Notes: generated by a model not told the origin, from the sequence alone. Shown: positions 1 through 64,000, counted from the stretch's first letter. The stretch: DNA of 64,000 bases from Colwellia sp. 75C3 (GCF_002836255.1 NZ_PJAU01000061.1:248001-312000), one strand, 5' to 3'. Numbers and translations are program-made.

Positions 1-2583
1 ATCAGTTTTACTAAACCATATTTTGAAATTTCATTAGTTATTTTGAGTAAAAGAGAAGGGTTTTATGCTGAAAGTTTATCATCACTAAATGGTAGGAAAT
101 TGGGCCTTATTAAAGGCTATATTTATAATGAACTCATTCATCGAGATTACCCAGATATAAATATAGTAGATGTAGTTACGGTTAAAGATGGAATTAAAAA
201 ATTGCAGTCAGGAGAAATAGATGCTTTTGTTGATTCTATTGCAGCGATTAATTATGAAATGAGTAAAAGTAAAATTAGCAATGTTATTGTCACTGCATTT
301 ACGCCCTATAAACTTGAATTATCCATGGCGGTTCGAAAAGGACTTGAGCCACTCATCCCCATTTTAAACAAAACTTTTGCTGCGATGAATGAAAAACAAA
401 TGTCTTCTATTGCCAATAATTGGTTATCGGTACACGTACAATCAGGTACCAAATTATCAACCATTATTGTTTGGGCACTGCCGATAATTTCATTGCTAAT
501 ATTGACCATTTTCATTTTTTTCCGTATGAACAAAAGACTTAAAATAGAAATTAATGCGCGAGCTATAAATGAAGAAAAACGCATTATAGCTCAACAAGAT
601 TTAATGGTACAAAAATCAGCCATGGATCAACATTCACTCGTATACACAACTAATAATAAAAGTATTATCAATTACGTAAATGATAAATTTTGTGATATCA
701 GTGGTTATCGCCGTGAAGAACTCATTGGTGCAAACAATAGTATTTTAAACGCTAAAAATCAGTCAAAAAATTATTGGTGCAACATGTTGTTAGAGATTTC
801 TAAAGGGGATTTTTGGCAGGGAGAAGTCTGCAACAAAGCCAAACGTGGCCAACTCTATTGGGTAGATACTACTATTGTCCCACTATACAATAATATAGAT
901 GAATTGCTTGGGTACACTTATATTAGTACCGATATTACCCATCAAAAAGTAACTATTACTCGCTTAGCTGAAGCAAAAAAACAAGCCGATGTTGCCAATG
1001 AATCAAAGAATGATTTTTTAGCTAATATGAGTCACGAAATTCGAACGCCGATGAATGGCGTGATAGGCATGACTAACCTATTACTTGATACATCGTTAAA
1101 TCCAGAGCAGCTAAATTTTGCCAAAACCGTAAAAAACAGTGCTGAATCACTACTGACTATTATTAACGATATTCTTGATTTTTCAAAAATTGAAGCCGGT
1201 ATGTTAGATCTTGAACCGCTTGAGTTTGATTTGGAGCTGCTGTTGCACGACCTTGGTAGTACCTTTGCTTTTCAGGCTCATGATAAAAAACTAGAGCTGA
1301 TTTGCCCCGCTAACATTATGCCTAGTCGGTCGTTTATCGCTGATCCTGGCCGTATACGACAAATACTTAATAACTTGGTTGGTAATGCCATCAAATTTAC
1401 CGAACAAGGCGAGGTTTCAGTATATTGTGAAGTGCAAGAGCAGACTACTCAAGGTGCACAACTACTCTTTGAGATATCGGATACAGGCATTGGTCTTACT
1501 GGTGAACAAAAAAACAAACTTTTTGAACGCTTCAGTCAGGCAGATGGCTCAACTACCCGTAAATATGGCGGTACCGGCTTAGGTCTATCTATCAGTAAAC
1601 AATTAGTTGAATTAATGGGTGGTGAAATAGGCATAAAAAGTGTTGAAGGCGAAGGTTCAACATTTTGGTTCACATTAAAGATTGCCAATGCCAATAACCC
1701 GCCACCAAAGCAAGTTTATGACAACTTACAACATCAAAAAATACTTGTCGTAGATGATAATTTTACTAACCGGACTTTGTTAGGCTTGATCCTTACAAAG
1801 TGGCAAGTTGAACATACCTTGGTAGATAGTGGTCCTCGAGCTTTACAAAAACTAACCGAAGCTGCTGAGAAAGGGGTTCCTTATCATATCGCCATCTTAG
1901 ATATGCAAATGCCTGAAATGAATGGGCTTCAACTGGCGACTAAGATTAAAGATAATAGTCGCCTTTTTCCAAAGATCCGTTTAATGATGCTGACATCACA
2001 AGGACAACGTGGAGACGCTGAAAAATTAAAAGCGAGTGGATTTAATGGATACCTGAATAAACCTATCGATCAGTCTATTCTCTACAATGCTTTAATGACA
2101 ATAGCAGGGGTTAACTCCACAGAACAACCACTGATCACAGCATACAGTGCTCGGAAACTTCCTCAATTCAAAGCAAGAGTACTGGTAGTTGAGGATAATG
2201 CAGTTAATCAGAAAGTCGCTCAAGGTTTATTAAAAAAGTTTGGTATACAAGTTGATATAGCGGCTAATGGAGAAGAAGCATTAAAATCTTTAGAAAATCT
2301 CCCGTTTGATTTAGTGCTCATGGATTGTCAAATGCCGGTAATGGATGGTTATGAAGCTACGCAAAAAATTCGCCTTCCCGAATCAAAGGTACTTAATCGC
2401 GAGATACCAATAATTGCCATGACCGCTAATTCAATGCAAGGAGATAGACAGAAGTGTCTATCTATAGGAATGGATGATTTCATCTCTAAACCGGTCAATC
2501 CAAATAAGTTGCAAGAGGCATTAAAGCGCTGGCTACCCAAGTGTGAAATAAAAGTTGTACAACCAGAAAATGTAAAAACATAA
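1..2583 (+). CDS. Hybrid sensor histidine kinase with periplasmic SBP_bac_3 domain (5' partial)
   Basis: The reading frame is open from base 1, and the residues before the first in-frame TTG at 43 read [13 protein letters not shown], typical of the middle of a bacterial extracellular solute-binding (SBP_bac_3) domain. The true start is therefore upstream of the window and the TTG is not a real start. Counting from base 43, the order is: rest of the SBP domain to about residue 130, one membrane segment (about 140-160), a PAS domain (about 190-305), HisKA with the phospho-accepting His in [12 protein letters not shown] (His near residue 331), HATPase_c with DTGIGL and GGTGLGL boxes, then two receiver domains. 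Both receivers keep the Asp ([12 protein letters not shown] and [13 protein letters not shown]). Kinases of this layout sense small molecules through the periplasmic domain and relay phosphate to a partner. No HPt domain or output regulator is visible here, so its target is unknown. Confidence 0.93.
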
Positions 2584-2620
2584 AATTAGCTTCTACTTGA
2601 ATATTTAAGTGAACGTAGTG

Positions 2621-2654
2621 TTTCACATTCGTTTCACAGACAGTTAACTACGAT
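2621..2654 (+). promoter_or_regulatory. Direct-repeat operator and -10 element before the ABC operon
   Basis: TTTCACA at 2621-2627 is repeated at 2632-2638, start-to-start distance 11 bp, followed after 10 bp by TACGAT (2649-2654), a -10-like hexamer. Two 7-mers one helical turn apart, placed where the -35 would be, is the usual layout of OmpR/PhoB-family activator sites. The same arrangement with identical spacing precedes the DJ-1-like gene at 7530. Binding by the response regulator at 8772 is an inference. Confidence 0.65.
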
Positions 2655-2686
2655 AGCATCACGAAATATTATTGTGGTGCAACTTT

Positions 2687-3445
2687 ATGCCTTGTTCAAT
2701 TGAATTAAAAAGCGTTTCTCAATCATTTGAAAACATTTCTTCTGCAAGTATTGCTTCTAAAGTTAATGCTTCAACTATTACGTTATTTGAAAATCTCGAT
2801 TTATCAATACACCAAGGACAATCATATGCCATAACAGGCCCTTCCGGTGCCGGTAAATCGAGTTTACTTATGCTACTTTCTGGATTAGAAAAGCCAACAT
2901 CAGGTCAAGGTACTTACCTTAACGACAAACAGATAAACGATAATCACAGTTCATCACTTGATAATTTACGTTCAGAAATCGGTTTTATTTTTCAACAATT
3001 TCATTTATTACCTGAGTTAACAGCGTTACACAATATTGCTTTACCTTTGAAATTACGTGGTGATAAACAGGCAATTAAAAAAGCTAAACACTGGCTAGAA
3101 AAAGTAGGATTGTCCGATAGAGCTAATCATAAACCCTCACAATTAAGTGGCGGAGAACAACAACGAGTTGCCATAGCGCGTGCGTTAGTCTTTTCACCTA
3201 AGTTTATATTTGCCGATGAGCCAACAGGTAATTTAGACCAACACAATGCCAATGAAATTGCTGATATTTTATTTGCCTGCTGCAAAGAGAACAACGCCGG
3301 TTTAATTATTGTGACTCACAGCAGTGACCTTGCGAGTAAAGCGCAGAATATCTATTGCCTTGCCAATGGCGAGTTGACTAAAACATCATCGACCAACTCA
3401 GTTAACAAACAACAAGATGAAGAAAAGCAGGTAGCATCATGTTAA
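2687..3445 (+). CDS. ABC transporter ATP-binding protein, LolD/YbbA type
   Basis: A 252-residue ATPase of the MacB/LolD/YbbA class, which drives FtsX-type permeases that act on lipids, lipoproteins or peptides at the inner membrane instead of importing solutes. Visible motifs are Walker [10 protein letters not shown], the Q-loop in [10 protein letters not shown], signature [15 protein letters not shown], Walker [13 protein letters not shown] and the H-loop VTHSS. I chose ATG 2687 ([12 protein letters not shown]); a TTG at 2672 is also in frame but adds only five residues unlike the family. The C-terminus extends about 25 residues past the ATPase core. The gene overlaps the permease start by 7 bases, so the two are translated together. 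The family is clear; assignment to YbbA proper rests on the size of the partner permease. Confidence 0.92.
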
Positions 3446-5922
3446 AACATCAGCTACAACTAGCTTGGTATTATTTCCAACAAGAATATAGCCAACCTCA
3501 TCAAAAATTATTGCGCTGGGTACAAGCCATTTTAATGATTTTTATTGTCACTTTAACCTTATCAAGTAATACCATTCAACATTACCTACAGGGTAACCTG
3601 CAGAACCTCTTGGGCGCTGATGCGGTGCTAACTCAAAAAAACAAGTTAACAACTAAACAACTAACCTTATTAGAAAACTTCAGTGACAAAGTGGTTAATA
3701 CATCGCAGATTAATACCACACTGACATTTAATGGAAAATGGCAAAGTGCAAAATTAAAAGCAGTAGGAAATGATTACCCTTTACAAGGTCAATTACTCAC
3801 GTCAACGTCGTTGCAAAGCCCAGCAATAGTCACAAATGGTGGTCCTTTAGCCGGTAATATATGGTTAGACAGTCGCTTATTAGCCAGTTTAACGCTATCA
3901 ATTGGTGACGTTATCAAACTAGGTGAGCAAACATTTATCGTATCAAAGGTGTTAATTCACGAGCCTGATAGGTTGATGGAAGGACATAATGTTGCGATGC
4001 GAGCACTGGTTAATAAAAGTGATATGAAAAAGTTGGCTTTTCCAGCAGATCTTATTCAGCATCGTTACCTTATTTCAGCGTCAAAATCACAAGTGCAGCA
4101 ACTTATTGATTGGCAACAAGAACAACTTCCCGCAGCTCACATTAACCATAAATTAGGTGCCCATCCGTTAGCTTTATTTTGGCAACGAACTGAAAACTTT
4201 TTAGGCTTAGCCTCCATTATTTTATTTTTTATGGCCGCTATCGCTATTGAACAAATAGCGCAAGTTCACTTAAAGAAAGAACAATACTTCTCAGCCATTT
4301 GTATGAGCTTAGGTGCGTCAAAAGCAACAGGCTTACAATTATCACTTTTCAAATGGCTAATTAACATAGTGGTACTAATACCTGTAGTCGCCCTTTTATC
4401 TGGCGTATTTCATTGGTTGGTCGTAAGTTGGTTATCTGAAACCTTTGCCGAAATAACGTGGCAATTAGAACTTTGGCTTACGGCTAAAACGATAGCAACA
4501 AGTGTATTACTTTTTGCGGTATTTCATTCACCCGTTTGGCTAACACTATGCCAAACATCAGTGTCTAAGTTGTTTCATCAAAATCATAAAAGTATGTCTT
4601 TAGGTTTAGTTAAACTATGTGCCCTACTCGTCCTTGTTTTGGTGGCCGTCAACTACTCTGATAATGGCTTATTAACCTTGATGTTGGTTAGCAGTATCTT
4701 AATAACCATCATACTAATTGTTGCGATTAGTTGGGTAGTGTTAACTTTGGGTGAAAAAACTACCCAACAATTTTCTGGCTTAGTTCCTTTTACCTTTTTT
4801 ATGATGAAACAGCGCTTATTAAGTAAAAGCACTCAAATATTGGGCATTGGCTTAAGCACCTTTCTATTATTGTTTACACTGATGTTTTTAAAAGACTTAG
4901 GTAACACCATGGGAGCATATCAGAGAACACATGATGGTAATGTCATGGTTTCACAAGCGAGTCAGGTAGAAATGAATGCCATCAAAAAATGGTCTAAAGA
5001 ATATGATATTAACCTGCGCCAAGCTAAACCTTACGTCTATGCCAAAGTAGTAAAAATTAATAACCAAGCACTCAATAAATTTACCACAAAACCCAGTGAT
5101 AGCTTAGCGACGTTATCACACTCTATCCGCCTTCATTGGACACAAGATATTCCAAAGACTAACAGCTTGGTTCAAGGAACATGGTGGAAAAAAGACGCTG
5201 AAAAATGGCAGCAGATTTCACTTGAAGAAGAAGTGATGACTGATTTAGGTTTGGACCTTGGCGATACACTTACTTTTATTATTAATCAACAAAGTTATAC
5301 CTTCACTATTACCGCAAGTCATGTTTATAAACCGGGATCGGGGTCAATTATATTCTGGGTACAAATGCCCCAAACGGCGATCCAACATATCAACGCGCCT
5401 CACTACAATATGGCAAGCTTAGAGCTTAATGATGACCAATGGCCACTGCTAGGTCAATTGTGGCAAAAGCACCCAACAATCCGCATGGTATCGCTACAAG
5501 AATTAACAAAGCAATTCGATGCTATCTTAGCAATGGTCACAAAAGTCATTAGTGGTTTTGCCGTGATGATTATTTTACTCGCCATTATTGTGATTTTGTC
5601 TTCAATCAATGCCCTTGAAGGTAAAGAAAAGAAAAAGAATAGCGTTATTATGAGCTTTGGTTTTTTAAAAAAAACCTGTCTACAGCTAAACATTATTGAA
5701 TGGCTAATTACGGCATTAATCATCGCAATAGGCGCGATAGCCGGTACATACATTACTGGCATGTTAATTTATCAATCTCAGTTCTCACTGCCCTATCAAC
5801 CTGATTTTTTGATTTTGTTCATTACCTTGACCATTATATTGAGCACAGTAACATTATTAGGTATTTACGCCAGCCGACATAGTTTAAAAAGTTCGGTGAA
5901 ACAATTGATGGCCGATAACTAA
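3439..5922 (+). CDS. FtsX-like ABC transporter permease, YbbP type (827 aa)
   Basis: A large permease with one N-terminal membrane segment (about residues 28-45), an extracytoplasmic domain, and membrane segments grouped near 255-275, 305-330, 345-365, 390-440, 465-485, 700-725, 750-770 and 780-800. This resembles the doubled FtsX layout of E. coli YbbP (about 800 residues) and is much larger than LolC/E or MacB-type permeases. FtsX-like core features include the late segment ending in ASRHSLKSS. It overlaps the ATPase gene and ends before a strong terminator at 5952-5984, so ATPase and permease form a two-gene operon. YbbAP-type systems are thought to extract or export hydrophobic compounds from the membrane; the substrate here is unknown. 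Shared promoter elements tie it to the two-component system at 8772-10764. Confidence 0.88.
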   Translation: MLKHQLQLAWYYFQQEYSQPHQKLLRWVQAILMIFIVTLTLSSNTIQHYLQGNLQNLLGADAVLTQKNKLTTKQLTLLENFSDKVVNTSQINTTLTFNGKWQSAKLKAVGNDYPLQGQLLTSTSLQSPAIVTNGGPLAGNIWLDSRLLASLTLSIGDVIKLGEQTFIVSKVLIHEPDRLMEGHNVAMRALVNKSDMKKLAFPADLIQHRYLISASKSQVQQLIDWQQEQLPAAHINHKLGAHPLALFWQRTENFLGLASIILFFMAAIAIEQIAQVHLKKEQYFSAICMSLGASKATGLQLSLFKWLINIVVLIPVVALLSGVFHWLVVSWLSETFAEITWQLELWLTAKTIATSVLLFAVFHSPVWLTLCQTSVSKLFHQNHKSMSLGLVKLCALLVLVLVAVNYSDNGLLTLMLVSSILITIILIVAISWVVLTLGEKTTQQFSGLVPFTFFMMKQRLLSKSTQILGIGLSTFLLLFTLMFLKDLGNTMGAYQRTHDGNVMVSQASQVEMNAIKKWSKEYDINLRQAKPYVYAKVVKINNQALNKFTTKPSDSLATLSHSIRLHWTQDIPKTNSLVQGTWWKKDAEKWQQISLEEEVMTDLGLDLGDTLTFIINQQSYTFTITASHVYKPGSGSIIFWVQMPQTAIQHINAPHYNMASLELNDDQWPLLGQLWQKHPTIRMVSLQELTKQFDAILAMVTKVISGFAVMIILLAIIVILSSINALEGKEKKKNSVIMSFGFLKKTCLQLNIIEWLITALIIAIGAIAGTYITGMLIYQSQFSLPYQPDFLILFITLTIILSTVTLLGIYASRHSLKSSVKQLMADN

Positions 5923-5951
5923 CCCCTTTATTACATTAATTATCTTCAAGT

Positions 5952-5984
5952 ATGCTGTTGTAATTATTCATAACAGCATTTTTT
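5952..5984 (+). terminator. Rho-independent terminator of the ABC operon
   Basis: ATGCTGTT (5952-5959) pairs perfectly with AACAGCAT (5972-5979) across a 12-base loop and is followed by six T. It lies 29 bases after the permease stop. There is no T-run on the other strand, so it serves the + strand only. Confidence 0.8.
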
Positions 5985-6009
5985 AAGCTTTATTTAACCT
6001 GAACTCTGT

Positions 6010-6948
6010 TTAATAAACAGCTTTAGTAGTAGAAACTAACACCGGGTTTTCTTGTGATACAGCCCTAAGGTGCTCACTCATCCAGTTCAAAGAAGTAAAC
6101 CATGAATTTAATGATTGTTCACTACGCTTGAAATTGAAGCCATGTGACCCATTGTTGATGACCATTAACTTTGACCGATCATTGCCGCTTAGTTGTAATG
6201 ATTTTACAAATGTTTTTGAGTATTTTATCGGTGCAATTTGGTCGTCATCACCATGAATAACCAGCACTGAAGCTTGAATTTTATTGGTAAAATTTATAGC
6301 TGAATATTTACTGACAAGGTCAAGGTGTGTTGCATTTGTATGGTTAGTAGATTCATCTAAATATGATGATTTAATTTGATTCACGATGAATGATAAAATT
6401 AAATCATTTTCAAATGATTTAGCCCAGCCAACAAAGTCAGTCATTGGATAATAAACAACTACCGCTTTTATTAATGGATTACTCTCCGCTATTTTCAAGC
6501 TATGCGCACCGCCTAATGAAAAACCTAATAATCCAATATTGAGCTTATCAACCCAAGGGTTCTGTATTACTTGGTTCATAACAAAATCTATCTCATGCTT
6601 TTTTCGTAAAGGCATAGTAGATTCTGCCCATTCACCATCAATGAGTCTTTCATAATCAATAGCTACAGATAAGAATCCTTGATTAGCAAGATCAATGAGT
6701 ACTCCCCTCATATCGTCGGCGTTTTGTAGCATTCCAGGATGTACAATAATAGTAGGCAGAGGGCCCTTAGCAATTGGTTTAGCCCACAATAGATTTACTT
6801 TTAATGCGCCCTTTGAAGCTGTTTGTTCCCAAACAGGAATCGTTCTGTCTGTTCCGTTGTTGTGCATACCAGGTAAACTGTTGCAGCCTAAAATACTTAC
6901 CATTGAAGCACATAAGATCAAGCTTCTAATTAGTCTAAATATATTCAT
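6010..6948 (-). CDS. Exported alpha/beta hydrolase lipoprotein (dienelactone hydrolase-like)
   Basis: A 312-residue alpha/beta hydrolase. The N-terminus is a lipoprotein signal (hydrophobic stretch ending SMVSILGC, lipid Cys at residue 22), so it should sit in the periplasm attached to a membrane. The nucleophile elbow is GFSLGG, the acid lies in VIHGDDDQIAP and the catalytic His in NNGSHGFN, so the triad is complete. The order and spacing fit the dienelactone hydrolase/prolyl-oligopeptidase-like branch. The substrate cannot be told from sequence. It faces the ABC operon tail-to-tail and is divergent from the DJ-1-like gene with about 580 bases between them, so it is not in either operon. Confidence 0.85.
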   Translation of the reverse strand: MNIFRLIRSLILCASMVSILGCNSLPGMHNNGTDRTIPVWEQTASKGALKVNLLWAKPIAKGPLPTIIVHPGMLQNADDMRGVLIDLANQGFLSVAIDYERLIDGEWAESTMPLRKKHEIDFVMNQVIQNPWVDKLNIGLLGFSLGGAHSLKIAESNPLIKAVVVYYPMTDFVGWAKSFENDLILSFIVNQIKSSYLDESTNHTNATHLDLVSKYSAINFTNKIQASVLVIHGDDDQIAPIKYSKTFVKSLQLSGNDRSKLMVINNGSHGFNFKRSEQSLNSWFTSLNWMSEHLRAVSQENPVLVSTTKAVY

Positions 6949-7097
6949 AAGATAACCTATTTATGAGTTATACAATCTTTATACGTAGACATATGAATTT
7001 AAGATCATTGCATTACACTTTAGCTGTTGTTAAGAAAAGTGACTTTAAGACATAACAAGGTACTCACCGTTAACTGTTGAGACTGCTTTCTTTAGCG

Positions 7098-7292
7098 CTA
7101 GCTTGACGAAACATGTTGGAAGATATCCTGTCGTGCTACAGACTTTGACTCTTCACAGGGTTTTATTACCGCACTTTCTTTAAAATACAAGCCAACTGCC
7201 ACTAATGTAAGGCCAAGTTCTAACTTTACTTGACGTGTTTGAGTACTTTTTTGATGAATAAAACGTACAGCTAAATTTTCTTCGATCTTTAT
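7098..7292 (-). pseudogene. Possible remnant of an unidentified gene
   Basis: In the space between the hydrolase and the DJ-1-like gene, the minus strand has an open stretch of about 64 codons with protein-like composition (for example VRFIHQKSTQTRQVKLELGL) ending in TAG at 7098-7100. A TAA lies directly upstream at 7293-7295 and the stretch contains no ATG, GTG or TTG near its beginning. It is best read as the end of a decayed gene, or chance. I do not recognise the family. Confidence 0.25.
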
Positions 7293-7469
7293 TTAGCTTC
7301 TACAGTTGAGAGTATTTATAGCTTCATATTTTAGTTTAATTCAAGCCGAATTTACGCGTCAATAGTTGGCCTATTGTAAGGGATTTTACCGATAAAGTAG
7401 GTTGAAAATCAGCTATAACAATATGTATTAAGCAGAGTTAAGGTTACTTATTGATAACTTAAAATATCC

Positions 7470-7503
7470 TTTCACATCCATTTCACAAACCCTCCAATAA
7501 ACT
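7470..7503 (+). promoter_or_regulatory. Direct-repeat operator and -10 element before the DJ-1/two-component operon
   Basis: TTTCACA at 7470-7476 and 7481-7487, 11 bp apart, then a 10-bp gap and TAAACT (7498-7503) as a -10-like hexamer. The repeat sequence, spacing and offset match the site at 2621-2654. The following gene starts 26 bases downstream with an AGGAGAG ribosome site. Confidence 0.65.
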
Positions 7504-7529
7504 AGCTTCATACTTTAGGAGAGAAACTT

Positions 7530-8675
7530 ATGAAAACTATAAAAATTATGAACGTTATAAAAAATGTAAAACAATCAATTTTGGTTGCAGCCACCTTAAT
7601 ATTTGTCGTTACTCCAGTAACCGCCGCTGACATTAATAAAAAAGTATTAATGGTCGTCAGTGGTAATGGCCAAACGAGTGAACAAGGTGACGAAAAACCA
7701 GGTTATGAATTTGATGAGTTTTCAAAAGCGTACTCTGTTTTTAAAGAAAATGGCATTGCCGTTGATATCGCCAGCCCTCAAGGTGGTCAAGTTGAAGCCG
7801 ATAACTACAACCCTGAAAAATCGTATAATGCTAAGGTATTAGTTGATGAAGCTATTATGGCCAAACTTAATAATACCCTCACTACTCGCTCAATAAATGC
7901 AAAAGATTATGATGCAGTTTTTGTTGTTGGTGGTAAAGGTGCGATGTTTGATTTACCTAAAGACACTGCCTTGCATAAAGTCATCGCTGAAATTTATCAA
8001 CAACAAGGCGTTGTTGCAGCGGTTTGTCATGGTCCAGCGGCATTAGTTAATGTAAAACTAAAAGATGGTAGTTATTTAGTTGCCAATAAAGCGATAAACA
8101 GTTTTACTAACCAAGAAGAAAAATTGTTTGGTAAAAAGTGGATAAACGATTTTGACTTCATGCTTGAAGATAAATTGGTTGAACACGGTGCTAACTTTCA
8201 ATCAAGCTCAATCATGTTAAGCCATGTAGCCATTGACGGACGTTTAATTACCGGTCAAAACCCTACTTCAACAGTCGATGTAGCAACAGCGTTAGTTAAG
8301 AGCTTAGGGTTAACGCCCGTTAACGCTGAAATTGAGATTGAAGATAAAACGATGGCAGTTGTAGCCAAATTTATAGCGGGTGATAAATCAGCGCTTGAAA
8401 CGCTAGCTAATAATCAAGCGCAATATTATATGCCTTTAGTTGGAATGTATGGCTTCTACTTCCTAAAAATAGCCGATACGACACTTGATTTTGAACAATC
8501 ATTAGCCTTGATGAAAGTGGCTCAAAAAGCCATTGATAGCCCCAATTTAGATATGAAAATAGCAGAAACCCAAACTAAATTAGGCCAAAAAGCTAATGCA
8601 AAAGTGACATTGAATCAGTTAATTACTGCAAAACCTGATTTCAAACCCGCGCAAGACATGTTAAAAACGTTGTAA
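7530..8675 (+). CDS. Exported DJ-1/PfpI-family protein with C-terminal helical repeat region
   Basis: A 381-residue protein with a signal peptide (hydrophobic core about residues 15-30, cleavage likely after VTAA). Residues about 38-260 form a DJ-1/PfpI (type 1 glutamine amidotransferase-like) domain with the nucleophile elbow VAAVCHGPAAL carrying the conserved Cys-His pair, and the acidic residue region near GYEFDE as in Hsp31/YajL-type members. Residues about 275-381 are helical and end with a TPR-like pattern (TQTKLGQKANAKVTLNQLI), which is not part of the usual DJ-1 fold. Family members are chaperones, deglycases or proteases, and which applies here is unknown. Its location outside the cytoplasm, the adjacent two-component genes and the shared operator suggest an envelope-stress role. 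The start is fixed by AGGAGAG a few bases upstream of ATG 7530. Confidence 0.88.
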   Translation: MKTIKIMNVIKNVKQSILVAATLIFVVTPVTAADINKKVLMVVSGNGQTSEQGDEKPGYEFDEFSKAYSVFKENGIAVDIASPQGGQVEADNYNPEKSYNAKVLVDEAIMAKLNNTLTTRSINAKDYDAVFVVGGKGAMFDLPKDTALHKVIAEIYQQQGVVAAVCHGPAALVNVKLKDGSYLVANKAINSFTNQEEKLFGKKWINDFDFMLEDKLVEHGANFQSSSIMLSHVAIDGRLITGQNPTSTVDVATALVKSLGLTPVNAEIEIEDKTMAVVAKFIAGDKSALETLANNQAQYYMPLVGMYGFYFLKIADTTLDFEQSLALMKVAQKAIDSPNLDMKIAETQTKLGQKANAKVTLNQLITAKPDFKPAQDMLKTL

Positions 8676-8700
8676 GGTAATTTGTCCTTAACTAGTCAGT

Positions 8701-8750
8701 CCTTAACGGTAACTTTAAATAAAAAAGTTTAAACAAAGTAATCGTTAAGG
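8701..8750 (+). terminator. Long hairpin between the DJ-1-like gene and the response regulator
   Basis: Arms 8701-8716 and 8735-8750 pair over 16 positions with one mismatch and one G-T pair (outer part CCTTAACG/CGTTAAGG), with an 18-base A/T-rich loop. No T-run follows. It could be a weak terminator or an mRNA-processing stem that lowers expression of the regulator genes relative to the upstream gene. CCTTAAC also occurs once more at 8686-8692. Confidence 0.45.
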
Positions 8751-8771
8751 CACTTTAATTTGAGAAGTTAA

Positions 8772-9482
8772 ATGAATAATAAATCTTTATATATTCTAGT
8801 CGTTGAAGATCAGCAAAGTATCGCCCAAAATATTGCTAATTATATGGAAGATAAAGGTCACGTTCTAGATTTTGCTACACAAGGTGATCAAGGATTGGAG
8901 CTAGCGTTAACCAATCATTATGATTTAGTTATTCTCGATTTAAATTTACCAGTCATGGATGGCCTTGAAGTTTGTAAACAATTACGTGAACAAGCTAAAC
9001 ATCATGTGCCAATTATCATGTTAACGGCAAGAGACAGCATCGACGATAAAATATCGGGTTTTACCACAGGTGCCGATGATTATTTAACTAAACCATTTTC
9101 TTTAGCTGAACTAGAAGTTCGCTGCTTCGCTTTATCAAGACGCCATTTATTACAAACCAATGATACCTTAACATTTGATCAGTTAATCATTGATAGAAAA
9201 AGACAACAAGTAACCCGTGCTGGAAAAACCCTTGAGTTACATAGTATGGGCTACCGAATTCTTCTCATTTTAGCCCAAGAATATCCGCAAGTGGTTAGTC
9301 GCTCAAAGTTATCTCAAAAACTATGGGGCGACGAGCCAACAGAATCTGATGCCCTTAGATCTCACATATATCAATTACGAAATGTTTTAGATAAACCGTT
9401 TGATTATCCTATGATAAAAACCATGCATGGCATTGGGTTCTTATTACATGTAAAAAGCGATGTGAAAAATAATGAACAATAA
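8772..9482 (+). CDS. OmpR/PhoB-family response regulator
   Basis: A 236-residue two-domain regulator. The receiver domain (residues 6-120) has the acidic pair VVEDQ, phospho-acceptor Asp in VILDLNLPVMDG, Thr in MLTARD and Lys in YLTKPFS. The C-terminal winged helix (about 135-230) has the Trans_reg_C pattern, including SDALRSHIYQLRNVLDKP and the wing IKTMHGIGFLL. Such regulators bind tandem direct repeats 11 bp apart, which matches the TTTCACA repeats upstream of 2687 and 7530. The kinase gene overlaps its end by 11 bases. Confidence 0.93.
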   Translation: MNNKSLYILVVEDQQSIAQNIANYMEDKGHVLDFATQGDQGLELALTNHYDLVILDLNLPVMDGLEVCKQLREQAKHHVPIIMLTARDSIDDKISGFTTGADDYLTKPFSLAELEVRCFALSRRHLLQTNDTLTFDQLIIDRKRQQVTRAGKTLELHSMGYRILLILAQEYPQVVSRSKLSQKLWGDEPTESDALRSHIYQLRNVLDKPFDYPMIKTMHGIGFLLHVKSDVKNNEQ

Positions 9483-10764
9483 TAATAGTCAATTACACTC
9501 TCAAAACTCAAAAAAGTTTCACAGTTTAAGCAGAAAGATTGTCAGCCAATTCTGTTTATTTACCCTACTAATATCTGCAGTGTGGGGCATGTTTTGCTTC
9601 ATCTTAATGTACACCCTTGAAGATGAATTTATTGAACGTGAAGTCAGGCAAGAAGCACAATATTTACAACAAGGTTATGATCAAAACAAAGCGTGGCCAG
9701 CCTCTCGTGTCAACTATATGAAATTATATTTCTCAAAAAACACCCTACCTGAAGATATCAAACAACTGTCTATTACCGAGCCTGAAAGAAAAGAATTTTC
9801 CGGGGAAAACGGCCGGCACTATCATTTATTAGCACTACCAAAAGCAGAAAACACTTATCTTGTAGCTGAAGTCAGTGAAATGTTATTAGTTCGACCTATC
9901 ACCGAAGCGGTATTAAAAGTAATGCTTATTGCTGGCTTAATATTAGTATTACTTGCCTTTGTTATCGCGTGGCAGCTAGGCAGAAAGACCGCTTTACCAT
10001 TAAAGCAACTCGCCGATTTAGTGAATGGCGTTGCCCCTGAAAACATACCTGATAAGTTTGCACAGCAGTTTCCCAATAATGAAATAGGTATTTTAGCGCA
10101 AACTTTAGAAAGTGCCATGACTAGAATAAACCAGAGTCTACTCAGAGAAAAATGCTTTACTCGTGACGTGAGCCATGAACTAAGGACACCTGTTGCCATC
10201 ATTAAAAATGCGGTAGAGGTATATCGTGTTCAACATTCAACAGATGAAAATAACCCCGTTATCGATCGTATATCCCAAGCAAGTACTCAAATGGAGCAGA
10301 CCGTTACCACATTGCTTACCCTCGCAAGGGAGGAGCATACCGAGGCAGACAAAAAGCACATGAAAATACTGCCATTAATTGAACAATCTATTATTGACCA
10401 GCATCACCTCATCAATAACAAACCGATAGAAGTAGAGGTGAATGATAATTGTGACGTAGCCGTCTATGCGCAATCAGGTATGTTAACCGTATTACTAGAC
10501 AATTTAATTGGCAATGCTTTTCAATATACGCAAGAGGGAAAGGTCACTATTGAGATGCGAGATAAAACACTTATTGTTGCTGATACCGGTCCTGGCATTG
10601 AACCAAGCATTTCAGATAAAATAACTGACCCCGCAGTTAAAGGTAGCCAAAGTACCGGTTATGGTTTTGGCTTATCGATTGTAAAACGTTTATGTGAACA
10701 TCAAGGTTGGTTATTAACATTTTCAAGTGAGCAAGGCACCAAGATTTCTATTACCTTTGCATAA
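9472..10764 (+). CDS. Sensor histidine kinase, partner of the adjacent regulator
   Basis: A 430-residue membrane kinase. TM1 is about residues 27-47, then about 95 periplasmic residues rich in acidic and aromatic residues, TM2 about 147-168, HAMP about 170-225, HisKA with RDVSHELRTPVAIIKNAVEV (His about 237), and HATPase_c with N-box LIGNAFQYTQEG, G1 DTGPGIE and G2 GYGFGLSIVKRL. All catalytic motifs look intact. The periplasmic loop is short and has no recognised sensor fold, as in kinases of the PmrB/QseC type. It overlaps the regulator gene by 11 bases. The gene ends only 27 bases from the convergent next gene, and no clear terminator is visible between them. Confidence 0.93.
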   Translation: MNNNNSQLHSQNSKKFHSLSRKIVSQFCLFTLLISAVWGMFCFILMYTLEDEFIEREVRQEAQYLQQGYDQNKAWPASRVNYMKLYFSKNTLPEDIKQLSITEPERKEFSGENGRHYHLLALPKAENTYLVAEVSEMLLVRPITEAVLKVMLIAGLILVLLAFVIAWQLGRKTALPLKQLADLVNGVAPENIPDKFAQQFPNNEIGILAQTLESAMTRINQSLLREKCFTRDVSHELRTPVAIIKNAVEVYRVQHSTDENNPVIDRISQASTQMEQTVTTLLTLAREEHTEADKKHMKILPLIEQSIIDQHHLINNKPIEVEVNDNCDVAVYAQSGMLTVLLDNLIGNAFQYTQEGKVTIEMRDKTLIVADTGPGIEPSISDKITDPAVKGSQSTGYGFGLSIVKRLCEHQGWLLTFSSEQGTKISITFA

Positions 10765-10791
10765 TCGTTAAGTGGGCCGTGTTAATTAACA

Positions 10792-11772
10792 TTAGCGGTT
10801 AAAATCAACCTCAGTTTTAACCGCATAATGATCTGACCAGCTAAATTTGTTAATGCGTTGTCTTGAACAAATATTGGCTGGCTTTGAAACCCAGAAATGA
10901 TCAATGGCAAACCCCATAAACGGTAACACGTAACCTTTATTCGGCCATGAATTGACAAATTTTGTATTCATATCATCTCTTAATATATTTATTCTACCTG
11001 AATGTTTTGAAAGATTTAAATCCCCTATAACCAGTGACTTTTTCACTAACGAATCAGACAACGATGAGTTTTTAAGTGCATGTTTTAATTGGTACAATGT
11101 TTTGTTTCTGGTTTGCCAAAGCTGTTCATTACGTGGTGAAGGCGGATGTAACGTATGCAGATTTATTACACTAAAAGGTAACTGCCATTGACTGGATATT
11201 AAAAAAGAACTGCCGCCCCTTTGATGATATTTAATCCGAGTAAAAGCATATTGACTAAATAGCAGTTGATCACTCACAACGTACTGATTATCACTTTCTC
11301 CACGGATAAAATAAGGGAAATAAGGGCTTAACTTTTCGATAATCTGTTGCTTTGATTGCTGGCTGACGCCTTGTAAGGTAATTAAATGATATTGCCCTGC
11401 AATAAGGTGTTCTATCAATTCGTTGAGTTCACTTTCCTCTTCCGTATATTTTATGTTGAATTGAAAAAAAGTAACTGGGTCTGTGCATACTTTCTGATTC
11501 AAGCTAGCACTGTTATTAACACTGGCTAAATTGTTTAACAAAGCAGCCACAAGGAAGTTAATAAAAAAGTAAATTACGCAATGAAAGGATGAGATAAAGT
11601 GAATGAATATCAGCATCAAAATACTGTAAATAAGTACTATAACAAAGGATGTTGAAACCGCATTTTCGAGCCACCACGGCGAGTGAATTTGCCTTAGTAA
11701 CAGCCAAATAAGGCTTGGCATTAATACCAAAATAAACATGAGTATTAACGGTATGAAGTGTCTTATTTCCAT
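10792..11772 (-). CDS. Membrane-anchored endonuclease/exonuclease/phosphatase-fold protein
   Basis: About 326 residues from ATG 11772, preceded by GGAG at a suitable distance; an in-frame TTG at 11799 is less likely. Three N-terminal membrane segments (about residues 6-24, 35-55 and 58-85) are followed by an EEP-fold domain. Recognisable motifs are the first Asn in FQFNIK, VINLHTLHPP, GDLNLSKHSG, the IDH of FAIDHFWVSK and the final SDHYAV. One thing is odd: where the family normally has LQE, carrying the metal-binding Glu, this protein has LQGV. Activity may be lost or changed. It is convergent with the kinase at 10764 and divergent from the polysaccharide cluster. Similar membrane EEP proteins occur near envelope genes, but its substrate is unknown. 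Confidence 0.75.
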   Translation of the reverse strand: MEIRHFIPLILMFILVLMPSLIWLLLRQIHSPWWLENAVSTSFVIVLIYSILMLIFIHFISSFHCVIYFFINFLVAALLNNLASVNNSASLNQKVCTDPVTFFQFNIKYTEEESELNELIEHLIAGQYHLITLQGVSQQSKQQIIEKLSPYFPYFIRGESDNQYVVSDQLLFSQYAFTRIKYHQRGGSSFLISSQWQLPFSVINLHTLHPPSPRNEQLWQTRNKTLYQLKHALKNSSLSDSLVKKSLVIGDLNLSKHSGRINILRDDMNTKFVNSWPNKGYVLPFMGFAIDHFWVSKPANICSRQRINKFSWSDHYAVKTEVDFNR

Positions 11773-11936
11773 CGTTTTACCACTCCAGCAGAATAACAAT
11801 GTCTCTTATCCTTAAATCTTAGCTCAAATATTATAACCCCGTTCAGGTTATTGAATTATCCATAATGCTAAACAGTGCTAATTTGCTTTGCAAAATCCCA
11901 GCACTTTGTGCAATTTGCGAATAATAAGCTATCTCC

Positions 11937-11966
11937 TTGAAAAAAAGTCGCTCTAGCCCGTATTAA
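11937..11966 (+). promoter_or_regulatory. Candidate promoter of the polysaccharide cluster
   Basis: TTGAAA (11937-11942), 18-bp spacer, TATTAA (11961-11966). This is the best -35/-10 pair in the space before the first glycosyltransferase at 12056 and would give a leader of about 80 bases. Judged by consensus only. Confidence 0.35.
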
Positions 11967-12055
11967 TGGCTTTTGTAAACTGGTCTATTTTATGCAACTT
12001 CAAGTGGAACGGGTATACAACGTTCAAAGATAACTTAATTCAAGATAGGTTTACT

Positions 12056-13129
12056 ATGACAACTAAAAATATAAACATAGCACTACTGCTTGATAGCAAA
12101 GATTATGGCGGGATAGAAACTCATGTTGCTAACCTTGCCAAAGGACTTCATTCTTCGGGTCATACGGTACAAATAATTTTGTTAAACAACTTTGGCGAGC
12201 ATCCCGTTTTTGAATCCGATGAATTCCTTAGTTCAATCCTATTAAAACTAGACGGTAACCTTGCCGCACTCTATAACGTATTAAAAAAATCTACTATTGA
12301 CCTTGTTCACACCCATGGTTATAAAGCGGGGATTATTGGCCGGATCAGCTGTAAATTAACGAACACAGCCGTGGTTTCGACCTTTCACTCTGGTGAAAAA
12401 GGCAATATAAAGATGCAGTTATATGGCTGGGTTGACCGTATGACGGCCTATTCATTTCACTGTATTTGTGTATCAGAACAAATAAAAAAATCTGCTAATT
12501 TAACTGCTGAGGTAATTCAAAATTTTGTTGAATTACCAAGTAAATCACCTCGTAACTTACCTAACAAATCACCTTCCATATCCATTAAACAAACAGCACC
12601 AGCAACACAAATCGCTTTTGTTGGCCGTTTAAGTTACGAAAAGGGTCCTGATGTATTTATTCGTCTAGCTAAGCAATTACCCGAGTACGATTTTTCAATA
12701 TACGGCAGTGGCCCTATGTTAGAAGAGATCAGCACTGCTGTGACGAGTAACGTGACATTGGAAGGCCAGGTAAAGTCAATGGATCCACACTGGTCAAAAA
12801 TAAGTTTGTTATGCATTACCAGTAGAGAAGAAGGCTTACCACTTGTTGCTATTGAAGCCCTTGTACGAGGAATACCTGTTGTTAGCTTTGATATTGGCGG
12901 CATCGCCTCTGTGGTAATAAACAAACTAAATGGTTGGTTAATAGCGCCATATAATGAAACAGCCTTTTTAAAGTCAATCAAACAAGGACAAATGTTAACA
13001 AACGACCAACGAAGAAAAATGTCCTCATTTTCCTATTCTCATATTAAGAAAAACTTCTCCACCAACGCGGTTGTTCCTCAAATTTTTGATGTTTACAGCA
13101 AAGCCTTAATAGGAGGCTCTCATGCTTAA
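12056..13129 (+). CDS. Glycosyltransferase family 4
   Basis: 357 residues from ATG 12056, which has AGGT upstream; in-frame codons before it lack a good ribosome site. It has the GT-B fold of GT4 enzymes. The N-terminal half has KDYGGIETHVANLAKGL (acceptor-side Gly-rich loop) and VDLVHTHGYKAGIIGR; the C-terminal half has VGRLSYEKGPDVFI and the donor-binding SREEGLPLVAIEAL with the conserved Glu spacing. These enzymes transfer a nucleotide-sugar-derived residue to a growing lipid-linked glycan at the inner face of the membrane. It is the first gene of the cluster and overlaps the flippase gene by 8 bases. Donor and acceptor cannot be inferred. Confidence 0.9.
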   Translation: MTTKNINIALLLDSKDYGGIETHVANLAKGLHSSGHTVQIILLNNFGEHPVFESDEFLSSILLKLDGNLAALYNVLKKSTIDLVHTHGYKAGIIGRISCKLTNTAVVSTFHSGEKGNIKMQLYGWVDRMTAYSFHCICVSEQIKKSANLTAEVIQNFVELPSKSPRNLPNKSPSISIKQTAPATQIAFVGRLSYEKGPDVFIRLAKQLPEYDFSIYGSGPMLEEISTAVTSNVTLEGQVKSMDPHWSKISLLCITSREEGLPLVAIEALVRGIPVVSFDIGGIASVVINKLNGWLIAPYNETAFLKSIKQGQMLTNDQRRKMSSFSYSHIKKNFSTNAVVPQIFDVYSKALIGGSHA

Positions 13130-14432
13130 TAATCGATATAAAAACCTCTTAAACCAATCGGCACTTTATGGCCTCAGTATTTTTCTAATGAAAGGTATTT
13201 CTTTAGTGATGCTGCCTATTTATACCAGCTACTTAATGCCATCAGACTACGGACGCTTGGAAGTGCTAGTAGTATTTTCTAATATTGTTTCTATCGTTTT
13301 AGGCTTTGGTTTAGTCGAGGCATTATATCGATTTGTCGGGTTAGCCGATGGTATTGAAAAGAAACAACGTCATGCCGCTGAATGCTTATTAGTCGCCGGC
13401 GTAATAGCCCTTATTTCTTATGCTATTTTCCATTTCTATTCTAAAGCGTTATTGCCTTTTTTACCGGGAGATATCACAGAGAACGAGCTTTATTTACTTG
13501 GCGTAGCATTGTCTGTTGGTGGCCTAATTAATATTCCATTAGCTTGGTTACGGATTACTGAACGAGCCGGATTATTCTTCACCATTTCGATGCTAAAAGT
13601 AGTGCTGCAAGTTTCTCTCACTTTTTACTGGTTGATCAAGGGTTGGGGAATCACCAGTATTTTAGCTGCAGGCGCTGTGTCATCAGTCATTGTTGCGATA
13701 ATTTTATGTATTATTCAGTTAAAAGAAACACACATTAGTTTTTCTTTTAAGCATATCAAAAGCATCGTCATTTATGCAGGTCCCATATTTATTGGTGGTG
13801 CGGCGACATTTACTTTATCAGGCATGGACCGGTGGTTACTCGCTGATCATTTTGGTGCTACTCAAATTGCTGCCTATGCTATCGCAATCAAATTCGCCTT
13901 AGTCCCTACCCTACTTATTCAACCTTTCACCTTATGGTGGTTTCCTAAACGGTTTTCTGTGCTGAAAGAACATGATGGTAAAAGCATTAATGCACACTTT
14001 GCTGTGGTTGGCGCCATCATCTCAGTGCTTATCTGCGGAGGTTTAGGCTTACTAGGACCGGTACTCATTCATCATTTAACACCTGTCGCTTACCATGGAG
14101 CAATTAGTATTTTACCCTGGTTATTGCTGTGCACCTTATTAAAGATGTTGTCTGACCTATTAAACTTGGGTTGTTTTGTAGAAAAAAGCTCGAAAGTGCA
14201 AATGAATATTAATTTAGTCGCCAGTGCCATAGGTGGGTTATTACTAATACTGTTGGTACCGCTATTTAGAATCGATGGTGCACTCATCGCGCTTATCGTT
14301 GCCGGTATTACCCGTATGGGGCTTTTCTATTATTTCAGTCAAAAAAAGGTCTACCTGCCGTATAAATTTGGTTATTTATATCCAGCAATTAGCGCCGCTG
14401 TTGTCGCCACCTGGTTTGGGCAAGTGAGCTAA
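13122..14432 (+). CDS. Wzx-type polysaccharide flippase
   Basis: A 436-residue integral membrane protein with about 12-14 hydrophobic helices, of the polysaccharide transport (PST) branch of the MOP superfamily. The N-terminal pattern ALYGLSIFLMKGISLVMLPIYTSYL followed by SDYGRLE is characteristic. It should move undecaprenyl-linked oligosaccharide units across the inner membrane for polymerisation. It lies between a glycosyltransferase (8-base overlap) and the polymerase/ligase gene (2-base gap), the usual Wzx/Wzy layout. Confidence 0.9.
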   Translation: MLNNRYKNLLNQSALYGLSIFLMKGISLVMLPIYTSYLMPSDYGRLEVLVVFSNIVSIVLGFGLVEALYRFVGLADGIEKKQRHAAECLLVAGVIALISYAIFHFYSKALLPFLPGDITENELYLLGVALSVGGLINIPLAWLRITERAGLFFTISMLKVVLQVSLTFYWLIKGWGITSILAAGAVSSVIVAIILCIIQLKETHISFSFKHIKSIVIYAGPIFIGGAATFTLSGMDRWLLADHFGATQIAAYAIAIKFALVPTLLIQPFTLWWFPKRFSVLKEHDGKSINAHFAVVGAIISVLICGGLGLLGPVLIHHLTPVAYHGAISILPWLLLCTLLKMLSDLLNLGCFVEKSSKVQMNINLVASAIGGLLLILLVPLFRIDGALIALIVAGITRMGLFYYFSQKKVYLPYKFGYLYPAISAAVVATWFGQVS

Positions 14433-14434
14433 AC

Positions 14435-15835
14435 ATGACTTATTCTCCTTTAGCAATGACAAGTATGGTGCTGATACTAATGCTAACGACATTAGCGTTA
14501 TTCTTTTTCCCTCACCCCTTAATACTCATTGTTATAGGATTGATTCCCTTTGCGCTTTGGGGAATGGTTAGTTTCTCATTCTATATTGTCTTAGCATTCG
14601 TCGTTTTTTCTTTTTTCCGCATCCATGAAGTCTTTCCGTTTCTAGAGCCGTTAAAATTACCTTTGTTATTAGCGTTGGCCTCAATATTTGTCATTTTTTT
14701 ACGCGCGACCATTAGTAAAAACCTTAACCCATATTGGTGTCCACAATTTACCTACTTATTCCTGTTTTTTATTTTGGTAACTATTGCGATACCTTTTGCT
14801 AGTAATGTCGCCGTAGCGATAAAGTCTTGGTCAGGAACGTATAGCAAAATTATATTAATGACTTTTATTATCGCTTGGATGATGCGTAAAGAAATCCACT
14901 TTATTACCGCAAGTAGAGTCTTTATCTTTGCTGGTGCTTGTGTTGGTTTGGTTGCCTTGTATAACAAGTTCAACAATATTGGATTAGTTGAAGGCACTCG
15001 CGTCACTATAGGTCGAAGCATAGGTTCTTTACTTGGCGATCCCAATGATTTAGCGCTGGTACTTTTGTATCCAATGGCCTTCGCTATAGCCACTTTTCTA
15101 GAAAAATCGCTTTCTAAGTTCGAACGACTTTTTAGCTTTACTACTTTTTGTATTTTACTTTATGCGATATTGGCCACTCAAAGCCGAGGCGGCTTATTAG
15201 GATTCTTAGCGGTAATCAGCCTATTTGCCTATAACCGTATACGCTCTAAAGTTTTACTATTTTCAGGTGGTGCAATTTCTGTAATGATTTTATTTATCGT
15301 TGCAGGCATTAGTGAACGTTCTTCCGGAGGCGCTGCAGAAGCAGGCATAGACGAATCAGCAATGGGCCGATTATATGCATGGGAAGCCGCATGGAATATG
15401 GCACTAGACAACCCCATATTAGGTGTTGGCATTAGTAATTTTTATTACAATTATTTTTACTATAGCCCTCACTGGGATGGGTTAAATCATGCTGTTCATT
15501 CTACTTGGTTTGGTGTGTTGGCTGAATCTGGTTTCGTTGGCCTTACCTTATTCGTTTCTTTAATTGTCAGCACTTTACTGATGTCTTTAAAAATGTTGAA
15601 GACAGTCAACGATGAATGCCATACCCCAGGCATACGTGTCGCGCTTAATGCTGCCCCAGCCGGTATTATTGGTTTTATTGTTTCTGGCACCTTTTTAACC
15701 CAAGGTTTTATTTGGGCAATCTATTTACAAGTCGCTTTGGTTATCGCGTTAAACCGTTATTTAACCTCTAAAAATAACCAACTAAAAAAATCCAATCCAA
15801 TTCAAGCAACGACTCAAGACGAACAAAAACTATAG
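14435..15835 (+). CDS. O-antigen polymerase/ligase family membrane protein (Wzy/WaaL-like)
   Basis: 466 residues with about 10-12 membrane helices and a large periplasmic loop (about residues 285-350). Family marks are the RGGLLGFLAV helix start and the loop motif NPILGVGISNF followed by HAVHSTWFGVLAESG, matching the Wzy_C/O-antigen ligase family (a His in the loop is expected for catalysis). It probably polymerises repeat units exported by the adjacent flippase, although a ligase role cannot be excluded from sequence. The last 25 residues are hydrophilic and cytoplasmic. Confidence 0.88.
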   Translation: MTYSPLAMTSMVLILMLTTLALFFFPHPLILIVIGLIPFALWGMVSFSFYIVLAFVVFSFFRIHEVFPFLEPLKLPLLLALASIFVIFLRATISKNLNPYWCPQFTYLFLFFILVTIAIPFASNVAVAIKSWSGTYSKIILMTFIIAWMMRKEIHFITASRVFIFAGACVGLVALYNKFNNIGLVEGTRVTIGRSIGSLLGDPNDLALVLLYPMAFAIATFLEKSLSKFERLFSFTTFCILLYAILATQSRGGLLGFLAVISLFAYNRIRSKVLLFSGGAISVMILFIVAGISERSSGGAAEAGIDESAMGRLYAWEAAWNMALDNPILGVGISNFYYNYFYYSPHWDGLNHAVHSTWFGVLAESGFVGLTLFVSLIVSTLLMSLKMLKTVNDECHTPGIRVALNAAPAGIIGFIVSGTFLTQGFIWAIYLQVALVIALNRYLTSKNNQLKKSNPIQATTQDEQKL

Positions 15836-15857
15836 CCAGTAAATAGGAGTAGTGAAT

Positions 15858-17135
15858 ATGTCTGAATATATCGCACAAGATAAAGAAGTTAAGCCGAAGG
15901 TTTTATATGTTCACTACGGTGATAACTGGATCAGAGGCAGTGAAATTGTTTTATTAGACTTACTCAAATCGGCTAAAGAAAATAATTACGATCCACTGCT
16001 GTGGTGCAATAGTGATGCTTTAGCTACAAAAGCGACTGATTTGGGCATTGAAGTTATTCAAGATAACTTTGTTTGTTTGGGCTACTGGACCTTGCCTAAA
16101 TGGGATTTTTTACAGTTTTTCAAATTACTCCTAAAAGCTAAGAAAATAATAAAAATGCATAACGTTTCCCTAGTGCATTGCAACAATGGTGCCCCCTGCC
16201 AATGGATGGTACCCATTTGTAAATTTACCGGGACAGCGCTATTACTGCATTTACATGCGCGTTATATGTTTAGAGACAGATTAACTTTATTGTTTCATGG
16301 CGCGGATAGCATCATAGGTGTCAGCCAATCAGTCACTAAGATATTTAAACAAAATGAGTTTAGCCATCAGAACGTAGATGTCATCTATAATGGTATTGAT
16401 CCAAATAGGGTACTTTGCCCTACTCCTATAGATATTAGAGAAGAGCTTTCAGCAAAAAGTACTGATTTTGTTATCTTGTATATTGGCTCATTAATCCCTA
16501 GAAAATCAGTGCATCAATTACTGTATGCCGTCGATAATTTAAAGCAAGGTTATCAAATAAAACTTGCTATAGTCGGCTCTGGTAGTGAAGAAGCTAAATT
16601 AACCCATTTGGTTAATCAGCTTAATTTACATAACAAGGTTAAATTTTTTTCAGCTTGCGATAAAGTCGCTGAAATGTATTCAAGCAATGCAGATTGTTTT
16701 ATTTCAGTGCCTTCGGAAGAAGTTTTTGGTCTTACGCTGGCCGAAGCAAGCATTGCTAACCTTCCTGTCATCACCAGTAATATTCCAGGTATTGATGAAA
16801 TATATACCGATAAAAAACACGCCCTATTAGTACCACCGAATAATACCGATGAACTCGTTGTTGCAATAAAGTCGTTAATTGACCGGCCACAGTTGAGAAA
16901 GAGTCTTGCTGAAAATGCAGAAAAACACATAGTAAAAACATTCTCTTTAGAGCAACAGTTGATTGCTTTTGATAATGCTTATCAAACCTTGTTAAAGCGT
17001 AAAACTAAACACGGTTTAACGAAAATGTTGTTATTACACGCTAAAACCTTATTTACTGCATTTATCACTAAAGCGTTAACGAGCGGTTATAAGCACTTGG
17101 GTTTCAAGTTTTCATCGGGGAAAAGTCATGATTAA
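15858..17135 (+). CDS. Glycosyltransferase family 4
   Basis: 425 residues. ATG 15858 is chosen because AGGAG (15845-15849) lies 8 bases before it; the in-frame GTG at 15852 would be only 2 bases away. It is a GT-B enzyme with the N-terminal acceptor region DNWIRGSEIVLLDLL, VHCNNGAP, then VIYNGIDP, YIGSLIPRKSVHQLL and the donor loop SEEVFGLTLAEASIANLPVI with its Glu pair. The C-terminal 50 residues are basic and hydrophobic and may lie on the membrane. It overlaps the next glycosyltransferase by 8 bases. Sugar specificity is unknown. Confidence 0.9.
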   Translation: MSEYIAQDKEVKPKVLYVHYGDNWIRGSEIVLLDLLKSAKENNYDPLLWCNSDALATKATDLGIEVIQDNFVCLGYWTLPKWDFLQFFKLLLKAKKIIKMHNVSLVHCNNGAPCQWMVPICKFTGTALLLHLHARYMFRDRLTLLFHGADSIIGVSQSVTKIFKQNEFSHQNVDVIYNGIDPNRVLCPTPIDIREELSAKSTDFVILYIGSLIPRKSVHQLLYAVDNLKQGYQIKLAIVGSGSEEAKLTHLVNQLNLHNKVKFFSACDKVAEMYSSNADCFISVPSEEVFGLTLAEASIANLPVITSNIPGIDEIYTDKKHALLVPPNNTDELVVAIKSLIDRPQLRKSLAENAEKHIVKTFSLEQQLIAFDNAYQTLLKRKTKHGLTKMLLLHAKTLFTAFITKALTSGYKHLGFKFSSGKSHD

Positions 17136-18267
17136 TCGTGTATTGATTTATGATCCCGTGCCTTTTAAAGGTGGATCTAAAAAAGTAATGAAAACAATTG
17201 TCGCTGAATTACCCCGCAATATTGAGGTCTGGGTTATTTCAAACGACAGAGCCTCATGGAGTGACAATGGCGACGATTGTGATAATAGGAATATTCACTT
17301 CGTACCGTTGTTTTCCCCTCGTTACTTGCAAAATAAAACCACCGGAATACTTTACTTTATTAAGCACTTTATCTATTTATTGTCGTTGATAGCCAATATG
17401 ATGAAACTGAAAAGATTTAGCAAAATAATTGGTTTTTCTGGTCCCAACGTAGATTTTTCTTTATACCTACTTACTGAGCTAATAAATATAGATATTATTC
17501 AACTTATTCAAGGAGATATAGCTCACTCTAACGTTGCCGGTTTTGGTTTAGCAAGGGCAAAAAAGGTCTTTTACTTACCCTCTACCCTTGCCTCTATTTT
17601 ACATGCACTAAAATCCTATCCTAGTAACCGCTTTCATAATCAGAACATGGCGGACGATAAGTACATGCCTTTTGTTAATGGCATTGACTGCACAACCATA
17701 AAAGTAAAAAAGACAGAGGATAAACCTAAGGATAAAATCGGCTTTTTATGGGCTGCCTCTTTATTAAAATGGAAGCGTATAGAGTTGTTTATCAGCGCTA
17801 TGGCTGAGCTAAATGGCACTTCTAGAGACGTAGATAAATATTTTGCTAGTGTTTGTTATATTGAGCCACAAACTGATGCCTATGTTGATATAAATAGCTT
17901 TGATAAAGTCGAAAATATTCACTGGTATGCGGATCCTAAAAATTTAAATGATATCAGAGCCAACTCATCTGTGTTTATTTCTACTTCAGAAGATGAGCCT
18001 TTTGGCTTGTCAATTTTAGAAGCAATGGCTGCAGGACTCGCCATTGTTATTCCCGCTGATAATGCTTATTGGGATCAACATCTAACGCACGGTTTCGATT
18101 GTGTAAAATATGATCCTAATAACATGGATAGTTTAGTTCAAGCATTAACTCGATTAATGGAAGAGCCAGTTTTCTTACAGAAAATTTCTCAACAAGGTAA
18201 AAATTCTGCACAACAATATTGCCATCTTCAATCCTACTCTCAGATTCTCAAATGTATTCCTAATTAG
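17128..18267 (+). CDS. Glycosyltransferase family 4-like
   Basis: 379 residues. The N-terminal half starts VLIYDPVPFKGGSKKVMKTI (a glycine loop as in GT-B enzymes) and is unusually basic, with a hydrophobic patch near residues 75-95. The C-terminal half has GFLWAASLLKWKRIELFI and the donor-site motif TSEDEPFGLSILEAMAAGLAIV. It is the last member of the overlapping 5'-half of the cluster; 150 bases of A/T-rich sequence with a TATAAT at 18325 separate it from the GlmS-like gene, where a second promoter is possible. Confidence 0.87.
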   Translation: MINRVLIYDPVPFKGGSKKVMKTIVAELPRNIEVWVISNDRASWSDNGDDCDNRNIHFVPLFSPRYLQNKTTGILYFIKHFIYLLSLIANMMKLKRFSKIIGFSGPNVDFSLYLLTELINIDIIQLIQGDIAHSNVAGFGLARAKKVFYLPSTLASILHALKSYPSNRFHNQNMADDKYMPFVNGIDCTTIKVKKTEDKPKDKIGFLWAASLLKWKRIELFISAMAELNGTSRDVDKYFASVCYIEPQTDAYVDINSFDKVENIHWYADPKNLNDIRANSSVFISTSEDEPFGLSILEAMAAGLAIVIPADNAYWDQHLTHGFDCVKYDPNNMDSLVQALTRLMEEPVFLQKISQQGKNSAQQYCHLQSYSQILKCIPN

Positions 18268-18417
18268 CAAAATATCACATTGCAAAATGCAAAGAAAACA
18301 CAACCTGATGCGTAAATTATTGATTATAATACTAAAACATTATGGCTCAATAACTGCAACAGTAATAACAATAAACTCACAATGTAAATAAACTAATAAT
18401 ATTAAGAGGTACTTGTT

Positions 18418-20214
18418 ATGTGTGGAATTATTGGAGCAGTAGCAGAATCAGCAATAAATCCTGTATTAGAAGGTTTGGGTAGACTTGAGTATCGCGGTTA
18501 TGATTCTTCAGGTATTTCAATATTATCAAATAACGAAATTCAAACGATAAAAGCTCAGGGTAAACTTAACAATCTAAAACAACGATTGTCAATGCAACCA
18601 TTAGAGGGGGACTGTTGCATAGGTCATACCCGATGGGCAACACACGGTAAAGCCAATGTCACTAACGCTCATCCTCATCAATGTGGTCAAGTTTCTGTTG
18701 TACACAATGGCATTATTGAAAACTACTTGCAGTTAAAGCAGCAACTAATGCAATGGGGCCATCACTTTAATAGCTCAACGGATAGTGAAGTTATCCCGCA
18801 TTTAATCAATCACTACTTGGCTCAGCAAATGTCGCAGGAAGAAGCCATTGAACAAACGATCAATCAATTAAAAGGCAGCTATGCCCTTGGTGTGTTAATC
18901 AATGGCGCTAGCAAAAACCTCTATGCAATTAAGCAAGGCAGTCCCTTAGTGATATCACAAGGTAATAACGGTGCTTATATGGCTTCAGATGCTATGGCAT
19001 TAGGCCCTGATAGCGGCAAGATTTATTACCCTAAAGATAATGAACTAATAAAGTTAAATACCAATGAAATAAAATTATGTAGTGGTTCACTCAATAAAAA
19101 AATTCATTATATTAATAACAAACACTGCACAAAGGTAATATCAAAAGGAGATCATAGCTCTTTTATGGAAAAAGAAATTTTTGAGCAAGTAGATCTCCTT
19201 AAAAGATTATCAGTTAATAATCACACCGGCGAATATTCAACAATAGATTTCATAAACTTAAATAAGATCACTATTATAGCTTGCGGCACCTCATATTATG
19301 CTGCCTCTGTTGCAAAAACTTGGTTTGAAAAGTACGCCAATATCTTAGTTGAAATAGATATCGCCTCAGAATATCGTTATCGTTCACCTATCATTATCGA
19401 CAATGAGTTGGTTATTTTTGTCTCTCAATCTGGTGAAACCGCAGATACGTTAGCAGCCTTACGTTATGCAAAAAGTAAACAATCTCAAACACTCGCTTTG
19501 GTCAACGTTGCGAACAGTACCATAGCGCGAGAAGCGAATTTCACCTTTGAAATTTTCGCTGGCCCAGAAATTGGGGTTGCTTCAACCAAAGCATTTACCT
19601 GTCAGTTAGCAATATTTTATAAGATGGCTATCGAGGCCGCAAAACAAAGAGCCTTTATCGACGATGTTGAAGTTAAGCAGTTAGCGCTTAACTTTGTGCA
19701 ATTGCCTTATATCATGGAGAAAGTTTTACAACGCTGTACTGATATGAAAAAAATGGCGAGAAAGCTATCTCACTATTCAAATGCGCTATTTCTTGGTCGG
19801 GGTTCACTTACCGCTATCGCACAAGAAGGTGCATTAAAATTGAAAGAAATTAGTTACATTCATGCTGAAGCCTATGCTGCTGGTGAGTTAAAACATGGGC
19901 CTATCGCCTTGCTTGATGAACACATGCCGGTACTGGTTATTGCACCTAAAAATGCGTTAACAGATAAATTACTTTCAAATATTCAAGAGGTACAAGCAAG
20001 AAATGCCCCGCTGCTTATCATTGGTGATAGTAGTATTAGAGAGCAAATCAACTTACAAGAAGATGAGTTCTTTGAACTGCCAGAAATACCAGAATCAATA
20101 CTGCCGATAATCAGTGTTATCCCCATGCAATTACTGGCTTTATATACGGCTCAAATGTTAGGGAAAAATGTTGATCAACCTCGAAATTTAGCTAAATCGG
20201 TTACAGTAGAATGA
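18418..20214 (+). CDS. glmS: Glutamine-fructose-6-phosphate aminotransferase (GlmS-like), cluster copy
   Basis: 598 residues and complete. The class II amidotransferase domain begins MCGIIGAV, so Cys2 becomes the N-terminal nucleophile; LEYRGYDSSGI and GHTRWATHGK bind glutamine. Two SIS domains follow, with the sugar-phosphate site SQSGETADTLAALR and EIGVASTKAFTCQ, and the GlmS C-terminus DQPRNLAKSVTVE. It makes glucosamine-6-phosphate from fructose-6-phosphate and glutamine, the first step to UDP-GlcNAc. Its place inside a polysaccharide cluster suggests a dedicated copy feeding amino-sugar supply; whether a housekeeping copy exists elsewhere cannot be seen. It overlaps the next gene by 4 bases. 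Confidence 0.93.
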   Translation: MCGIIGAVAESAINPVLEGLGRLEYRGYDSSGISILSNNEIQTIKAQGKLNNLKQRLSMQPLEGDCCIGHTRWATHGKANVTNAHPHQCGQVSVVHNGIIENYLQLKQQLMQWGHHFNSSTDSEVIPHLINHYLAQQMSQEEAIEQTINQLKGSYALGVLINGASKNLYAIKQGSPLVISQGNNGAYMASDAMALGPDSGKIYYPKDNELIKLNTNEIKLCSGSLNKKIHYINNKHCTKVISKGDHSSFMEKEIFEQVDLLKRLSVNNHTGEYSTIDFINLNKITIIACGTSYYAASVAKTWFEKYANILVEIDIASEYRYRSPIIIDNELVIFVSQSGETADTLAALRYAKSKQSQTLALVNVANSTIAREANFTFEIFAGPEIGVASTKAFTCQLAIFYKMAIEAAKQRAFIDDVEVKQLALNFVQLPYIMEKVLQRCTDMKKMARKLSHYSNALFLGRGSLTAIAQEGALKLKEISYIHAEAYAAGELKHGPIALLDEHMPVLVIAPKNALTDKLLSNIQEVQARNAPLLIIGDSSIREQINLQEDEFFELPEIPESILPIISVIPMQLLALYTAQMLGKNVDQPRNLAKSVTVE

Positions 20215-20939
20215 ATACCTTTAATGTACATCACGCCAAGCAGTGGGCTAAAACAAGTGATAGCTTTTTAGCCCAGCTGATAAAAACACTATGGTTTAAA
20301 ATTAAAGCCTTAGAGATGCCGAATATCCCTGTTGTATTTAAGCTACTTTATTTAGTTCATGTGGTTTTAAAACAAACGATTTCTGATGTGCTGCGCATTC
20401 TTTATTACACGCCCTTACTTAAATCTAGAATAAAGAATAATCCTAAAGGTTTGTATTTATATGGTGGCTTGCCTGTAGTAATTGGCAGTTTAGATATTAT
20501 TATGGGGGATAAAGTCAGACTAGCTGCGATGACAACAATCAGTGGACGTGCTGTTGGAGATAACATTCCGCAGTTAATTATTGGTGATAATGTTGGCATT
20601 GGTTGGCGTACCTCAATATCTGTGGGTAATACCATTATCCTTGGTAATAATGTACGCATTGCGGGTGATTGTTATTTAGCCGGTTATCCTGGACATCCTA
20701 TTAATGCCAAGTTACGCGCTTTAGGTAAACCAGATGAAAATTCACAAGTCGGTGACATTATTTTGGATGACGACGTTTGGCTAGCTACAGGGGTAAAAGT
20801 AATGCCTGGGGTAACCATTGGTCGTGGCACCATCGTCGCAGCAGGAAGTGTAGTCACCAAAGACTTACCCTGTTTTGTACTCGCTGCTGGCGTACCAGCA
20901 AGGGTTATTAAGTCAATCGAGGAGGATAATCATGACTAA
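20211..20939 (+). CDS. Hexapeptide-repeat (LbetaH) acyltransferase
   Basis: 242 residues. About 80 N-terminal residues are helical and basic. From about residue 85 there is a left-handed beta-helix pattern of hexapeptide repeats (GDKVRL, GDNVGIG, GNNVRIAG, DDDVWLATGVKVMPGVTIGRG, IVAAGSVV) ending with VLAAGVPARVIK, as in the maltose/galactoside/serine acetyltransferase class. A His in the loop GYPGHPIN is a candidate catalytic base. It probably O-acetylates a sugar of the polysaccharide. Start codons overlap on both sides (4 bases with the GlmS-like gene, 8 bases with the next glycosyltransferase). Confidence 0.88.
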   Translation: MNTFNVHHAKQWAKTSDSFLAQLIKTLWFKIKALEMPNIPVVFKLLYLVHVVLKQTISDVLRILYYTPLLKSRIKNNPKGLYLYGGLPVVIGSLDIIMGDKVRLAAMTTISGRAVGDNIPQLIIGDNVGIGWRTSISVGNTIILGNNVRIAGDCYLAGYPGHPINAKLRALGKPDENSQVGDIILDDDVWLATGVKVMPGVTIGRGTIVAAGSVVTKDLPCFVLAAGVPARVIKSIEEDNHD

Positions 20940-22200
20940 CATGAAAAGTAATTCAAAACCTTCAAAGGTGTCACTACCATCAATTAAAAATAGACCTCTC
21001 ATCGTTTTTGGCGAAGACTGGGGAGCGCACCCTAGCTCAACTCAGCATATAGTGAAAGTTCTCGGTCATACAAGACCGGTTATTTGGCTTAATTCAATTG
21101 GACTAAGAAAGCCAAAGCTAACACCACATGACTTCAAACGACTTTTTAACAAAGTTAAGTCTTTCCTTGTTAATCAGTCCACTAACAATGAAAAAGGCCA
21201 TGATGCGGAAGAAGTCACTAATATTGACACCAACAGTCACTTCCTCATCATAAACCCGTTAGTTATGCCATGCGCTGATAGTTGGTTTTCTTTAAAACTG
21301 AGTAAAGTTATTTTAAAATGGCAGCTCAACTTAGCATGTAAAAAACTTGCGATAAAAGATCCTATTATTTGGTCATCTTTACCTACCGCCGTTGATTATT
21401 TAGAACTCTTTGATAATGCCCCTTGCGTTTATTATTGCGGAGATGACTTTAATAGCCTTGCAGGTGTTGATCACCAATTTGTATCAGACAAAGAAGCGTT
21501 GTTAGTTGAAAAATCTAACTATATTTTTACCGCCAGTGAAAAAATGTTAGCTAAATTCCCGCGTGATAAAGCAGTGAATATTCCCCATGGTGTCAATTTT
21601 TCACTCTTTAGTAAGCAGGTAATGCATACACCAGATGATTTACCACAAGGTAAACCTATCGCTGGTTTTTACGGTAGTATTTCGGCTTGGTTAGATCAAA
21701 ATTTATTAGTGAAAACCATTAAAGCATTGCCGCATTGGCATTTTGTTTTTATCGGTAAAGTTGACTGTAATGTGGATAAACTACAACAATTTTCCAATGT
21801 CTATTTTTTAGGGACTAGACCACATAATGACTTACCTAAATACATACAGAACTGGAATGTGGCAATGTTACCCTTTGTAAATAACAAACAAATACAAATG
21901 TGTAACCCGCTAAAATTAAGAGAGTATTTAGCTAGTGGTACGCCGATAGTCACCACAGATTTCAATGCATTAAAGGGCTATCGAAAACACCTGCAAATTG
22001 CTAGTGATGTCACCCCTTTTCATCAGGCGATACTGCTAGCAAATGCCGAAATAACACCCGCTGTTAATTTTGATAAACTTGAAAATATAAGTGACTTACT
22101 CGCCATTACAGACATAAAAACAACAAGAAAATCATCAGTCATTAATGAATCATGGGAAAGTAGAGCAATGGATGTTCAACGCTACTTAATGATGTGTTAA
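20932..22200 (+). CDS. Glycosyltransferase (GT-B, group 1-like)
   Basis: 422 residues from ATG 20932, which has a near-ideal GGAGG at 20921-20925; an in-frame upstream ATG at 20875 lies inside the acyltransferase gene and is rejected. The sequence has FGEDWGAHPSSTQHIVK near the N-terminus, a central IPHGVNFSLF, then GFYGSISAWLDQNLLVKTI and the donor region NPLKLREYLASGTPIVTTD. This resembles GT-B enzymes of the TuaH/GT4-like group found in EPS clusters. It is the last gene of the cluster on this strand. Confidence 0.85.
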   Translation: MTNMKSNSKPSKVSLPSIKNRPLIVFGEDWGAHPSSTQHIVKVLGHTRPVIWLNSIGLRKPKLTPHDFKRLFNKVKSFLVNQSTNNEKGHDAEEVTNIDTNSHFLIINPLVMPCADSWFSLKLSKVILKWQLNLACKKLAIKDPIIWSSLPTAVDYLELFDNAPCVYYCGDDFNSLAGVDHQFVSDKEALLVEKSNYIFTASEKMLAKFPRDKAVNIPHGVNFSLFSKQVMHTPDDLPQGKPIAGFYGSISAWLDQNLLVKTIKALPHWHFVFIGKVDCNVDKLQQFSNVYFLGTRPHNDLPKYIQNWNVAMLPFVNNKQIQMCNPLKLREYLASGTPIVTTDFNALKGYRKHLQIASDVTPFHQAILLANAEITPAVNFDKLENISDLLAITDIKTTRKSSVINESWESRAMDVQRYLMMC

Positions 22201-22266
22201 TAAGCGAAAGCATGTATATCCTTTAACAATCATTAGCCATTTTAGGCGCACTATAATAGTCGTGTA

Positions 22267-23736
22267 CTACCAACTAAGTTTTTTTCGATACAGTGTCGAT
22301 GGACTTACTTCAAGTAATGCCGCTGCTTGAGGAATATTTCCTTGGCAATAATTTATCGCATTTTCAATGGCGGTTTTCTCCGTCAACCATAACGGTATTA
22401 TTTCAGTTTGATTATTGGCGGGTATCGCAGTTGACGTTTTTTCAATGGTGGTATCAGACCGTTTTTCCGACTGAATTGCAGGTCTTGTTACCCTACCCGA
22501 TACCGGTAAAATATTATCAGATAAACCAACCGTGCTCGATAAAGCCTTGATAATCATCTCACTGGTAAGCTTCTCGCCGGTATTTAATATTACCATGCCG
22601 TGAATAATGTTTTCTAGCTGCCTAATGTTGCCTGGCCAATCGTATTGGCAAATAATTTGAAGACAGCCCTTTGAAAATCGGATAAATGATTTATTTTCAA
22701 TCTTACTGTATTTTTTAAGAAAGTAACGGGCAATTAATACAATATCTCCACCGCGATCTCTTAATGGTGGTAAACAAAAGGTAATAACGTTTAGGCGATA
22801 ATAAAGATCCTCTCGAAAATCACCATCTAACACCGCTTGTCTTATCGAATTTGAAGACGCTGAAATAAGTTGCGCATGAAATTTTTCTAATTTATTCGTG
22901 CCCAGCGGGGTAAACTCACGTTCTTGAACGACCCGCAGTAACTTAGCTTGAAGTGTTTTTGATAAGGTCGTTATTTCATCTAAAAATAACATGCCGGATT
23001 TAGCTGCTGCAAATAGTCCTTCCTGCGAAGCAGTAGCCCCAGTAAATGCACCTTTTGTATGGCCAAATAACTGCGACTCCATTAAGTGCTCGGTAAAGTT
23101 AGCGCAGTTAACGGCTATAAAAGGCTGGTCTTGCTGATAACTTTCTTTGTGACATGCTTTAGCCACTAACTCTTTACCGGTACCTGTTTCACCCGTTATA
23201 AAAATAGGCGCATTCGTTGTCGCCGCATGACGAATACTCACAAATAGTTCTTTCATCGCCTCATCAGCTGCGACAATGCCATGAAAATTTATCGGCTCAT
23301 TGATAAAGTCTTTTTCGGCGACTTCCGTACTTTTCAATGGGGTATTATCTAATGCCTTAGTAACAATGAACTTTAACTCTTTATTATTCCACGGCTTGCA
23401 TATAAACCTGTCGACTGTACCTGAATTAAAGGCTTTCGATATTTTGTCAAAATCTTGATGCGCTGACAAAATAATGCGTTGAGATTGCGGCCATAGTGCT
23501 TTAATTTCATGTAAAAAGGCACACCCTTCTATTTCTGGCATCTGTTGGTCAGAGATAACAATTTCGGGTTGGTTGTGTTGACAATAATCCAATGCCGCAA
23601 GCGCAGAACTAAAGCTTTGAATGTTTATAGGTAGTCCACGTAAAACCCTTTCCAAGGCCGTAAGGATCTCTGGTTCATCATCAACCAACACCAGTAGCGG
23701 TAAACATGTATCTTGGGTTTCGTTAGCTATATTCAT
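22267..23736 (-). CDS. Sigma54-dependent response regulator (REC-AAA-Fis)
   Basis: 489 residues from ATG 23736; an in-frame GTG at 23757 adds seven residues. The receiver (about 12-130) has LVLVDDEPEIL and Asp in VISDQQMPEIEG. The AAA+ domain (about 160-390) has Walker A GETGTGKELVAKA, the sigma54-contact loop GAFTGA, Walker B GMLFLDEITT and arginine fingers near FREDLYYRLNVI. The Fis-type helix-turn-helix is at the C-terminus (AINYCQGNIPQAAALLEVSPSTLYRKK). It activates RpoN promoters when phosphorylated. It is divergent from the other receiver protein at 23918 and lies directly after the polysaccharide cluster, so regulation of that cluster is plausible but not shown; no cognate kinase is adjacent. 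Confidence 0.92.
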   Translation of the reverse strand: MNIANETQDTCLPLLVLVDDEPEILTALERVLRGLPINIQSFSSALAALDYCQHNQPEIVISDQQMPEIEGCAFLHEIKALWPQSQRIILSAHQDFDKISKAFNSGTVDRFICKPWNNKELKFIVTKALDNTPLKSTEVAEKDFINEPINFHGIVAADEAMKELFVSIRHAATTNAPIFITGETGTGKELVAKACHKESYQQDQPFIAVNCANFTEHLMESQLFGHTKGAFTGATASQEGLFAAAKSGMLFLDEITTLSKTLQAKLLRVVQEREFTPLGTNKLEKFHAQLISASSNSIRQAVLDGDFREDLYYRLNVITFCLPPLRDRGGDIVLIARYFLKKYSKIENKSFIRFSKGCLQIICQYDWPGNIRQLENIIHGMVILNTGEKLTSEMIIKALSSTVGLSDNILPVSGRVTRPAIQSEKRSDTTIEKTSTAIPANNQTEIIPLWLTEKTAIENAINYCQGNIPQAAALLEVSPSTLYRKKLSW

Positions 23737-23917
23737 ATGAATTACTTGTCTTTGCACTTGGTATGTTTAAGTCTAGGACAATTTTCGCATTTTGCTAAAA
23801 ATCATTTGCAATATAAGAATATTGTTAATAACTAAATAATTTTTAAAGAAAATCTTCTATTCTGGCGTGAAAGTATTATATTAGAGTTATAAATTGGTAA
23901 AACCTAAGGATGACGAA

Positions 23918-25213
23918 ATGAGCAAACCGGCTTTACTGGTTATTGATGATGAAAAGGAAGTTCTAAACGCACTAAATAGAGCCTTAAGAAAAGAATTTGA
24001 ATTATTCCTTTTTTCTGATCCCATTGCTGCGCTTGAATTTTATCGAGATAAGCCAACGCCGTTAGTCTTGTCTGATATGAGAATGCCTACGATGGATGGT
24101 GCGACTTTATTAGGCCATATTAGTGAAATTAACCCTAGCTCGAAGCGATTCTTATTAACTGGCCATGCCGATATAAATCTAACGGTTGCCGCCGTGAATG
24201 AAGGGAAAATTAGTCACTACTTTGCCAAACCATGGGATAACGTAGAGCTTATTGCCGAATTGAAAGATGCTTTTACCGTCTATTTATCTGAATTAAGTAC
24301 CAAGAAATTACTCAGAGTGAATAAAGAAAAAAATGCCAAACTCTCTTTAATCAATAGCTCTATGGAGCTCGAAATTAATAAGAGTAAAAAGAAACTTGAT
24401 TTAATCTCCACAAAAGAAGCAAAAAGCTTTGCCCGTTTAAAGAAAACTTTTAATACCTTTGTTGGCATATATGCCAACAGTATTGCGTTGCATAATGAGG
24501 AATACAGCCAGCACAATTATAGAATTGCCTCACATGCTCGTTACATCGCCGAGTTACAAGGTTGCGATAAATTAACCAGTTATCAAGTATACATCGCTGG
24601 TTTATTATATGAGGCAGGAAAAATAGCATTACCGCAAAAGCTGCTTAGAGGCCCTTATGACCAACTTAATCATCAAGAACAATCACTCTTTGATAGTTTT
24701 TACCAAACAGGTGCTGATTTATTAAGTGATGTCGATGAACTTTCTTTTGTTGTTGAAATAATTAAGCATATCCCTGAGCGCTATGATGGCTCAGGACTAC
24801 CTGAACATTTAAATGCTGACGACATACCTCTTGGCTCTCGTATTCTCGCGCTTGTAACTCATTTTGATAATCTAGTGATCGGTAGACAACAATTAGTGCC
24901 AGTATCAGTAACGGAAGCAAAAGAAAGGTTGGCTAAAATGGCAGGAAGCCGCTTTGACCCTAAGTTGCTATCAATATATCTTGATATGCTATCAGCAGTT
25001 CCTGAGAGCAATGCAGCGAGTAACCTAGAATTTCCAATAGATTTAATGCAATTATGCGAGGGCTTAATATTAACGCAAGACATTGTAAACAGCTCATCAA
25101 GTGTATTGTTAACAAAAGGCACTGTCATTGAGCAAAGTCATATAGATAAGTTAATAGAGATCAGTGGTGAACGGGACGAACAGTTCTCGGTATTTATTCA
25201 AAATCGAGTGTAA
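23918..25213 (+). CDS. Response regulator with degenerate HD-GYP domain
   Basis: 431 residues from ATG 23918 with AAGGATGA just upstream; the in-frame TTG at 23894 is not needed. The receiver domain (3-125) has VIDDEKEVL and Asp in LVLSDMRMPTMDG. A helical linker (about 130-185) is followed by an HD-GYP-like domain. The first His (SQHNYRI) and the late motif are recognisable, but HD of LLHDIGK is replaced by YE (LLYEAGKIALP), GYP is GLP (RYDGSGLP), and the last metal Asp region reads ALVTHFDNL. Metal binding, and so c-di-GMP phosphodiesterase activity, is probably lost. It may act by protein binding. The receiver resembles that of the divergent sigma54 regulator, so one kinase may address both. 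Confidence 0.88.
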   Translation: MSKPALLVIDDEKEVLNALNRALRKEFELFLFSDPIAALEFYRDKPTPLVLSDMRMPTMDGATLLGHISEINPSSKRFLLTGHADINLTVAAVNEGKISHYFAKPWDNVELIAELKDAFTVYLSELSTKKLLRVNKEKNAKLSLINSSMELEINKSKKKLDLISTKEAKSFARLKKTFNTFVGIYANSIALHNEEYSQHNYRIASHARYIAELQGCDKLTSYQVYIAGLLYEAGKIALPQKLLRGPYDQLNHQEQSLFDSFYQTGADLLSDVDELSFVVEIIKHIPERYDGSGLPEHLNADDIPLGSRILALVTHFDNLVIGRQQLVPVSVTEAKERLAKMAGSRFDPKLLSIYLDMLSAVPESNAASNLEFPIDLMQLCEGLILTQDIVNSSSSVLLTKGTVIEQSHIDKLIEISGERDEQFSVFIQNRV

Positions 25214-25215
25214 AC

Positions 25216-25261
25216 CTTACCCGCAGCTTGCTTTATGAATACTGTGCAAGCTGACGGTAAG
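25216..25261. terminator. Long inverted repeat between convergent genes
   Basis: Arms 25216-25231 and 25246-25261 pair at 14 of 16 positions (CTTACC..GCAGCTTGC with its complement) around a 14-base loop. It starts 3 bases after the HD-GYP-like gene and ends 20 bases before the end of the convergent gene. T-runs are lacking on both sides, so it may be a two-way terminator or transcript-protecting stem. Confidence 0.5.
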
Positions 25262-25281
25262 ATACACATTCTTATTCAAAG

Positions 25282-25578
25282 TTATTCAGCGGCTTCTGCT
25301 GCTGCCGCTTTTTTCATATTCGCTTTAATTTCCTTAATATCACAATTATCCAACAACAAAAGTACATCCGCTATAGAGCTACGTAGTTCAGTACTCTCTT
25401 TAAGTGCTTTTTTATTTTGCATATGCGACACCGATTCTCGGTTCATCACGGTATTAAGTAATTTCTTCAATCCCGCTTCATCATCAATATCTAATGGTGT
25501 TAGAGGATTCGGGGCTACTTCATTATAAGCATTATAGATAAGCGTTAACGCTTCTTGAGATTCTTTTAATCTTTCCAT
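25282..25578 (-). CDS. Small hypothetical protein (98 aa, Ala-rich tail)
   Basis: 98 residues, predicted mostly helical, beginning MERLKESQEALTLIYNAYNEV and ending in an Ala/Glu-rich tail (KKAAAAEAAE). Composition and helix pattern look like a real cytoplasmic protein and the frame is closed by the hairpin at 25216-25261. The ribosome site is weak. A + strand frame over the same bases (25235-25528) has low-complexity Ser-rich content and is considered the shadow. No family recognised. Confidence 0.6.
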   Translation of the reverse strand: MERLKESQEALTLIYNAYNEVAPNPLTPLDIDDEAGLKKLLNTVMNRESVSHMQNKKALKESTELRSSIADVLLLLDNCDIKEIKANMKKAAAAEAAE

Positions 25579-25867
25579 ATTTTTATTCTTATTAAATTAA
25601 AGTGTTATTTTAGATTACATCAATAAAAGACTTTGTCTATAAGATATTAAATTATATTGAGATAACAGTAGAAACTGAATACAGTTTGAATCTTCCAAAT
25701 AAAGGGGAAACTGACAATTCATGCCTTAATAAATTTATCTAACTTGACAACACTCTATCATCAGCCAAATATTTGTCTAAATAAGTGTGGGATATTCATT
25801 AGTAGTTATACTCAACAGTAACGTTTAAAAAAAACCTAATATACTTAAATACAAGTTGATTTTTTAT

Positions 25868-26773
25868 ATGAAAAAACAAAACTTTATATTTACTTTTATC
25901 ATTATTTTAATATCCGCTTGTGAGCGACAGCCTACTGAAAAAAACCTGCAATACAGTACCTCACCTACTGAGAGTGAAATAGTAACCTATCGGTTAGCTA
26001 TACATCCCTTACACAACCCCCAGAAGCTGTTCGAATCTTATCAGCCACTCGTTGACTATATTAATCAAGAAATCCCCACTATTTACATAGAACTTGAAGC
26101 ATCTCGAGACTATCCAACCTTTGAAAATAAATTTCGCGCTCGCGAGCCTGATTTGTTATTACCTAATCCATGGCAAACATTGCAAGCAATGGATAATGGT
26201 TACCATGTTATCGCTATGGCTGGAGATGCTAAAGATTTTAAAGGTATATTCATTATTCGAAAGGATAATACACTTAAGAAACCTTCAGAATTGAAGGGAA
26301 AGCGGGTCAGTTATCCTGCTCGTACCGCACTTGCTGCGGCTATTATGCCGCAATTCTTTTTACATAATAATGGTATTGATACCAACAATGATATTGATAA
26401 TATTTATGTTGGGTCGCAAGAATCATCGATAATGAATGTTTATCTAGGTAATGTTACTGTCGGTGCAACTTGGCCACCACCATGGCGGTTATTTCAAAAA
26501 GACCATCCAGAACAAGCTAAGCAGCTCAAAGTAATTTGGCAAACGCCCCCCCTGATCAATAACTCAGTAATGGTACGTGATGATTTTCCTGATGCTATTA
26601 GTAAACAAATACAGCATTTAATTGTTAATTTAACAAAGTCAGCACAAGGTAAGGTCATTCTAACTGGCATGGAAACAGCTCAATTCACTCTGGCTAAAGA
26701 TGAAAGCTATAATGTTGTTCGCAGGTACATAAAACGCTTTGAAAAGAAGGTGCGACTCGTGGAAGGTAATTAA
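25868..26773 (+). CDS. PhnD-like substrate-binding lipoprotein (orphan)
   Basis: 301 residues from ATG 25868; an in-frame TTG at 25856 is not needed. A lipoprotein signal ends LISAC (Cys about residue 17). The mature part matches the phosphate/phosphite/phosphonate-binding (PhnD) branch of type II periplasmic binding proteins: YRLAIHPLHNPQKLFESYQPL at the first strand, DLLLPNPWQTLQAMDNGY, then LKGKRVSYPARTALAAAIMPQ and the second-lobe VGATWPPPWRLF. The stop overlaps the start of the GGDEF/EAL gene by 1 base, and no ABC permease or ATPase is adjacent. This argues that it reports ligand to the neighbouring c-di-GMP enzyme and does not serve in uptake. The ligand is unknown; many PhnD-like orphans do not bind phosphonates. 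Confidence 0.88.
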   Translation: MKKQNFIFTFIIILISACERQPTEKNLQYSTSPTESEIVTYRLAIHPLHNPQKLFESYQPLVDYINQEIPTIYIELEASRDYPTFENKFRAREPDLLLPNPWQTLQAMDNGYHVIAMAGDAKDFKGIFIIRKDNTLKKPSELKGKRVSYPARTALAAAIMPQFFLHNNGIDTNNDIDNIYVGSQESSIMNVYLGNVTVGATWPPPWRLFQKDHPEQAKQLKVIWQTPPLINNSVMVRDDFPDAISKQIQHLIVNLTKSAQGKVILTGMETAQFTLAKDESYNVVRRYIKRFEKKVRLVEGN

Positions 26774-29166
26774 TGTTTAAAACACTGCAACAATTAATGT
26801 TAGGAACATTACGTCGTCAAATGATTGTTGGAATGACAATAATCGTGACACTAATGATGGGACTATTTGTCTGGAATACGACGCAGCGTCAACAAACAGT
26901 AAAGATTGAGCAATATAAAGACCAAGCTATTGCCATTGCTGATAGTTTAGCGACTTCGTCTGCTATTTGGGTCGCTTCGCGAGATTTTAGTGGCCTTCAA
27001 GAAATAGTTAACGGTGTATCGCATTACCCCAATTTAAGTCATGCCATGGTCTTAGGTTTACGTGGTCAAATTCAAGCGCATACTGATCCAAGTAAAGTTG
27101 GCTTATACATTAATAATCTTCCCCAAGATAACAATAATCAACTTATACAATTTTCAACTGATAGCATTGATGTTACAAAGGCCATAAGACTAACTGAACG
27201 TAAAATTGGTTGGGTTATTATCGGTTTAGATAGGAAACTTTATATTGACGAAATTACGGAAATAAAAATAAAGAGTGTTTATTATGCACTCACATCCATC
27301 TTTTTTGGTGTTTTTATAACCACTTTAGCTAGTCGTTATTTAACCCGTCGCCTATATGTTATTCAAAAGGTAGCAGATGAAGTTCAAGAAGGAGCTCACC
27401 ACCTACGTGTAAACATGCAAGGAACGGATGAAGCAGCGTTACTCGCCAAACAGTTTGATAGTATGCTCGACAGCCTAGCGCTAAGGGAAGCGCAATTATC
27501 GTCATTTTATTCACTTGATTTAGTTGGCTTAACCATTACATCGCCAGAAAAAGGTTGGATTAGTATAAACGCTTGTTTATGCACTATGTTGGAGTATTCA
27601 GAACAAGAACTGCAAAAAATGACTTGGGTTGATTTAACTCACCCTGAGGATTTAGAAGCTGATGTTGAACAGTTCACCAAATTACTAGCCAATGAAAGTG
27701 ATGGTTACAGCTTGGAAAAACGTTTTATTAGTCGAACAGGTAAAGTGATCGACACTATGTTGGTGGTACGTTGTGTTCGTAAAGACGATGGCAGTGTTGA
27801 TTATTTGGTCGCAATGGTACAAGACATCAGTCAACAAAAAGCCGATGCTATCCAAATAGAGCAACTCGCTTACTTTGATCCCTTAACTGAATTACCGAAC
27901 CGACGATTATTGCATGACAGGTTAAACCAAGCATTAGTTTTTAGTGATCGTAATCTGCACTATGGTGCCTTGTTATTTCTTGATTTGGACAATTTCAAGA
28001 CACTGAATGACACTTTAGGTCATGACATTGGTGATATGTTATTACAACAAGTTGCCAAACGATTAATTTCGATCACCCGTGAGGGTGATACGGTGACTCG
28101 CTTTGGTGGTGATGAATTTGTCATTCTATTAGAAAACTTACATAAGAATGCCGTTATTGCAGCAGCAGAGACTAAGACTATTGGAAATAAAATTTTGGCG
28201 ACGATCAACCAGCCTTATAATATTGCAGGTCATACTTATATTAGTAGTACTTGTATTGGCGCCTCATTATTTCTAGGACATCAAACAACCCCTGATGAAT
28301 TACTAAAACAAGCCGACATATCTATGTACCAGGCAAAAAAGGCAGGCCGAAATGTTTTTTGCTTTTTTGATCCTCAAATGCAGAGCACTATTACCAATAG
28401 AGTAGCACTTGAACGTGATTTACTCTACGCACTAAAACATCAACAATTCCAACTATACTATCAAGTACAAGTAGATAGCTCAAACAGACCTTTAGGTGCA
28501 GAGGCTCTGATCCGTTGGATTCATCCTGAACGTGGAATAGTGCCACCTTTTAACTTTATTCCATTAGCAGAAGATACTGGCATTATCATCGAAATAGGTA
28601 AATGGGTGATCGAAAGTGCTTGTATTCAACTTAAGCTTTGGCAGAAAAACAGTAACACTGCCGTGTTATCACTATCAATTAATGTTAGTGCAAAACAATT
28701 CCATCAAGCTGACTTTGTTAAAACAATTATAAAAATGATCGATGTCCATGATATTAATCCATCACTGCTTAAAATCGAGTTAACCGAAAGCTTGTTATTG
28801 ATAAATATAGAAGAAATTATAAATAAAATGAATTCATTAGCTGAAATGGGTATTCAATTTTCATTAGATGATTTTGGTACCGGTTATTCATCATTACAAT
28901 ACCTCAAGAAATTGCCTTTATATCAACTTAAAATTGATCAGTCATTTGTGCGTGATCTTGGTATAGATAGTAACGATAAGATTATTGTTAAGACAATAAT
29001 CTCGATGGCACATAGCTTAGGGTTAAATGTGATAGCAGAGGGTGTAGAGAATGAAGAACAGCAACAATACTTAATAAGCCAAGGATGTATTAATTTTCAA
29101 GGTTATCTCTTCAGTAAACCCGTGCCAATTAAAGAATTTGAACGCTTAATCGAAAATGATATCTAG
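26773..29166 (+). CDS. Membrane GGDEF-EAL protein with periplasmic sensor, HAMP and PAS
   Basis: 797 residues. TM1 about 16-36, a periplasmic domain of about 125 residues, TM2 about 170-190, HAMP about 192-240, PAS about 245-355, GGDEF about 365-530 and EAL about 540-790. The GGDEF site is intact (TRFGGDEF) and REGD five residues before it forms the inhibitory RxxD site. The EAL domain has GAEALIRW, NVSAKQF, ELTES, the DDFGTGYSSL loop and EGVEN, so both synthesis and breakdown of c-di-GMP are possible. The start overlaps the stop of the binding-protein gene (TAATG), so they are made together. The likely model is a binding protein docking on the periplasmic domain and setting the balance of the two activities, as described for NspS-MbaA in Vibrio; here it is inference. 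Confidence 0.93.
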   Translation: MFKTLQQLMLGTLRRQMIVGMTIIVTLMMGLFVWNTTQRQQTVKIEQYKDQAIAIADSLATSSAIWVASRDFSGLQEIVNGVSHYPNLSHAMVLGLRGQIQAHTDPSKVGLYINNLPQDNNNQLIQFSTDSIDVTKAIRLTERKIGWVIIGLDRKLYIDEITEIKIKSVYYALTSIFFGVFITTLASRYLTRRLYVIQKVADEVQEGAHHLRVNMQGTDEAALLAKQFDSMLDSLALREAQLSSFYSLDLVGLTITSPEKGWISINACLCTMLEYSEQELQKMTWVDLTHPEDLEADVEQFTKLLANESDGYSLEKRFISRTGKVIDTMLVVRCVRKDDGSVDYLVAMVQDISQQKADAIQIEQLAYFDPLTELPNRRLLHDRLNQALVFSDRNLHYGALLFLDLDNFKTLNDTLGHDIGDMLLQQVAKRLISITREGDTVTRFGGDEFVILLENLHKNAVIAAAETKTIGNKILATINQPYNIAGHTYISSTCIGASLFLGHQTTPDELLKQADISMYQAKKAGRNVFCFFDPQMQSTITNRVALERDLLYALKHQQFQLYYQVQVDSSNRPLGAEALIRWIHPERGIVPPFNFIPLAEDTGIIIEIGKWVIESACIQLKLWQKNSNTAVLSLSINVSAKQFHQADFVKTIIKMIDVHDINPSLLKIELTESLLLINIEEIINKMNSLAEMGIQFSLDDFGTGYSSLQYLKKLPLYQLKIDQSFVRDLGIDSNDKIIVKTIISMAHSLGLNVIAEGVENEEQQQYLISQGCINFQGYLFSKPVPIKEFERLIENDI

Positions 29167-29225
29167 CTATAATAATGTTAAAACCTTAACTGCCCGTGCT
29201 TTGTAATAAATAATAAATTTAAAAA

Positions 29226-29259
29226 CAAAAAACCGCAACTTAAGCAAGTAGCGGTTTTT
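29226..29259. terminator. Bidirectional rho-independent terminator
   Basis: AAAACCGC and GCGGTTTT pair, and inside them ACTT/AAGT also pairs across AAGC. The stem is preceded by A-runs and followed by T-runs, so it can stop transcripts from the GGDEF-EAL gene and from gltD. Confidence 0.85.
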
Positions 29260-29311
29260 ATGATCTGGCTTTAGGATATAACCGTCGTAGTTAATTGCTT
29301 AAGACAAGTGC

Positions 29312-30802
29312 TTAAGGCAAATAACTCTTACCCATGAGGTAACTGTCAACCTCACGTGCACAACGTCGACCTTCATCAATAGCCCAAACAATCAAACTTT
29401 GACCACGACGACCATCACCGGCAGCAAAGACACCTGGCTTACTGGTGGCAAACTTATCGTATTCTGCGGCAATGTTAGAGCGGTTGTCTTGCTCAAGACC
29501 AAATTGCTCAATCAAGCCACCTTCAGGACCCATAAAGCCCATGGCGATAAGTACGATATCGGCTGGAATAACTTTTTCACTACCCGCGACTTCTTGTGGG
29601 AACATTTGTCCTTTATCATTACGCTCCCAAGTAATATCCACCGTATGAACGGCTTTAACATTACCTTGCTCATCACTTTCAATTTTCTTAGTCATTACTA
29701 AGTATTGACGAGGATCTTGCCCTTGAATTGAAATCGCTTCTTTTTGACCATAATCAACCAACAAACGTTTTGGCCATTGTGGCCATGGATTACTATTCTC
29801 TTCACGTTTTTCTGGCGGACGTGGCATAATTTCTAGCTGAATAGCACTGCTACACTGATGACGTAATGAGGTACCAATACAATCGGTACCGGTATCACCA
29901 CCACCAATAACTACCACATTTTTACCTTGCGCATTAATGTACTGACCATCTTTATGTTCGCTATCGAGTAAGCTTTTGGTATTTGCTTTCAAGAAATCCA
30001 TAGCAAAATGAACACCGTTAAGTTCACGGCCTTCAACAGGTAAGTCGCGTGGCACGGTTGCACCGATACACAGAACTACCGAATCGAAATCTGTTTCAAG
30101 CTGTTCAACACTAATGTCAGTACCCACTTCAGTGTTAGTAACAAAAACAATGCCCTCTTCCGCTAAAATATCAACACGGCGTTGCACTAATTCCTTTTGC
30201 AATTTCATGTTTGGAATACCGTACATTAGCAAACCACCTATACGATCAGCACGCTCATAAACAGTAACCATATGACCCGCTTTATTAAGCTGTGCAGCAG
30301 CAGCTAGACCCGCAGGTCCTGAGCCAATCACAGCAACGTTCTTACCCGTACGACCTGATGGTATTTGAGCAACAACCCAACCTTCTTTGAAAGCATGATC
30401 AATAATTTCTTTTTCATGCAATTTAATAGCGACAGGATCAGCATTGATACCGAGTACACAAGCACCTTCACAAGGAGCAGGACATACTCGACCAGTAAAC
30501 TCAGGGAAGTTATTGGTTTTATGTAATAGTTCTATTGCATCTTTCCAACGACCTCGATAAATCAAGTCATTCCATTCAGGAATAACATTGTTCACAGGAC
30601 AACCAGCAACGACAGGTGCAAACTCTGACTTTGCCGACTGACAGAATGGTACACCACAGTCCATACAGCGAGAAGCTTGCTTCTCTACCTCTTTTTGTGG
30701 AATCTCTTCATATACTTCAAGCCAATCAATTAAACGTTCACCTGCATTACGTTCAGTTGGCAAGGCACGACCTACGTTGATAAACCCAGTTGGATTTCCC
30801 AT
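29312..30802 (-). CDS. gltD: Glutamate synthase [NADPH] small subunit
   Basis: 496 residues, the normal length for GltD. The N-terminal part has the cysteine clusters CMDCGVPFC and CPAPCEGAC that bind [4Fe-4S] centres; then the FAD-binding [10 protein letters not shown] and, later, the NADPH-binding GGGDTGTDC. It passes electrons from NADPH to the large subunit for the reductive transfer of glutamine's amide to 2-oxoglutarate. AGGAG lies a few bases before the ATG. It is 20 bases downstream of gltB on the same strand and ends at the two-way terminator. Confidence 0.96.
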
Positions 30803-30822
30803 AATATATTCTCCTTGGCAGC

Positions 30823-33800
30823 TTAAGCTTTTGCGCTTGCTAGTTTGTTTAAATGGATATCGAATGCTTGTACGGCAATGTCATATTCAGACTCGAATTT
30901 ACCGCTTTCGCGTACGTCATTCATGTAACCTTGCATGCGCTTGAAATCAACTGGCATTACTTTAACGAAACGTTTAACGCTGTTGTGCCAATCACTTAAT
31001 AATTCACTGGCAACATCTGAGTCTGTATCATCAAAGTGTTGAGTAATTAACGCTTTTAACTCAAGGCTTTCAGCATCACTATCAACGGTTTCTAATGAAA
31101 CCATTTCCATATTACATTTTGGTGCGAAATCATTATTCACATCAAGAATATAAGCAACACCACCAGACATACCAGCAGCAAAGTTACGACCTGTTGCGCC
31201 TAGTATGACTGCTTTACCACCGGTCATGTATTCACAACCGTGGTCACCAATACCTTCTACCACTACGGTAGCGCCTGAATTACGAACACAGAAACGTTCG
31301 CCGGCAATACCACGTATAAAGGCAGTACCAGAGGTAGCACCAAAAAAGGCGACGTTACCAATCAGAATATTATCGCGTGGCGAGAACTTAGCTTGTTTAC
31401 TTGGGTAAACAACAAGGTTTGCACCCGATAGCCCTTTACCAAAGTAATCATTAGAATCGCCTTCAAGTTCAAAACGTAAACCTTTAGCAGAGAAACAACC
31501 AAAGCTCTGACCTGCCGAGCCGTTAAACTTAACTTTGATAGTATTTTCTGGTAACCCTTTGTCTTGGTACTTTTTCGAGATTTCGTTGGAAATCATTGCG
31601 CCAATGGTTCTATCTGTATTGATAACGTCATATTCAAGCTCTACGCTTTGTTGTTTATCTAGTGCAGCTTGCGCATCTTTTATCATCTTGCGATCGATAA
31701 TGTCGTCAATCAGGTGTTTTTGGTCTATTGATTTATACAGTGTTTCATTCTCACCACATTCTTCTTTATGTAATAGCGGCGATAAATCAACACCCTTATA
31801 TTTCCAATGGTCTACATCTTCGCGTTGCTTAAGACACTGCGTTTGACCAACCATTTCCTCAATACTTCTAAAACCAAGTTCTGCCATAATCTCACGTAAC
31901 CCTTCAGCCATCATGGTAAAGAAGTTAACTAAAATATCAGCACGACCGGTGAATTTGTCACGTAAACCTTTATCTTGCGTGGCAATGCCAACTGGACAAG
32001 TATTTAAATGACACTTACGCATCATGATACAACCTTCAACAACTAAAGCTGTTGTGGCCATGCCGTATTCTTCAGCGCCAAGTAACGTAGCAATCGCTAA
32101 ATCACGTGGTGTTTTAAGTTGGCCATCCGTTTGTACAGTAATTCGGCTACGCAGTTTATTACGTACCAACGTCTGATGAGTTTCAGCCAAACCAAGTTCC
32201 CACGGTAAGCCGGTATGTTTAATTGAACTAAGTGGAGAAGCACCCGTGCCGCCATCATGACCTGCAATAAGTACCACATCAGCGTAAGCTTTAGTTACCC
32301 CCGAGGCGATAGTACCAACACCTGCTTCTGATACTAATTTCACGTTAACGCGCGCTTCACGGTTAGCATTTTTAAGATCAAAAATAAGCTGAGATAAATC
32401 TTCAATAGAGTAGATATCATGATGTGGTGGCGGTGAAATCAAACCAACACCCGGCGTAGAGCCACGTGTTTTACCAATCCATGCATCAACTTTATCACCT
32501 GGTAATTGTCCACCTTCACCGGGTTTAGCGCCCTGCGCCATTTTAATTTGTAGTTCATCTGCGTTAGCCAAATAATGACTAGTAACGCCAAAACGACCTG
32601 AAGCAACTTGCTTAATGCGCGAGTTCATTGAATCGCCATTTTCTAGTGGGGTAAAACGAATTGGATCTTCTCCACCCTCACCGCTGTTGCTCTTACCACC
32701 AATGCGATTCATGGCAATGGCTAACGTGGTGTGTGCTTCCCACGAGATTGAACCAAATGACATTGCACCTGAAGCAAAACGTTTAAAGATATTTTCTATC
32801 GGCTCAACGTCACTTAATGGAATTGAAGCACGGTCGCTACTGAGATCAAGTAAACCTCGTAGAGTAAAAGCGTCTTTACTTTGATCATCAACTGTTTTTG
32901 CGTACTGCTTGAATTGGTTAGTATCGTTACTTGCTGTTGAATGTTGCAATAAACGAATAACTGTTGGGCTAAATAAATGACGTTCGCCATCATGACGCCA
33001 CGAGTATTCACCACCTGTAGGTAATAAATTTTCAATCGCAATTCTGTTCGCTTCTGGGAAACCTTCACGATGACGTAACAGCGCTTCTTGAGCGATTTGA
33101 TCTAAGCTTAAACCTTGGATTCGACTAACCGTACCGGTAAAGTATTCATCAATTACATCAGAGTTAATACCCAATGCTTCAAAGACTTGCGCACCTAAAT
33201 ATGACTGTAATGTTGAAATACCCATTTTAGAGAAGGTTTTCAGTAAACCACTACCTACCGCTGCAGTGTACTTGGCAACAATATCTTCATCTGTTAACTT
33301 GCTGTCAAGCACGCCTTCATCACGTAAGCCATACATACTTTCTAGTGCTAAGTATGGGTTTACTGCTGCAGCGCCATAACCAATAACAGTAGCAAAATGA
33401 TGCGTTTCACGGATGTCTCCTGATTCTAAAATAATATCAGCACCTGAACGCAATTTTTCGCGAATTAAGTAATGATGAACAGCTGCTGTTGCTAATACTG
33501 ATGGAATAGCAACATGATCACTATCAACTTCACGATCACTCAAGATTAAGATTTCATAACCATCTTCAACGGCACTTTTTGCGTTAAAACAGACACGGTC
33601 AAGCGCCTTTTTAAGTGCACCAGGTCCACCGCTAGCGTTAAAAGTAATAGCAATGGTTTTTGATTGCAGATGATGATTATCAATATATTGTAATTTGCGT
33701 AATTGATCGATTGTTAATACCGGTTGTTCAATTTCAACTTTGTGACAATGCTCTGCTGTTTCATCAAGTAAGTTAAGCGACTTTCCAATATAACCACGTA

Positions 33801-35430
33801 ACGACATAACCAACTCTTCACGAATCGGATCGATTGGCGGGTTAGTTACTTGTGCGAACAACTGCTTAAAGTAATGTGATAACTGCTGTGGACGATGCGA
33901 CAATACCGCTAATGGGGTATCTGTGCCCATAGCACCTAGTGGCTCTTTAGATGTACCAACCATACCCGCAAGCACCACATTAAGGTCTTCACTGGTATAA
34001 CCAAAAGCTTTTTGCATTTTACGCAGTTCTGCCAGTGGTGGTTGAGCAATAGACGCTATTGGAACGGGTAATTTATCTAATTCAACTTTGTTATCTGCTA
34101 GCCACTTACCGTAAGGCTGAGCTGAGCTCACTTGAGCTTTAACTTCATCATCACTGATGATGCGACCTTGCTTTAAATCAGCAATGAATATTTTACCTGG
34201 CTGCAGACGACCTTTTTCAACAACAGTAGACTGATCAACACACAAGGTGCCTGTTTCAGAACCCATAACTAAGGTGCCATCTTCGGTTAACAAGTAACGA
34301 GAAGGACGTAAACCATTACGATCGAGTGTCGCGCCAATAACATTACCATCGGTAAACGATAACGAAGCTGGGCCATCCCACGGCTCCATAATACACGCAT
34401 AATATTCATAAAATGCGCGCTTAGTTGGATCCATGTCTGCTTGGGTTTGCCAAGCTTCTGGTACCATCATCATCATAACTTGCGCTAACGAACGTCCACT
34501 TAGCACTAATAACTCTATCGCCATATCAAGGTTGGCAGAATCAGAGTTATCGTTATTACAAATAGGATTCAACATTTTCAGTTCAGCATCACTAAAGTTA
34601 ACTGAGCTAAACAATGCTTCACGAGCATTCATCCAGTTGATGTTACCGCGCACTGTGTTGATTTCACCATTATGGGCGATATAACGAAATGGTTGCGCAC
34701 GACGCCAAGCTGGGAAAGTGTTTGTTGAAAAACGCGAGTGGAACATCGCCATACCAGAGATAGTACGCTCGTCTTGAAGATCAAGATAATATTCACGCAC
34801 TTGCTTGGTAGTAAACTGCCCTTTATAGACAATTTTTGTTGATGACATTGAGGTAACGTAAAACTCATCACGCTCAGTAATACCAGTAGCATTAATTTTA
34901 TGTGAGGTATATTTACGCAAAACAAATAACTTACGCTCAAACTCTTGTGCAGTTAGTTCAGCTGGTTTTGCAATAAACACTTGCTCAATGTTTGGCTCGG
35001 TATCAAATGAAGCAGCACCTAACATTGAGTTATCACCAGGGACATGACGATAACCTAATAAGGTTAAGCCTAGCTCAGTAATATTTTCGTTTAAAATGTC
35101 TCTACACGCTTCATTTTGTGCTTTGTCGCGCGGAAAGAAAATCATGCCAACGCCGTAATTTCCAGCATCTGGTAAGTTAAAGCCTAATGTTGTGGTTTCT
35201 TCACTTAAAAAGTCATGGGGAATTTGAATAAGAATACCAGCACCGTCACCACTTTTGACGTCAAAACCAGTACCACCACGATGTTCCATACAACTCAACA
35301 TGGTGAGTGCATTCTCAATAATATCGTGAGATTTTTTACCTTTAAGGTTGGCGACAAAACCAATACCACAACTGTCATGTTCAAACTCGGCGCGATAAAG
35401 GCCTTGTGATTTTTTGCTCATATTATTCAT
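30823..35430 (-). CDS. gltB: Glutamate synthase large subunit
   Basis: 1535 residues, expected for the bacterial NADPH-dependent enzyme. The class II amidotransferase nucleophile is Cys21 in [10 protein letters not shown], so about 20 residues should be cleaved off. The central and FMN synthase domains follow, with [11 protein letters not shown] and [16 protein letters not shown]. The [3Fe-4S] ligands are in [15 protein letters not shown], and the C-terminal GXGXG beta-helix domain carries [17 protein letters not shown] 35430 has AGGAAT upstream. It releases ammonia from glutamine and channels it to 2-oxoglutarate, the main ammonium assimilation route with glutamine synthetase. It is first in the gltBD operon. 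Confidence 0.97.
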
Positions 35431-36361
35431 TGTTTATTCCTATTTCATCAAACTATTTCTATTAGCTTTTGCATGCTAATTAAGCTGCTTGCTAATTAAG
35501 GCATCTATTTCTAATGCTCTAAGTGTGCGCTACTGATCCTTCAGAATATTATTAAGATTTCTTGAACATTGAACGTCAGACTTCGACTAAGTCTTTATTG
35601 GACGAACTGTTATTATTGAAAATCATTATGTAAAGCGGTCGGAAAAAGTACCTCTAAAAGGGGGCTGAGTCAAACTATTTGTGAATATATATGCTGGTTA
35701 TGTGAATATATAATAAAATATATAATTATAAAAAACTACTAGTGTTTACTCTAAAAAGCACCCTTACCCCTTTTGTACCAGCTCATTGGGGATACTTGCT
35801 ATTTTTATTGAGAATATTGCCTATTCACATAATGTATTATTTCATGGCGACTACAATTTGATAGCGTCTAACAACAATAAAGTAAAAACTCTATATTTTT
35901 AGGTAAGTTACATTCAAGATGCAAAAAATGCTACTGGTAAAAGTAGCTATTTGTTAGAAAATGATGATGAGATAGAGTGCTAAACTCTGTAAAGATTTGA
36001 ATTACCAAGTTTTCACCGACATTAAGCCATTTTTATAGACAGTTATAAATAATGAAATATTGGTAAAGAAAGCTAAATAAATTTTACAATAAATCAGTCG
36101 GGTCAAATAACAAATCAGTTTTATTAATAACTCTAGCGCATTTAAAAAACCACTAACTGACTGATATTAGTAGCAATAGCACTTGATTTCTTTTGAGTTA
36201 TTACTAAGCTGCTTCAGGAAGGCCTTAATTCCGATTAAAAATAAGATATTTTTAGTTTATAGGGTAGTGAAAATATGGGATATTAACGCCAATTAAATAA
36301 GGCTTATGGGACGGACATTACTGAGACGTCTCATAAAATACTGTTATACCAAGGAATAATT
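35431..36361. other. 930-base stretch without a recognisable gene
   Basis: Between gltB and the divergent yggL. Apart from the direct repeat at 35474-35500, I see TGTGAATATATA twice (35680 and 35701, 21 bp apart) and complementary AAAAGGGG (35656-35663) and CCCCTTTT (35766-35773) about 100 bases apart. No open frame of convincing composition is present on either strand. It is long for this gene-dense window; an sRNA or long leader cannot be excluded. Confidence 0.4.
35474..35500 (-). promoter_or_regulatory. Direct repeat upstream of gltB
   Basis: TGCTAATTAAG occurs at 35474-35484 and again at 35490-35500, 16 bp apart, about 45-70 bases before the gltB start. The position suits a regulator site or promoter region of gltBD. 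The regulator is not identifiable from sequence. Confidence 0.4.
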
Positions 36362-36694
36362 ATGCAATCTCAAAAATCTCGTAGATTAAGAAAAAAACTG
36401 TATTTAGACGAATTCGCTACCATGGGTGTTGAATTAGATTGTAATTTAAACTGCAAGGAAGAGTCTGAGTTAGAAATCATAATGAACGATTTTTACGCTT
36501 ATACTGGAACGCTAAACCTATGTATCGGCGGTGGCGGAGATTTAAGCTCTTTTGCTGGATTTATTTCTTCTCAGGAGCGTTATGGCTCTGTCACTGAAGC
36601 TGATATATCAAGTATCTCTACTTGGTTAAAAGAGCAAAGTATAATATCAGAATTTAATATTGGGGAACTTGTTGATGCCAATTATGGCATGTAA
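36362..36694 (+). CDS. yggL: YggL-family protein (DUF469)
   Basis: 110 residues. The N-terminus SRRLRKKLYLDEFATMG and the C-terminal WLKEQSIISEFNIGELVDANYG follow the YggL family, about 108 residues in E. coli, which has been reported to bind the 50S ribosomal subunit. The central GGGGDLSSFAGFISSQERYGSVTEAD matches the family's Gly-rich turn. AAGGAATAATT precedes the ATG. It stands alone and ends before a strong two-way terminator. Confidence 0.88.
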   Translation: MQSQKSRRLRKKLYLDEFATMGVELDCNLNCKEESELEIIMNDFYAYTGTLNLCIGGGGDLSSFAGFISSQERYGSVTEADISSISTWLKEQSIISEFNIGELVDANYGM

Positions 36695-36705
36695 CAAATA
36701 GAAAT

Positions 36706-36727
36706 AGGTGCCGGCTGCTCGGCACCT
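36706..36727. terminator. Hairpin terminator between convergent genes
   Basis: AGGTGCCG (36706-36713) pairs perfectly with CGGCACCT (36720-36727), six-base loop. T-rich stretches follow on both strands (ATCTTTGTT on +, ATTTCTATTTG on -). It serves yggL and the DUF6435-like gene. Confidence 0.75.
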
Positions 36728-36735
36728 AATCTTTG

Positions 36736-36915
36736 TTAGCTTTTGGCTAAACTTTCTAATGCTTGTATTTCTATCGCTATTTTTTCAGCTTCAGCGGTAA
36801 TCGACGCATAGGATCTAATATCTCCATTTCTTTGTGCCTGCATGGCTTGCTCTAGCTTGGCTTCATATCGCTTATTTAATTTTTTTACTGGATCTTTTTT
36901 AAATATTGAAAACAT
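36736..36915 (-). CDS. Small DUF6435/Lacal_2735-like protein
   Basis: About 59 residues from the second ATG (36915), reading MFSIFKKDPVKKLNKRYEAKL, then MQAQRNGDIRSYA, AEAEKIAIEIQAL. This is the pattern of the short Lacal_2735/DUF6435 family: basic N-terminus, then a predicted helical hairpin. An ATG four codons earlier (36927) is possible, but family members start at MFS. Function unknown; members are small cytoplasmic proteins. Confidence 0.7.
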   Translation of the reverse strand: MFSIFKKDPVKKLNKRYEAKLEQAMQAQRNGDIRSYASITAEAEKIAIEIQALESLAKS

Positions 36916-37027
36916 TTTAATTACCATTTAGTTGGGCATTTATCTTTATACGTTTATAGATGTATTTTAGTTTTTATTATTTGAACTTAGCCATGAAAAT
37001 ATTGCTGTATGCGATTTATTTCACTTA

Positions 37028-37333
37028 TTAGAATTTAATTTTACCGATGACTATATCCTTAAACATAACCCAGTCTGCCATCAAACTATAAAGTGGGTAT
37101 ATAAAAGTAGCAGGTCTATTTTTTTCAAATATAAAATGCCCGATCCAAGCGAAACCATAACCAATCAAGGGTATAAACCACAATAAGTGTAAGCCACCGA
37201 ACACCGCGACATAAAGAATTAACAAAAGAATAAAACAAGAGCCTACAAAATGAAGTCGGCGACATATCAGGTTAGTATGCTGACTCAAGTAAAACGGGTA
37301 AAAGTCGTAAAACTTTGTATATTTTTTTGTCAT
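37028..37333 (-). CDS. Mpo1/DUF962-family membrane protein
   Basis: 101 residues from ATG 37333, chosen for GGTGAG a few bases upstream; an ATG at 37351 is in frame. The family pattern is complete: FYPFYLSQHTNLICRRLHFVG, two membrane helices, FIPLIGYGFAWIGHFIFEKNRPATF and YPLYSLMADW. The yeast relative Mpo1 is an Fe(II) dioxygenase that shortens 2-hydroxy fatty acids, using conserved His residues; the His residues at HTN, LHF and GHF are present here. Bacterial function is not established. No operon partners are evident. Confidence 0.82.
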   Translation of the reverse strand: MTKKYTKFYDFYPFYLSQHTNLICRRLHFVGSCFILLLILYVAVFGGLHLLWFIPLIGYGFAWIGHFIFEKNRPATFIYPLYSLMADWVMFKDIVIGKIKF

Positions 37334-37465
37334 TGTACTCACCTTCAACATTTACATTGTTGGGTTAGGTAGAAAACATAAAGACGTTACTACGCATCTA
37401 AAAACTCTGATGATACATTGTGCGAAAAAAGGACAGGTAATGGTTACCTATTCCAGTATATTTTA

Positions 37466-37774
37466 TTACTGTGCACTCTTTTCATGCATTGAAATTGTGG
37501 TAACTGATTTTACTGAATATTTAAAATATTTATCTTTCACCTCAAGGTAAGATGCATCAGAGAAAAATTTATCCATCATTTCTTGGCTTGGGAAATCGAT
37601 AGTAAAAACACGATTTATCGGCTCTTCTGTTTTAGATTTCAAGACATCACTAACGATAAAGTCGAAACCGAAACTACCACCAAAAAGTTTAAGGATAGGT
37701 ATCATATTGTCACGATATTGTTGATATATTTCATCGTCAATAACTTCCAATCCCATGATTCTCTCAAAAGACAT
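37466..37774 (-). CDS. DUF1330-like dimeric alpha/beta-barrel protein
   Basis: 102 residues from ATG 37774, which has GGAGTG upstream; the longer frame to 37819 lacks a ribosome site. The order YQQYRDNMIPILKLFGGSFGFDFIVSD, then RVFTIDFPSQEMMDKFFSDASYLEVKDKY, follows the DUF1330 ferredoxin-like fold (small stress- or catabolism-related proteins). The family link is by pattern and only moderately sure. Function unknown. Confidence 0.65.
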   Translation of the reverse strand: MSFERIMGLEVIDDEIYQQYRDNMIPILKLFGGSFGFDFIVSDVLKSKTEEPINRVFTIDFPSQEMMDKFFSDASYLEVKDKYFKYSVKSVTTISMHEKSAQ

Positions 37775-37866
37775 AAACACTCCAAATTTAATGAATACAT
37801 AACGCCGTAGAAATTGCATAGTAACCTAGCGCTTAATCACTACACTGGTTAACACCTAAAGCAACG

Positions 37867-38199
37867 CTAGTGAATTGTGCGTTCTTGTAGGTCCCACATA
37901 CTTCCCTGCCAATTAGAGATTGTTCCAGCGGCTTCACAGGTGTCGCAATGCCACTCAATCATGCCAATTGATATACACCTTGCTTCTATATCGCCCTCGC
38001 AAGACAGTGCTGCTGCACGGGTATTGCATTTCAAATCAACATCAACGCGTGGTTTTTCGATATTTTCAGAAACCGATAACACAATTTTGATTAGAAAGTT
38101 GAACACTGTTTTTGCTTGTGCTGTAAGCTCGAGTTCGTTACCTTCTTCGTCCAGAAATTGTTTTAAATCCGCTTTTAACGCCATACTTTTTTCAATCAT
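37867..38199 (-). CDS. Hypothetical protein with CxxC motif
   Basis: 110 residues. The N-terminal third is helical and acidic (LKQFLDEEGNELELTAQAKTVFNFL); the C-terminal part is cysteine-containing (LKCNTRAAALSCEGDIEARC, WHCDTCEAAG) and ends WQGSMWDLQERTIH. The cysteines suggest metal binding, but the family is not recognised. A + strand frame over the same bases (37877-38209) is Ser/Thr-rich and considered a shadow. It could start at ATG 38184 (MALKADL). Confidence 0.6.
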   Translation of the reverse strand: MIEKSMALKADLKQFLDEEGNELELTAQAKTVFNFLIKIVLSVSENIEKPRVDVDLKCNTRAAALSCEGDIEARCISIGMIEWHCDTCEAAGTISNWQGSMWDLQERTIH

Positions 38200-38416
38200 A
38201 GAATATTAATGCAGCTAACATATAGCACTTAACGCTTTCGGTACATCATTTCTAATTTTATATTCTCTAGCTAATAGCACAATTGAAGAAAAACATTCGT
38301 TTGACCACAGACTCATATAAAAATTGTCATCCACGTTTTGAAAAAGGAATTGGTTATTGCATACAGGCATGATGAAGAAAAGAGGACAAGATTAAAGCTA
38401 TTGGTTACTCGATTGA

Positions 38417-38450
38417 ATGATCAGGGCGTTAAATTTAACTCCCTGATCAT
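38417..38450 (-). terminator. Hairpin after the efflux operon
   Basis: ATGATCAGGG (38417-38426) pairs perfectly with CCCTGATCAT (38441-38450), and inside it GTTAA/TTAAC can also pair. It lies directly after the stop of the outer membrane factor gene. There is no clear T-run on the minus strand, so termination may be weak or need Rho. Confidence 0.5.
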
Positions 38451-38458
38451 ACAACAAA

Positions 38459-39871
38459 CTATTTTGTTTCTGTTGTTAACTCTTCGTTTTCAATTGTCCA
38501 GCCACCACCAAGGGCACGATACAAATTAACAAATGAATGTAATCGTTCCTTTTTAGCTGAACTAAAAGACAACTGGGCATCGAATAATTTCCGCTGAGCA
38601 TCCATAAAATCTAATGCACTTGCCACGCCATTTCGATAACGCAAACGGGCCAATCGTTCATACTCACTGGCTGCGACAAGTAGCTTTTTTTGTGCAGAGT
38701 AAATAGTCTGACTTGATTTAAATGCCATTAATTGATTACTTACTTCAAGAAAAGCATTCATCACAACTTTTTTATATTCCAAGCTACTTTGGTAAGCTCT
38801 TTCTTCCGCAGCTGTTAGGTCATTTCTAAGCTTACCTGCATTAAACAAGGGTTGTGTTATGCCGCCAACCAGATCCCAATAAGAACTGTCACCAGACAAT
38901 AACCCTGACAATTGACTACTTTCAAAGCCAAACTCACTTGTTAGGGTTATCTTCGGAAATAGATTAGCCTTTGCCATACCAATTTTGGCCGTCGCAGCAT
39001 GTAACTTAGCTTCAACTTGCAGTACGTCCGGACGGCGCATGAGTACTTGCGATGGAATAGCTACAGGTATTGAAACAGCTAATACTTGTTCAGCTAAATC
39101 GATACTCTCTGCGATCTTAATTTTTTCATCGGCTAATAATAGTTTTAATCGATTAATTGTTTTTATTTGCTCTAACTTGAGGCTAGGAATGGTCACTTTA
39201 GCAGACTCTAATTCAACCTCTGCTTGCCTGACGTCTAAGCCGGAGATTACACCATTTTCTTTTCTTAATTTAGCAATATAAAAAGCTCGCTCTCTCAGCG
39301 TTATCGTACTTTGACTTAGATGTATTTTTTCTTCTATATCCTTCAAAGAAAAATAGGTACTCGCTACATCCGCAACTAAATTCATCTCAACCACATTTCT
39401 TGCTTGACCCAATGCGTTTAATTCAGCCCATGCAGCTTCACTAGCTCGTTGGTTATACCCAAACAAATCAAGATCCCAAGATAACTGTCCCTTCAACTGA
39501 TGAGCATCATCATAATCGGAGGAATTTCCTTGTGAAACTCGCTCACTTTCCACCAGTAAGCCAAGGCTAGGATAAAAAGCGGAGTCAGCTATATTGGCAT
39601 GGGCCCGAGCTTCTTTGATACGTGAGATAGCAATGGCCAAATCATAGTTTTGTGCCAATGCTTGTGCAATTAATCGTTGTAACTCTGGATCTTGATAAGC
39701 CTGTTGCCAACTGATGAAAGCGGTACTTTCCGTTACGTTATAACCTTCGGTACCTTGGAAGTTATCTTCAACAGATAATGCTGGTTTCTCAAAGTCAGGA
39801 CCTAAGGTACAAGCGCTTAACAAAAGTGATACTGAAAGTGATAATAATGAAATTCTTAACAATCTATTCAT
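38459..39871 (-). CDS. RND efflux outer membrane factor lipoprotein (OprM/NodT family)
   Basis: 470 residues. A lipoprotein signal ends LLLSAC (Cys 21), followed by TLGPDFEKP, the standard beginning of OprM-like factors. Two OEP repeats follow, with PRRPDV-type MRRPDVLQVEAKLHAATAKIGMAKANLFPKITL and the helix LFDAQLSFSSAKKERLHSFVNLYRALGGGW near the end. It forms the trimeric TolC-like channel in the outer membrane for the pump encoded upstream. Its start overlaps the end of the pump gene by 8 bases, so the three genes are one operon: adaptor, pump, outer membrane factor. Confidence 0.93.
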   Translation of the reverse strand: MNRLLRISLLSLSVSLLLSACTLGPDFEKPALSVEDNFQGTEGYNVTESTAFISWQQAYQDPELQRLIAQALAQNYDLAIAISRIKEARAHANIADSAFYPSLGLLVESERVSQGNSSDYDDAHQLKGQLSWDLDLFGYNQRASEAAWAELNALGQARNVVEMNLVADVASTYFSLKDIEEKIHLSQSTITLRERAFYIAKLRKENGVISGLDVRQAEVELESAKVTIPSLKLEQIKTINRLKLLLADEKIKIAESIDLAEQVLAVSIPVAIPSQVLMRRPDVLQVEAKLHAATAKIGMAKANLFPKITLTSEFGFESSQLSGLLSGDSSYWDLVGGITQPLFNAGKLRNDLTAAEERAYQSSLEYKKVVMNAFLEVSNQLMAFKSSQTIYSAQKKLLVAASEYERLARLRYRNGVASALDFMDAQRKLFDAQLSFSSAKKERLHSFVNLYRALGGGWTIENEELTTETK

Positions 39872-42800
39872 TGTTATCTCCTGCTATTTTTACTTTAACG
39901 AGACGTGTCACCGTGATAAAAAATAGTGGTACAAGGATAATACCCAGCGTGCTTGCTAATATCATACCGCCTAAAATGGGGTAAGATATTGATTGTCGAC
40001 TGACAGAGCCGGGTCCCGCAGCTAGAATTAAGGGTAAAACACCTAAAATGAATGAGGCTGCTGTCATCATAATTGGTCTAAACCTAACACTCGCCGCTTT
40101 AAAGGCAGCCTCTTGAGCCGATAGACCGCTACGATACAGCTGATTAGCGACTTCCACTATCAAAATAGAATTTTTTGCCGCTAAGCCGATTAAGGCAATA
40201 AAGGCAACTTGGAAAAACAGGTTATTTTCAATACCAACCATCCAAACCGTTAAGCTGGCTCCCAGCATTGCTATAGGTGAAATTAACAAGACCGCCAACG
40301 GCAACGTCCAACTTTCATATAACGCCGCCAAAAATAAGAAAACAAATATCACCGCTAAAAGCAGCGCGGTATTCATTTGACCCGCCGATTGTATTTCCTG
40401 ATAGGTTAATCCGGTCCATTCATAACCCATACCTGGAGGAAGTAACTGTTCAGTTACTCTTTCTATAGCCGCAATAGCATCACCACTAGAGTAACCTTCT
40501 GCAGGAGAAACATTTACATTGGCACTGGAAAATAAGTTATAACGGTTAATTGCTGAAGGACCCGTTGTCAGAGTGATTTTTGCTAATACATTCATCGGCA
40601 CCATAGCGCCATTGCCACTTCTTACATAGAAATTATTTAAGTCACTCGGTCTAGCCCTAAACCTCTCATCCGCTTGCATCTTCACTCGATACACTCGACC
40701 AAAGAGATTAAAATCATTGATAACTGAAGAGCCTGTTAACACTTGCATAGTGCTATAAATATCAGCAATAGGTACTTCCAGTGCCATAGCCTTTTCTCTG
40801 TCTACTTCTAAGAAAAGTTGCGGGACTTGTGCTTGAACTGGGCTAGAAGCTTTTGCTATTTCAGGCTGTTTACCTAACTCATCAATGATGACATTTAATG
40901 TTTCCATTAAACCTTCAAAGTTTGCTCCGCTTCTATCCTGTAGAGCAAACTCAACGCCCGAGCCACTGCCAACCCCTGATACTGCTGACGGCTGATAAAC
41001 ATTAAACTGTGCGGTAGGTATACTTTCAAGTGTCACTCTAAGTTCTTCTAACACTTGCTCAACACTATAGTCTTTATCCGCGCGGTACGACCAAGGCTTT
41101 AAAATCACCTCTAACTGACCATTTGCTTGATCGCTACCTGCGCGTCTATTTTCACCCGCTAAAGAGAATGAATAAGCCACGGCATCATGCGCCAAGATGT
41201 AGCTCTCTGCTTGTTCAATGACCTTATTAGTTCGCGTTACTGTTGCTGCGTCAGGTAAGCTAATATCAACAAAAAAACGGCCTTGGTCTTCTTGCGGAAT
41301 AAAGCCGGTCGGTAAGCTAGAAAAGATAAACCAGCAACCTATTAGCATAACAAGAAACGCTAAATAACTGCGTTTCGCATGAAAACAAGTCAGTTTCACT
41401 ACATTGGTATACTTAAGCGCTAGTTTATCTATTAACTGATTAAACCAATTAAAAAATCGGTTAGGTTTAACTTGCTGGTTCTCTTTCAAAAAAAGTACAC
41501 AAAGTGCAGGACTCAAGGTTAGTGCGACCAGTGTTGAAATTAAAACAGCAACCGTAATAGCAATAGCAAACTCTCGGTACATGATGCCAGTAATACCGGC
41601 GAGGAAAGAGACCGGAACAAACACTGCGGCTAATACTAATGAGGTTGCCACCAAAGCGCCCGACAGCTCTGACATTGCTTGTTTAGTTGCTTCTAAAACC
41701 GACTTTTTCTCCTCTTGAATAATTCTTTCGACACTTTCAACGACCACTATTGCATCATCAACCACGATGCCTATGGCTAGTACTAACGCTAATAAGCTTA
41801 TGGTATTAATGGTTAAGCCAAACGCTGCTAAGGCAACAAAGGTACCAATTATCGAGACTGGCACAGCTAAAGCGGGTATTAAGGTTGTCCGCCAATTTTG
41901 TAAAAAGAGATAAACCACTAAAATAACCAAGAGTAGCGCTTGAAATAAGGTTGTTTTCACTTCGTTAATCGATAGTTCAATAAATTCAGAAGCATCATAA
42001 AAGCTAACCCAATCCATACCTTGAGGAAAAGCAGCGGCTAAATTTGCCATTTCAGCTTTAACTCGTTTGGTTACTTCAAGGGCATTTGAGCCAGGTAACA
42101 TATAAATTTGTAAGATCGTTGCTGATTGACCATTGAGTTTTGATTGTAAGGTATAGGCAGAAGAGCCTAACTCAATATTGGCAATATCACGTAAACGAAT
42201 AATTGAGCCGTCCGGATCCACTTTAACCATAATGTTTTTAAAATCTTCAACTTTGTTATAACGCCCTTGAGCGTTAATAGGAAAGTTCAATTTTATGGAT
42301 TCGTCCATAGGCTGAGCACCAATGCTACCAGCCGCTGCTTCTTTATTTTGTTCTTTAATGGCATTACGCACATCTGTCACGGTAAGTGAGTAACCCGCCA
42401 TGCGATCAGGTCTAACCCAAATGCGCATAGAATAGCTACGAGCACCGGTATTTCTAACTCGCCCAACGCCTGGAATTCGCTTTAACGCGGCTTGGATATT
42501 AATTGATGCATAATTACTTAGGTAAATATCATTATATTTATCATCACTAGACGTTAAGGCTATTTTTAATAGCTCAACTGAACTTTCTGTTGAAACCGTC
42601 ACCCCATTTTGTTGTACATCTACCGGTAAGTCGCCACCGGCCTGGCTCGCAGTATTTTGTACATCCACAGCCGCTAGATTTGCATCAGTGCCGACTTCGA
42701 ATGTCACCGTAATATTTGTGCTACCAGAGTTTGTCGATTTTGACTCCATATACAACATCTTAGGTGTGCCATTAAGCTCTTGCTCAAGTGGTACGCCAAC

Positions 42801-42983
42801 CGATTCAGACGCAACATTTGCCGTAGCACCCGAAAATGATGCTGATACTTTTACCTGTGGAGGCGCTATATCAGGATATTGATCTATCGGTAATCCCAAA
42901 AGTGACACTAGGCCAGTTAAGACGATAACAATAGAGATAACACTGGCAAAGATGGGTCTTTTAATAAAGAAATGAGAAAACAC
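39864..42983 (-). CDS. RND multidrug efflux pump (HAE1/AcrB family)
   Basis: 1039 residues, as for AcrB/MexB. It starts MFSHFFIKRPIFASVISIV, has 12 membrane helices, two large periplasmic loops with porter repeats (VDVQNTASQAG and SSVINDFNLFGRVYRVKMQAD) and the family motif GLAAKNSILIVEVANQL. The proton-relay residues are present: Asp pair in GIVVDDAIVVVE and Lys in AAKNS. It exports hydrophobic or amphipathic compounds using the proton gradient. Its start overlaps the adaptor's last base. Substrate range cannot be inferred. Confidence 0.95.
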   Translation of the reverse strand: MFSHFFIKRPIFASVISIVIVLTGLVSLLGLPIDQYPDIAPPQVKVSASFSGATANVASESVGVPLEQELNGTPKMLYMESKSTNSGSTNITVTFEVGTDANLAAVDVQNTASQAGGDLPVDVQQNGVTVSTESSVELLKIALTSSDDKYNDIYLSNYASINIQAALKRIPGVGRVRNTGARSYSMRIWVRPDRMAGYSLTVTDVRNAIKEQNKEAAAGSIGAQPMDESIKLNFPINAQGRYNKVEDFKNIMVKVDPDGSIIRLRDIANIELGSSAYTLQSKLNGQSATILQIYMLPGSNALEVTKRVKAEMANLAAAFPQGMDWVSFYDASEFIELSINEVKTTLFQALLLVILVVYLFLQNWRTTLIPALAVPVSIIGTFVALAAFGLTINTISLLALVLAIGIVVDDAIVVVESVERIIQEEKKSVLEATKQAMSELSGALVATSLVLAAVFVPVSFLAGITGIMYREFAIAITVAVLISTLVALTLSPALCVLFLKENQQVKPNRFFNWFNQLIDKLALKYTNVVKLTCFHAKRSYLAFLVMLIGCWFIFSSLPTGFIPQEDQGRFFVDISLPDAATVTRTNKVIEQAESYILAHDAVAYSFSLAGENRRAGSDQANGQLEVILKPWSYRADKDYSVEQVLEELRVTLESIPTAQFNVYQPSAVSGVGSGSGVEFALQDRSGANFEGLMETLNVIIDELGKQPEIAKASSPVQAQVPQLFLEVDREKAMALEVPIADIYSTMQVLTGSSVINDFNLFGRVYRVKMQADERFRARPSDLNNFYVRSGNGAMVPMNVLAKITLTTGPSAINRYNLFSSANVNVSPAEGYSSGDAIAAIERVTEQLLPPGMGYEWTGLTYQEIQSAGQMNTALLLAVIFVFLFLAALYESWTLPLAVLLISPIAMLGASLTVWMVGIENNLFFQVAFIALIGLAAKNSILIVEVANQLYRSGLSAQEAAFKAASVRFRPIMMTAASFILGVLPLILAAGPGSVSRQSISYPILGGMILASTLGIILVPLFFITVTRLVKVKIAGDNNE

Positions 42984-44170
42984 TATAGTTCACCTACTAC
43001 TTTTTTAGCATTTCGTTTTGCTTCTTGATCTGCTTCATATTCAGCTTGGGTCAAGGGTTCAACTAATTGGCCATGACGAGCTCGGTGTTGCCCTGCAATG
43101 ATAATTCGCTCACCTTTAGTTAAACCAGATTCAATAACTAAACCTTGTTCACCATAATGCTTAACCATAACGAATCTATGTTCAACGGTATTGTCAGGCA
43201 TTACTACCATGACATAAATACCTCCCTGCTCTACCCGTATAGCCTCTTCTTCGATCACTACAGCATTGCTATATTCACTTAAACGAATTCGTGCACTGGT
43301 ATATTGGCCAGGTAATAATTCACTATCAGGATTGGGCAGCACAGCTCTAACTTTAAAGGTACCCGTTTTCGGATTAACTTTAGGATCGGTAAAGCTAACA
43401 TCACCCCAATATCGGTATTCACTATCATCTGGCAGTGTAATTCTGACAAACCCCTCTAAAGCTTTGCCCTGCTCCTCTGCTTGCCTCTTTTCTAGCAAAG
43501 TATTCATTCTTCTACGGGCATTTAAATAATCAAGGGATGACATATTGAAATTGACATAAATAGGATCAATTTGTTGGACTGTAGTAAGTAAAGATATGCC
43601 TCCTGTGCCAACTAAAGCACCAATATCGGCTAGAGAGCCACCAACCATTCCACTTATTGGCGCTCTAATTTGGGTATAACTTAACTCTAAATCAACTTCA
43701 TCTACATTGGCTTGTGATGCCATCACTGATGCTTTTGCTTGTTCTTGATTTGACACTGCAGTGTCATAATCTAGTTGGCTAGCGGCGTCTTGTTCATAAA
43801 GGGGTTTTAAACGTATGGCATCACGTTTTGTTTTTTCATAAGCTGCTTTGTCTTTTTCAAGTTGTGCTAAAACTTGTTTTCTTTTTGCTATATATGGCTT
43901 GTCATCAATCAAATATAACAACTCTCCGGCTTCTACCCAGCTTCCTTCTACAAACTCTACTTTCTCAACATAGCCGGTTATTCTTGCTCTTACTTCAACA
44001 TCTAAAGAAGCCCGAGTAACACCAATATAACTGCCATAAACAGGCACTGTTTCTTGTTTTACTAGCTTAACTATTACTTTCGGAGGTATAGGCTTTATTT
44101 TTTCTTGTTCGCAAGCACCCACCAAGAAACATGATAGTAATATCATGAAATAACGATATATTTTTGGCAT
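42983..44170 (-). CDS. RND efflux periplasmic adaptor (membrane fusion protein)
   Basis: 395 residues. A lipoprotein signal ends FLVGAC (Cys 20). The order is beta-barrel, lipoyl half VEVRARITGYVEKVEFVEGSWVEAGELLYLID, helical hairpin (about 95-155, LEKDKAAYEKTKRDAIRL), second lipoyl half YTQIRAPISGMVGGSLADIGALV, then barrel and membrane-proximal domains, as in AcrA/MexA. It joins the pump to the outer membrane factor. It is the first gene of the efflux operon, divergent from the Crp-type regulator with 395 bases between. Confidence 0.94.
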   Translation of the reverse strand: MPKIYRYFMILLSCFLVGACEQEKIKPIPPKVIVKLVKQETVPVYGSYIGVTRASLDVEVRARITGYVEKVEFVEGSWVEAGELLYLIDDKPYIAKRKQVLAQLEKDKAAYEKTKRDAIRLKPLYEQDAASQLDYDTAVSNQEQAKASVMASQANVDEVDLELSYTQIRAPISGMVGGSLADIGALVGTGGISLLTTVQQIDPIYVNFNMSSLDYLNARRRMNTLLEKRQAEEQGKALEGFVRITLPDDSEYRYWGDVSFTDPKVNPKTGTFKVRAVLPNPDSELLPGQYTSARIRLSEYSNAVVIEEEAIRVEQGGIYVMVVMPDNTVEHRFVMVKHYGEQGLVIESGLTKGERIIIAGQHRARHGQLVEPLTQAEYEADQEAKRNAKKVVGEL

Positions 44171-44290
44171 TAATTTTCCTTAAAACCAGCTGAACATTTT
44201 TAATAAACTTAACGATATCATAGCATAAAATATACTAATAACATTTATCACCCTGGCTCTAGATTAGATGAAAGTTGTTACTAATCAAAG

Positions 44291-44334
44291 TATTCTTGTA
44301 GACAGAATAAGTGATGATGTACAGAATAATTCTG
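44291..44334. promoter_or_regulatory. Two related inverted repeats in the efflux/regulator intergenic region
   Basis: TATTCT-N7-AGAATA (44291-44296, 44304-44309) and the perfect palindrome CAGAATAATTCTG (44322-44334) share the half-site AGAAT/ATTCT; ACAGAATAA is repeated 19 bp apart (44302, 44321). They lie about 120-165 bases upstream of the adaptor gene and about 230-275 before the Crp-type gene, a suitable place for an operator acting on either. Confidence 0.4.
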
Positions 44335-44565
44335 GATGTGAATTTGTAACGAACCATACACATCTTTTTATAGTGAAACTTTCAACGAAAAAACCTCGAT
44401 AGAGACGATTCTACTTAACCTGAAGCCAGAGCTAATAAACTATTCAGCAATAAGCAGACATTCTTCATTCACATTTTATATTAGGAACAAAGCATTTGAT
44501 TTTTTCAGTAGTATTTCCATAGTAATTTAATATAATTGAAACTATACCTCTTATAATTCGAGCCT

Positions 44566-45138
44566 ATGAATCCCAAAGAACTAAAAACAATTCATGAATA
44601 TTTTATAAAACTCAATATTAAAAATGACATTATAAGTGAAGCTTCACCACAGTTTAAATTTATAAAAATCAATGCTACCGATGTATTATTACGTCAAGGT
44701 GAACTACAGCAGTATGGCTATTTCATATTGTCTGGAATATTAAGAGCTGCTCATTATTCTAATACCGGAAGTGAACACTGTAAGGAGTATTACTTTAAAG
44801 GTGAGATGAGTTTTTTATATTCAGCTTGGCTAACTAAATCTCCAGCGACCTATCAAATTGATGCTTTAAACCACTCTGAAGTTATTAGAGTGCCTTTAAA
44901 TTTACTCAACTTACCCGAATGGTTACCCGCAAAGCTTGAATTACTCCAACAACAGTTACTTTACAAAGAAGATAAAGAAATATTTTTACTGTTAAAAACC
45001 CCTGAAGAGCGTTACTTACACCTACTTGAATATGCCCCGAAGTGGATATCTAGCCTTAACAACATTCAATTAGCTACGTATATTGGAATTAGTCCCATTA
45101 GTTTATCAAGAATAAAAAATAGAATTAATAATCGCTGA
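44566..45138 (+). CDS. Crp/Fnr-family transcriptional regulator
   Basis: 190 residues, slightly short for the family (usually about 190-230). The cyclic-nucleotide-binding fold runs to about residue 120 (VLLRQGELQQYGYFILSGILRAA as the beta-roll; the classical phosphate-binding RSA motif is not evident). The C-terminal helix-turn-helix is LATYIGISPISLSRIKNRI, of the type in FNR-like repressors in marine Bacteroidetes and gammaproteobacteria that control efflux or stress genes. It is divergent from the efflux operon, which makes it the natural candidate for its control. The effector is unknown. Confidence 0.85.
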   Translation: MNPKELKTIHEYFIKLNIKNDIISEASPQFKFIKINATDVLLRQGELQQYGYFILSGILRAAHYSNTGSEHCKEYYFKGEMSFLYSAWLTKSPATYQIDALNHSEVIRVPLNLLNLPEWLPAKLELLQQQLLYKEDKEIFLLLKTPEERYLHLLEYAPKWISSLNNIQLATYIGISPISLSRIKNRINNR

Positions 45139-45261
45139 TACGACATCTGTAAGCCGATATGCAGTTTACTGCATTAACTTAAGTTAACTCTTTCGAAATA
45201 ATTTTACCCCATAATGCGCTTCTTAATTTTATCCAATCTATAACTTAATGGAAAAATAAAG

Positions 45262-45774
45262 ATGTCAGCATTTTTTATATCACAGCTGTTAATTGGTATT
45301 GCAATATTATTTGATTTAGCCTCATTTCAATTTAAAGACCGTCGTAAAATAGTTGGGTGCTTATGTATTGCCGGAGTCCTAATTTGTAGCCACTTTGTTT
45401 TACTTCAACAATATACGGCTGCGGGGTTAATGGCGGTAGCTGTTATTCGTTATTTCTCTAGCATATTCACAACATCAACATTCGTCATGTTGATTTTTAT
45501 TTTGTGTTCATTATGTGTGACCGCTTATACGTTCAATGGCGTGGTTAGTCTTATAAGTTGTGTTGGGGCTGTTATGCAAACGATAGCGGCATTTTGTCCA
45601 AAGGATAAAAAACTAAGACAATTGATGATTGTTGGCACTAGCTTTTGGTTGTTGCATAATTATCTAGTCAACTCTCCTACGGCTGTAATTATGGAAGCTT
45701 TATTTATTAGCAGTAACCTTTTCGGCTACTATCGGTTTTACATAAAGCCAAATTTAACGAAATGTACTCGTTAA
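45262..45774 (+). CDS. YgjV-family inner membrane protein
   Basis: 170 residues with five to six hydrophobic helices. The Imp-YgjV pattern is visible: ILFDLASFQFKDRRKIVGCL near the start, QYTAAGLMAVAVIRYFSS, and the conserved SFWLLHNYLVNSPTAVIMEALFISSNL near the end. Function is unknown in E. coli. It has its own ATG with a purine-rich but weak ribosome site and may have its own promoter in the 120 bases after the Crp-type gene. Confidence 0.8.
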   Translation: MSAFFISQLLIGIAILFDLASFQFKDRRKIVGCLCIAGVLICSHFVLLQQYTAAGLMAVAVIRYFSSIFTTSTFVMLIFILCSLCVTAYTFNGVVSLISCVGAVMQTIAAFCPKDKKLRQLMIVGTSFWLLHNYLVNSPTAVIMEALFISSNLFGYYRFYIKPNLTKCTR

Positions 45775-45825
45775 TTACTAAGCGTTAAGTTAATCAAATA
45801 AAAGTGCCGTTTCTCCCTCCTATAA

Positions 45826-46210
45826 TTAAAGCTTCAGTATCCGAATCAGCTCTACGCTTGTCATATTGGCAGTGATATTTGTAGTTAAACAGCCCGCTAT
45901 AGCTTGAGCCAATAATCCAAGTTTAACTGGTTTTACTAAATACTGACGAATGGCTAACAGTACTTTAAAAGATCTTCACCAGTCATTGTCGGCATAGAAT
46001 AATAGGTTAATACAAGCTAAAACTGCATCAGCTAAGACATTCACCGGTAATATTTTGTCGGATTTCAATGTTAGCAGGGATAACCGAACGGACCATTTCT
46101 ATTGATTCTTGGACCGTAACGCCCAAGTAGGTGTCCGGTGAATCTTCTAATAACATTTCAGCGCAGCCTGAAATATCGCTAGTGTGGAAATATCTGTCTG
46201 TGATAGTCAA
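45826..46210 (-). pseudogene. Remnant of a hybrid sensor kinase/receiver protein
   Basis: Three minus-strand fragments in different frames read in the order expected for a PAS-type hybrid kinase. The first frame gives GVTVQESIEMVRSVIPANIEIRQNI, the helix just before the ATP-binding core in kinases of this class. The second frame gives VLADAVLACINLLFYAD, resembling the N-box (VLADATQIHQVLMNL type). Then MPTMTGEDLLK, a receiver-domain motif (usually MPxMTGEDL), and after a lost segment LLAIRQYLVKPVKLGLLAQAI, which resembles a receiver end with its conserved Lys-Pro. Stops and frameshifts separate the pieces and most of the ATPase and receiver domains are deleted. Confidence 0.6.
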
Positions 46211-46261
46211 TTCAACACAATAAACCTTAAACTTAACGTTCAGTACTAGGGTATATTGGCT

Positions 46262-46855
46262 TTAATTAAACTGTGAATAGAGTAAAAAGCAAGCGGTCAC
46301 AATCAGTAATCCTCCCATTAGTTTATTAAACAGCTTTAACCTTAACGGACTATTTAGCAGTATTGTTACTTTATCCCCTAGAACAGACCAAGAAAAAAGC
46401 GAAAGATAACAGACTAAAAAATATACCAATGCAAAGGTTAAAAATACTTGGCTATTGTTTGGCACTGAAAATAACGACACACCAGCGACACTCGCAACCC
46501 ATGCTTTAGGATTTAGCCATTGTAAAAGGAAACCTTGCATAAACGTTGGTAATTTTTGTTGCTCAATATCTAACTCAGGCTTTGAGGATGCGATTAAATA
46601 TCCCATATAGACAATAAATAATGAACCTGCAATAGCTAAATATTTAAGCAGTAATGGATACAAATCGATGATTTTATAAAACCCTAAGCCGATAAAGAGT
46701 AATAGCGACGTGAAGCCAATCGTGCCACCAGATACGAATGAAAAGGTTTTACGTACTCCATAACTTGCTCCTGAGGATACAATCACCATATTCACTGGAC
46801 CCGGAGAGATTGACATAGCCAATGAGAATGAAAACATTGCAATTAATAACGACAT
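46262..46855 (-). CDS. LysE-family amino acid exporter
   Basis: 197 residues from ATG 46855, which has AAAGGA before it; the longer frame to 46897 overlaps the regulator promoter. Six membrane helices. The family signature near the N-terminus is AMSISPGPVNMVIVSSG, followed by GVRKTFSFVSGGTIGF, and QWLNPKAWVASVAGV in the middle, as in RhtB/LysE exporters. It exports amino acids or similar metabolites. It is divergent from a LysR-type regulator, the typical arrangement for this family, and the inverted repeat between them is a likely operator. Confidence 0.92.
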   Translation of the reverse strand: MSLLIAMFSFSLAMSISPGPVNMVIVSSGASYGVRKTFSFVSGGTIGFTSLLLFIGLGFYKIIDLYPLLLKYLAIAGSLFIVYMGYLIASSKPELDIEQQKLPTFMQGFLLQWLNPKAWVASVAGVSLFSVPNNSQVFLTFALVYFLVCYLSLFSWSVLGDKVTILLNSPLRLKLFNKLMGGLLIVTACFLLYSQFN

Positions 46856-46886
46856 AATTTTTCCTTTAGTTTTTTGTAAACTATAT

Positions 46887-46906
46887 ATCCATTCCATTGC
46901 TTGGAT
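46887..46906. promoter_or_regulatory. Candidate LysR-type operator
   Basis: ATCCA (46887-46891), N10, TGGAT (46902-46906), an inverted repeat in the 102 bases between the divergent exporter and regulator genes. Fits the usual site type of LysR proteins. Confidence 0.45.
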
Positions 46907-46957
46907 AAGGTGATAGAATCAATTTACACTGTTCTAAATACTTTAATAAAGAGTCAC

Positions 46958-47827
46958 ATGATAGATGAATTACGATCAATGGCTATTTTTGCTGAAACAG
47001 TCAAACTGGGATCTTTTCGAGCTGCTGCAAAAGAACTAAAACTTTCGCCTTCAGTCGTTAGCTATCAAGTGACTCAGTTAGAAAAGTCTGTCGGTACGGC
47101 GTTAATTTACAGATCGACTAGAAAACTGTCATTAACCTCTGAAGGCACTGTCTTGTATCAGTATGCTTTAACTATGATCCAAGCTGCACAGCAAGGATTA
47201 AATCAAGTAGTGCTAGAACAACAAGAGTTAAGAGGTTCTTTAACCCTGACGCTACCTTCAGCCTTAATCAAATCGAACATAAGCAAAAAAATAGCGCAAT
47301 TTAGTAAGTTACACCCTTTGTTGAAGTTTAAGTTATTTTATACCGACGACAGGCAAGACCTAATACATCAAGGTATTGATTTAGCCTTTCGAGCCGGGAC
47401 AATGCATGACAGTAATTTGAAGTCTAAACGGATCGGAGAAATTAAGAGAAAATTGGTTTGTTCCTATGCTTATTGGAAAGAAAACATCCCCCCTACTTCT
47501 CCTCAAGACCTAACCACATGGCATTGGATAAAATTAGACATGCTGCCTAATCACAGAACGTTAGTAAACACTGAGGGTGAAAAATGTGAAATTAGTTTTG
47601 AAAGTAATATCAGTGTAAATAGTGTTGAAGCTATGACTCAGCTATGTATCAATGGCGCAGGTATAGCAACGCCGCCTGATTATTTAATCGAAAAAGAAAT
47701 TGAAAATAAAACCTTAGTAGAATTACTACCCAATTGGCAAGTTGAACCGATTTCTCTCTATGCAGTTTGGCCGAATAATGTCTTTCAAAATAGTAGTTCA
47801 AAACGTTTATTAGAATTTTTAACCTAA
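46958..47827 (+). CDS. LysR-family transcriptional regulator
   Basis: 289 residues from ATG 46958 with AAAGAG upstream; the frame could extend to 46901 but that part lies in the promoter region. The N-terminal winged helix is MAIFAETVKLGSFRAAAKELKLSPSVVSYQVTQLEKSVG; the rest is the LysR effector-binding domain (LTLTLPSALIK, DLAFRAGTM, GIATPPDYLI). It most likely controls the divergent LysE exporter in response to its substrate, possibly also itself. Confidence 0.93.
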   Translation: MIDELRSMAIFAETVKLGSFRAAAKELKLSPSVVSYQVTQLEKSVGTALIYRSTRKLSLTSEGTVLYQYALTMIQAAQQGLNQVVLEQQELRGSLTLTLPSALIKSNISKKIAQFSKLHPLLKFKLFYTDDRQDLIHQGIDLAFRAGTMHDSNLKSKRIGEIKRKLVCSYAYWKENIPPTSPQDLTTWHWIKLDMLPNHRTLVNTEGEKCEISFESNISVNSVEAMTQLCINGAGIATPPDYLIEKEIENKTLVELLPNWQVEPISLYAVWPNNVFQNSSSKRLLEFLT

Positions 47828-48008
47828 CCAACTTATTTGAGAAGAAGTAACTGGGAAGTCTCTAGCATCAATGTCGCCTAATTACATTTACCTCAGCCAC
47901 AATATTTCGGCCTTATTAAAGCTGTCACCTTTGGATAAATTGAACACCGCTAATGCACACTTCTGCCTCAAATAATTCCTAATTATTAGAGCGAACAACT
48001 CTATTTTT

Positions 48009-48038
48009 ACGTCAACTATGTTCAGGGATAGTTGACGT
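48009..48038. terminator. Perfect 11-bp inverted repeat downstream of the LysR gene
   Basis: ACGTCAACTAT (48009-48019) and ATAGTTGACGT (48028-48038) with an 8-base loop, about 180 bases after the LysR stop. No T-run follows on either strand, so it may be a Rho-independent-like stem, a protein-binding site or a repeat of unknown role. The rest of 47828-48176 shows no gene. Confidence 0.4.
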
Positions 48039-48176
48039 TAGGTTAATTACTCTAACTCGCTTTCGCCCCCAAAGCGCCTTGACTTTCTTTTCATCATATT
48101 TAAAAGAATGGCTTCTTATCCTAGGTTGAATCAGATCTTATAGTAATTGAGTAAAGCATTGTTAACTGCAAACATT

Positions 48177-48353
48177 CTATTTAATTGATTTCAATTTTAA
48201 TAGGACATATAACGCTTCAGCCCTGGATTCTCTTGCCGTGCGTCGAAATGCTTCAGCCATCACCGCTTCATCAAAGTCCTTATTTATAACCTCTTCGATT
48301 GTGGCATTGTAGTCAGGATGATTTTTAATATCGGAGAAAATTTTATTTGTCAT
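48177..48353 (-). CDS. Small hypothetical protein (58 aa)
   Basis: A short frame of 58 residues with an AAGGA about 8 bases before ATG 48353. It reads MTNKIFSDIKNHPDYNATIE, then EEVINKDFDEAVMAEAFRR, TARESRAEALYVLLKLKSIK: amphipathic helices rich in Glu, Ala and Lys, very unlike the giant protein next to it. Codon use and composition look coding. It lies 72 bases downstream of the giant gene, on the same strand, separated by a hairpin. Family not recognised. Confidence 0.55.
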   Translation of the reverse strand: MTNKIFSDIKNHPDYNATIEEVINKDFDEAVMAEAFRRTARESRAEALYVLLKLKSIK

Positions 48354-48380
48354 TCATTTATCCTTAATTTAAAAGGTTAA

Positions 48381-48412
48381 TGAAGTACTTAACCTACATG
48401 TTAAGAACTTCA
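48381..48412 (-). terminator. Hairpin after the giant surface protein gene
   Basis: Arms 48381-48393 (TGAAGTACTTAAC) and 48400-48412 (GTTAAGAACTTCA) pair at 12 of 13 positions with a six-base loop. On the minus strand the stem is followed after a few bases by CCTTTT. It starts 12 bases beyond the stop at 48425. Confidence 0.6.
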
Positions 48413-48424
48413 CTCTGCTTAGAG

Positions 48425-51400
48425 TTATGCTGCAACCTTTGTATAGATTGGCTTTCTCAATCTAATAAGGATAATAAGTAGCAATAACATGCCCATAGAC
48501 CCACCACTTTTACTGCTGCTTTTATCAGGCGTTACCGTGATAACTTCTGTTACATTACTAATAGTGAAATTTGTGACTGATGTTGTTGATGTATCTCCAT
48601 CACTAACAGTCACTGCTACTTCTATTATTTCATCAGCACTTACTTCAGGTAACATAATAGTGACTTGAGCATTGATAACATTATCAAAGCTTATTTCGGC
48701 TTCTGATATTTGCATCCACTGATAACTCAGCGCATCACCATCAGAATCACTTCCTGTCGCGTTAAGCGTTAGCGTTGTATTTTCGTGTCCACTATTAGAA
48801 TGTACATCAATGCTCACAAGGGGGGCTTTATTTACTTGATTAACGGTGATTGTTACGGTTTGACTACTGCTATCAATGCCATCATCTAAGGTTAACTCAA
48901 AACTCAAAACTTCATCGTTTGAAACAGATGGACCGATAAAGGTGAGTTGACTATTCGTTAAATCGTTTAGTTCAACCAATGTGCCTGATAATTGTACCCA
49001 GCTATACGTTAAGGTATCTCCGTCGTCATCTATGCTGTTAGATGCATCAAGGGTCACTTGGCTTTCTTCATCAACCTCCACGTTTTCTACTAATATTATT
49101 TCTGGTGAGTTGTTTTGCTGCTCTATTGCAATGACACCGGGATCTTCAACTGAACCATTCACTTCAAAGTCAGCATCGTTCGGACCACCATCTTCAATGA
49201 TAAGTTGAAAACAGTTGTCGCCTTCAACTAGGCCTACCCCTGATTCGCGGTTATAACTCACGTCATTAGCTGGCGGGCAATTGCCATTTTCATCGACAAA
49301 TGAAGAGCTAACACTGTTATTTTCATCTTCAACAAAAGCAAACCAACCGTTAACGGTATTGTACTTACGGTATACCGCACCAAAAGGAAGCGATGTATCA
49401 GTCTCTAATGGAATAACAACAGCAACTGAATCGCCTTGCTTGGTTAAACCTGCAATTGTGAAGTTATAGAGTGGAGTTATAGCTTCAAAATGACTGTCTT
49501 GTGTATCTGCTGCATCATCCCCCACTAAAGCGGCTAAATCATCAACGGTTAAACTTGCATCCTCACTACTGGAACCTTTAGATGCTACTAATGAGCCTAA
49601 TGACATTGTTAATCCGGCGCTTGTTTGCATCGGCTCTGTGTTTTCACCGATAGCTAATCGAGTTATATTGCTATCATCATCAAGGTAATCAACAATACCA
49701 TCACCATCACTGTCACCGTAACCTTCATCACTATCAATAACACCGTCACCATCACTATCCGTTTCGGTATCAAGTGCTACTAATTCTTCAACAACAAATT
49801 GAATACGTTGACTCACCTGTAAACTTTCTGCTGTGTTATTTTCCGCTGCAGTAATCACAACTGCATAGATGGCTTCTGCAAGGTTTTCAGGGTTAATTTC
49901 AAAAGTGAGTATATTGTTATCACTCGCTTCATCAAAAAATGCACTCTCTTCAACACCCCAAGTCAATGCATGAGTATCCTTTTGATTAACATCTAATACC
50001 GTTGCAGTTATCGTCACGGTACCGTTGTCTGGGTCAACCACACTGACACTTTCACCGTTTTGATTTAATTCAACATCAAGCAATGGCGCTACATTATTGT
50101 CGATAACTATTAACTGGGTATGATTAGCCTCACCAACAAAAGCATTAGTTGATGATTCCACGTTTATCGAGACGACATCAGCTGACGTTAACTCAGCATC
50201 AAGAGTGATTGTGAACTCACCTTCTGTGCCAATATCAATGCTTGCTGACTCTTCGTCATACACCTCATTATTCAGTGAGACACGATAAAGGACATCAACG
50301 GGGTAACTTGGTGCTGCTCCACTCAAATTAAAGGGCACATGATATGTACCACCAGCTTCAACATTTCGTTGAGCGGAAATACTCACCTCGGGTAAAATAT
50401 CAACCATTAATGTGGTATTCGCTCTATTACCCGATAAATCGTCTGCTGTTAGCTCAATTTCATGATGACCAGATTGAAGCACAGTCACTCCCATCGGCGT
50501 TGCTAATAATTCGCCATCAACTAAGTCAATAGCAACATTATTACTTTCAGCTGAAACCTCCGTTAAGCGACCTTTGCTATTGAGTGTTAACACATTTAAT
50601 ACGTAAAACTCAGGGGCGGTAGTATCTTCGATAAATATTGTTTGCGTTTTCATCGATTGATTACCCGCGAAATCAACTGCCGTCCATGTAATGATATGTT
50701 CACCAAGCTCTAAAGCATTAATTATATTAGACGTAATAGTTGGAGCATTTGTATTGTTATCCGTTACCTCTGGCGCAATTAACGCAATTTGCGTGAATTC
50801 TCCTAAGGCTTCAAAAGTTAATACTTCAACATTGCCAATAACAGGTACTTGGTCATCACCTAACTCTGAATTTAATGGAGACAGATCATCTTCATCAGAA
50901 ATACCATCGTTATCGTCATCTAAATCCGCATTGTTACCTGTGCCATCACTGTCAGTATCTATTGATTCAGTAATGTCTAATGGGAAAGCATCATTACTAT
51001 CTTCAACACCATCGTTATCATCATCAGTATCCGCATTGTTACCTGTGCCATCTGAGTCCGTATCGACTGATTCTGACTCATCTAACGGAAAGGCATCATT
51101 AAGATCCGATATGCCGTCACCATCACTATCAATTGCCGAAGAATCTTGCACCGTCACTTGACGTGTTAGCGTGATAGCAGCATTACTGGCAGCATCGCTA
51201 ACGTTATACGTAATGCTATAGGTGCCCACTGTTGAGGTATCAACGCTACCACCGACCACAACATTCGCCGTCATATCACCATCAACGTTATCAAGCGCGC
51301 TAAAACCTGGGTCGGTATAATTATCGCCGACACTTAAGGTTATAGACGTATTGCCACTTAAGGTGATCACAGGCAGACCCTGGTCGACTACGGTAACCGT

Positions 51401-54400
51401 CGCTTGGGCTGTACCGGTATTATTTGCACTATCAACGGCACTGAAGGTGACTGTCGTTGTACCAATCTCAAACACTGTAGGTGCATTATGAGTTACTGTT
51501 ATAAGACCATCGACTTCATCACTGGCATTAGCAACACTAAGAAAAGCACTGATAGCGGCATTCGAAATTGGCGTTCCAAACGCATCAACTGCTGCGACAA
51601 TAATATTGTTTGGTGCAATAACCACAGGGGCTTCAACATCTTGCACCGTCACTTGACGTGTTAGCGTGATAGCAGCATTACTGGCAGCATCGCTAACGTT
51701 ATACGTAATGCTATAGGTGCCAACGTTAGACGTATCAACCTCACCAACGACCACAACAGTGTTAGTAATATCACCATCAACATTATCAAGCGCGCTAAAA
51801 CCTGGGTCGGTATAATTATCGCCGACATTTAAGGTAATAGACGTATTGCCACTTAAGGTGATCACAGGCAGACCCTGGTCTACTACGGTAACCGTCGCTT
51901 GGGCTGTACCGGTATTATTTGCACTATCAACGGCACTGAAGGTGACTGTCGTTGTACCAATCTCAAACACTGTAGGTGCATCATGAGTTACTGTTATAAG
52001 ACCATCGACTTCATCACTGGCATTAGCAACACTAAGAAAAGCACTGATAGCGGCATTCGAAATTGGCGTTCCAAACGCATCAACTGCTGCGACAATAATA
52101 TTGTTTGGTGCAATAACCACAGGGGCTTCAACATCTTGCACCGTCACTTGACGTGTTAGCGTGATAGCAGCATTACTGGCAGCATCGCTAACGTTATACG
52201 TAATGCTATAGGTGCCAACGTTAGACGTATCAACCTCACCAACGACCACAACAGTGTTAGTAATATCACCATCAACATTATCAAGCGCGCTAAAACCTGG
52301 GTCGGTATAATTATCGCCGACATTTAAGGTAATAGACGTATTGCCACTTAAGGTGATCACAGGCAGACCTTGGTCGACTACGGTAACCGTCGCTTGGGCT
52401 GTACCGGTATTATTTGCACTATCAACGGCACTGAAGGTGACTGTCGTTGTACCAATTTCAAACACTGTAGGTGCATCATGAGTTACCTCAACAAGACCAT
52501 CAACCAAGTCACTCGCATTGGCCGCATTAAGAAATGCACTTATAGTAGTATTAGAAATTGGCGTACCAAACGCATCCATCGCTGCAACAATAATATTATT
52601 AGGTGTGATAACTACAGGCGCTTCAACATCTTGCACCGTCACTTGACGTGTTAGCGTGATAGCAGCATTACTGGCAGCATCGTTAACGTTATACGTAATG
52701 GTATAGGTGCCCACTGTTGAGGTATCAACGCTACCACCCACCACAACATTCGCCGTCATATCACCATCAACGTTATCAAGCGCGCTAAAACCTGGGTCAA
52801 CGTAGCTGTCTCCAACACTTAAGGTCATTGAGGTGTTACCCGTTAAGGTCACCACTGGTTTCGTTTGGTCAACCACAGTGACCGTCGCTTGCGCACTACC
52901 GGCATTTCCTGATAAATCAACTGCATCAAAGTAAACCGTGGTCACACCCAGTGGGAACACATCAGGTGCGTCATAAACTACATCGACATTGCCATCAACC
53001 GCATCCGTTGCATGCGCAATAGTCAAGAACGTACTGATTTCAATGGCTGACTGAGGTGTACCTGAAGCATCAACCGCGGCAACAATAATATTGTTCGGTG
53101 CCGTGATCACGGGGGCAGAGATATCTTGTACCGTCACTTGACGGGTTTGAGTCAGCGCTGAATTATTTGCGTTGTCTGTAACGTTATAACTTAAGGTATA
53201 GGTGCCTGGTGTGACGGTATTCACCGCTCCGCTAGCCACAACATTGGCCGTAATATCACCATCAACATTATCATTGGCTACAAAACCGGGGTCAACGTAG
53301 CTGTCTCCAACACTTAAGGTCATTGACGTGTTACCCGTTAAGCTAATAACTGGGGCGATGATATCGCCAATATTTTCATCCAATGGCGCGCCATCTTGAC
53401 TATCGATAATACCATCATTATCGTCGTCGTTATCTGCATTATTACCTGTACCGTCACCGTCAGTATCTAACCATTCAGTTGCATCAAGAGAAAAGTCATC
53501 GCTGACATCTGGATAACCATCATTATCATCATCAGTATCGAACTCATTTGCAATTTCATCGCCGTCGGTGTCTAGAATATCGCGGGCTGAAATTTCTACC
53601 GCGCCTAAATCACACGCTTGATTGAATCCACGTATTATTCCACGTTGATCGTTGGTAAACATACACTCTATTGCGGGCATAACATCCACTAGCGCACCGC
53701 CGTTAATCGGTAATAATGTTAATGTATCACCACCATTGTCAGCTAACGTGGTGCTAATAAGTGTATTAATCGCATCGTTTGATACCACACTGGTACCTGA
53801 ATCAAAGTGAGTGAATACATTGTCGCCCTCATCGTGGATAAAGCCACCATTGCTTGAGTTCAGCTCTGACAAAAAGTTATAACCAGAATCTGTCATGCTT
53901 GCGCCATTATTAAGATAAAGATTATCTGCAGAATCGCCAGATATGTTCCCAACAAATACATTGGCAAACAGATCTAATGAACCACTGTTAAAATAAATAC
54001 CCGCACTGTAATTACGTGTGGCAGTATTATTAATAAAGCTATTAAATTTAATGTACGCATCTTCTTTATCGTTCAACCATGCTGTGATTGGATTTTGAGT
54101 TTCAACAAACGTGGAATGACTGACATTTAAACTGCTGTATTCATGACCAATTCCCCCCACCTTGTAAAACGTTGAATTTGAGATACTTAATTCTCCTGCA
54201 CCCCCTTCAATTTCTGAAGTGATGGCGTCGCCGTATTCATCTGACAAAGTATCTTCATTGAGTACACTGACATAGTTAAGATTTACATCTTCTGTCACAC
54301 TATAAAAATAGAACGCCGAAGCATAGCCATGATTGTTCGTTAACGTCACATTGGTAAAATTATTCGATTCACACTCACTGCCGTTTAGATGAATAATTGA

Positions 54401-57400
54401 CTCTAAGTGGGTGGAATTATTGGTGGCATATAAATTTTCAACCGTTAACGTACAGTTTTTATTGTTATAGGTAGATAACACGGAACCATAACGACTGATA
54501 TTGCCGTAGGCTTCGATATGTTTAAGCGTGGCACCACTGTGGTTAATCGAAATAGCTGAATCCGATTGATTTTCGTAAGCATTGGCGTTATCGGTATCGC
54601 CCTGTACCCCCGTTAACGTGACCCCTTGCACGCTAAAGTGGTTCATGTGTGAACTGTCTCGAATCAAGCTGTAAGCATTGCTGCCCACAATGTCTTTATA
54701 ACTCGCGGTGATGTTATTGGCGTCTACGGTATCGTCTTGGGTGATATCGGCGCTGAGTACAGTAATGAATTGTTCCGGGTCTGCATCACTGACATTTTCC
54801 GCAAAGCCAGCATCGGTAAATCCGCCAATTAACGCCACATTTTGTTTGAAGACAAAAGCAGCGGTTGGATCATCTTGTAAATCACCCGCTTGATTATCAT
54901 CGGGATAATAAATCCCCTGTGCCAGCCAAATTTGTGTATTGGCGGTAGTGGCAGTTAAGGCATCTTGTAAATATGGAAATGCATTTTCCCACGTATCACC
55001 ACACACATCATTTTGTGCATCACAGCTTGAAAAAGGATTGACTTTAATAATACCTGTGGCATAAACATCCGCTTTCATACCTAACGTAATGCAGGCCGCA
55101 TCGCAGGTATCGGGTAGACCGTCGCCGTCAGTGTCGGTTAAGCCATTCAATGAAATCAGCGGATATTCATCGTTTGAGTCATTTACGCCATCATTATCAG
55201 AATCTTCATTGTACATGTCCGTGCCTAAAGCCACTTCTTCTTCGTTGCGTAATCCATCATTATCATAATCACCCTCTAAATTAATACCTATGGCACCCGT
55301 AGGATTAGAAATAACGACTTCAGAATAACCTGCACCATCTGTATACTGTGCTTCAATCGTTAAGGTATTACCTATATCTGACATTTGAGGTTTATATTCT
55401 CCACCTTGCCCAACTTCAACACTATTACTACGCCACACTAATGTTAACTCTCCTAAGCCATCGATATCATCAAGTCGATATGTGCTTGAACTAAGCGTTT
55501 TACCTTCAGATGGTTCGCCGTAAGGTCCTCCAGTTTCAATCCTAGGTTTAGAGATTGGTATATCATTAATTGAATTTATTGTTACATTAATCGTAATACG
55601 TGCAAAACCACCAGTATTATCACTAACCTGAACGTCAAACGAATCGATACCGTAATAATGTTCGGTTGGTTCATAAGAAATGGTTTGAGATAACCCATCT
55701 CCTTGGGCACTGGCGATACCATTTTCGCCTTGAGAAATAATTGACCAAGTAAGTGTATCCGCATCGATGTCTGAAGCATTTAACATTAGGGCAAAAGCTG
55801 TAGGGGAATTGTCTTCATCGATGGTGATTGCATAAGGGCTGGATTCAGTAATCTCCGGAGCCGTATTACCGACTTCTTGCGTATCGAAATAGCCGTCATT
55901 GTCATCATCAAGATCAGCTGACATTCCAGTAATTAAACAGGTAGCATCACAGTTATCGGGTGCGCCATCGCCGTCTGTATCGGAAAAGCCTGTAATTGAA
56001 AGTGATGGGAATTTATCGATACTGTCATCTACGCCATCATTATCAAAATCTCCGACATGAAAAGCTTTACCGTTGAGGATTAGGGCAGGAAGTTCACTGC
56101 TTGTACCAAAGTTCCAAACTGGCGTAGCATCGTCCCAATCATTATAAATTACAGGAGAACAAGTGGCATCTGCTGCACTTTGAGGGCAACTCATCTGTGC
56201 TTGGCTTAAAGAAATACTGGTATCGATGATCTCACTTTCACCGATGGGGGATATTCCATCTTGCGGTATGCTATAACTGGAACTAAAGAGATTATCGGCA
56301 CCATTTATCCACCCAATGATAGCTCCTGTCTTTGTCTCACCTTGAACAGAAGCGCTTGAATAAACGCGATGTAACTCTGCGCCATTCATATAACCAGCAA
56401 CACCACCAACACTACTTGTACCTGTCACACTACCGACGGAATAAACATCAGTAACTACTCCATAATTAGTGCCTATAACACCACCTACAGTAGTCGTACC
56501 CACGACATTACCAATGTTGAATAGTTGGCTGATTGAAATATCATATTCGCTGTAGCCAATCACGCCGCCCATGTCTGCTGCACCAGTGACATTGCCCACA
56601 TGATAAAGCTCTGATAATTCACTGTATTCGCTGTAACCAATAACGCCGCCCGATTCATTACCAGAAGTAATCGAACCAATCACATAAACATTTTTTACTT
56701 TTGAATAATTTAAATCCCCGACTAAACCACCCACGCTAGCATTACCTACAATACGAACGCCTGTTAAGCCTACATTGTAAATTTCAGCACCATTCGAGGT
56801 ATAACCAAATAAAGCGATATTATTTTCATCCGGGCGGTTACTCATTAAGTTTTTAATGATGTGATTATTGCCTTGAAAAATACTGATAAAGGCATTACTT
56901 CCTCTATTCGCACTATCACCTATAGGTAACCAACCTAACCCTGTAGTCCAATAATCATCCGTGGTATCAATATAACCATTACCCGAGGTATCAAAATCTA
57001 AATCGTTCATTAGCTCAAAACCATTACAAATCGACAAACAGCCTGCGTTTGATCCAAAAAAGGCGGTTCCGTCTAGATTATTACGAATCTCGTTGATATC
57101 AGCCAATGTATAGATATCAATCAGGTTATTATTGTTGTCGTCAATATCAATTGAATCGTTAATGCCGTCGCCATCTGTATCTGGTAACAATTTGGCAAGC
57201 CACCAGATACTTGCAAACTCAGCTTCAAATCCTGGGTTAACGCTTAAACCTGCTCCGCCCACTAACCATAAGTGTTTATTAACCAAGGCCATTGAACCCG
57301 AAAGAAAATCATAATTAAGCACAAACTGGAACTGTCCATTTTGACCGTAATCAGACACTGGATTTCCCTCTAAGTCATACAAGTGGTATTCCGTCACTCG

Positions 57401-59389
57401 TGTTTGTGAATCCGAGAATAAGATGCCTATATAGTTTTCCGTAAACAGGGCTTGTTTAAAATAACGGGATCGATCAAATTTAAATTCACCGCTGTCAGCA
57501 AAGCTAGTATTCAAAGTACCGTCACTGAAATATTTTTGAATCATGGATTTATTCGACTGAGTCACAACCCAAAAGCCCTGATTGATGCCTACTTTAATAT
57601 CTTTCACAGTGTCGTCAGCGCTATCATCATAAAACACAGTGACTACGCCAATATTTTGATTAAAACTCATGTCCCGATTTCCCAGTGAATCAAGACGTAC
57701 TAAATAGCCATCGATGTGATCATTTACTGCCACCAGAAAATGATCGCCTTGCTGGGCCACTGCACCGGCTCTAACAATTGAGTTACCAAGTATGGTTTTA
57801 GTACGCCAGAAGCCATTGATACCAAATGACGTATCTAAAGTACCATCGCTAAGATAACGCCCAAGTATGGCCGTGTCGTAATTTTCTTGACCTGAAAACA
57901 TCAAATTGTCGTCGTTTAATAATTCGACTTTTTCAAATTTTAAAGTGTCTTCATTTATAGTGATGACGCCTTGGTCGGCATAGCCTAGATCTAATACCCC
58001 ATCCTCGGTATATTTTCGAAATTCAAATCTTTTGTCGCCACTAAAGCCGGTGATCAACACACCAAAGCTTAAATCGTCAAATACCACCAATTCATTTGCC
58101 GATATATTCGCTGAATCCAAAATATATAAATGTCCGCTGTTGGCAAAACTAGTGTCTATTTCACCATTATCCAATAATCGAATTATTTCAATCTCTTGGC
58201 TCGTTTTTGATCTTCGAGAGCCAACCACCAGTGCTTTTTCTCCTTGCTGTGCAATGTGGTTTATGGAACTTGATCCTTGATCGTCACCCAGAAAATCAAA
58301 GGTGGTTGTGCCGCCTGATTGCCATTCTTCAAGTAAAATGGTGTGATAATCTGCACCGTCTATCGGCGAGGTATTCGACTTATATTCAAACACGTTGCTA
58401 ATTTTGTCACCGTCAGGATCTTCCAATGAATCATCGACCAAAGGATCAAAACCGTACAGTGTTTCATACTCATCTGGCATACCATCGTTATCATCATCCA
58501 AATCAGCGTTATCACCCGTGCCGTCATTATCATTATCAGATGATTCCATTGGATCTAAAGGGAAGTCATCTACACCGTCTAATACGCCATCGTTGTCATC
58601 ATCTGTATCGGCTTGCATACCTGTTGCCAAACATTCTGTAGCACAATCATCTGGTGCACCATCACCATCAGTGTCGGTATAACCTGTAATTGAAATTAAT
58701 GGATAATGATCGTTAATGTCGCTTATGCCGTCACCGTCATCATCTGTGTCATAAAAATTACTGGTGCCATCGTCATCAGTATCAAAGCCGCCACCTAAAC
58801 GCAGTGCGGAATTAGGAATTTCTGTTTTACCATTTATTGATGTTGAGTTATAACTGATCGTTAAATTATAACTGCCAGCATTATTAAAATATTTTACTTC
58901 TATGTAGTGCCAGCCTTGGTTAAGGTTAAGCGTACCGCTGCTTTCTTGACCAGCATGGGCCCCATCGTTATCAACAACTAAATTCCCATCAACCCAAAGC
59001 TTACTACCGTCATCAGAATTAATATAAAAAGTAACATCTTCATCGGTAGATATATAAACATCACCGGCAAATATATCGGCAAAATAATCATCACAGTTAT
59101 TATTACCAGGACTTCTCAGTGAAAAGCTCGTCGCGATGTATTCGCCATCGGGTGTAATAGTAAAGTCGACATCGTTTAAAGAGTTAGGCGTATTTGTACA
59201 TTGACCATCTCCTAAATTATAAGAGACTGAATAAACATCTAAACGGTGGTTAACTAATCCTGCATCCGTTGTTTCTGCAGCGTGGATTGTTAAAGATAAA
59301 AACATAACGAGTGGATATAAACTTATCATAACGAAACGATTAGTTACTCGACGAGACAAACCTTTTATAGAAACCATTACTTTATTCAT
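48425..59389 (-). CDS. Giant secreted multidomain surface protein with GlyGly-CTERM signal
   Basis: About 3,654 residues from ATG 59389, with GGTGGAT before it; in-frame ATGs lie up to 15 bases upstream. A signal peptide ends near IHAAET. In order: a PA14/GLEYA-like lectin domain (about 45-190, FYINSDDGSKLWVDGNLVVD), thrombospondin type 3 Ca-binding repeats (DTDDDGDGISDINDH and many like it, from about 200), delta-60 propeller repeats (about 355-735, DGTLDTSFGINGF), GLUG repeats (about 870-1010), a cadherin-like domain (about 1175-1275), a right-handed beta-helix (about 1450-1930), alternating DUF5011 and HYR Ig-like domains (about 2015-2755), more TSP3 and two REJ/PKD-like domains. The end is SKSGGSMGMLLLLIILIRLRKP, a GlyGly-CTERM signal cleaved by rhombosortase in type II secreting bacteria. 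Probably an adhesin or carbohydrate-binding surface protein; no catalytic domain was recognised. Confidence 0.93.
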   Translation of the reverse strand: MNKVMVSIKGLSRRVTNRFVMISLYPLVMFLSLTIHAAETTDAGLVNHRLDVYSVSYNLGDGQCTNTPNSLNDVDFTITPDGEYIATSFSLRSPGNNNCDDYFADIFAGDVYISTDEDVTFYINSDDGSKLWVDGNLVVDNDGAHAGQESSGTLNLNQGWHYIEVKYFNNAGSYNLTISYNSTSINGKTEIPNSALRLGGGFDTDDDGTSNFYDTDDDGDGISDINDHYPLISITGYTDTDGDGAPDDCATECLATGMQADTDDDNDGVLDGVDDFPLDPMESSDNDNDGTGDNADLDDDNDGMPDEYETLYGFDPLVDDSLEDPDGDKISNVFEYKSNTSPIDGADYHTILLEEWQSGGTTTFDFLGDDQGSSSINHIAQQGEKALVVGSRRSKTSQEIEIIRLLDNGEIDTSFANSGHLYILDSANISANELVVFDDLSFGVLITGFSGDKRFEFRKYTEDGVLDLGYADQGVITINEDTLKFEKVELLNDDNLMFSGQENYDTAILGRYLSDGTLDTSFGINGFWRTKTILGNSIVRAGAVAQQGDHFLVAVNDHIDGYLVRLDSLGNRDMSFNQNIGVVTVFYDDSADDTVKDIKVGINQGFWVVTQSNKSMIQKYFSDGTLNTSFADSGEFKFDRSRYFKQALFTENYIGILFSDSQTRVTEYHLYDLEGNPVSDYGQNGQFQFVLNYDFLSGSMALVNKHLWLVGGAGLSVNPGFEAEFASIWWLAKLLPDTDGDGINDSIDIDDNNNNLIDIYTLADINEIRNNLDGTAFFGSNAGCLSICNGFELMNDLDFDTSGNGYIDTTDDYWTTGLGWLPIGDSANRGSNAFISIFQGNNHIIKNLMSNRPDENNIALFGYTSNGAEIYNVGLTGVRIVGNASVGGLVGDLNYSKVKNVYVIGSITSGNESGGVIGYSEYSELSELYHVGNVTGAADMGGVIGYSEYDISISQLFNIGNVVGTTTVGGVIGTNYGVVTDVYSVGSVTGTSSVGGVAGYMNGAELHRVYSSASVQGETKTGAIIGWINGADNLFSSSYSIPQDGISPIGESEIIDTSISLSQAQMSCPQSAADATCSPVIYNDWDDATPVWNFGTSSELPALILNGKAFHVGDFDNDGVDDSIDKFPSLSITGFSDTDGDGAPDNCDATCLITGMSADLDDDNDGYFDTQEVGNTAPEITESSPYAITIDEDNSPTAFALMLNASDIDADTLTWSIISQGENGIASAQGDGLSQTISYEPTEHYYGIDSFDVQVSDNTGGFARITINVTINSINDIPISKPRIETGGPYGEPSEGKTLSSSTYRLDDIDGLGELTLVWRSNSVEVGQGGEYKPQMSDIGNTLTIEAQYTDGAGYSEVVISNPTGAIGINLEGDYDNDGLRNEEEVALGTDMYNEDSDNDGVNDSNDEYPLISLNGLTDTDGDGLPDTCDAACITLGMKADVYATGIIKVNPFSSCDAQNDVCGDTWENAFPYLQDALTATTANTQIWLAQGIYYPDDNQAGDLQDDPTAAFVFKQNVALIGGFTDAGFAENVSDADPEQFITVLSADITQDDTVDANNITASYKDIVGSNAYSLIRDSSHMNHFSVQGVTLTGVQGDTDNANAYENQSDSAISINHSGATLKHIEAYGNISRYGSVLSTYNNKNCTLTVENLYATNNSTHLESIIHLNGSECESNNFTNVTLTNNHGYASAFYFYSVTEDVNLNYVSVLNEDTLSDEYGDAITSEIEGGAGELSISNSTFYKVGGIGHEYSSLNVSHSTFVETQNPITAWLNDKEDAYIKFNSFINNTATRNYSAGIYFNSGSLDLFANVFVGNISGDSADNLYLNNGASMTDSGYNFLSELNSSNGGFIHDEGDNVFTHFDSGTSVVSNDAINTLISTTLADNGGDTLTLLPINGGALVDVMPAIECMFTNDQRGIIRGFNQACDLGAVEISARDILDTDGDEIANEFDTDDDNDGYPDVSDDFSLDATEWLDTDGDGTGNNADNDDDNDGIIDSQDGAPLDENIGDIIAPVISLTGNTSMTLSVGDSYVDPGFVANDNVDGDITANVVASGAVNTVTPGTYTLSYNVTDNANNSALTQTRQVTVQDISAPVITAPNNIIVAAVDASGTPQSAIEISTFLTIAHATDAVDGNVDVVYDAPDVFPLGVTTVYFDAVDLSGNAGSAQATVTVVDQTKPVVTLTGNTSMTLSVGDSYVDPGFSALDNVDGDMTANVVVGGSVDTSTVGTYTITYNVNDAASNAAITLTRQVTVQDVEAPVVITPNNIIVAAMDAFGTPISNTTISAFLNAANASDLVDGLVEVTHDAPTVFEIGTTTVTFSAVDSANNTGTAQATVTVVDQGLPVITLSGNTSITLNVGDNYTDPGFSALDNVDGDITNTVVVVGEVDTSNVGTYSITYNVSDAASNAAITLTRQVTVQDVEAPVVIAPNNIIVAAVDAFGTPISNAAISAFLSVANASDEVDGLITVTHDAPTVFEIGTTTVTFSAVDSANNTGTAQATVTVVDQGLPVITLSGNTSITLNVGDNYTDPGFSALDNVDGDITNTVVVVGEVDTSNVGTYSITYNVSDAASNAAITLTRQVTVQDVEAPVVIAPNNIIVAAVDAFGTPISNAAISAFLSVANASDEVDGLITVTHNAPTVFEIGTTTVTFSAVDSANNTGTAQATVTVVDQGLPVITLSGNTSITLSVGDNYTDPGFSALDNVDGDMTANVVVGGSVDTSTVGTYSITYNVSDAASNAAITLTRQVTVQDSSAIDSDGDGISDLNDAFPLDESESVDTDSDGTGNNADTDDDNDGVEDSNDAFPLDITESIDTDSDGTGNNADLDDDNDGISDEDDLSPLNSELGDDQVPVIGNVEVLTFEALGEFTQIALIAPEVTDNNTNAPTITSNIINALELGEHIITWTAVDFAGNQSMKTQTIFIEDTTAPEFYVLNVLTLNSKGRLTEVSAESNNVAIDLVDGELLATPMGVTVLQSGHHEIELTADDLSGNRANTTLMVDILPEVSISAQRNVEAGGTYHVPFNLSGAAPSYPVDVLYRVSLNNEVYDEESASIDIGTEGEFTITLDAELTSADVVSINVESSTNAFVGEANHTQLIVIDNNVAPLLDVELNQNGESVSVVDPDNGTVTITATVLDVNQKDTHALTWGVEESAFFDEASDNNILTFEINPENLAEAIYAVVITAAENNTAESLQVSQRIQFVVEELVALDTETDSDGDGVIDSDEGYGDSDGDGIVDYLDDDSNITRLAIGENTEPMQTSAGLTMSLGSLVASKGSSSEDASLTVDDLAALVGDDAADTQDSHFEAITPLYNFTIAGLTKQGDSVAVVIPLETDTSLPFGAVYRKYNTVNGWFAFVEDENNSVSSSFVDENGNCPPANDVSYNRESGVGLVEGDNCFQLIIEDGGPNDADFEVNGSVEDPGVIAIEQQNNSPEIILVENVEVDEESQVTLDASNSIDDDGDTLTYSWVQLSGTLVELNDLTNSQLTFIGPSVSNDEVLSFELTLDDGIDSSSQTVTITVNQVNKAPLVSIDVHSNSGHENTTLTLNATGSDSDGDALSYQWMQISEAEISFDNVINAQVTIMLPEVSADEIIEVAVTVSDGDTSTTSVTNFTISNVTEVITVTPDKSSSKSGGSMGMLLLLIILIRLRKPIYTKVAA
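51146..53360 (-). repeat. Tandem 495-bp repeats coding DUF5011-HYR domain pairs
   Basis: The phrase TTGCACCGTCACTTGACG recurs at 51146, 51641, 52136, 52631 and, slightly changed, 53126, exactly 495 bp apart each time, so each unit codes 165 residues (one DUF5011 and one HYR domain). Units at 51641 and 52136 are almost identical over their first half; the units at the outer end have drifted. Such exact spacing without length change and high identity imply recent duplication or gene conversion. Confidence 0.9.
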
Positions 59390-59479
59390 ATACATCCACC
59401 ACATATTTCAATCCTTTGCTTACAACACATCCCTTTTCCAAGAGACAACAACCAGCTATTAGCTTGAGGATACAAAAAG

Positions 59480-59503
59480 AGTTAGGATAAATTAGGGATA
59501 AAT
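59480..59503 (-). repeat. 24-bp element with 11-bp-spaced repeat upstream of the giant gene
   Basis: Read on the minus strand it carries TTTATCC-CTAA-TTTATCC, a 7-mer repeated after 11 bp, about 90-115 bases before the giant gene's start. The same scheme with TTCCTCC-CTAA-TTCCTCC is at 62355-62378, about 340 bases before the PEP-CTERM gene on the same strand. Twenty of 24 positions agree and all differences fall at the same two positions of each repeat unit. The layout suits an OmpR-type activator site. Confidence 0.4.
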
Positions 59504-59551
59504 TTTAACTATATTGATTTGAAGTATGAAAATGATTAAGCTTTATTGTAA

Positions 59552-59975
59552 TTTGACCGACCAGCAATAAACTTGTCAGTCGCAGTCACTGATATGGGTG
59601 AGTTCGACAAAGCAACTTATAACTTAAATGAGCTTGCAACGTTTGCAAAATCACATAGCGAGTTTCAAGATATCCCGTTTTACCTCTCTTACCACCACGC
59701 CGTAATAGCCCGTGCAATAAAATACTTGAACAATCAATTAGTCATGAAAAACTAACTAGTAATAATGGGTATATCCAAGCTGCATATGAGCAGCTTGCGC
59801 TCATGTGTTTTCTCAATGGAAATCAAGCTGACAGCAAAAATATAATCACGCAAATCAGCAAGAAATTTGATGCTAGCGTCGTCATTAAGAAAGAAGTTTT
59901 ACCGCTTCAATTCTTTTTATTAAATGATCCAGCCAAAGCCTTAATTGAAAGTTATCAACTTATAAATATTGAAAA
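59552..59975 (+). pseudogene. Remnant of a TPR-repeat protein (frameshifted)
   Basis: The first frame reads DMGEFDKATYNLNELATFAK, then FYLSYHHAVIARAIK. Near 59720 the reading must shift by one base to continue as ILEQSISHEKLTSNNGYIQ, AAYEQLALMCFLNGNQADSK, after which KEVLPLQFFLLNDPAKALIE follows. Together these form helical pairs of TPR type, as in the C-terminal part of TPR-containing regulators. There is no credible start and the 3' end runs into an unrelated kinase fragment. The boundary near 59975 is approximate. Confidence 0.55.
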
Positions 59976-60551
59976 AAATAAGCGAAGAGACTTTATTAAA
60001 CTATCACTTGATAATAAACTTACTGACATTGAACATTTAATCGACGACATTCATCAATTGGATTAACCCGATATTGGCGCAATAAGCCTCAACATCAATA
60101 CGTTTAAGCTAAATATTACACTTGATACTTGGCAAGACGAATTCACACAAATGATACAAAGGAACAAACTCGATTTTGAAATAAGTAAGTGCTTCCCGAG
60201 AGTTTACCTATTGATTTTGGTCGTGAAAGGATCAAGCAAATTATCACTAATTTACTGACAAACAGTATGAAATATACCGATAAGCCATGAAGAGTTAAGT
60301 TAACTACTACAACTCAAAATAAGACCTTAGTTCTATCAATAGAAGATAGCGTCCCCAGTGTTTCTAGTGAAGATTTAACTAACATATTTGAACGTTTATA
60401 TCGCGTTGAGGGCTCAAGAAGTAGAGGAACTGGCGGTTCAGGACTTGGGGTGGCGATTTGTAAAAGCTTGATTGAAGCTCATAATGGCAATATACATGCT
60501 AAACATTCAAGCTTAGGTCTCGTTAAAATCATTGTAGAATTACTTATTTAG
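59976..60551 (+). pseudogene. Remnant of a BaeS-like sensor histidine kinase
   Basis: The sequence NKLTDIEHLIDDIHQLD matches the BaeS region just after the phospho-His helix. It is broken by TAA (60064-60066) and continues as DIGAISLNINTFKL (BaeS has SDIGAL here). After a frameshift near 60195 the ATP-binding core reads LPIDFGRERIKQIITNLLTN, is broken by TGA (60288-60290), and resumes with LSIEDSVP, the FERLYRVEGSRSR box and GGSGLGVAICKSLIEAHNG before TAG 60549-60551. The His box and the membrane half are gone. No regulator partner remains nearby. Confidence 0.8.
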
Positions 60552-60650
60552 TCTAATATTACTAGGAGCTTTAATCTGATAATTTTCTTGTAATTGAAAA
60601 ACATGGCAGTCGAGGTCTTATATTTTTTATTTACATAAAAGGTAAGTAAT

Positions 60651-60968
60651 TTATTTTTCTGAAACAAGTTGTCGTTTAATTTCTTCCTCTAAAGTAGAGT
60701 GAGGAAAGCTATTAATTTCACCATAAACATCAACAGTGACACTTAACTTATTACAGATAAAAATAGCTAAACAGTTTAACTGTTTTCCTCGAATAAATTT
60801 CAACTCAAAACCAAATTGTTGTAAATGGCAAGCCGAAACTTTTTGCGCCAAGCTGAGTCTTTCATAAAGTGAAATATCCGATGAATAGGCATGTCTGCGT
60901 TCATGTAATTGGTGTAATTGTTCTAAATTATGTGAATTATTACTTTCAGTCGGAATAAGTCTTGTCAT
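60651..60968 (-). CDS. Hypothetical protein (105 aa)
   Basis: 105 residues from ATG 60968; a TTG at 60983 is in frame. The N-terminal half is helical and His/Ser-rich (NSHNLEQLHQLHERRHAYSS); the second half has beta-type hydrophobic stretches (FGFELKFIRGKQLNCLAIFI, NKLSVTVDVYGEI) and ends helical. No signal peptide or family recognised. Composition looks coding although the ribosome site is weak, and its neighbours on both sides are wrecks. Confidence 0.5.
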   Translation of the reverse strand: MTRLIPTESNNSHNLEQLHQLHERRHAYSSDISLYERLSLAQKVSACHLQQFGFELKFIRGKQLNCLAIFICNKLSVTVDVYGEINSFPHSTLEEEIKRQLVSEK

Positions 60969-61035
60969 GAGGGATTCAGTCAAATGAAATTAGAGTAATT
61001 GATATTTTATTTTAAGAATGTGGATAAATTATGGG

Positions 61036-61321
61036 TTAAGTAATATTCCATGATTGCCAACCTCTGGTTCCAGCATCAGTATACGTAGTACTAGCAATAG
61101 CATAAAACTGAAGATTCCTCCCATGAAGATGTTATAGTATCCGCGTCTATTGTCATCTCAGCGTCACTTCCCCAGTAACCAGCATATCGATACATTTGAA
61201 TTTCCGCAGATTCAATGTTCAAGTTATCTAGTAAACTTAAATCGTTAAATTGCACACCGATCCGTTGATTGCTTTTTGATATATCATTCGTGCGTAATTC
61301 AGTACCATTTAATCCCCCCAT
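61036..61321 (-). pseudogene. Remnant of a DNRLRE-domain surface protein (frameshifted)
   Basis: From ATG 61321 (GAGGAA upstream) the frame reads LSLLDNLNIESAEIQMYRYA, then DAEMTIDADTITSSWEESS, which is the middle of a DNRLRE (TGF-propeptide-like) domain of secreted proteins. It stops at 61091; in another frame the expected end follows: YAIASTTYTDAGTRGWQSWNIT and TAA at 61036. A frameshift near 61110 therefore split the domain. Signal peptide and C-terminal anchor are missing, so the piece is a relic. Confidence 0.65.
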
Positions 61322-61360
61322 TAAGTGAATTTCCTCTTAACTGGGGGGAAATCAATTAGA

Positions 61361-62017
61361 TTATGTTAGTCTACGCATCAATAGAGGAATACCAACTAAC
61401 GAAAACAAGAATAATGTTGACGGCTCTGGTATATCAACTGGCGCATCAGGTTCAATAATCTCAATAACGCTATCGTATTCGTAACGTTGTACATTACTCA
61501 TAGTGTATCGAAAGGATTTAATCCCATAATCATTTGCAACTATTGATACTTCAAGTTTTGTATCAGTTAGCCACTTAAAGTCAAATAAATCAAAATTATC
61601 TTGATTCTGTGAGGAATCTGATTGCCACCAAATCCCATCATTCTTTAACATCATAGAATATTTGAATGATTCCCCGTCTTGAGTCAATACTCCATCGTCA
61701 GTGATTATTGCTGAATGTATACCATCAATGTTATATTTAATTTCTGTTTTTTTTTCAGTACCATTAGGGAATGCTAATGTAGTTATACCAATTCGCTCAC
61801 CCTCATCATTTTCACTTAGAATTGCCATATGACCGAACTCAGGGTCACCGTTAATCCATTGATACTTTATTATTGATGTAACCAAAGTCTCACTGTCAAT
61901 AAAACTAAAAAATTCATCAGTGTTACCAGAATTAATTAGGTCAATTTCTGAGATTAAAGATGCATTTGCTACCGTCATACTAAGCGCGGCAATTGTTCCA
62001 ACAATTATTTTTTTCAT
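61361..62017 (-). CDS. PEP-CTERM sorting-signal exported protein
   Basis: 218 residues. The N-terminal signal peptide is MKKIIVGTIAALSMTVANAS. The mature part (LISEIDLINSGNTDEFFSF, then beta-rich sequence with KYQWINGDPEFGH) is of unknown fold. The C-terminus is VDIPEPSTLFLFSLVGIPLL followed by MRRLT: the Pro-Glu-Pro motif, hydrophobic helix and basic tail that define PEP-CTERM proteins, recognised by exosortase and usually tied to exopolysaccharide production. No exosortase gene is in the window. The 340-base leader region holds a 24-bp repeat element also found before the giant gene. Confidence 0.9.
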   Translation of the reverse strand: MKKIIVGTIAALSMTVANASLISEIDLINSGNTDEFFSFIDSETLVTSIIKYQWINGDPEFGHMAILSENDEGERIGITTLAFPNGTEKKTEIKYNIDGIHSAIITDDGVLTQDGESFKYSMMLKNDGIWWQSDSSQNQDNFDLFDFKWLTDTKLEVSIVANDYGIKSFRYTMSNVQRYEYDSVIEIIEPDAPVDIPEPSTLFLFSLVGIPLLMRRLT

Positions 62018-62782
62018 TTATCACTTCTTAAAATGGCCTCCAAAAAATTTGTAGGCTTTTGAGTTTATCGAATATAAAATTTAAATACAGTTACTTAACA
62101 AATTCCAACAACGTTGCTCATACCTAGCTAGTGCACTAAAATATTTATCAATGTTGACCTATGCGATGAATTTTTCACAAGTTCTCATTGCTTTATTTTT
62201 AACTGATAAAGAAACTAAAATTATGCCTTTCGACTTTTGAGCCACTATATTAGCTTCTGTTTTCTCGTATTTATGAAGCAAGGCATAATAATGTAATTCT
62301 CTAGATACTAAGACAGGTAAATAAGTACTCTATTTGTCGTTAGCATAACAATGAAGTTAGGAGGAATTAGGGAGGAATATTGTTTTCTTCACATGTGAAT
62401 TTGTTACTTTTCCGCCACAAGCACGTTTGTTAGTGACTTATGAGCGGAAATAATGTAAAAAATCCTGTAATAAATAATATAATTGAGAATTATTTAGTTT
62501 TAATTAATACTACTGTTAAGCCACTATACCGCTAACATATGACTAAATAATTTTCTCAAGCTTGAAACAACGAATAACAGCAACCAGCTGATAGTGACGC
62601 CATGAATAAGATTCGACTCGGTTGCATTAACCTGATTTACAACTCTGAAACTAGTGATAGTAGTGCTTAATAACTTGCCATCATATGACGTTAATAAAAT
62701 TTATTCATTCATTTCATCCATTTTTTCTCCACATTTCCTTTGTACACTTGATGTTTACTTAAATGGAATCAATGAGGGTACT
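62018..62782. other. 765-base stretch without a recognisable gene
   Basis: Between the PEP-CTERM gene and the secreted protein at 62783. It contains the 24-bp repeat element (62355-62378) and a perfect 12-bp palindrome TTCACATGTGAA (62388-62399), a possible regulator site. No convincing coding frame is seen. The ORF that starts at 62654 is only the upstream extension of the gene at 62783. Confidence 0.45.
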
Positions 62783-63271
62783 ATGTTTAAACTTTTTAAT
62801 ATATTGGGCATGTTAATAGCAATGCTAACGTCTACAGCATCTTTTGCTGACTGGAAAATTGAAATTGAAAATCACAGGCCTGATAAGGTCAAGGTGAAAT
62901 GGTATTGCTATTCACCTAGCGATGACACATGGGACAATAAGGATGTAGATAAAGTAAGTGCGTTCTCGACACAAAACGAAGTAATAAATACCGCTAAGTG
63001 TAAAGAAAAAAATCTTTATCTTAAATTTCAATATAAAAGTGGTGATAAGTATATGGATTCACAGACACAAGTCGTTCATGGTTCCTTCGAAGTTAATTAT
63101 TCTACCAACCTTGATAATATTTGGAGTAGTGCTACTAACATTGTCACCTTGGGAAGGGATGATATGGTAACAGGCATTCGTGTACCATGGGCATGGTATA
63201 AGACAAATGGAAAAGCTTGTGTACTTGTAGATGTTTTAGGGACAGTTCGAAAAAGGGACAAGAATTGCTAA
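62783..63271 (+). CDS. Exported hypothetical protein (162 aa)
   Basis: 162 residues from ATG 62783, chosen because GAGGGT stands just before it and a signal peptide follows directly (MFKLFNILGMLIAMLTSTAS, cleavage after SFA). The mature part begins DWKIEIENHRPDKVKVKWYC and contains four cysteines (KWYC, AKC, KAC and the last residue), which suggests disulfides in the periplasm or outside. Beta-rich, no family recognised. No operon partner is adjacent. Confidence 0.72.
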   Translation: MFKLFNILGMLIAMLTSTASFADWKIEIENHRPDKVKVKWYCYSPSDDTWDNKDVDKVSAFSTQNEVINTAKCKEKNLYLKFQYKSGDKYMDSQTQVVHGSFEVNYSTNLDNIWSSATNIVTLGRDDMVTGIRVPWAWYKTNGKACVLVDVLGTVRKRDKNC

Positions 63272-63341
63272 GAAAAATACACCTCGCGAAGAAGATAAAT
63301 TAGAGGTAGAAAGTTATCCAAACGACTAAAGTTTAAAACCA

Positions 63342-63372
63342 TAGAGTTTTATTAAGGAACGATAAAACTCTA
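63342..63372. terminator. Perfect 11-bp inverted repeat after the exported protein gene
   Basis: TAGAGTTTTAT (63342-63352) pairs with ATAAAACTCTA (63362-63372), nine-base loop, 70 bases after the stop at 63271. There is no T-run on the + strand; the A/T-rich stem itself is weak. Possibly a terminator. A second small stem, GGGGC-ATCAA-GCCCC, follows near 63426-63440. Confidence 0.4.
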
Positions 63373-63569
63373 AACATTGCAATCAAAACCACAAGTTCGA
63401 TCAAAAAAAAATAAAATAGTAAGACGGGGCATCAAGCCCCTGAGATTTAAACTACGCCGTTAAATAAAGTAGAATAAAACAATACCCAGCCTACTATAAT
63501 AGCGTGTTTCGCTGATTATAAAGTTTATTTTATTTTTACCTTTTTAAACATATAACCATTTGAAATAAT

Positions 63570-64000
63570 ATGAAATATATATATTTAAGCCATGCCACTT
63601 TATTCATACTAGGTCTTTGGTTAGGTTATAAAAACCAAGTACCACTGCCAGCTACCTCACTCGCAATACCGTCACCTTCAGTTAAGCTCGGAGATAATTC
63701 AAGTAAAATCTGTTTGTTACCCGCTCCCAACCCAGCTACAAATAATGCTTTATCGCATGTTAAAATAACCGAACTACCCAATGAGAGTAATATAACCGAA
63801 CAACCCGCAGAGATTATGGTGAGAAAAAATGCTGTAAAAAACTTTGAACGTTCTCAGGATAAATTGACTCATGCCCGACTCCAACTAGGTAATAAACTAA
63901 TAGAACAAGCTCTAGACATTGATCCTTATAACTTTGAGGAAATGACAGAAATCCTTAGATCTATCCACACAATAAATAATGATGAAGGCGATATAGAATT
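63570..64000 (+). CDS. Hypothetical membrane-anchored or exported protein (3' partial)
   Basis: An open frame from ATG 63570 runs without a stop to the end of the window (143 codons), so the gene continues beyond it. The N-terminus is hydrophobic and basic (MKYIYLSHATLFILGLWLGY), a single membrane anchor or signal peptide. A Pro/Ser-rich spacer follows (NQVPLPATSLAIPSPSVKLG), then a helical charged region (KNFERSQDKLTHARLQLGNK, LIEQALDIDPYNFEEMTEIL). No family recognised from this part. Composition is coding-like throughout. Confidence 0.65.
   Translation, partial: MKYIYLSHATLFILGLWLGYKNQVPLPATSLAIPSPSVKLGDNSSKICLLPAPNPATNNALSHVKITELPNESNITEQPAEIMVRKNAVKNFERSQDKLTHARLQLGNKLIEQALDIDPYNFEEMTEILRSIHTINNDEGDIE

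Follow-up and report, generated by a model that had tools for sequence, protein, structure and literature searches.

Why does the gene for a substrate-binding protein (SBP) of a phosphonate-transporter type stand directly before the gene for a membrane enzyme of c-di-GMP metabolism? The question is raised by two adjoining genes in the window (the whole stretch of 64,000 nucleotides of Colwellia sp. 75C3 DNA that was analysed), the first encoding a PhnD-fold lipoprotein and the second a receptor with both GGDEF and EAL domains (Table 1). According to the original prediction, they form a ligand-to-c-di-GMP signalling pair analogous to NspS-MbaA, with an SBP of a different family. In Vibrio cholerae and Sinorhizobium meliloti, NspS-MbaA consists of a periplasmic SBP and a membrane GGDEF-EAL enzyme that function independently of transport (PMC8967002, PMC5646818).

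The physical arrangement is as predicted. The coordinates confirm that the two genes share one base in a TAATG, and a ribosome-binding-like GGAAGG is located within the SBP gene, directly 5' of the second ATG. The unit is closed by an intrinsic terminator, which was found by folding and is absent from the list of the pattern scan. In that scan, promoter-like sites at the pair were no more frequent than in shuffled sequences, and we therefore claim no promoter. The absence of a transporter also holds, with no ABC transporter gene within ~5-9 kb on either side; the neighbourhood consists of two response regulator genes, genes for sugar and cell-envelope functions, and gltD/gltB. One of the regulators, of the NtrC type (REC, AAA+ and a Fis-like C-terminus; 22267-23757, minus strand), has no adjoining histidine kinase gene and is divergent to the other (23894-25213, plus strand). 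The latter carries an HD-GYP-like domain with seemingly degenerate metal-binding motifs (YEAGK in place of HDxGK and HIPERYDGSGLP in place of HHExxDGxGYP) and is probably a non-catalytic, c-di-GMP-related protein. We considered whether these upstream regulators (22267-25213) work together with the pair and left them out of the unit, because similar genes occur at only 3 of the 80 loci of the survey described below.

Table 1. Features of the two-gene unit, with positions counted from the first letter of the window
Feature	Position	Strand	Basis
PhnD-fold substrate-binding lipoprotein gene, 301 aa, proposed ligand sensor	25868..26773	+	ATG 25868, TAA 26771-26773
Lipoprotein signal peptide up to lipobox Cys18	25868..25921	+	sequence MKKQNFIFTFIIILISAC; MKKQNFIFTFIIILISA-C18
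TAATG stop/start overlap	26771..26775	+	base 26773 common to SBP and GGDEF-EAL genes
Membrane receptor gene sCache-HAMP-PAS-GGDEF-EAL, 797 aa	26773..29166	+	ATG 26773, stop ending 29166
Putative TM helix 1, ~aa 17-36	26821..26880	+	hydrophobic stretch; helix 13-68 in model
Periplasmic sCache domain, aa 45-156, proposed SBP docking site	26905..27240	+	Pfam sCache_3_2 3.4e-13, 50.3 vs 28.4 bits
Putative TM helix 2, ~aa 168-190	27274..27342	+	hydrophobic stretch; helix 155-205 in model
HAMP, aa 186-235	27328..27477	+	Pfam 8.9e-5, 23.2 bits, just below the 25-bit cut-off
PAS domain, aa 264-347	27562..27813	+	Pfam PAS_3 2.1e-9
GGDEF domain, GGDEF and I-site intact	27868..28353	+	Pfam 9.8e-45; sequence REGDTVTRFGGDEF
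EAL domain, catalytic residues intact	28414..29121	+	Pfam 9.8e-70; EALIRW, DDFGTG etc.
Intrinsic terminator closing the two-gene unit	29228..29259	+	hairpin -14.1 kcal/mol, z -5.1, U run at end (folding)

The lipoprotein signal and the two-lobe pattern expected of the SBP are both intact. The lipobox cysteine (C18) is aligned in 91 of 92 family members, and the AF2 model (pLDDT 86.6) shows the two lobes of a class II binding protein. In Pfam the SBP belongs to PF12974 (Phosphonate-bd, 1.1e-49), the only other match being a weak one to NMT1, and the structures nearest its model are PtxB (Z 27.9), PhnD (27.0), ArrX (26.5) and AioX (24.9). It is not a member of the polyamine (PotD-like) family, since Pfam and the nearest solved structures (PhnD/PtxB/ArrX) point elsewhere. 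The Pfam and NCBIfam names denote ABC phosphonate transporters, as would suit a former transporter SBP, orphaned by the loss of its permease and placed beside the enzyme by accident. We regard this as highly improbable: the scores fall below the NCBIfam cut-offs (70.5 vs 261.1 bits for the PhnD equivalog and 91.9 vs 112 for TIGR01098), the real transporter of this genome has its own SBP and, as described below, the adjacency is found again in practically all relatives, whichever of the two proteins is used as query. The genome's canonical PhnD-type paralogue has a GSTSG motif and is followed directly by ABC ATPase and permease genes, which makes it a clean internal contrast to the SBP of the window. 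At that locus (L045, 3592-6692), the ATPase is accompanied by one long permease (503 aa) that appears to hold two permease domains in tandem. In comparison with the transporter SBPs PhnD, PtxB and HtxB, the window's SBP has the same fold (Z 26-28), Pfam family and class II type, but it lacks a phnC/phnE partner, the S-T-S/H oxyanion ligands and a PhnD equivalog score. The transporter-type control, a Lactiplantibacillus phnCEE locus, was quite different from the window pair.

The oxyanion ligands of PhnD and AioX have Tyr, Tyr, Ser, Ser and His in common (PMC5908839). In our SBP family, a profile alignment places Y82, F124, A154, A156 and Q184 at the equivalent positions, identical in 92 of 92 members; family-wide, S-T-S is replaced by A-L-A, H by Q and Y by F. 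From the oxyanion site of PhnD, whose residues we take to be numbered Y47, Y93, S127, S129 and H157, only Y47 is kept, as Y82. The AioX residues Tyr88, Cys106, Tyr131, Ser161, Ser163 and His192 correspond to Y82, N100, F124, A154, A156 and Q184, so that the AioX set is not found here either, the window's SBP differing at S161, S163, H192 and Cys106 among others. Since this pocket is lost throughout the family, the term 'PhnD-like' denotes a fold and not a ligand: as a description of the fold it is borne out by Pfam and AF2, whereas as a claim of phosphonate sensing it has to be given up. The automatic 'phosphonate ABC transporter SBP' names are probably wrong for this group. Judging from the pocket residues, the ligand is probably a non-oxyanion, different from those of PhnD and AioX. 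H46, N100, W202, W206 and N232 are also identical in 92 of 92 members, and the loss of the oxyanion-binding hydroxyls, with Y82, F124, W202, N100, Q184, N232 and H46 kept, might hint at a neutral or an aromatic/cationic organic ligand instead of a phosphonate-type oxyanion.

The same residues bear on whether the SBP binds a ligand at all. It could be an obligate subunit that binds no ligand and, as a lipoprotein with a structural or stress-sensing role, fixes the receptor in one state, which would agree with the lost oxyanion residues, with the invariant lipobox that anchors the SBP to a membrane and with its obligate pairing. We find this rather unlikely, as the cleft does not appear to have decayed, with Y82, N100, F124, Q184, W202, W206, N232 and H46 identical in 92 of 92 members as in a working site, and the two-lobe fold is intact.

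In the receptor, the expected periplasmic domain, HAMP, PAS and intact GGDEF and EAL sites are all present. The Pfam scores of sCache_3_2, PAS, GGDEF and EAL exceed their cut-offs, with HAMP just below, the RxxD inhibitory site is readable as REGD, and so are all the catalytic residues of the EAL domain (EALIRW, N, E, DDFGTG, K, E in AEGVE and Q in QGY). The layout is that of an sCache receptor, with a single periplasmic cache domain between two TM helices and then HAMP, and the AF2 model of the N-terminal module shows the cache domain between two long helices (pLDDT 90.3). Residues W66, D71, G74, E77, G146 and W147 are conserved in the family. The crystal structure nearest this module is the citrate sensor CitA (Z 15.6 over 120 residues); a crosslink-based integrative model of the WalK complex scored above it (Z 17.9), as did an engineered citrate sensor, within a tie. 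Such a resemblance to the ligand-binding domains of CitA/DcuS (Z 13.7-15.6) would be expected if the cache domain were the real sensor and the SBP merely handed over the ligand or tuned its affinity. An obligate SBP partner is, however, unusual for a self-sufficient cache sensor, and we think this explanation unlikely; still, that the cache domain could bind a ligand alone is a point against the reading we prefer, in which the SBP itself is the ligand sensor. The NCBIfam models nearest the receptor, below cut-off, are phosphodiesterases such as DibA, which slightly favours a net phosphodiesterase activity in one state.

We surveyed genomes for PhnD-like genes located directly before GGDEF-EAL genes, as had been proposed for this locus. 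A search with the SBP only, in 369 genomes of the class, returned 12 strong matches (the window and others at 42-58% identity) of at least 237 bits, the next match having 102 bits. In all 12 loci the gene directly 3' of the SBP encodes a protein homologous to the N-terminal module of the window's receptor. In an independent set of 398 genomes from the phylum, 13 SBPs matched strongly, that of the window among them, and the receptor was present in 13 of 13. The SBP subfamily is sharply separated and occurs in ~3% of the sampled genomes of both class and phylum. While a single-sequence scan of genome contigs with the SBP yielded no confirmed relative, 455 were recovered from the GTDB species collection when the scan was based on an alignment. 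The best 80 were kept; they belong to the beta-, gamma-, delta- and zeta-proteobacteria, to Nitrospirae and to other phyla, the last as metagenome-assembled genomes. Among these best 80 of 455, a TM-sCache-TM-HAMP receptor module lies directly downstream of the SBP in 79 loci, and the genes overlap by -1 nt in 33/79 and by -4 nt in 37/79 (together 70/79). The sole exception (L125, 5885-5900), in which the SBP gene ends in TAATG and is followed by unrelated sequence with the receptor gone, is a decayed or rearranged pair. When the class genomes were searched in reverse, with the receptor module as query, 13 strong matches were obtained, each with an SBP upstream (one cut by the contig end), and these counts are not fully independent of the preceding ones because some loci are common to several collections.

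Gene order, and usually the overlap too, is thus kept in the great majority of distant relatives, which is more than chance. No recurrent ABC-transporter family was found beside the family pairs. Distances between SBPs follow those between receptor modules (r = 0.78 over 91 pairs, with a permutation maximum of 0.26), a correlation that partly reflects shared ancestry and joint transfer. Given this reciprocal, phylum-wide linkage, the geometry of translational coupling and the correlated divergence, it is very likely that SBP and receptor form a functional pair, and to this extent the original prediction of a signalling pair built on an SBP family other than that of NspS stands. Among the best 80 of 455, the closest relatives of the window pair are L046 (68% for the SBP, 70.5% for the full receptor) and L054, both with a GGDEF-EAL output. 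Within the genus, no SBP orthologue was found in the 38 congeners searched, and its role is therefore dispensable there, which counts against the signalling model. This absence first suggested a recent import of the pair; its base composition is native, so that recent transfer is not supported. On plasmids, no match exceeded 30% identity among the matches listed.

For more distant PhnD-fold proteins, found with the same query at 24-31% identity, the next gene likewise encodes in most cases a kinase with HAMP or a GGDEF protein. In Vibrionaceae plasmid loci whose SBP is annotated as that of a phosphonate transporter, the next gene is an 'ATP-binding protein', probably a kinase. On plasmid p319 of Vibrio coralliilyticus (L141, 3986-8759) and on a Salinivibrio kushneri plasmid (L140, 4001-8092), a distant PhnD-fold SBP with this annotation and a probable histidine kinase gene lie beside EAL-domain genes, in the Vibrio locus with Hpt and HD phosphohydrolase genes also adjoining; each is a possible phosphorelay-to-c-di-GMP cluster.

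The outputs of the 79 receptors (best 80 of 455) are exchangeable: a histidine kinase in 37, GGDEF in 12, GGDEF-EAL in 11 and HD-GYP in 4, with 10 receptors being PAS-only and 5 of the 79 ending at a contig edge before any output domain. The PAS-only receptors (L047, L079, L085, L088, L099, L100, L102, L104, L112 and L123; 388-707 aa) have a cache domain, HAMP and mostly PAS and then end, with no recognised output domain; perhaps they signal via a separately encoded downstream kinase. On the SBP tree, the output class has to change at least 23 times, and at least 11 times between histidine kinase and c-di-GMP types, counts that are approximate because the tree is a quick one with many weak branches; even when restricted to strongly supported branches, it requires the kinase label to change at least 5 times. 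What stays constant is thus the SBP with the TM-cache-TM-HAMP module, while the output that they drive varies, as one would expect of an SBP that acts on the periplasmic module. The idea of a ligand-to-c-di-GMP pair consequently fits the window, where the partner is a GGDEF-EAL enzyme, but not the family as a whole, in which c-di-GMP is one of several outputs and the histidine kinase is the commonest (37/79).

The use of this fold in sensing is not new, as fused PhnD-like sensor kinases of the TtrS/ThsS type are already known in hundreds, with 838 listed (PMC5408782). There too a PhnD-like domain serves as the periplasmic sensor, but it is fused to the kinase, whereas the window encodes it as a lipoprotein of its own, whose partner contributes a cache domain in addition. 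In AioX-AioS, a PhnD-fold SBP used for sensing is encoded with a membrane receptor; according to that work (PMC5908839), no members of the PhnD-type family other than the AioX orthologues act in signalling. Our pair resembles the arsenic-sensing AioX/ArxX/ArrX XSR modules in this combination and in structure (Z 24-26.5), yet there the SBP is partnered by a histidine kinase and a response regulator, not by a GGDEF-EAL protein; the window has no such cluster, its upstream regulators not being conserved with the pair. As in NspS-MbaA, the SBP gene adjoins a membrane GGDEF-EAL gene with no transporter alongside, and the ligand-dependent switching between diguanylate cyclase and phosphodiesterase in that system is the parallel that we propose. 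NspS is related to the ABC-type polyamine SBPs (PotD family), while the window's SBP has the PF12974/PhnD fold and is a lipoprotein, invariably so in its family, and the window's receptor family, unlike NspS-MbaA, also comes with histidine kinase and HD-GYP outputs. In Vibrio parahaemolyticus, ScrB-ScrC combines an SBP-like protein with a GGDEF-EAL enzyme in a three-gene operon that includes a signal synthase. For the activation of a diguanylate cyclase/phosphodiesterase by an SBP, PMC11113362 cites Trimble and McCarter 2011. In a census of c-di-GMP sensing, PBP-clan domains were common in the networks and SBP_bac_3 alone had been studied (PMC8846402). A search of the open literature returned nothing relevant on PhnD-type SBPs with GGDEF/EAL partners, and the combination of a separate lipoprotein, a cache receptor and interchangeable outputs appears to be undescribed in it, with ScrB-ScrC as the main reservation.

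From the sequences and by analogy with these systems, we think it quite probable that the lipoprotein and the receptor are one signalling unit. According to this model, the SBP would sample a small periplasmic ligand and, once closed or loaded, would dock on the receptor dimer at its membrane-distal cache domain. From there the signal would travel via TM2, HAMP and the PAS linker, shifting the balance of diguanylate cyclase (GGDEF) versus phosphodiesterase (EAL) activity. Docking, gating by the ligand and the regulation of c-di-GMP are the steps that we infer.

It is likely, in our judgement, that the pair belongs to a large two-gene 'plug-in' sensor family, in which a repurposed PhnD-fold lipoprotein and a cache receptor have been attached repeatedly to histidine kinase, diguanylate cyclase, phosphodiesterase and HD-GYP outputs in several phyla. 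If so, many proteins now annotated as SBPs of phosphonate transporters would be receptor subunits. The pairs offer a large and clearly delimited set for the study of the sensing module and, since one such module drives several outputs, the ligand, the docking and the coupling to the output could be studied separately, also by domain swapping.
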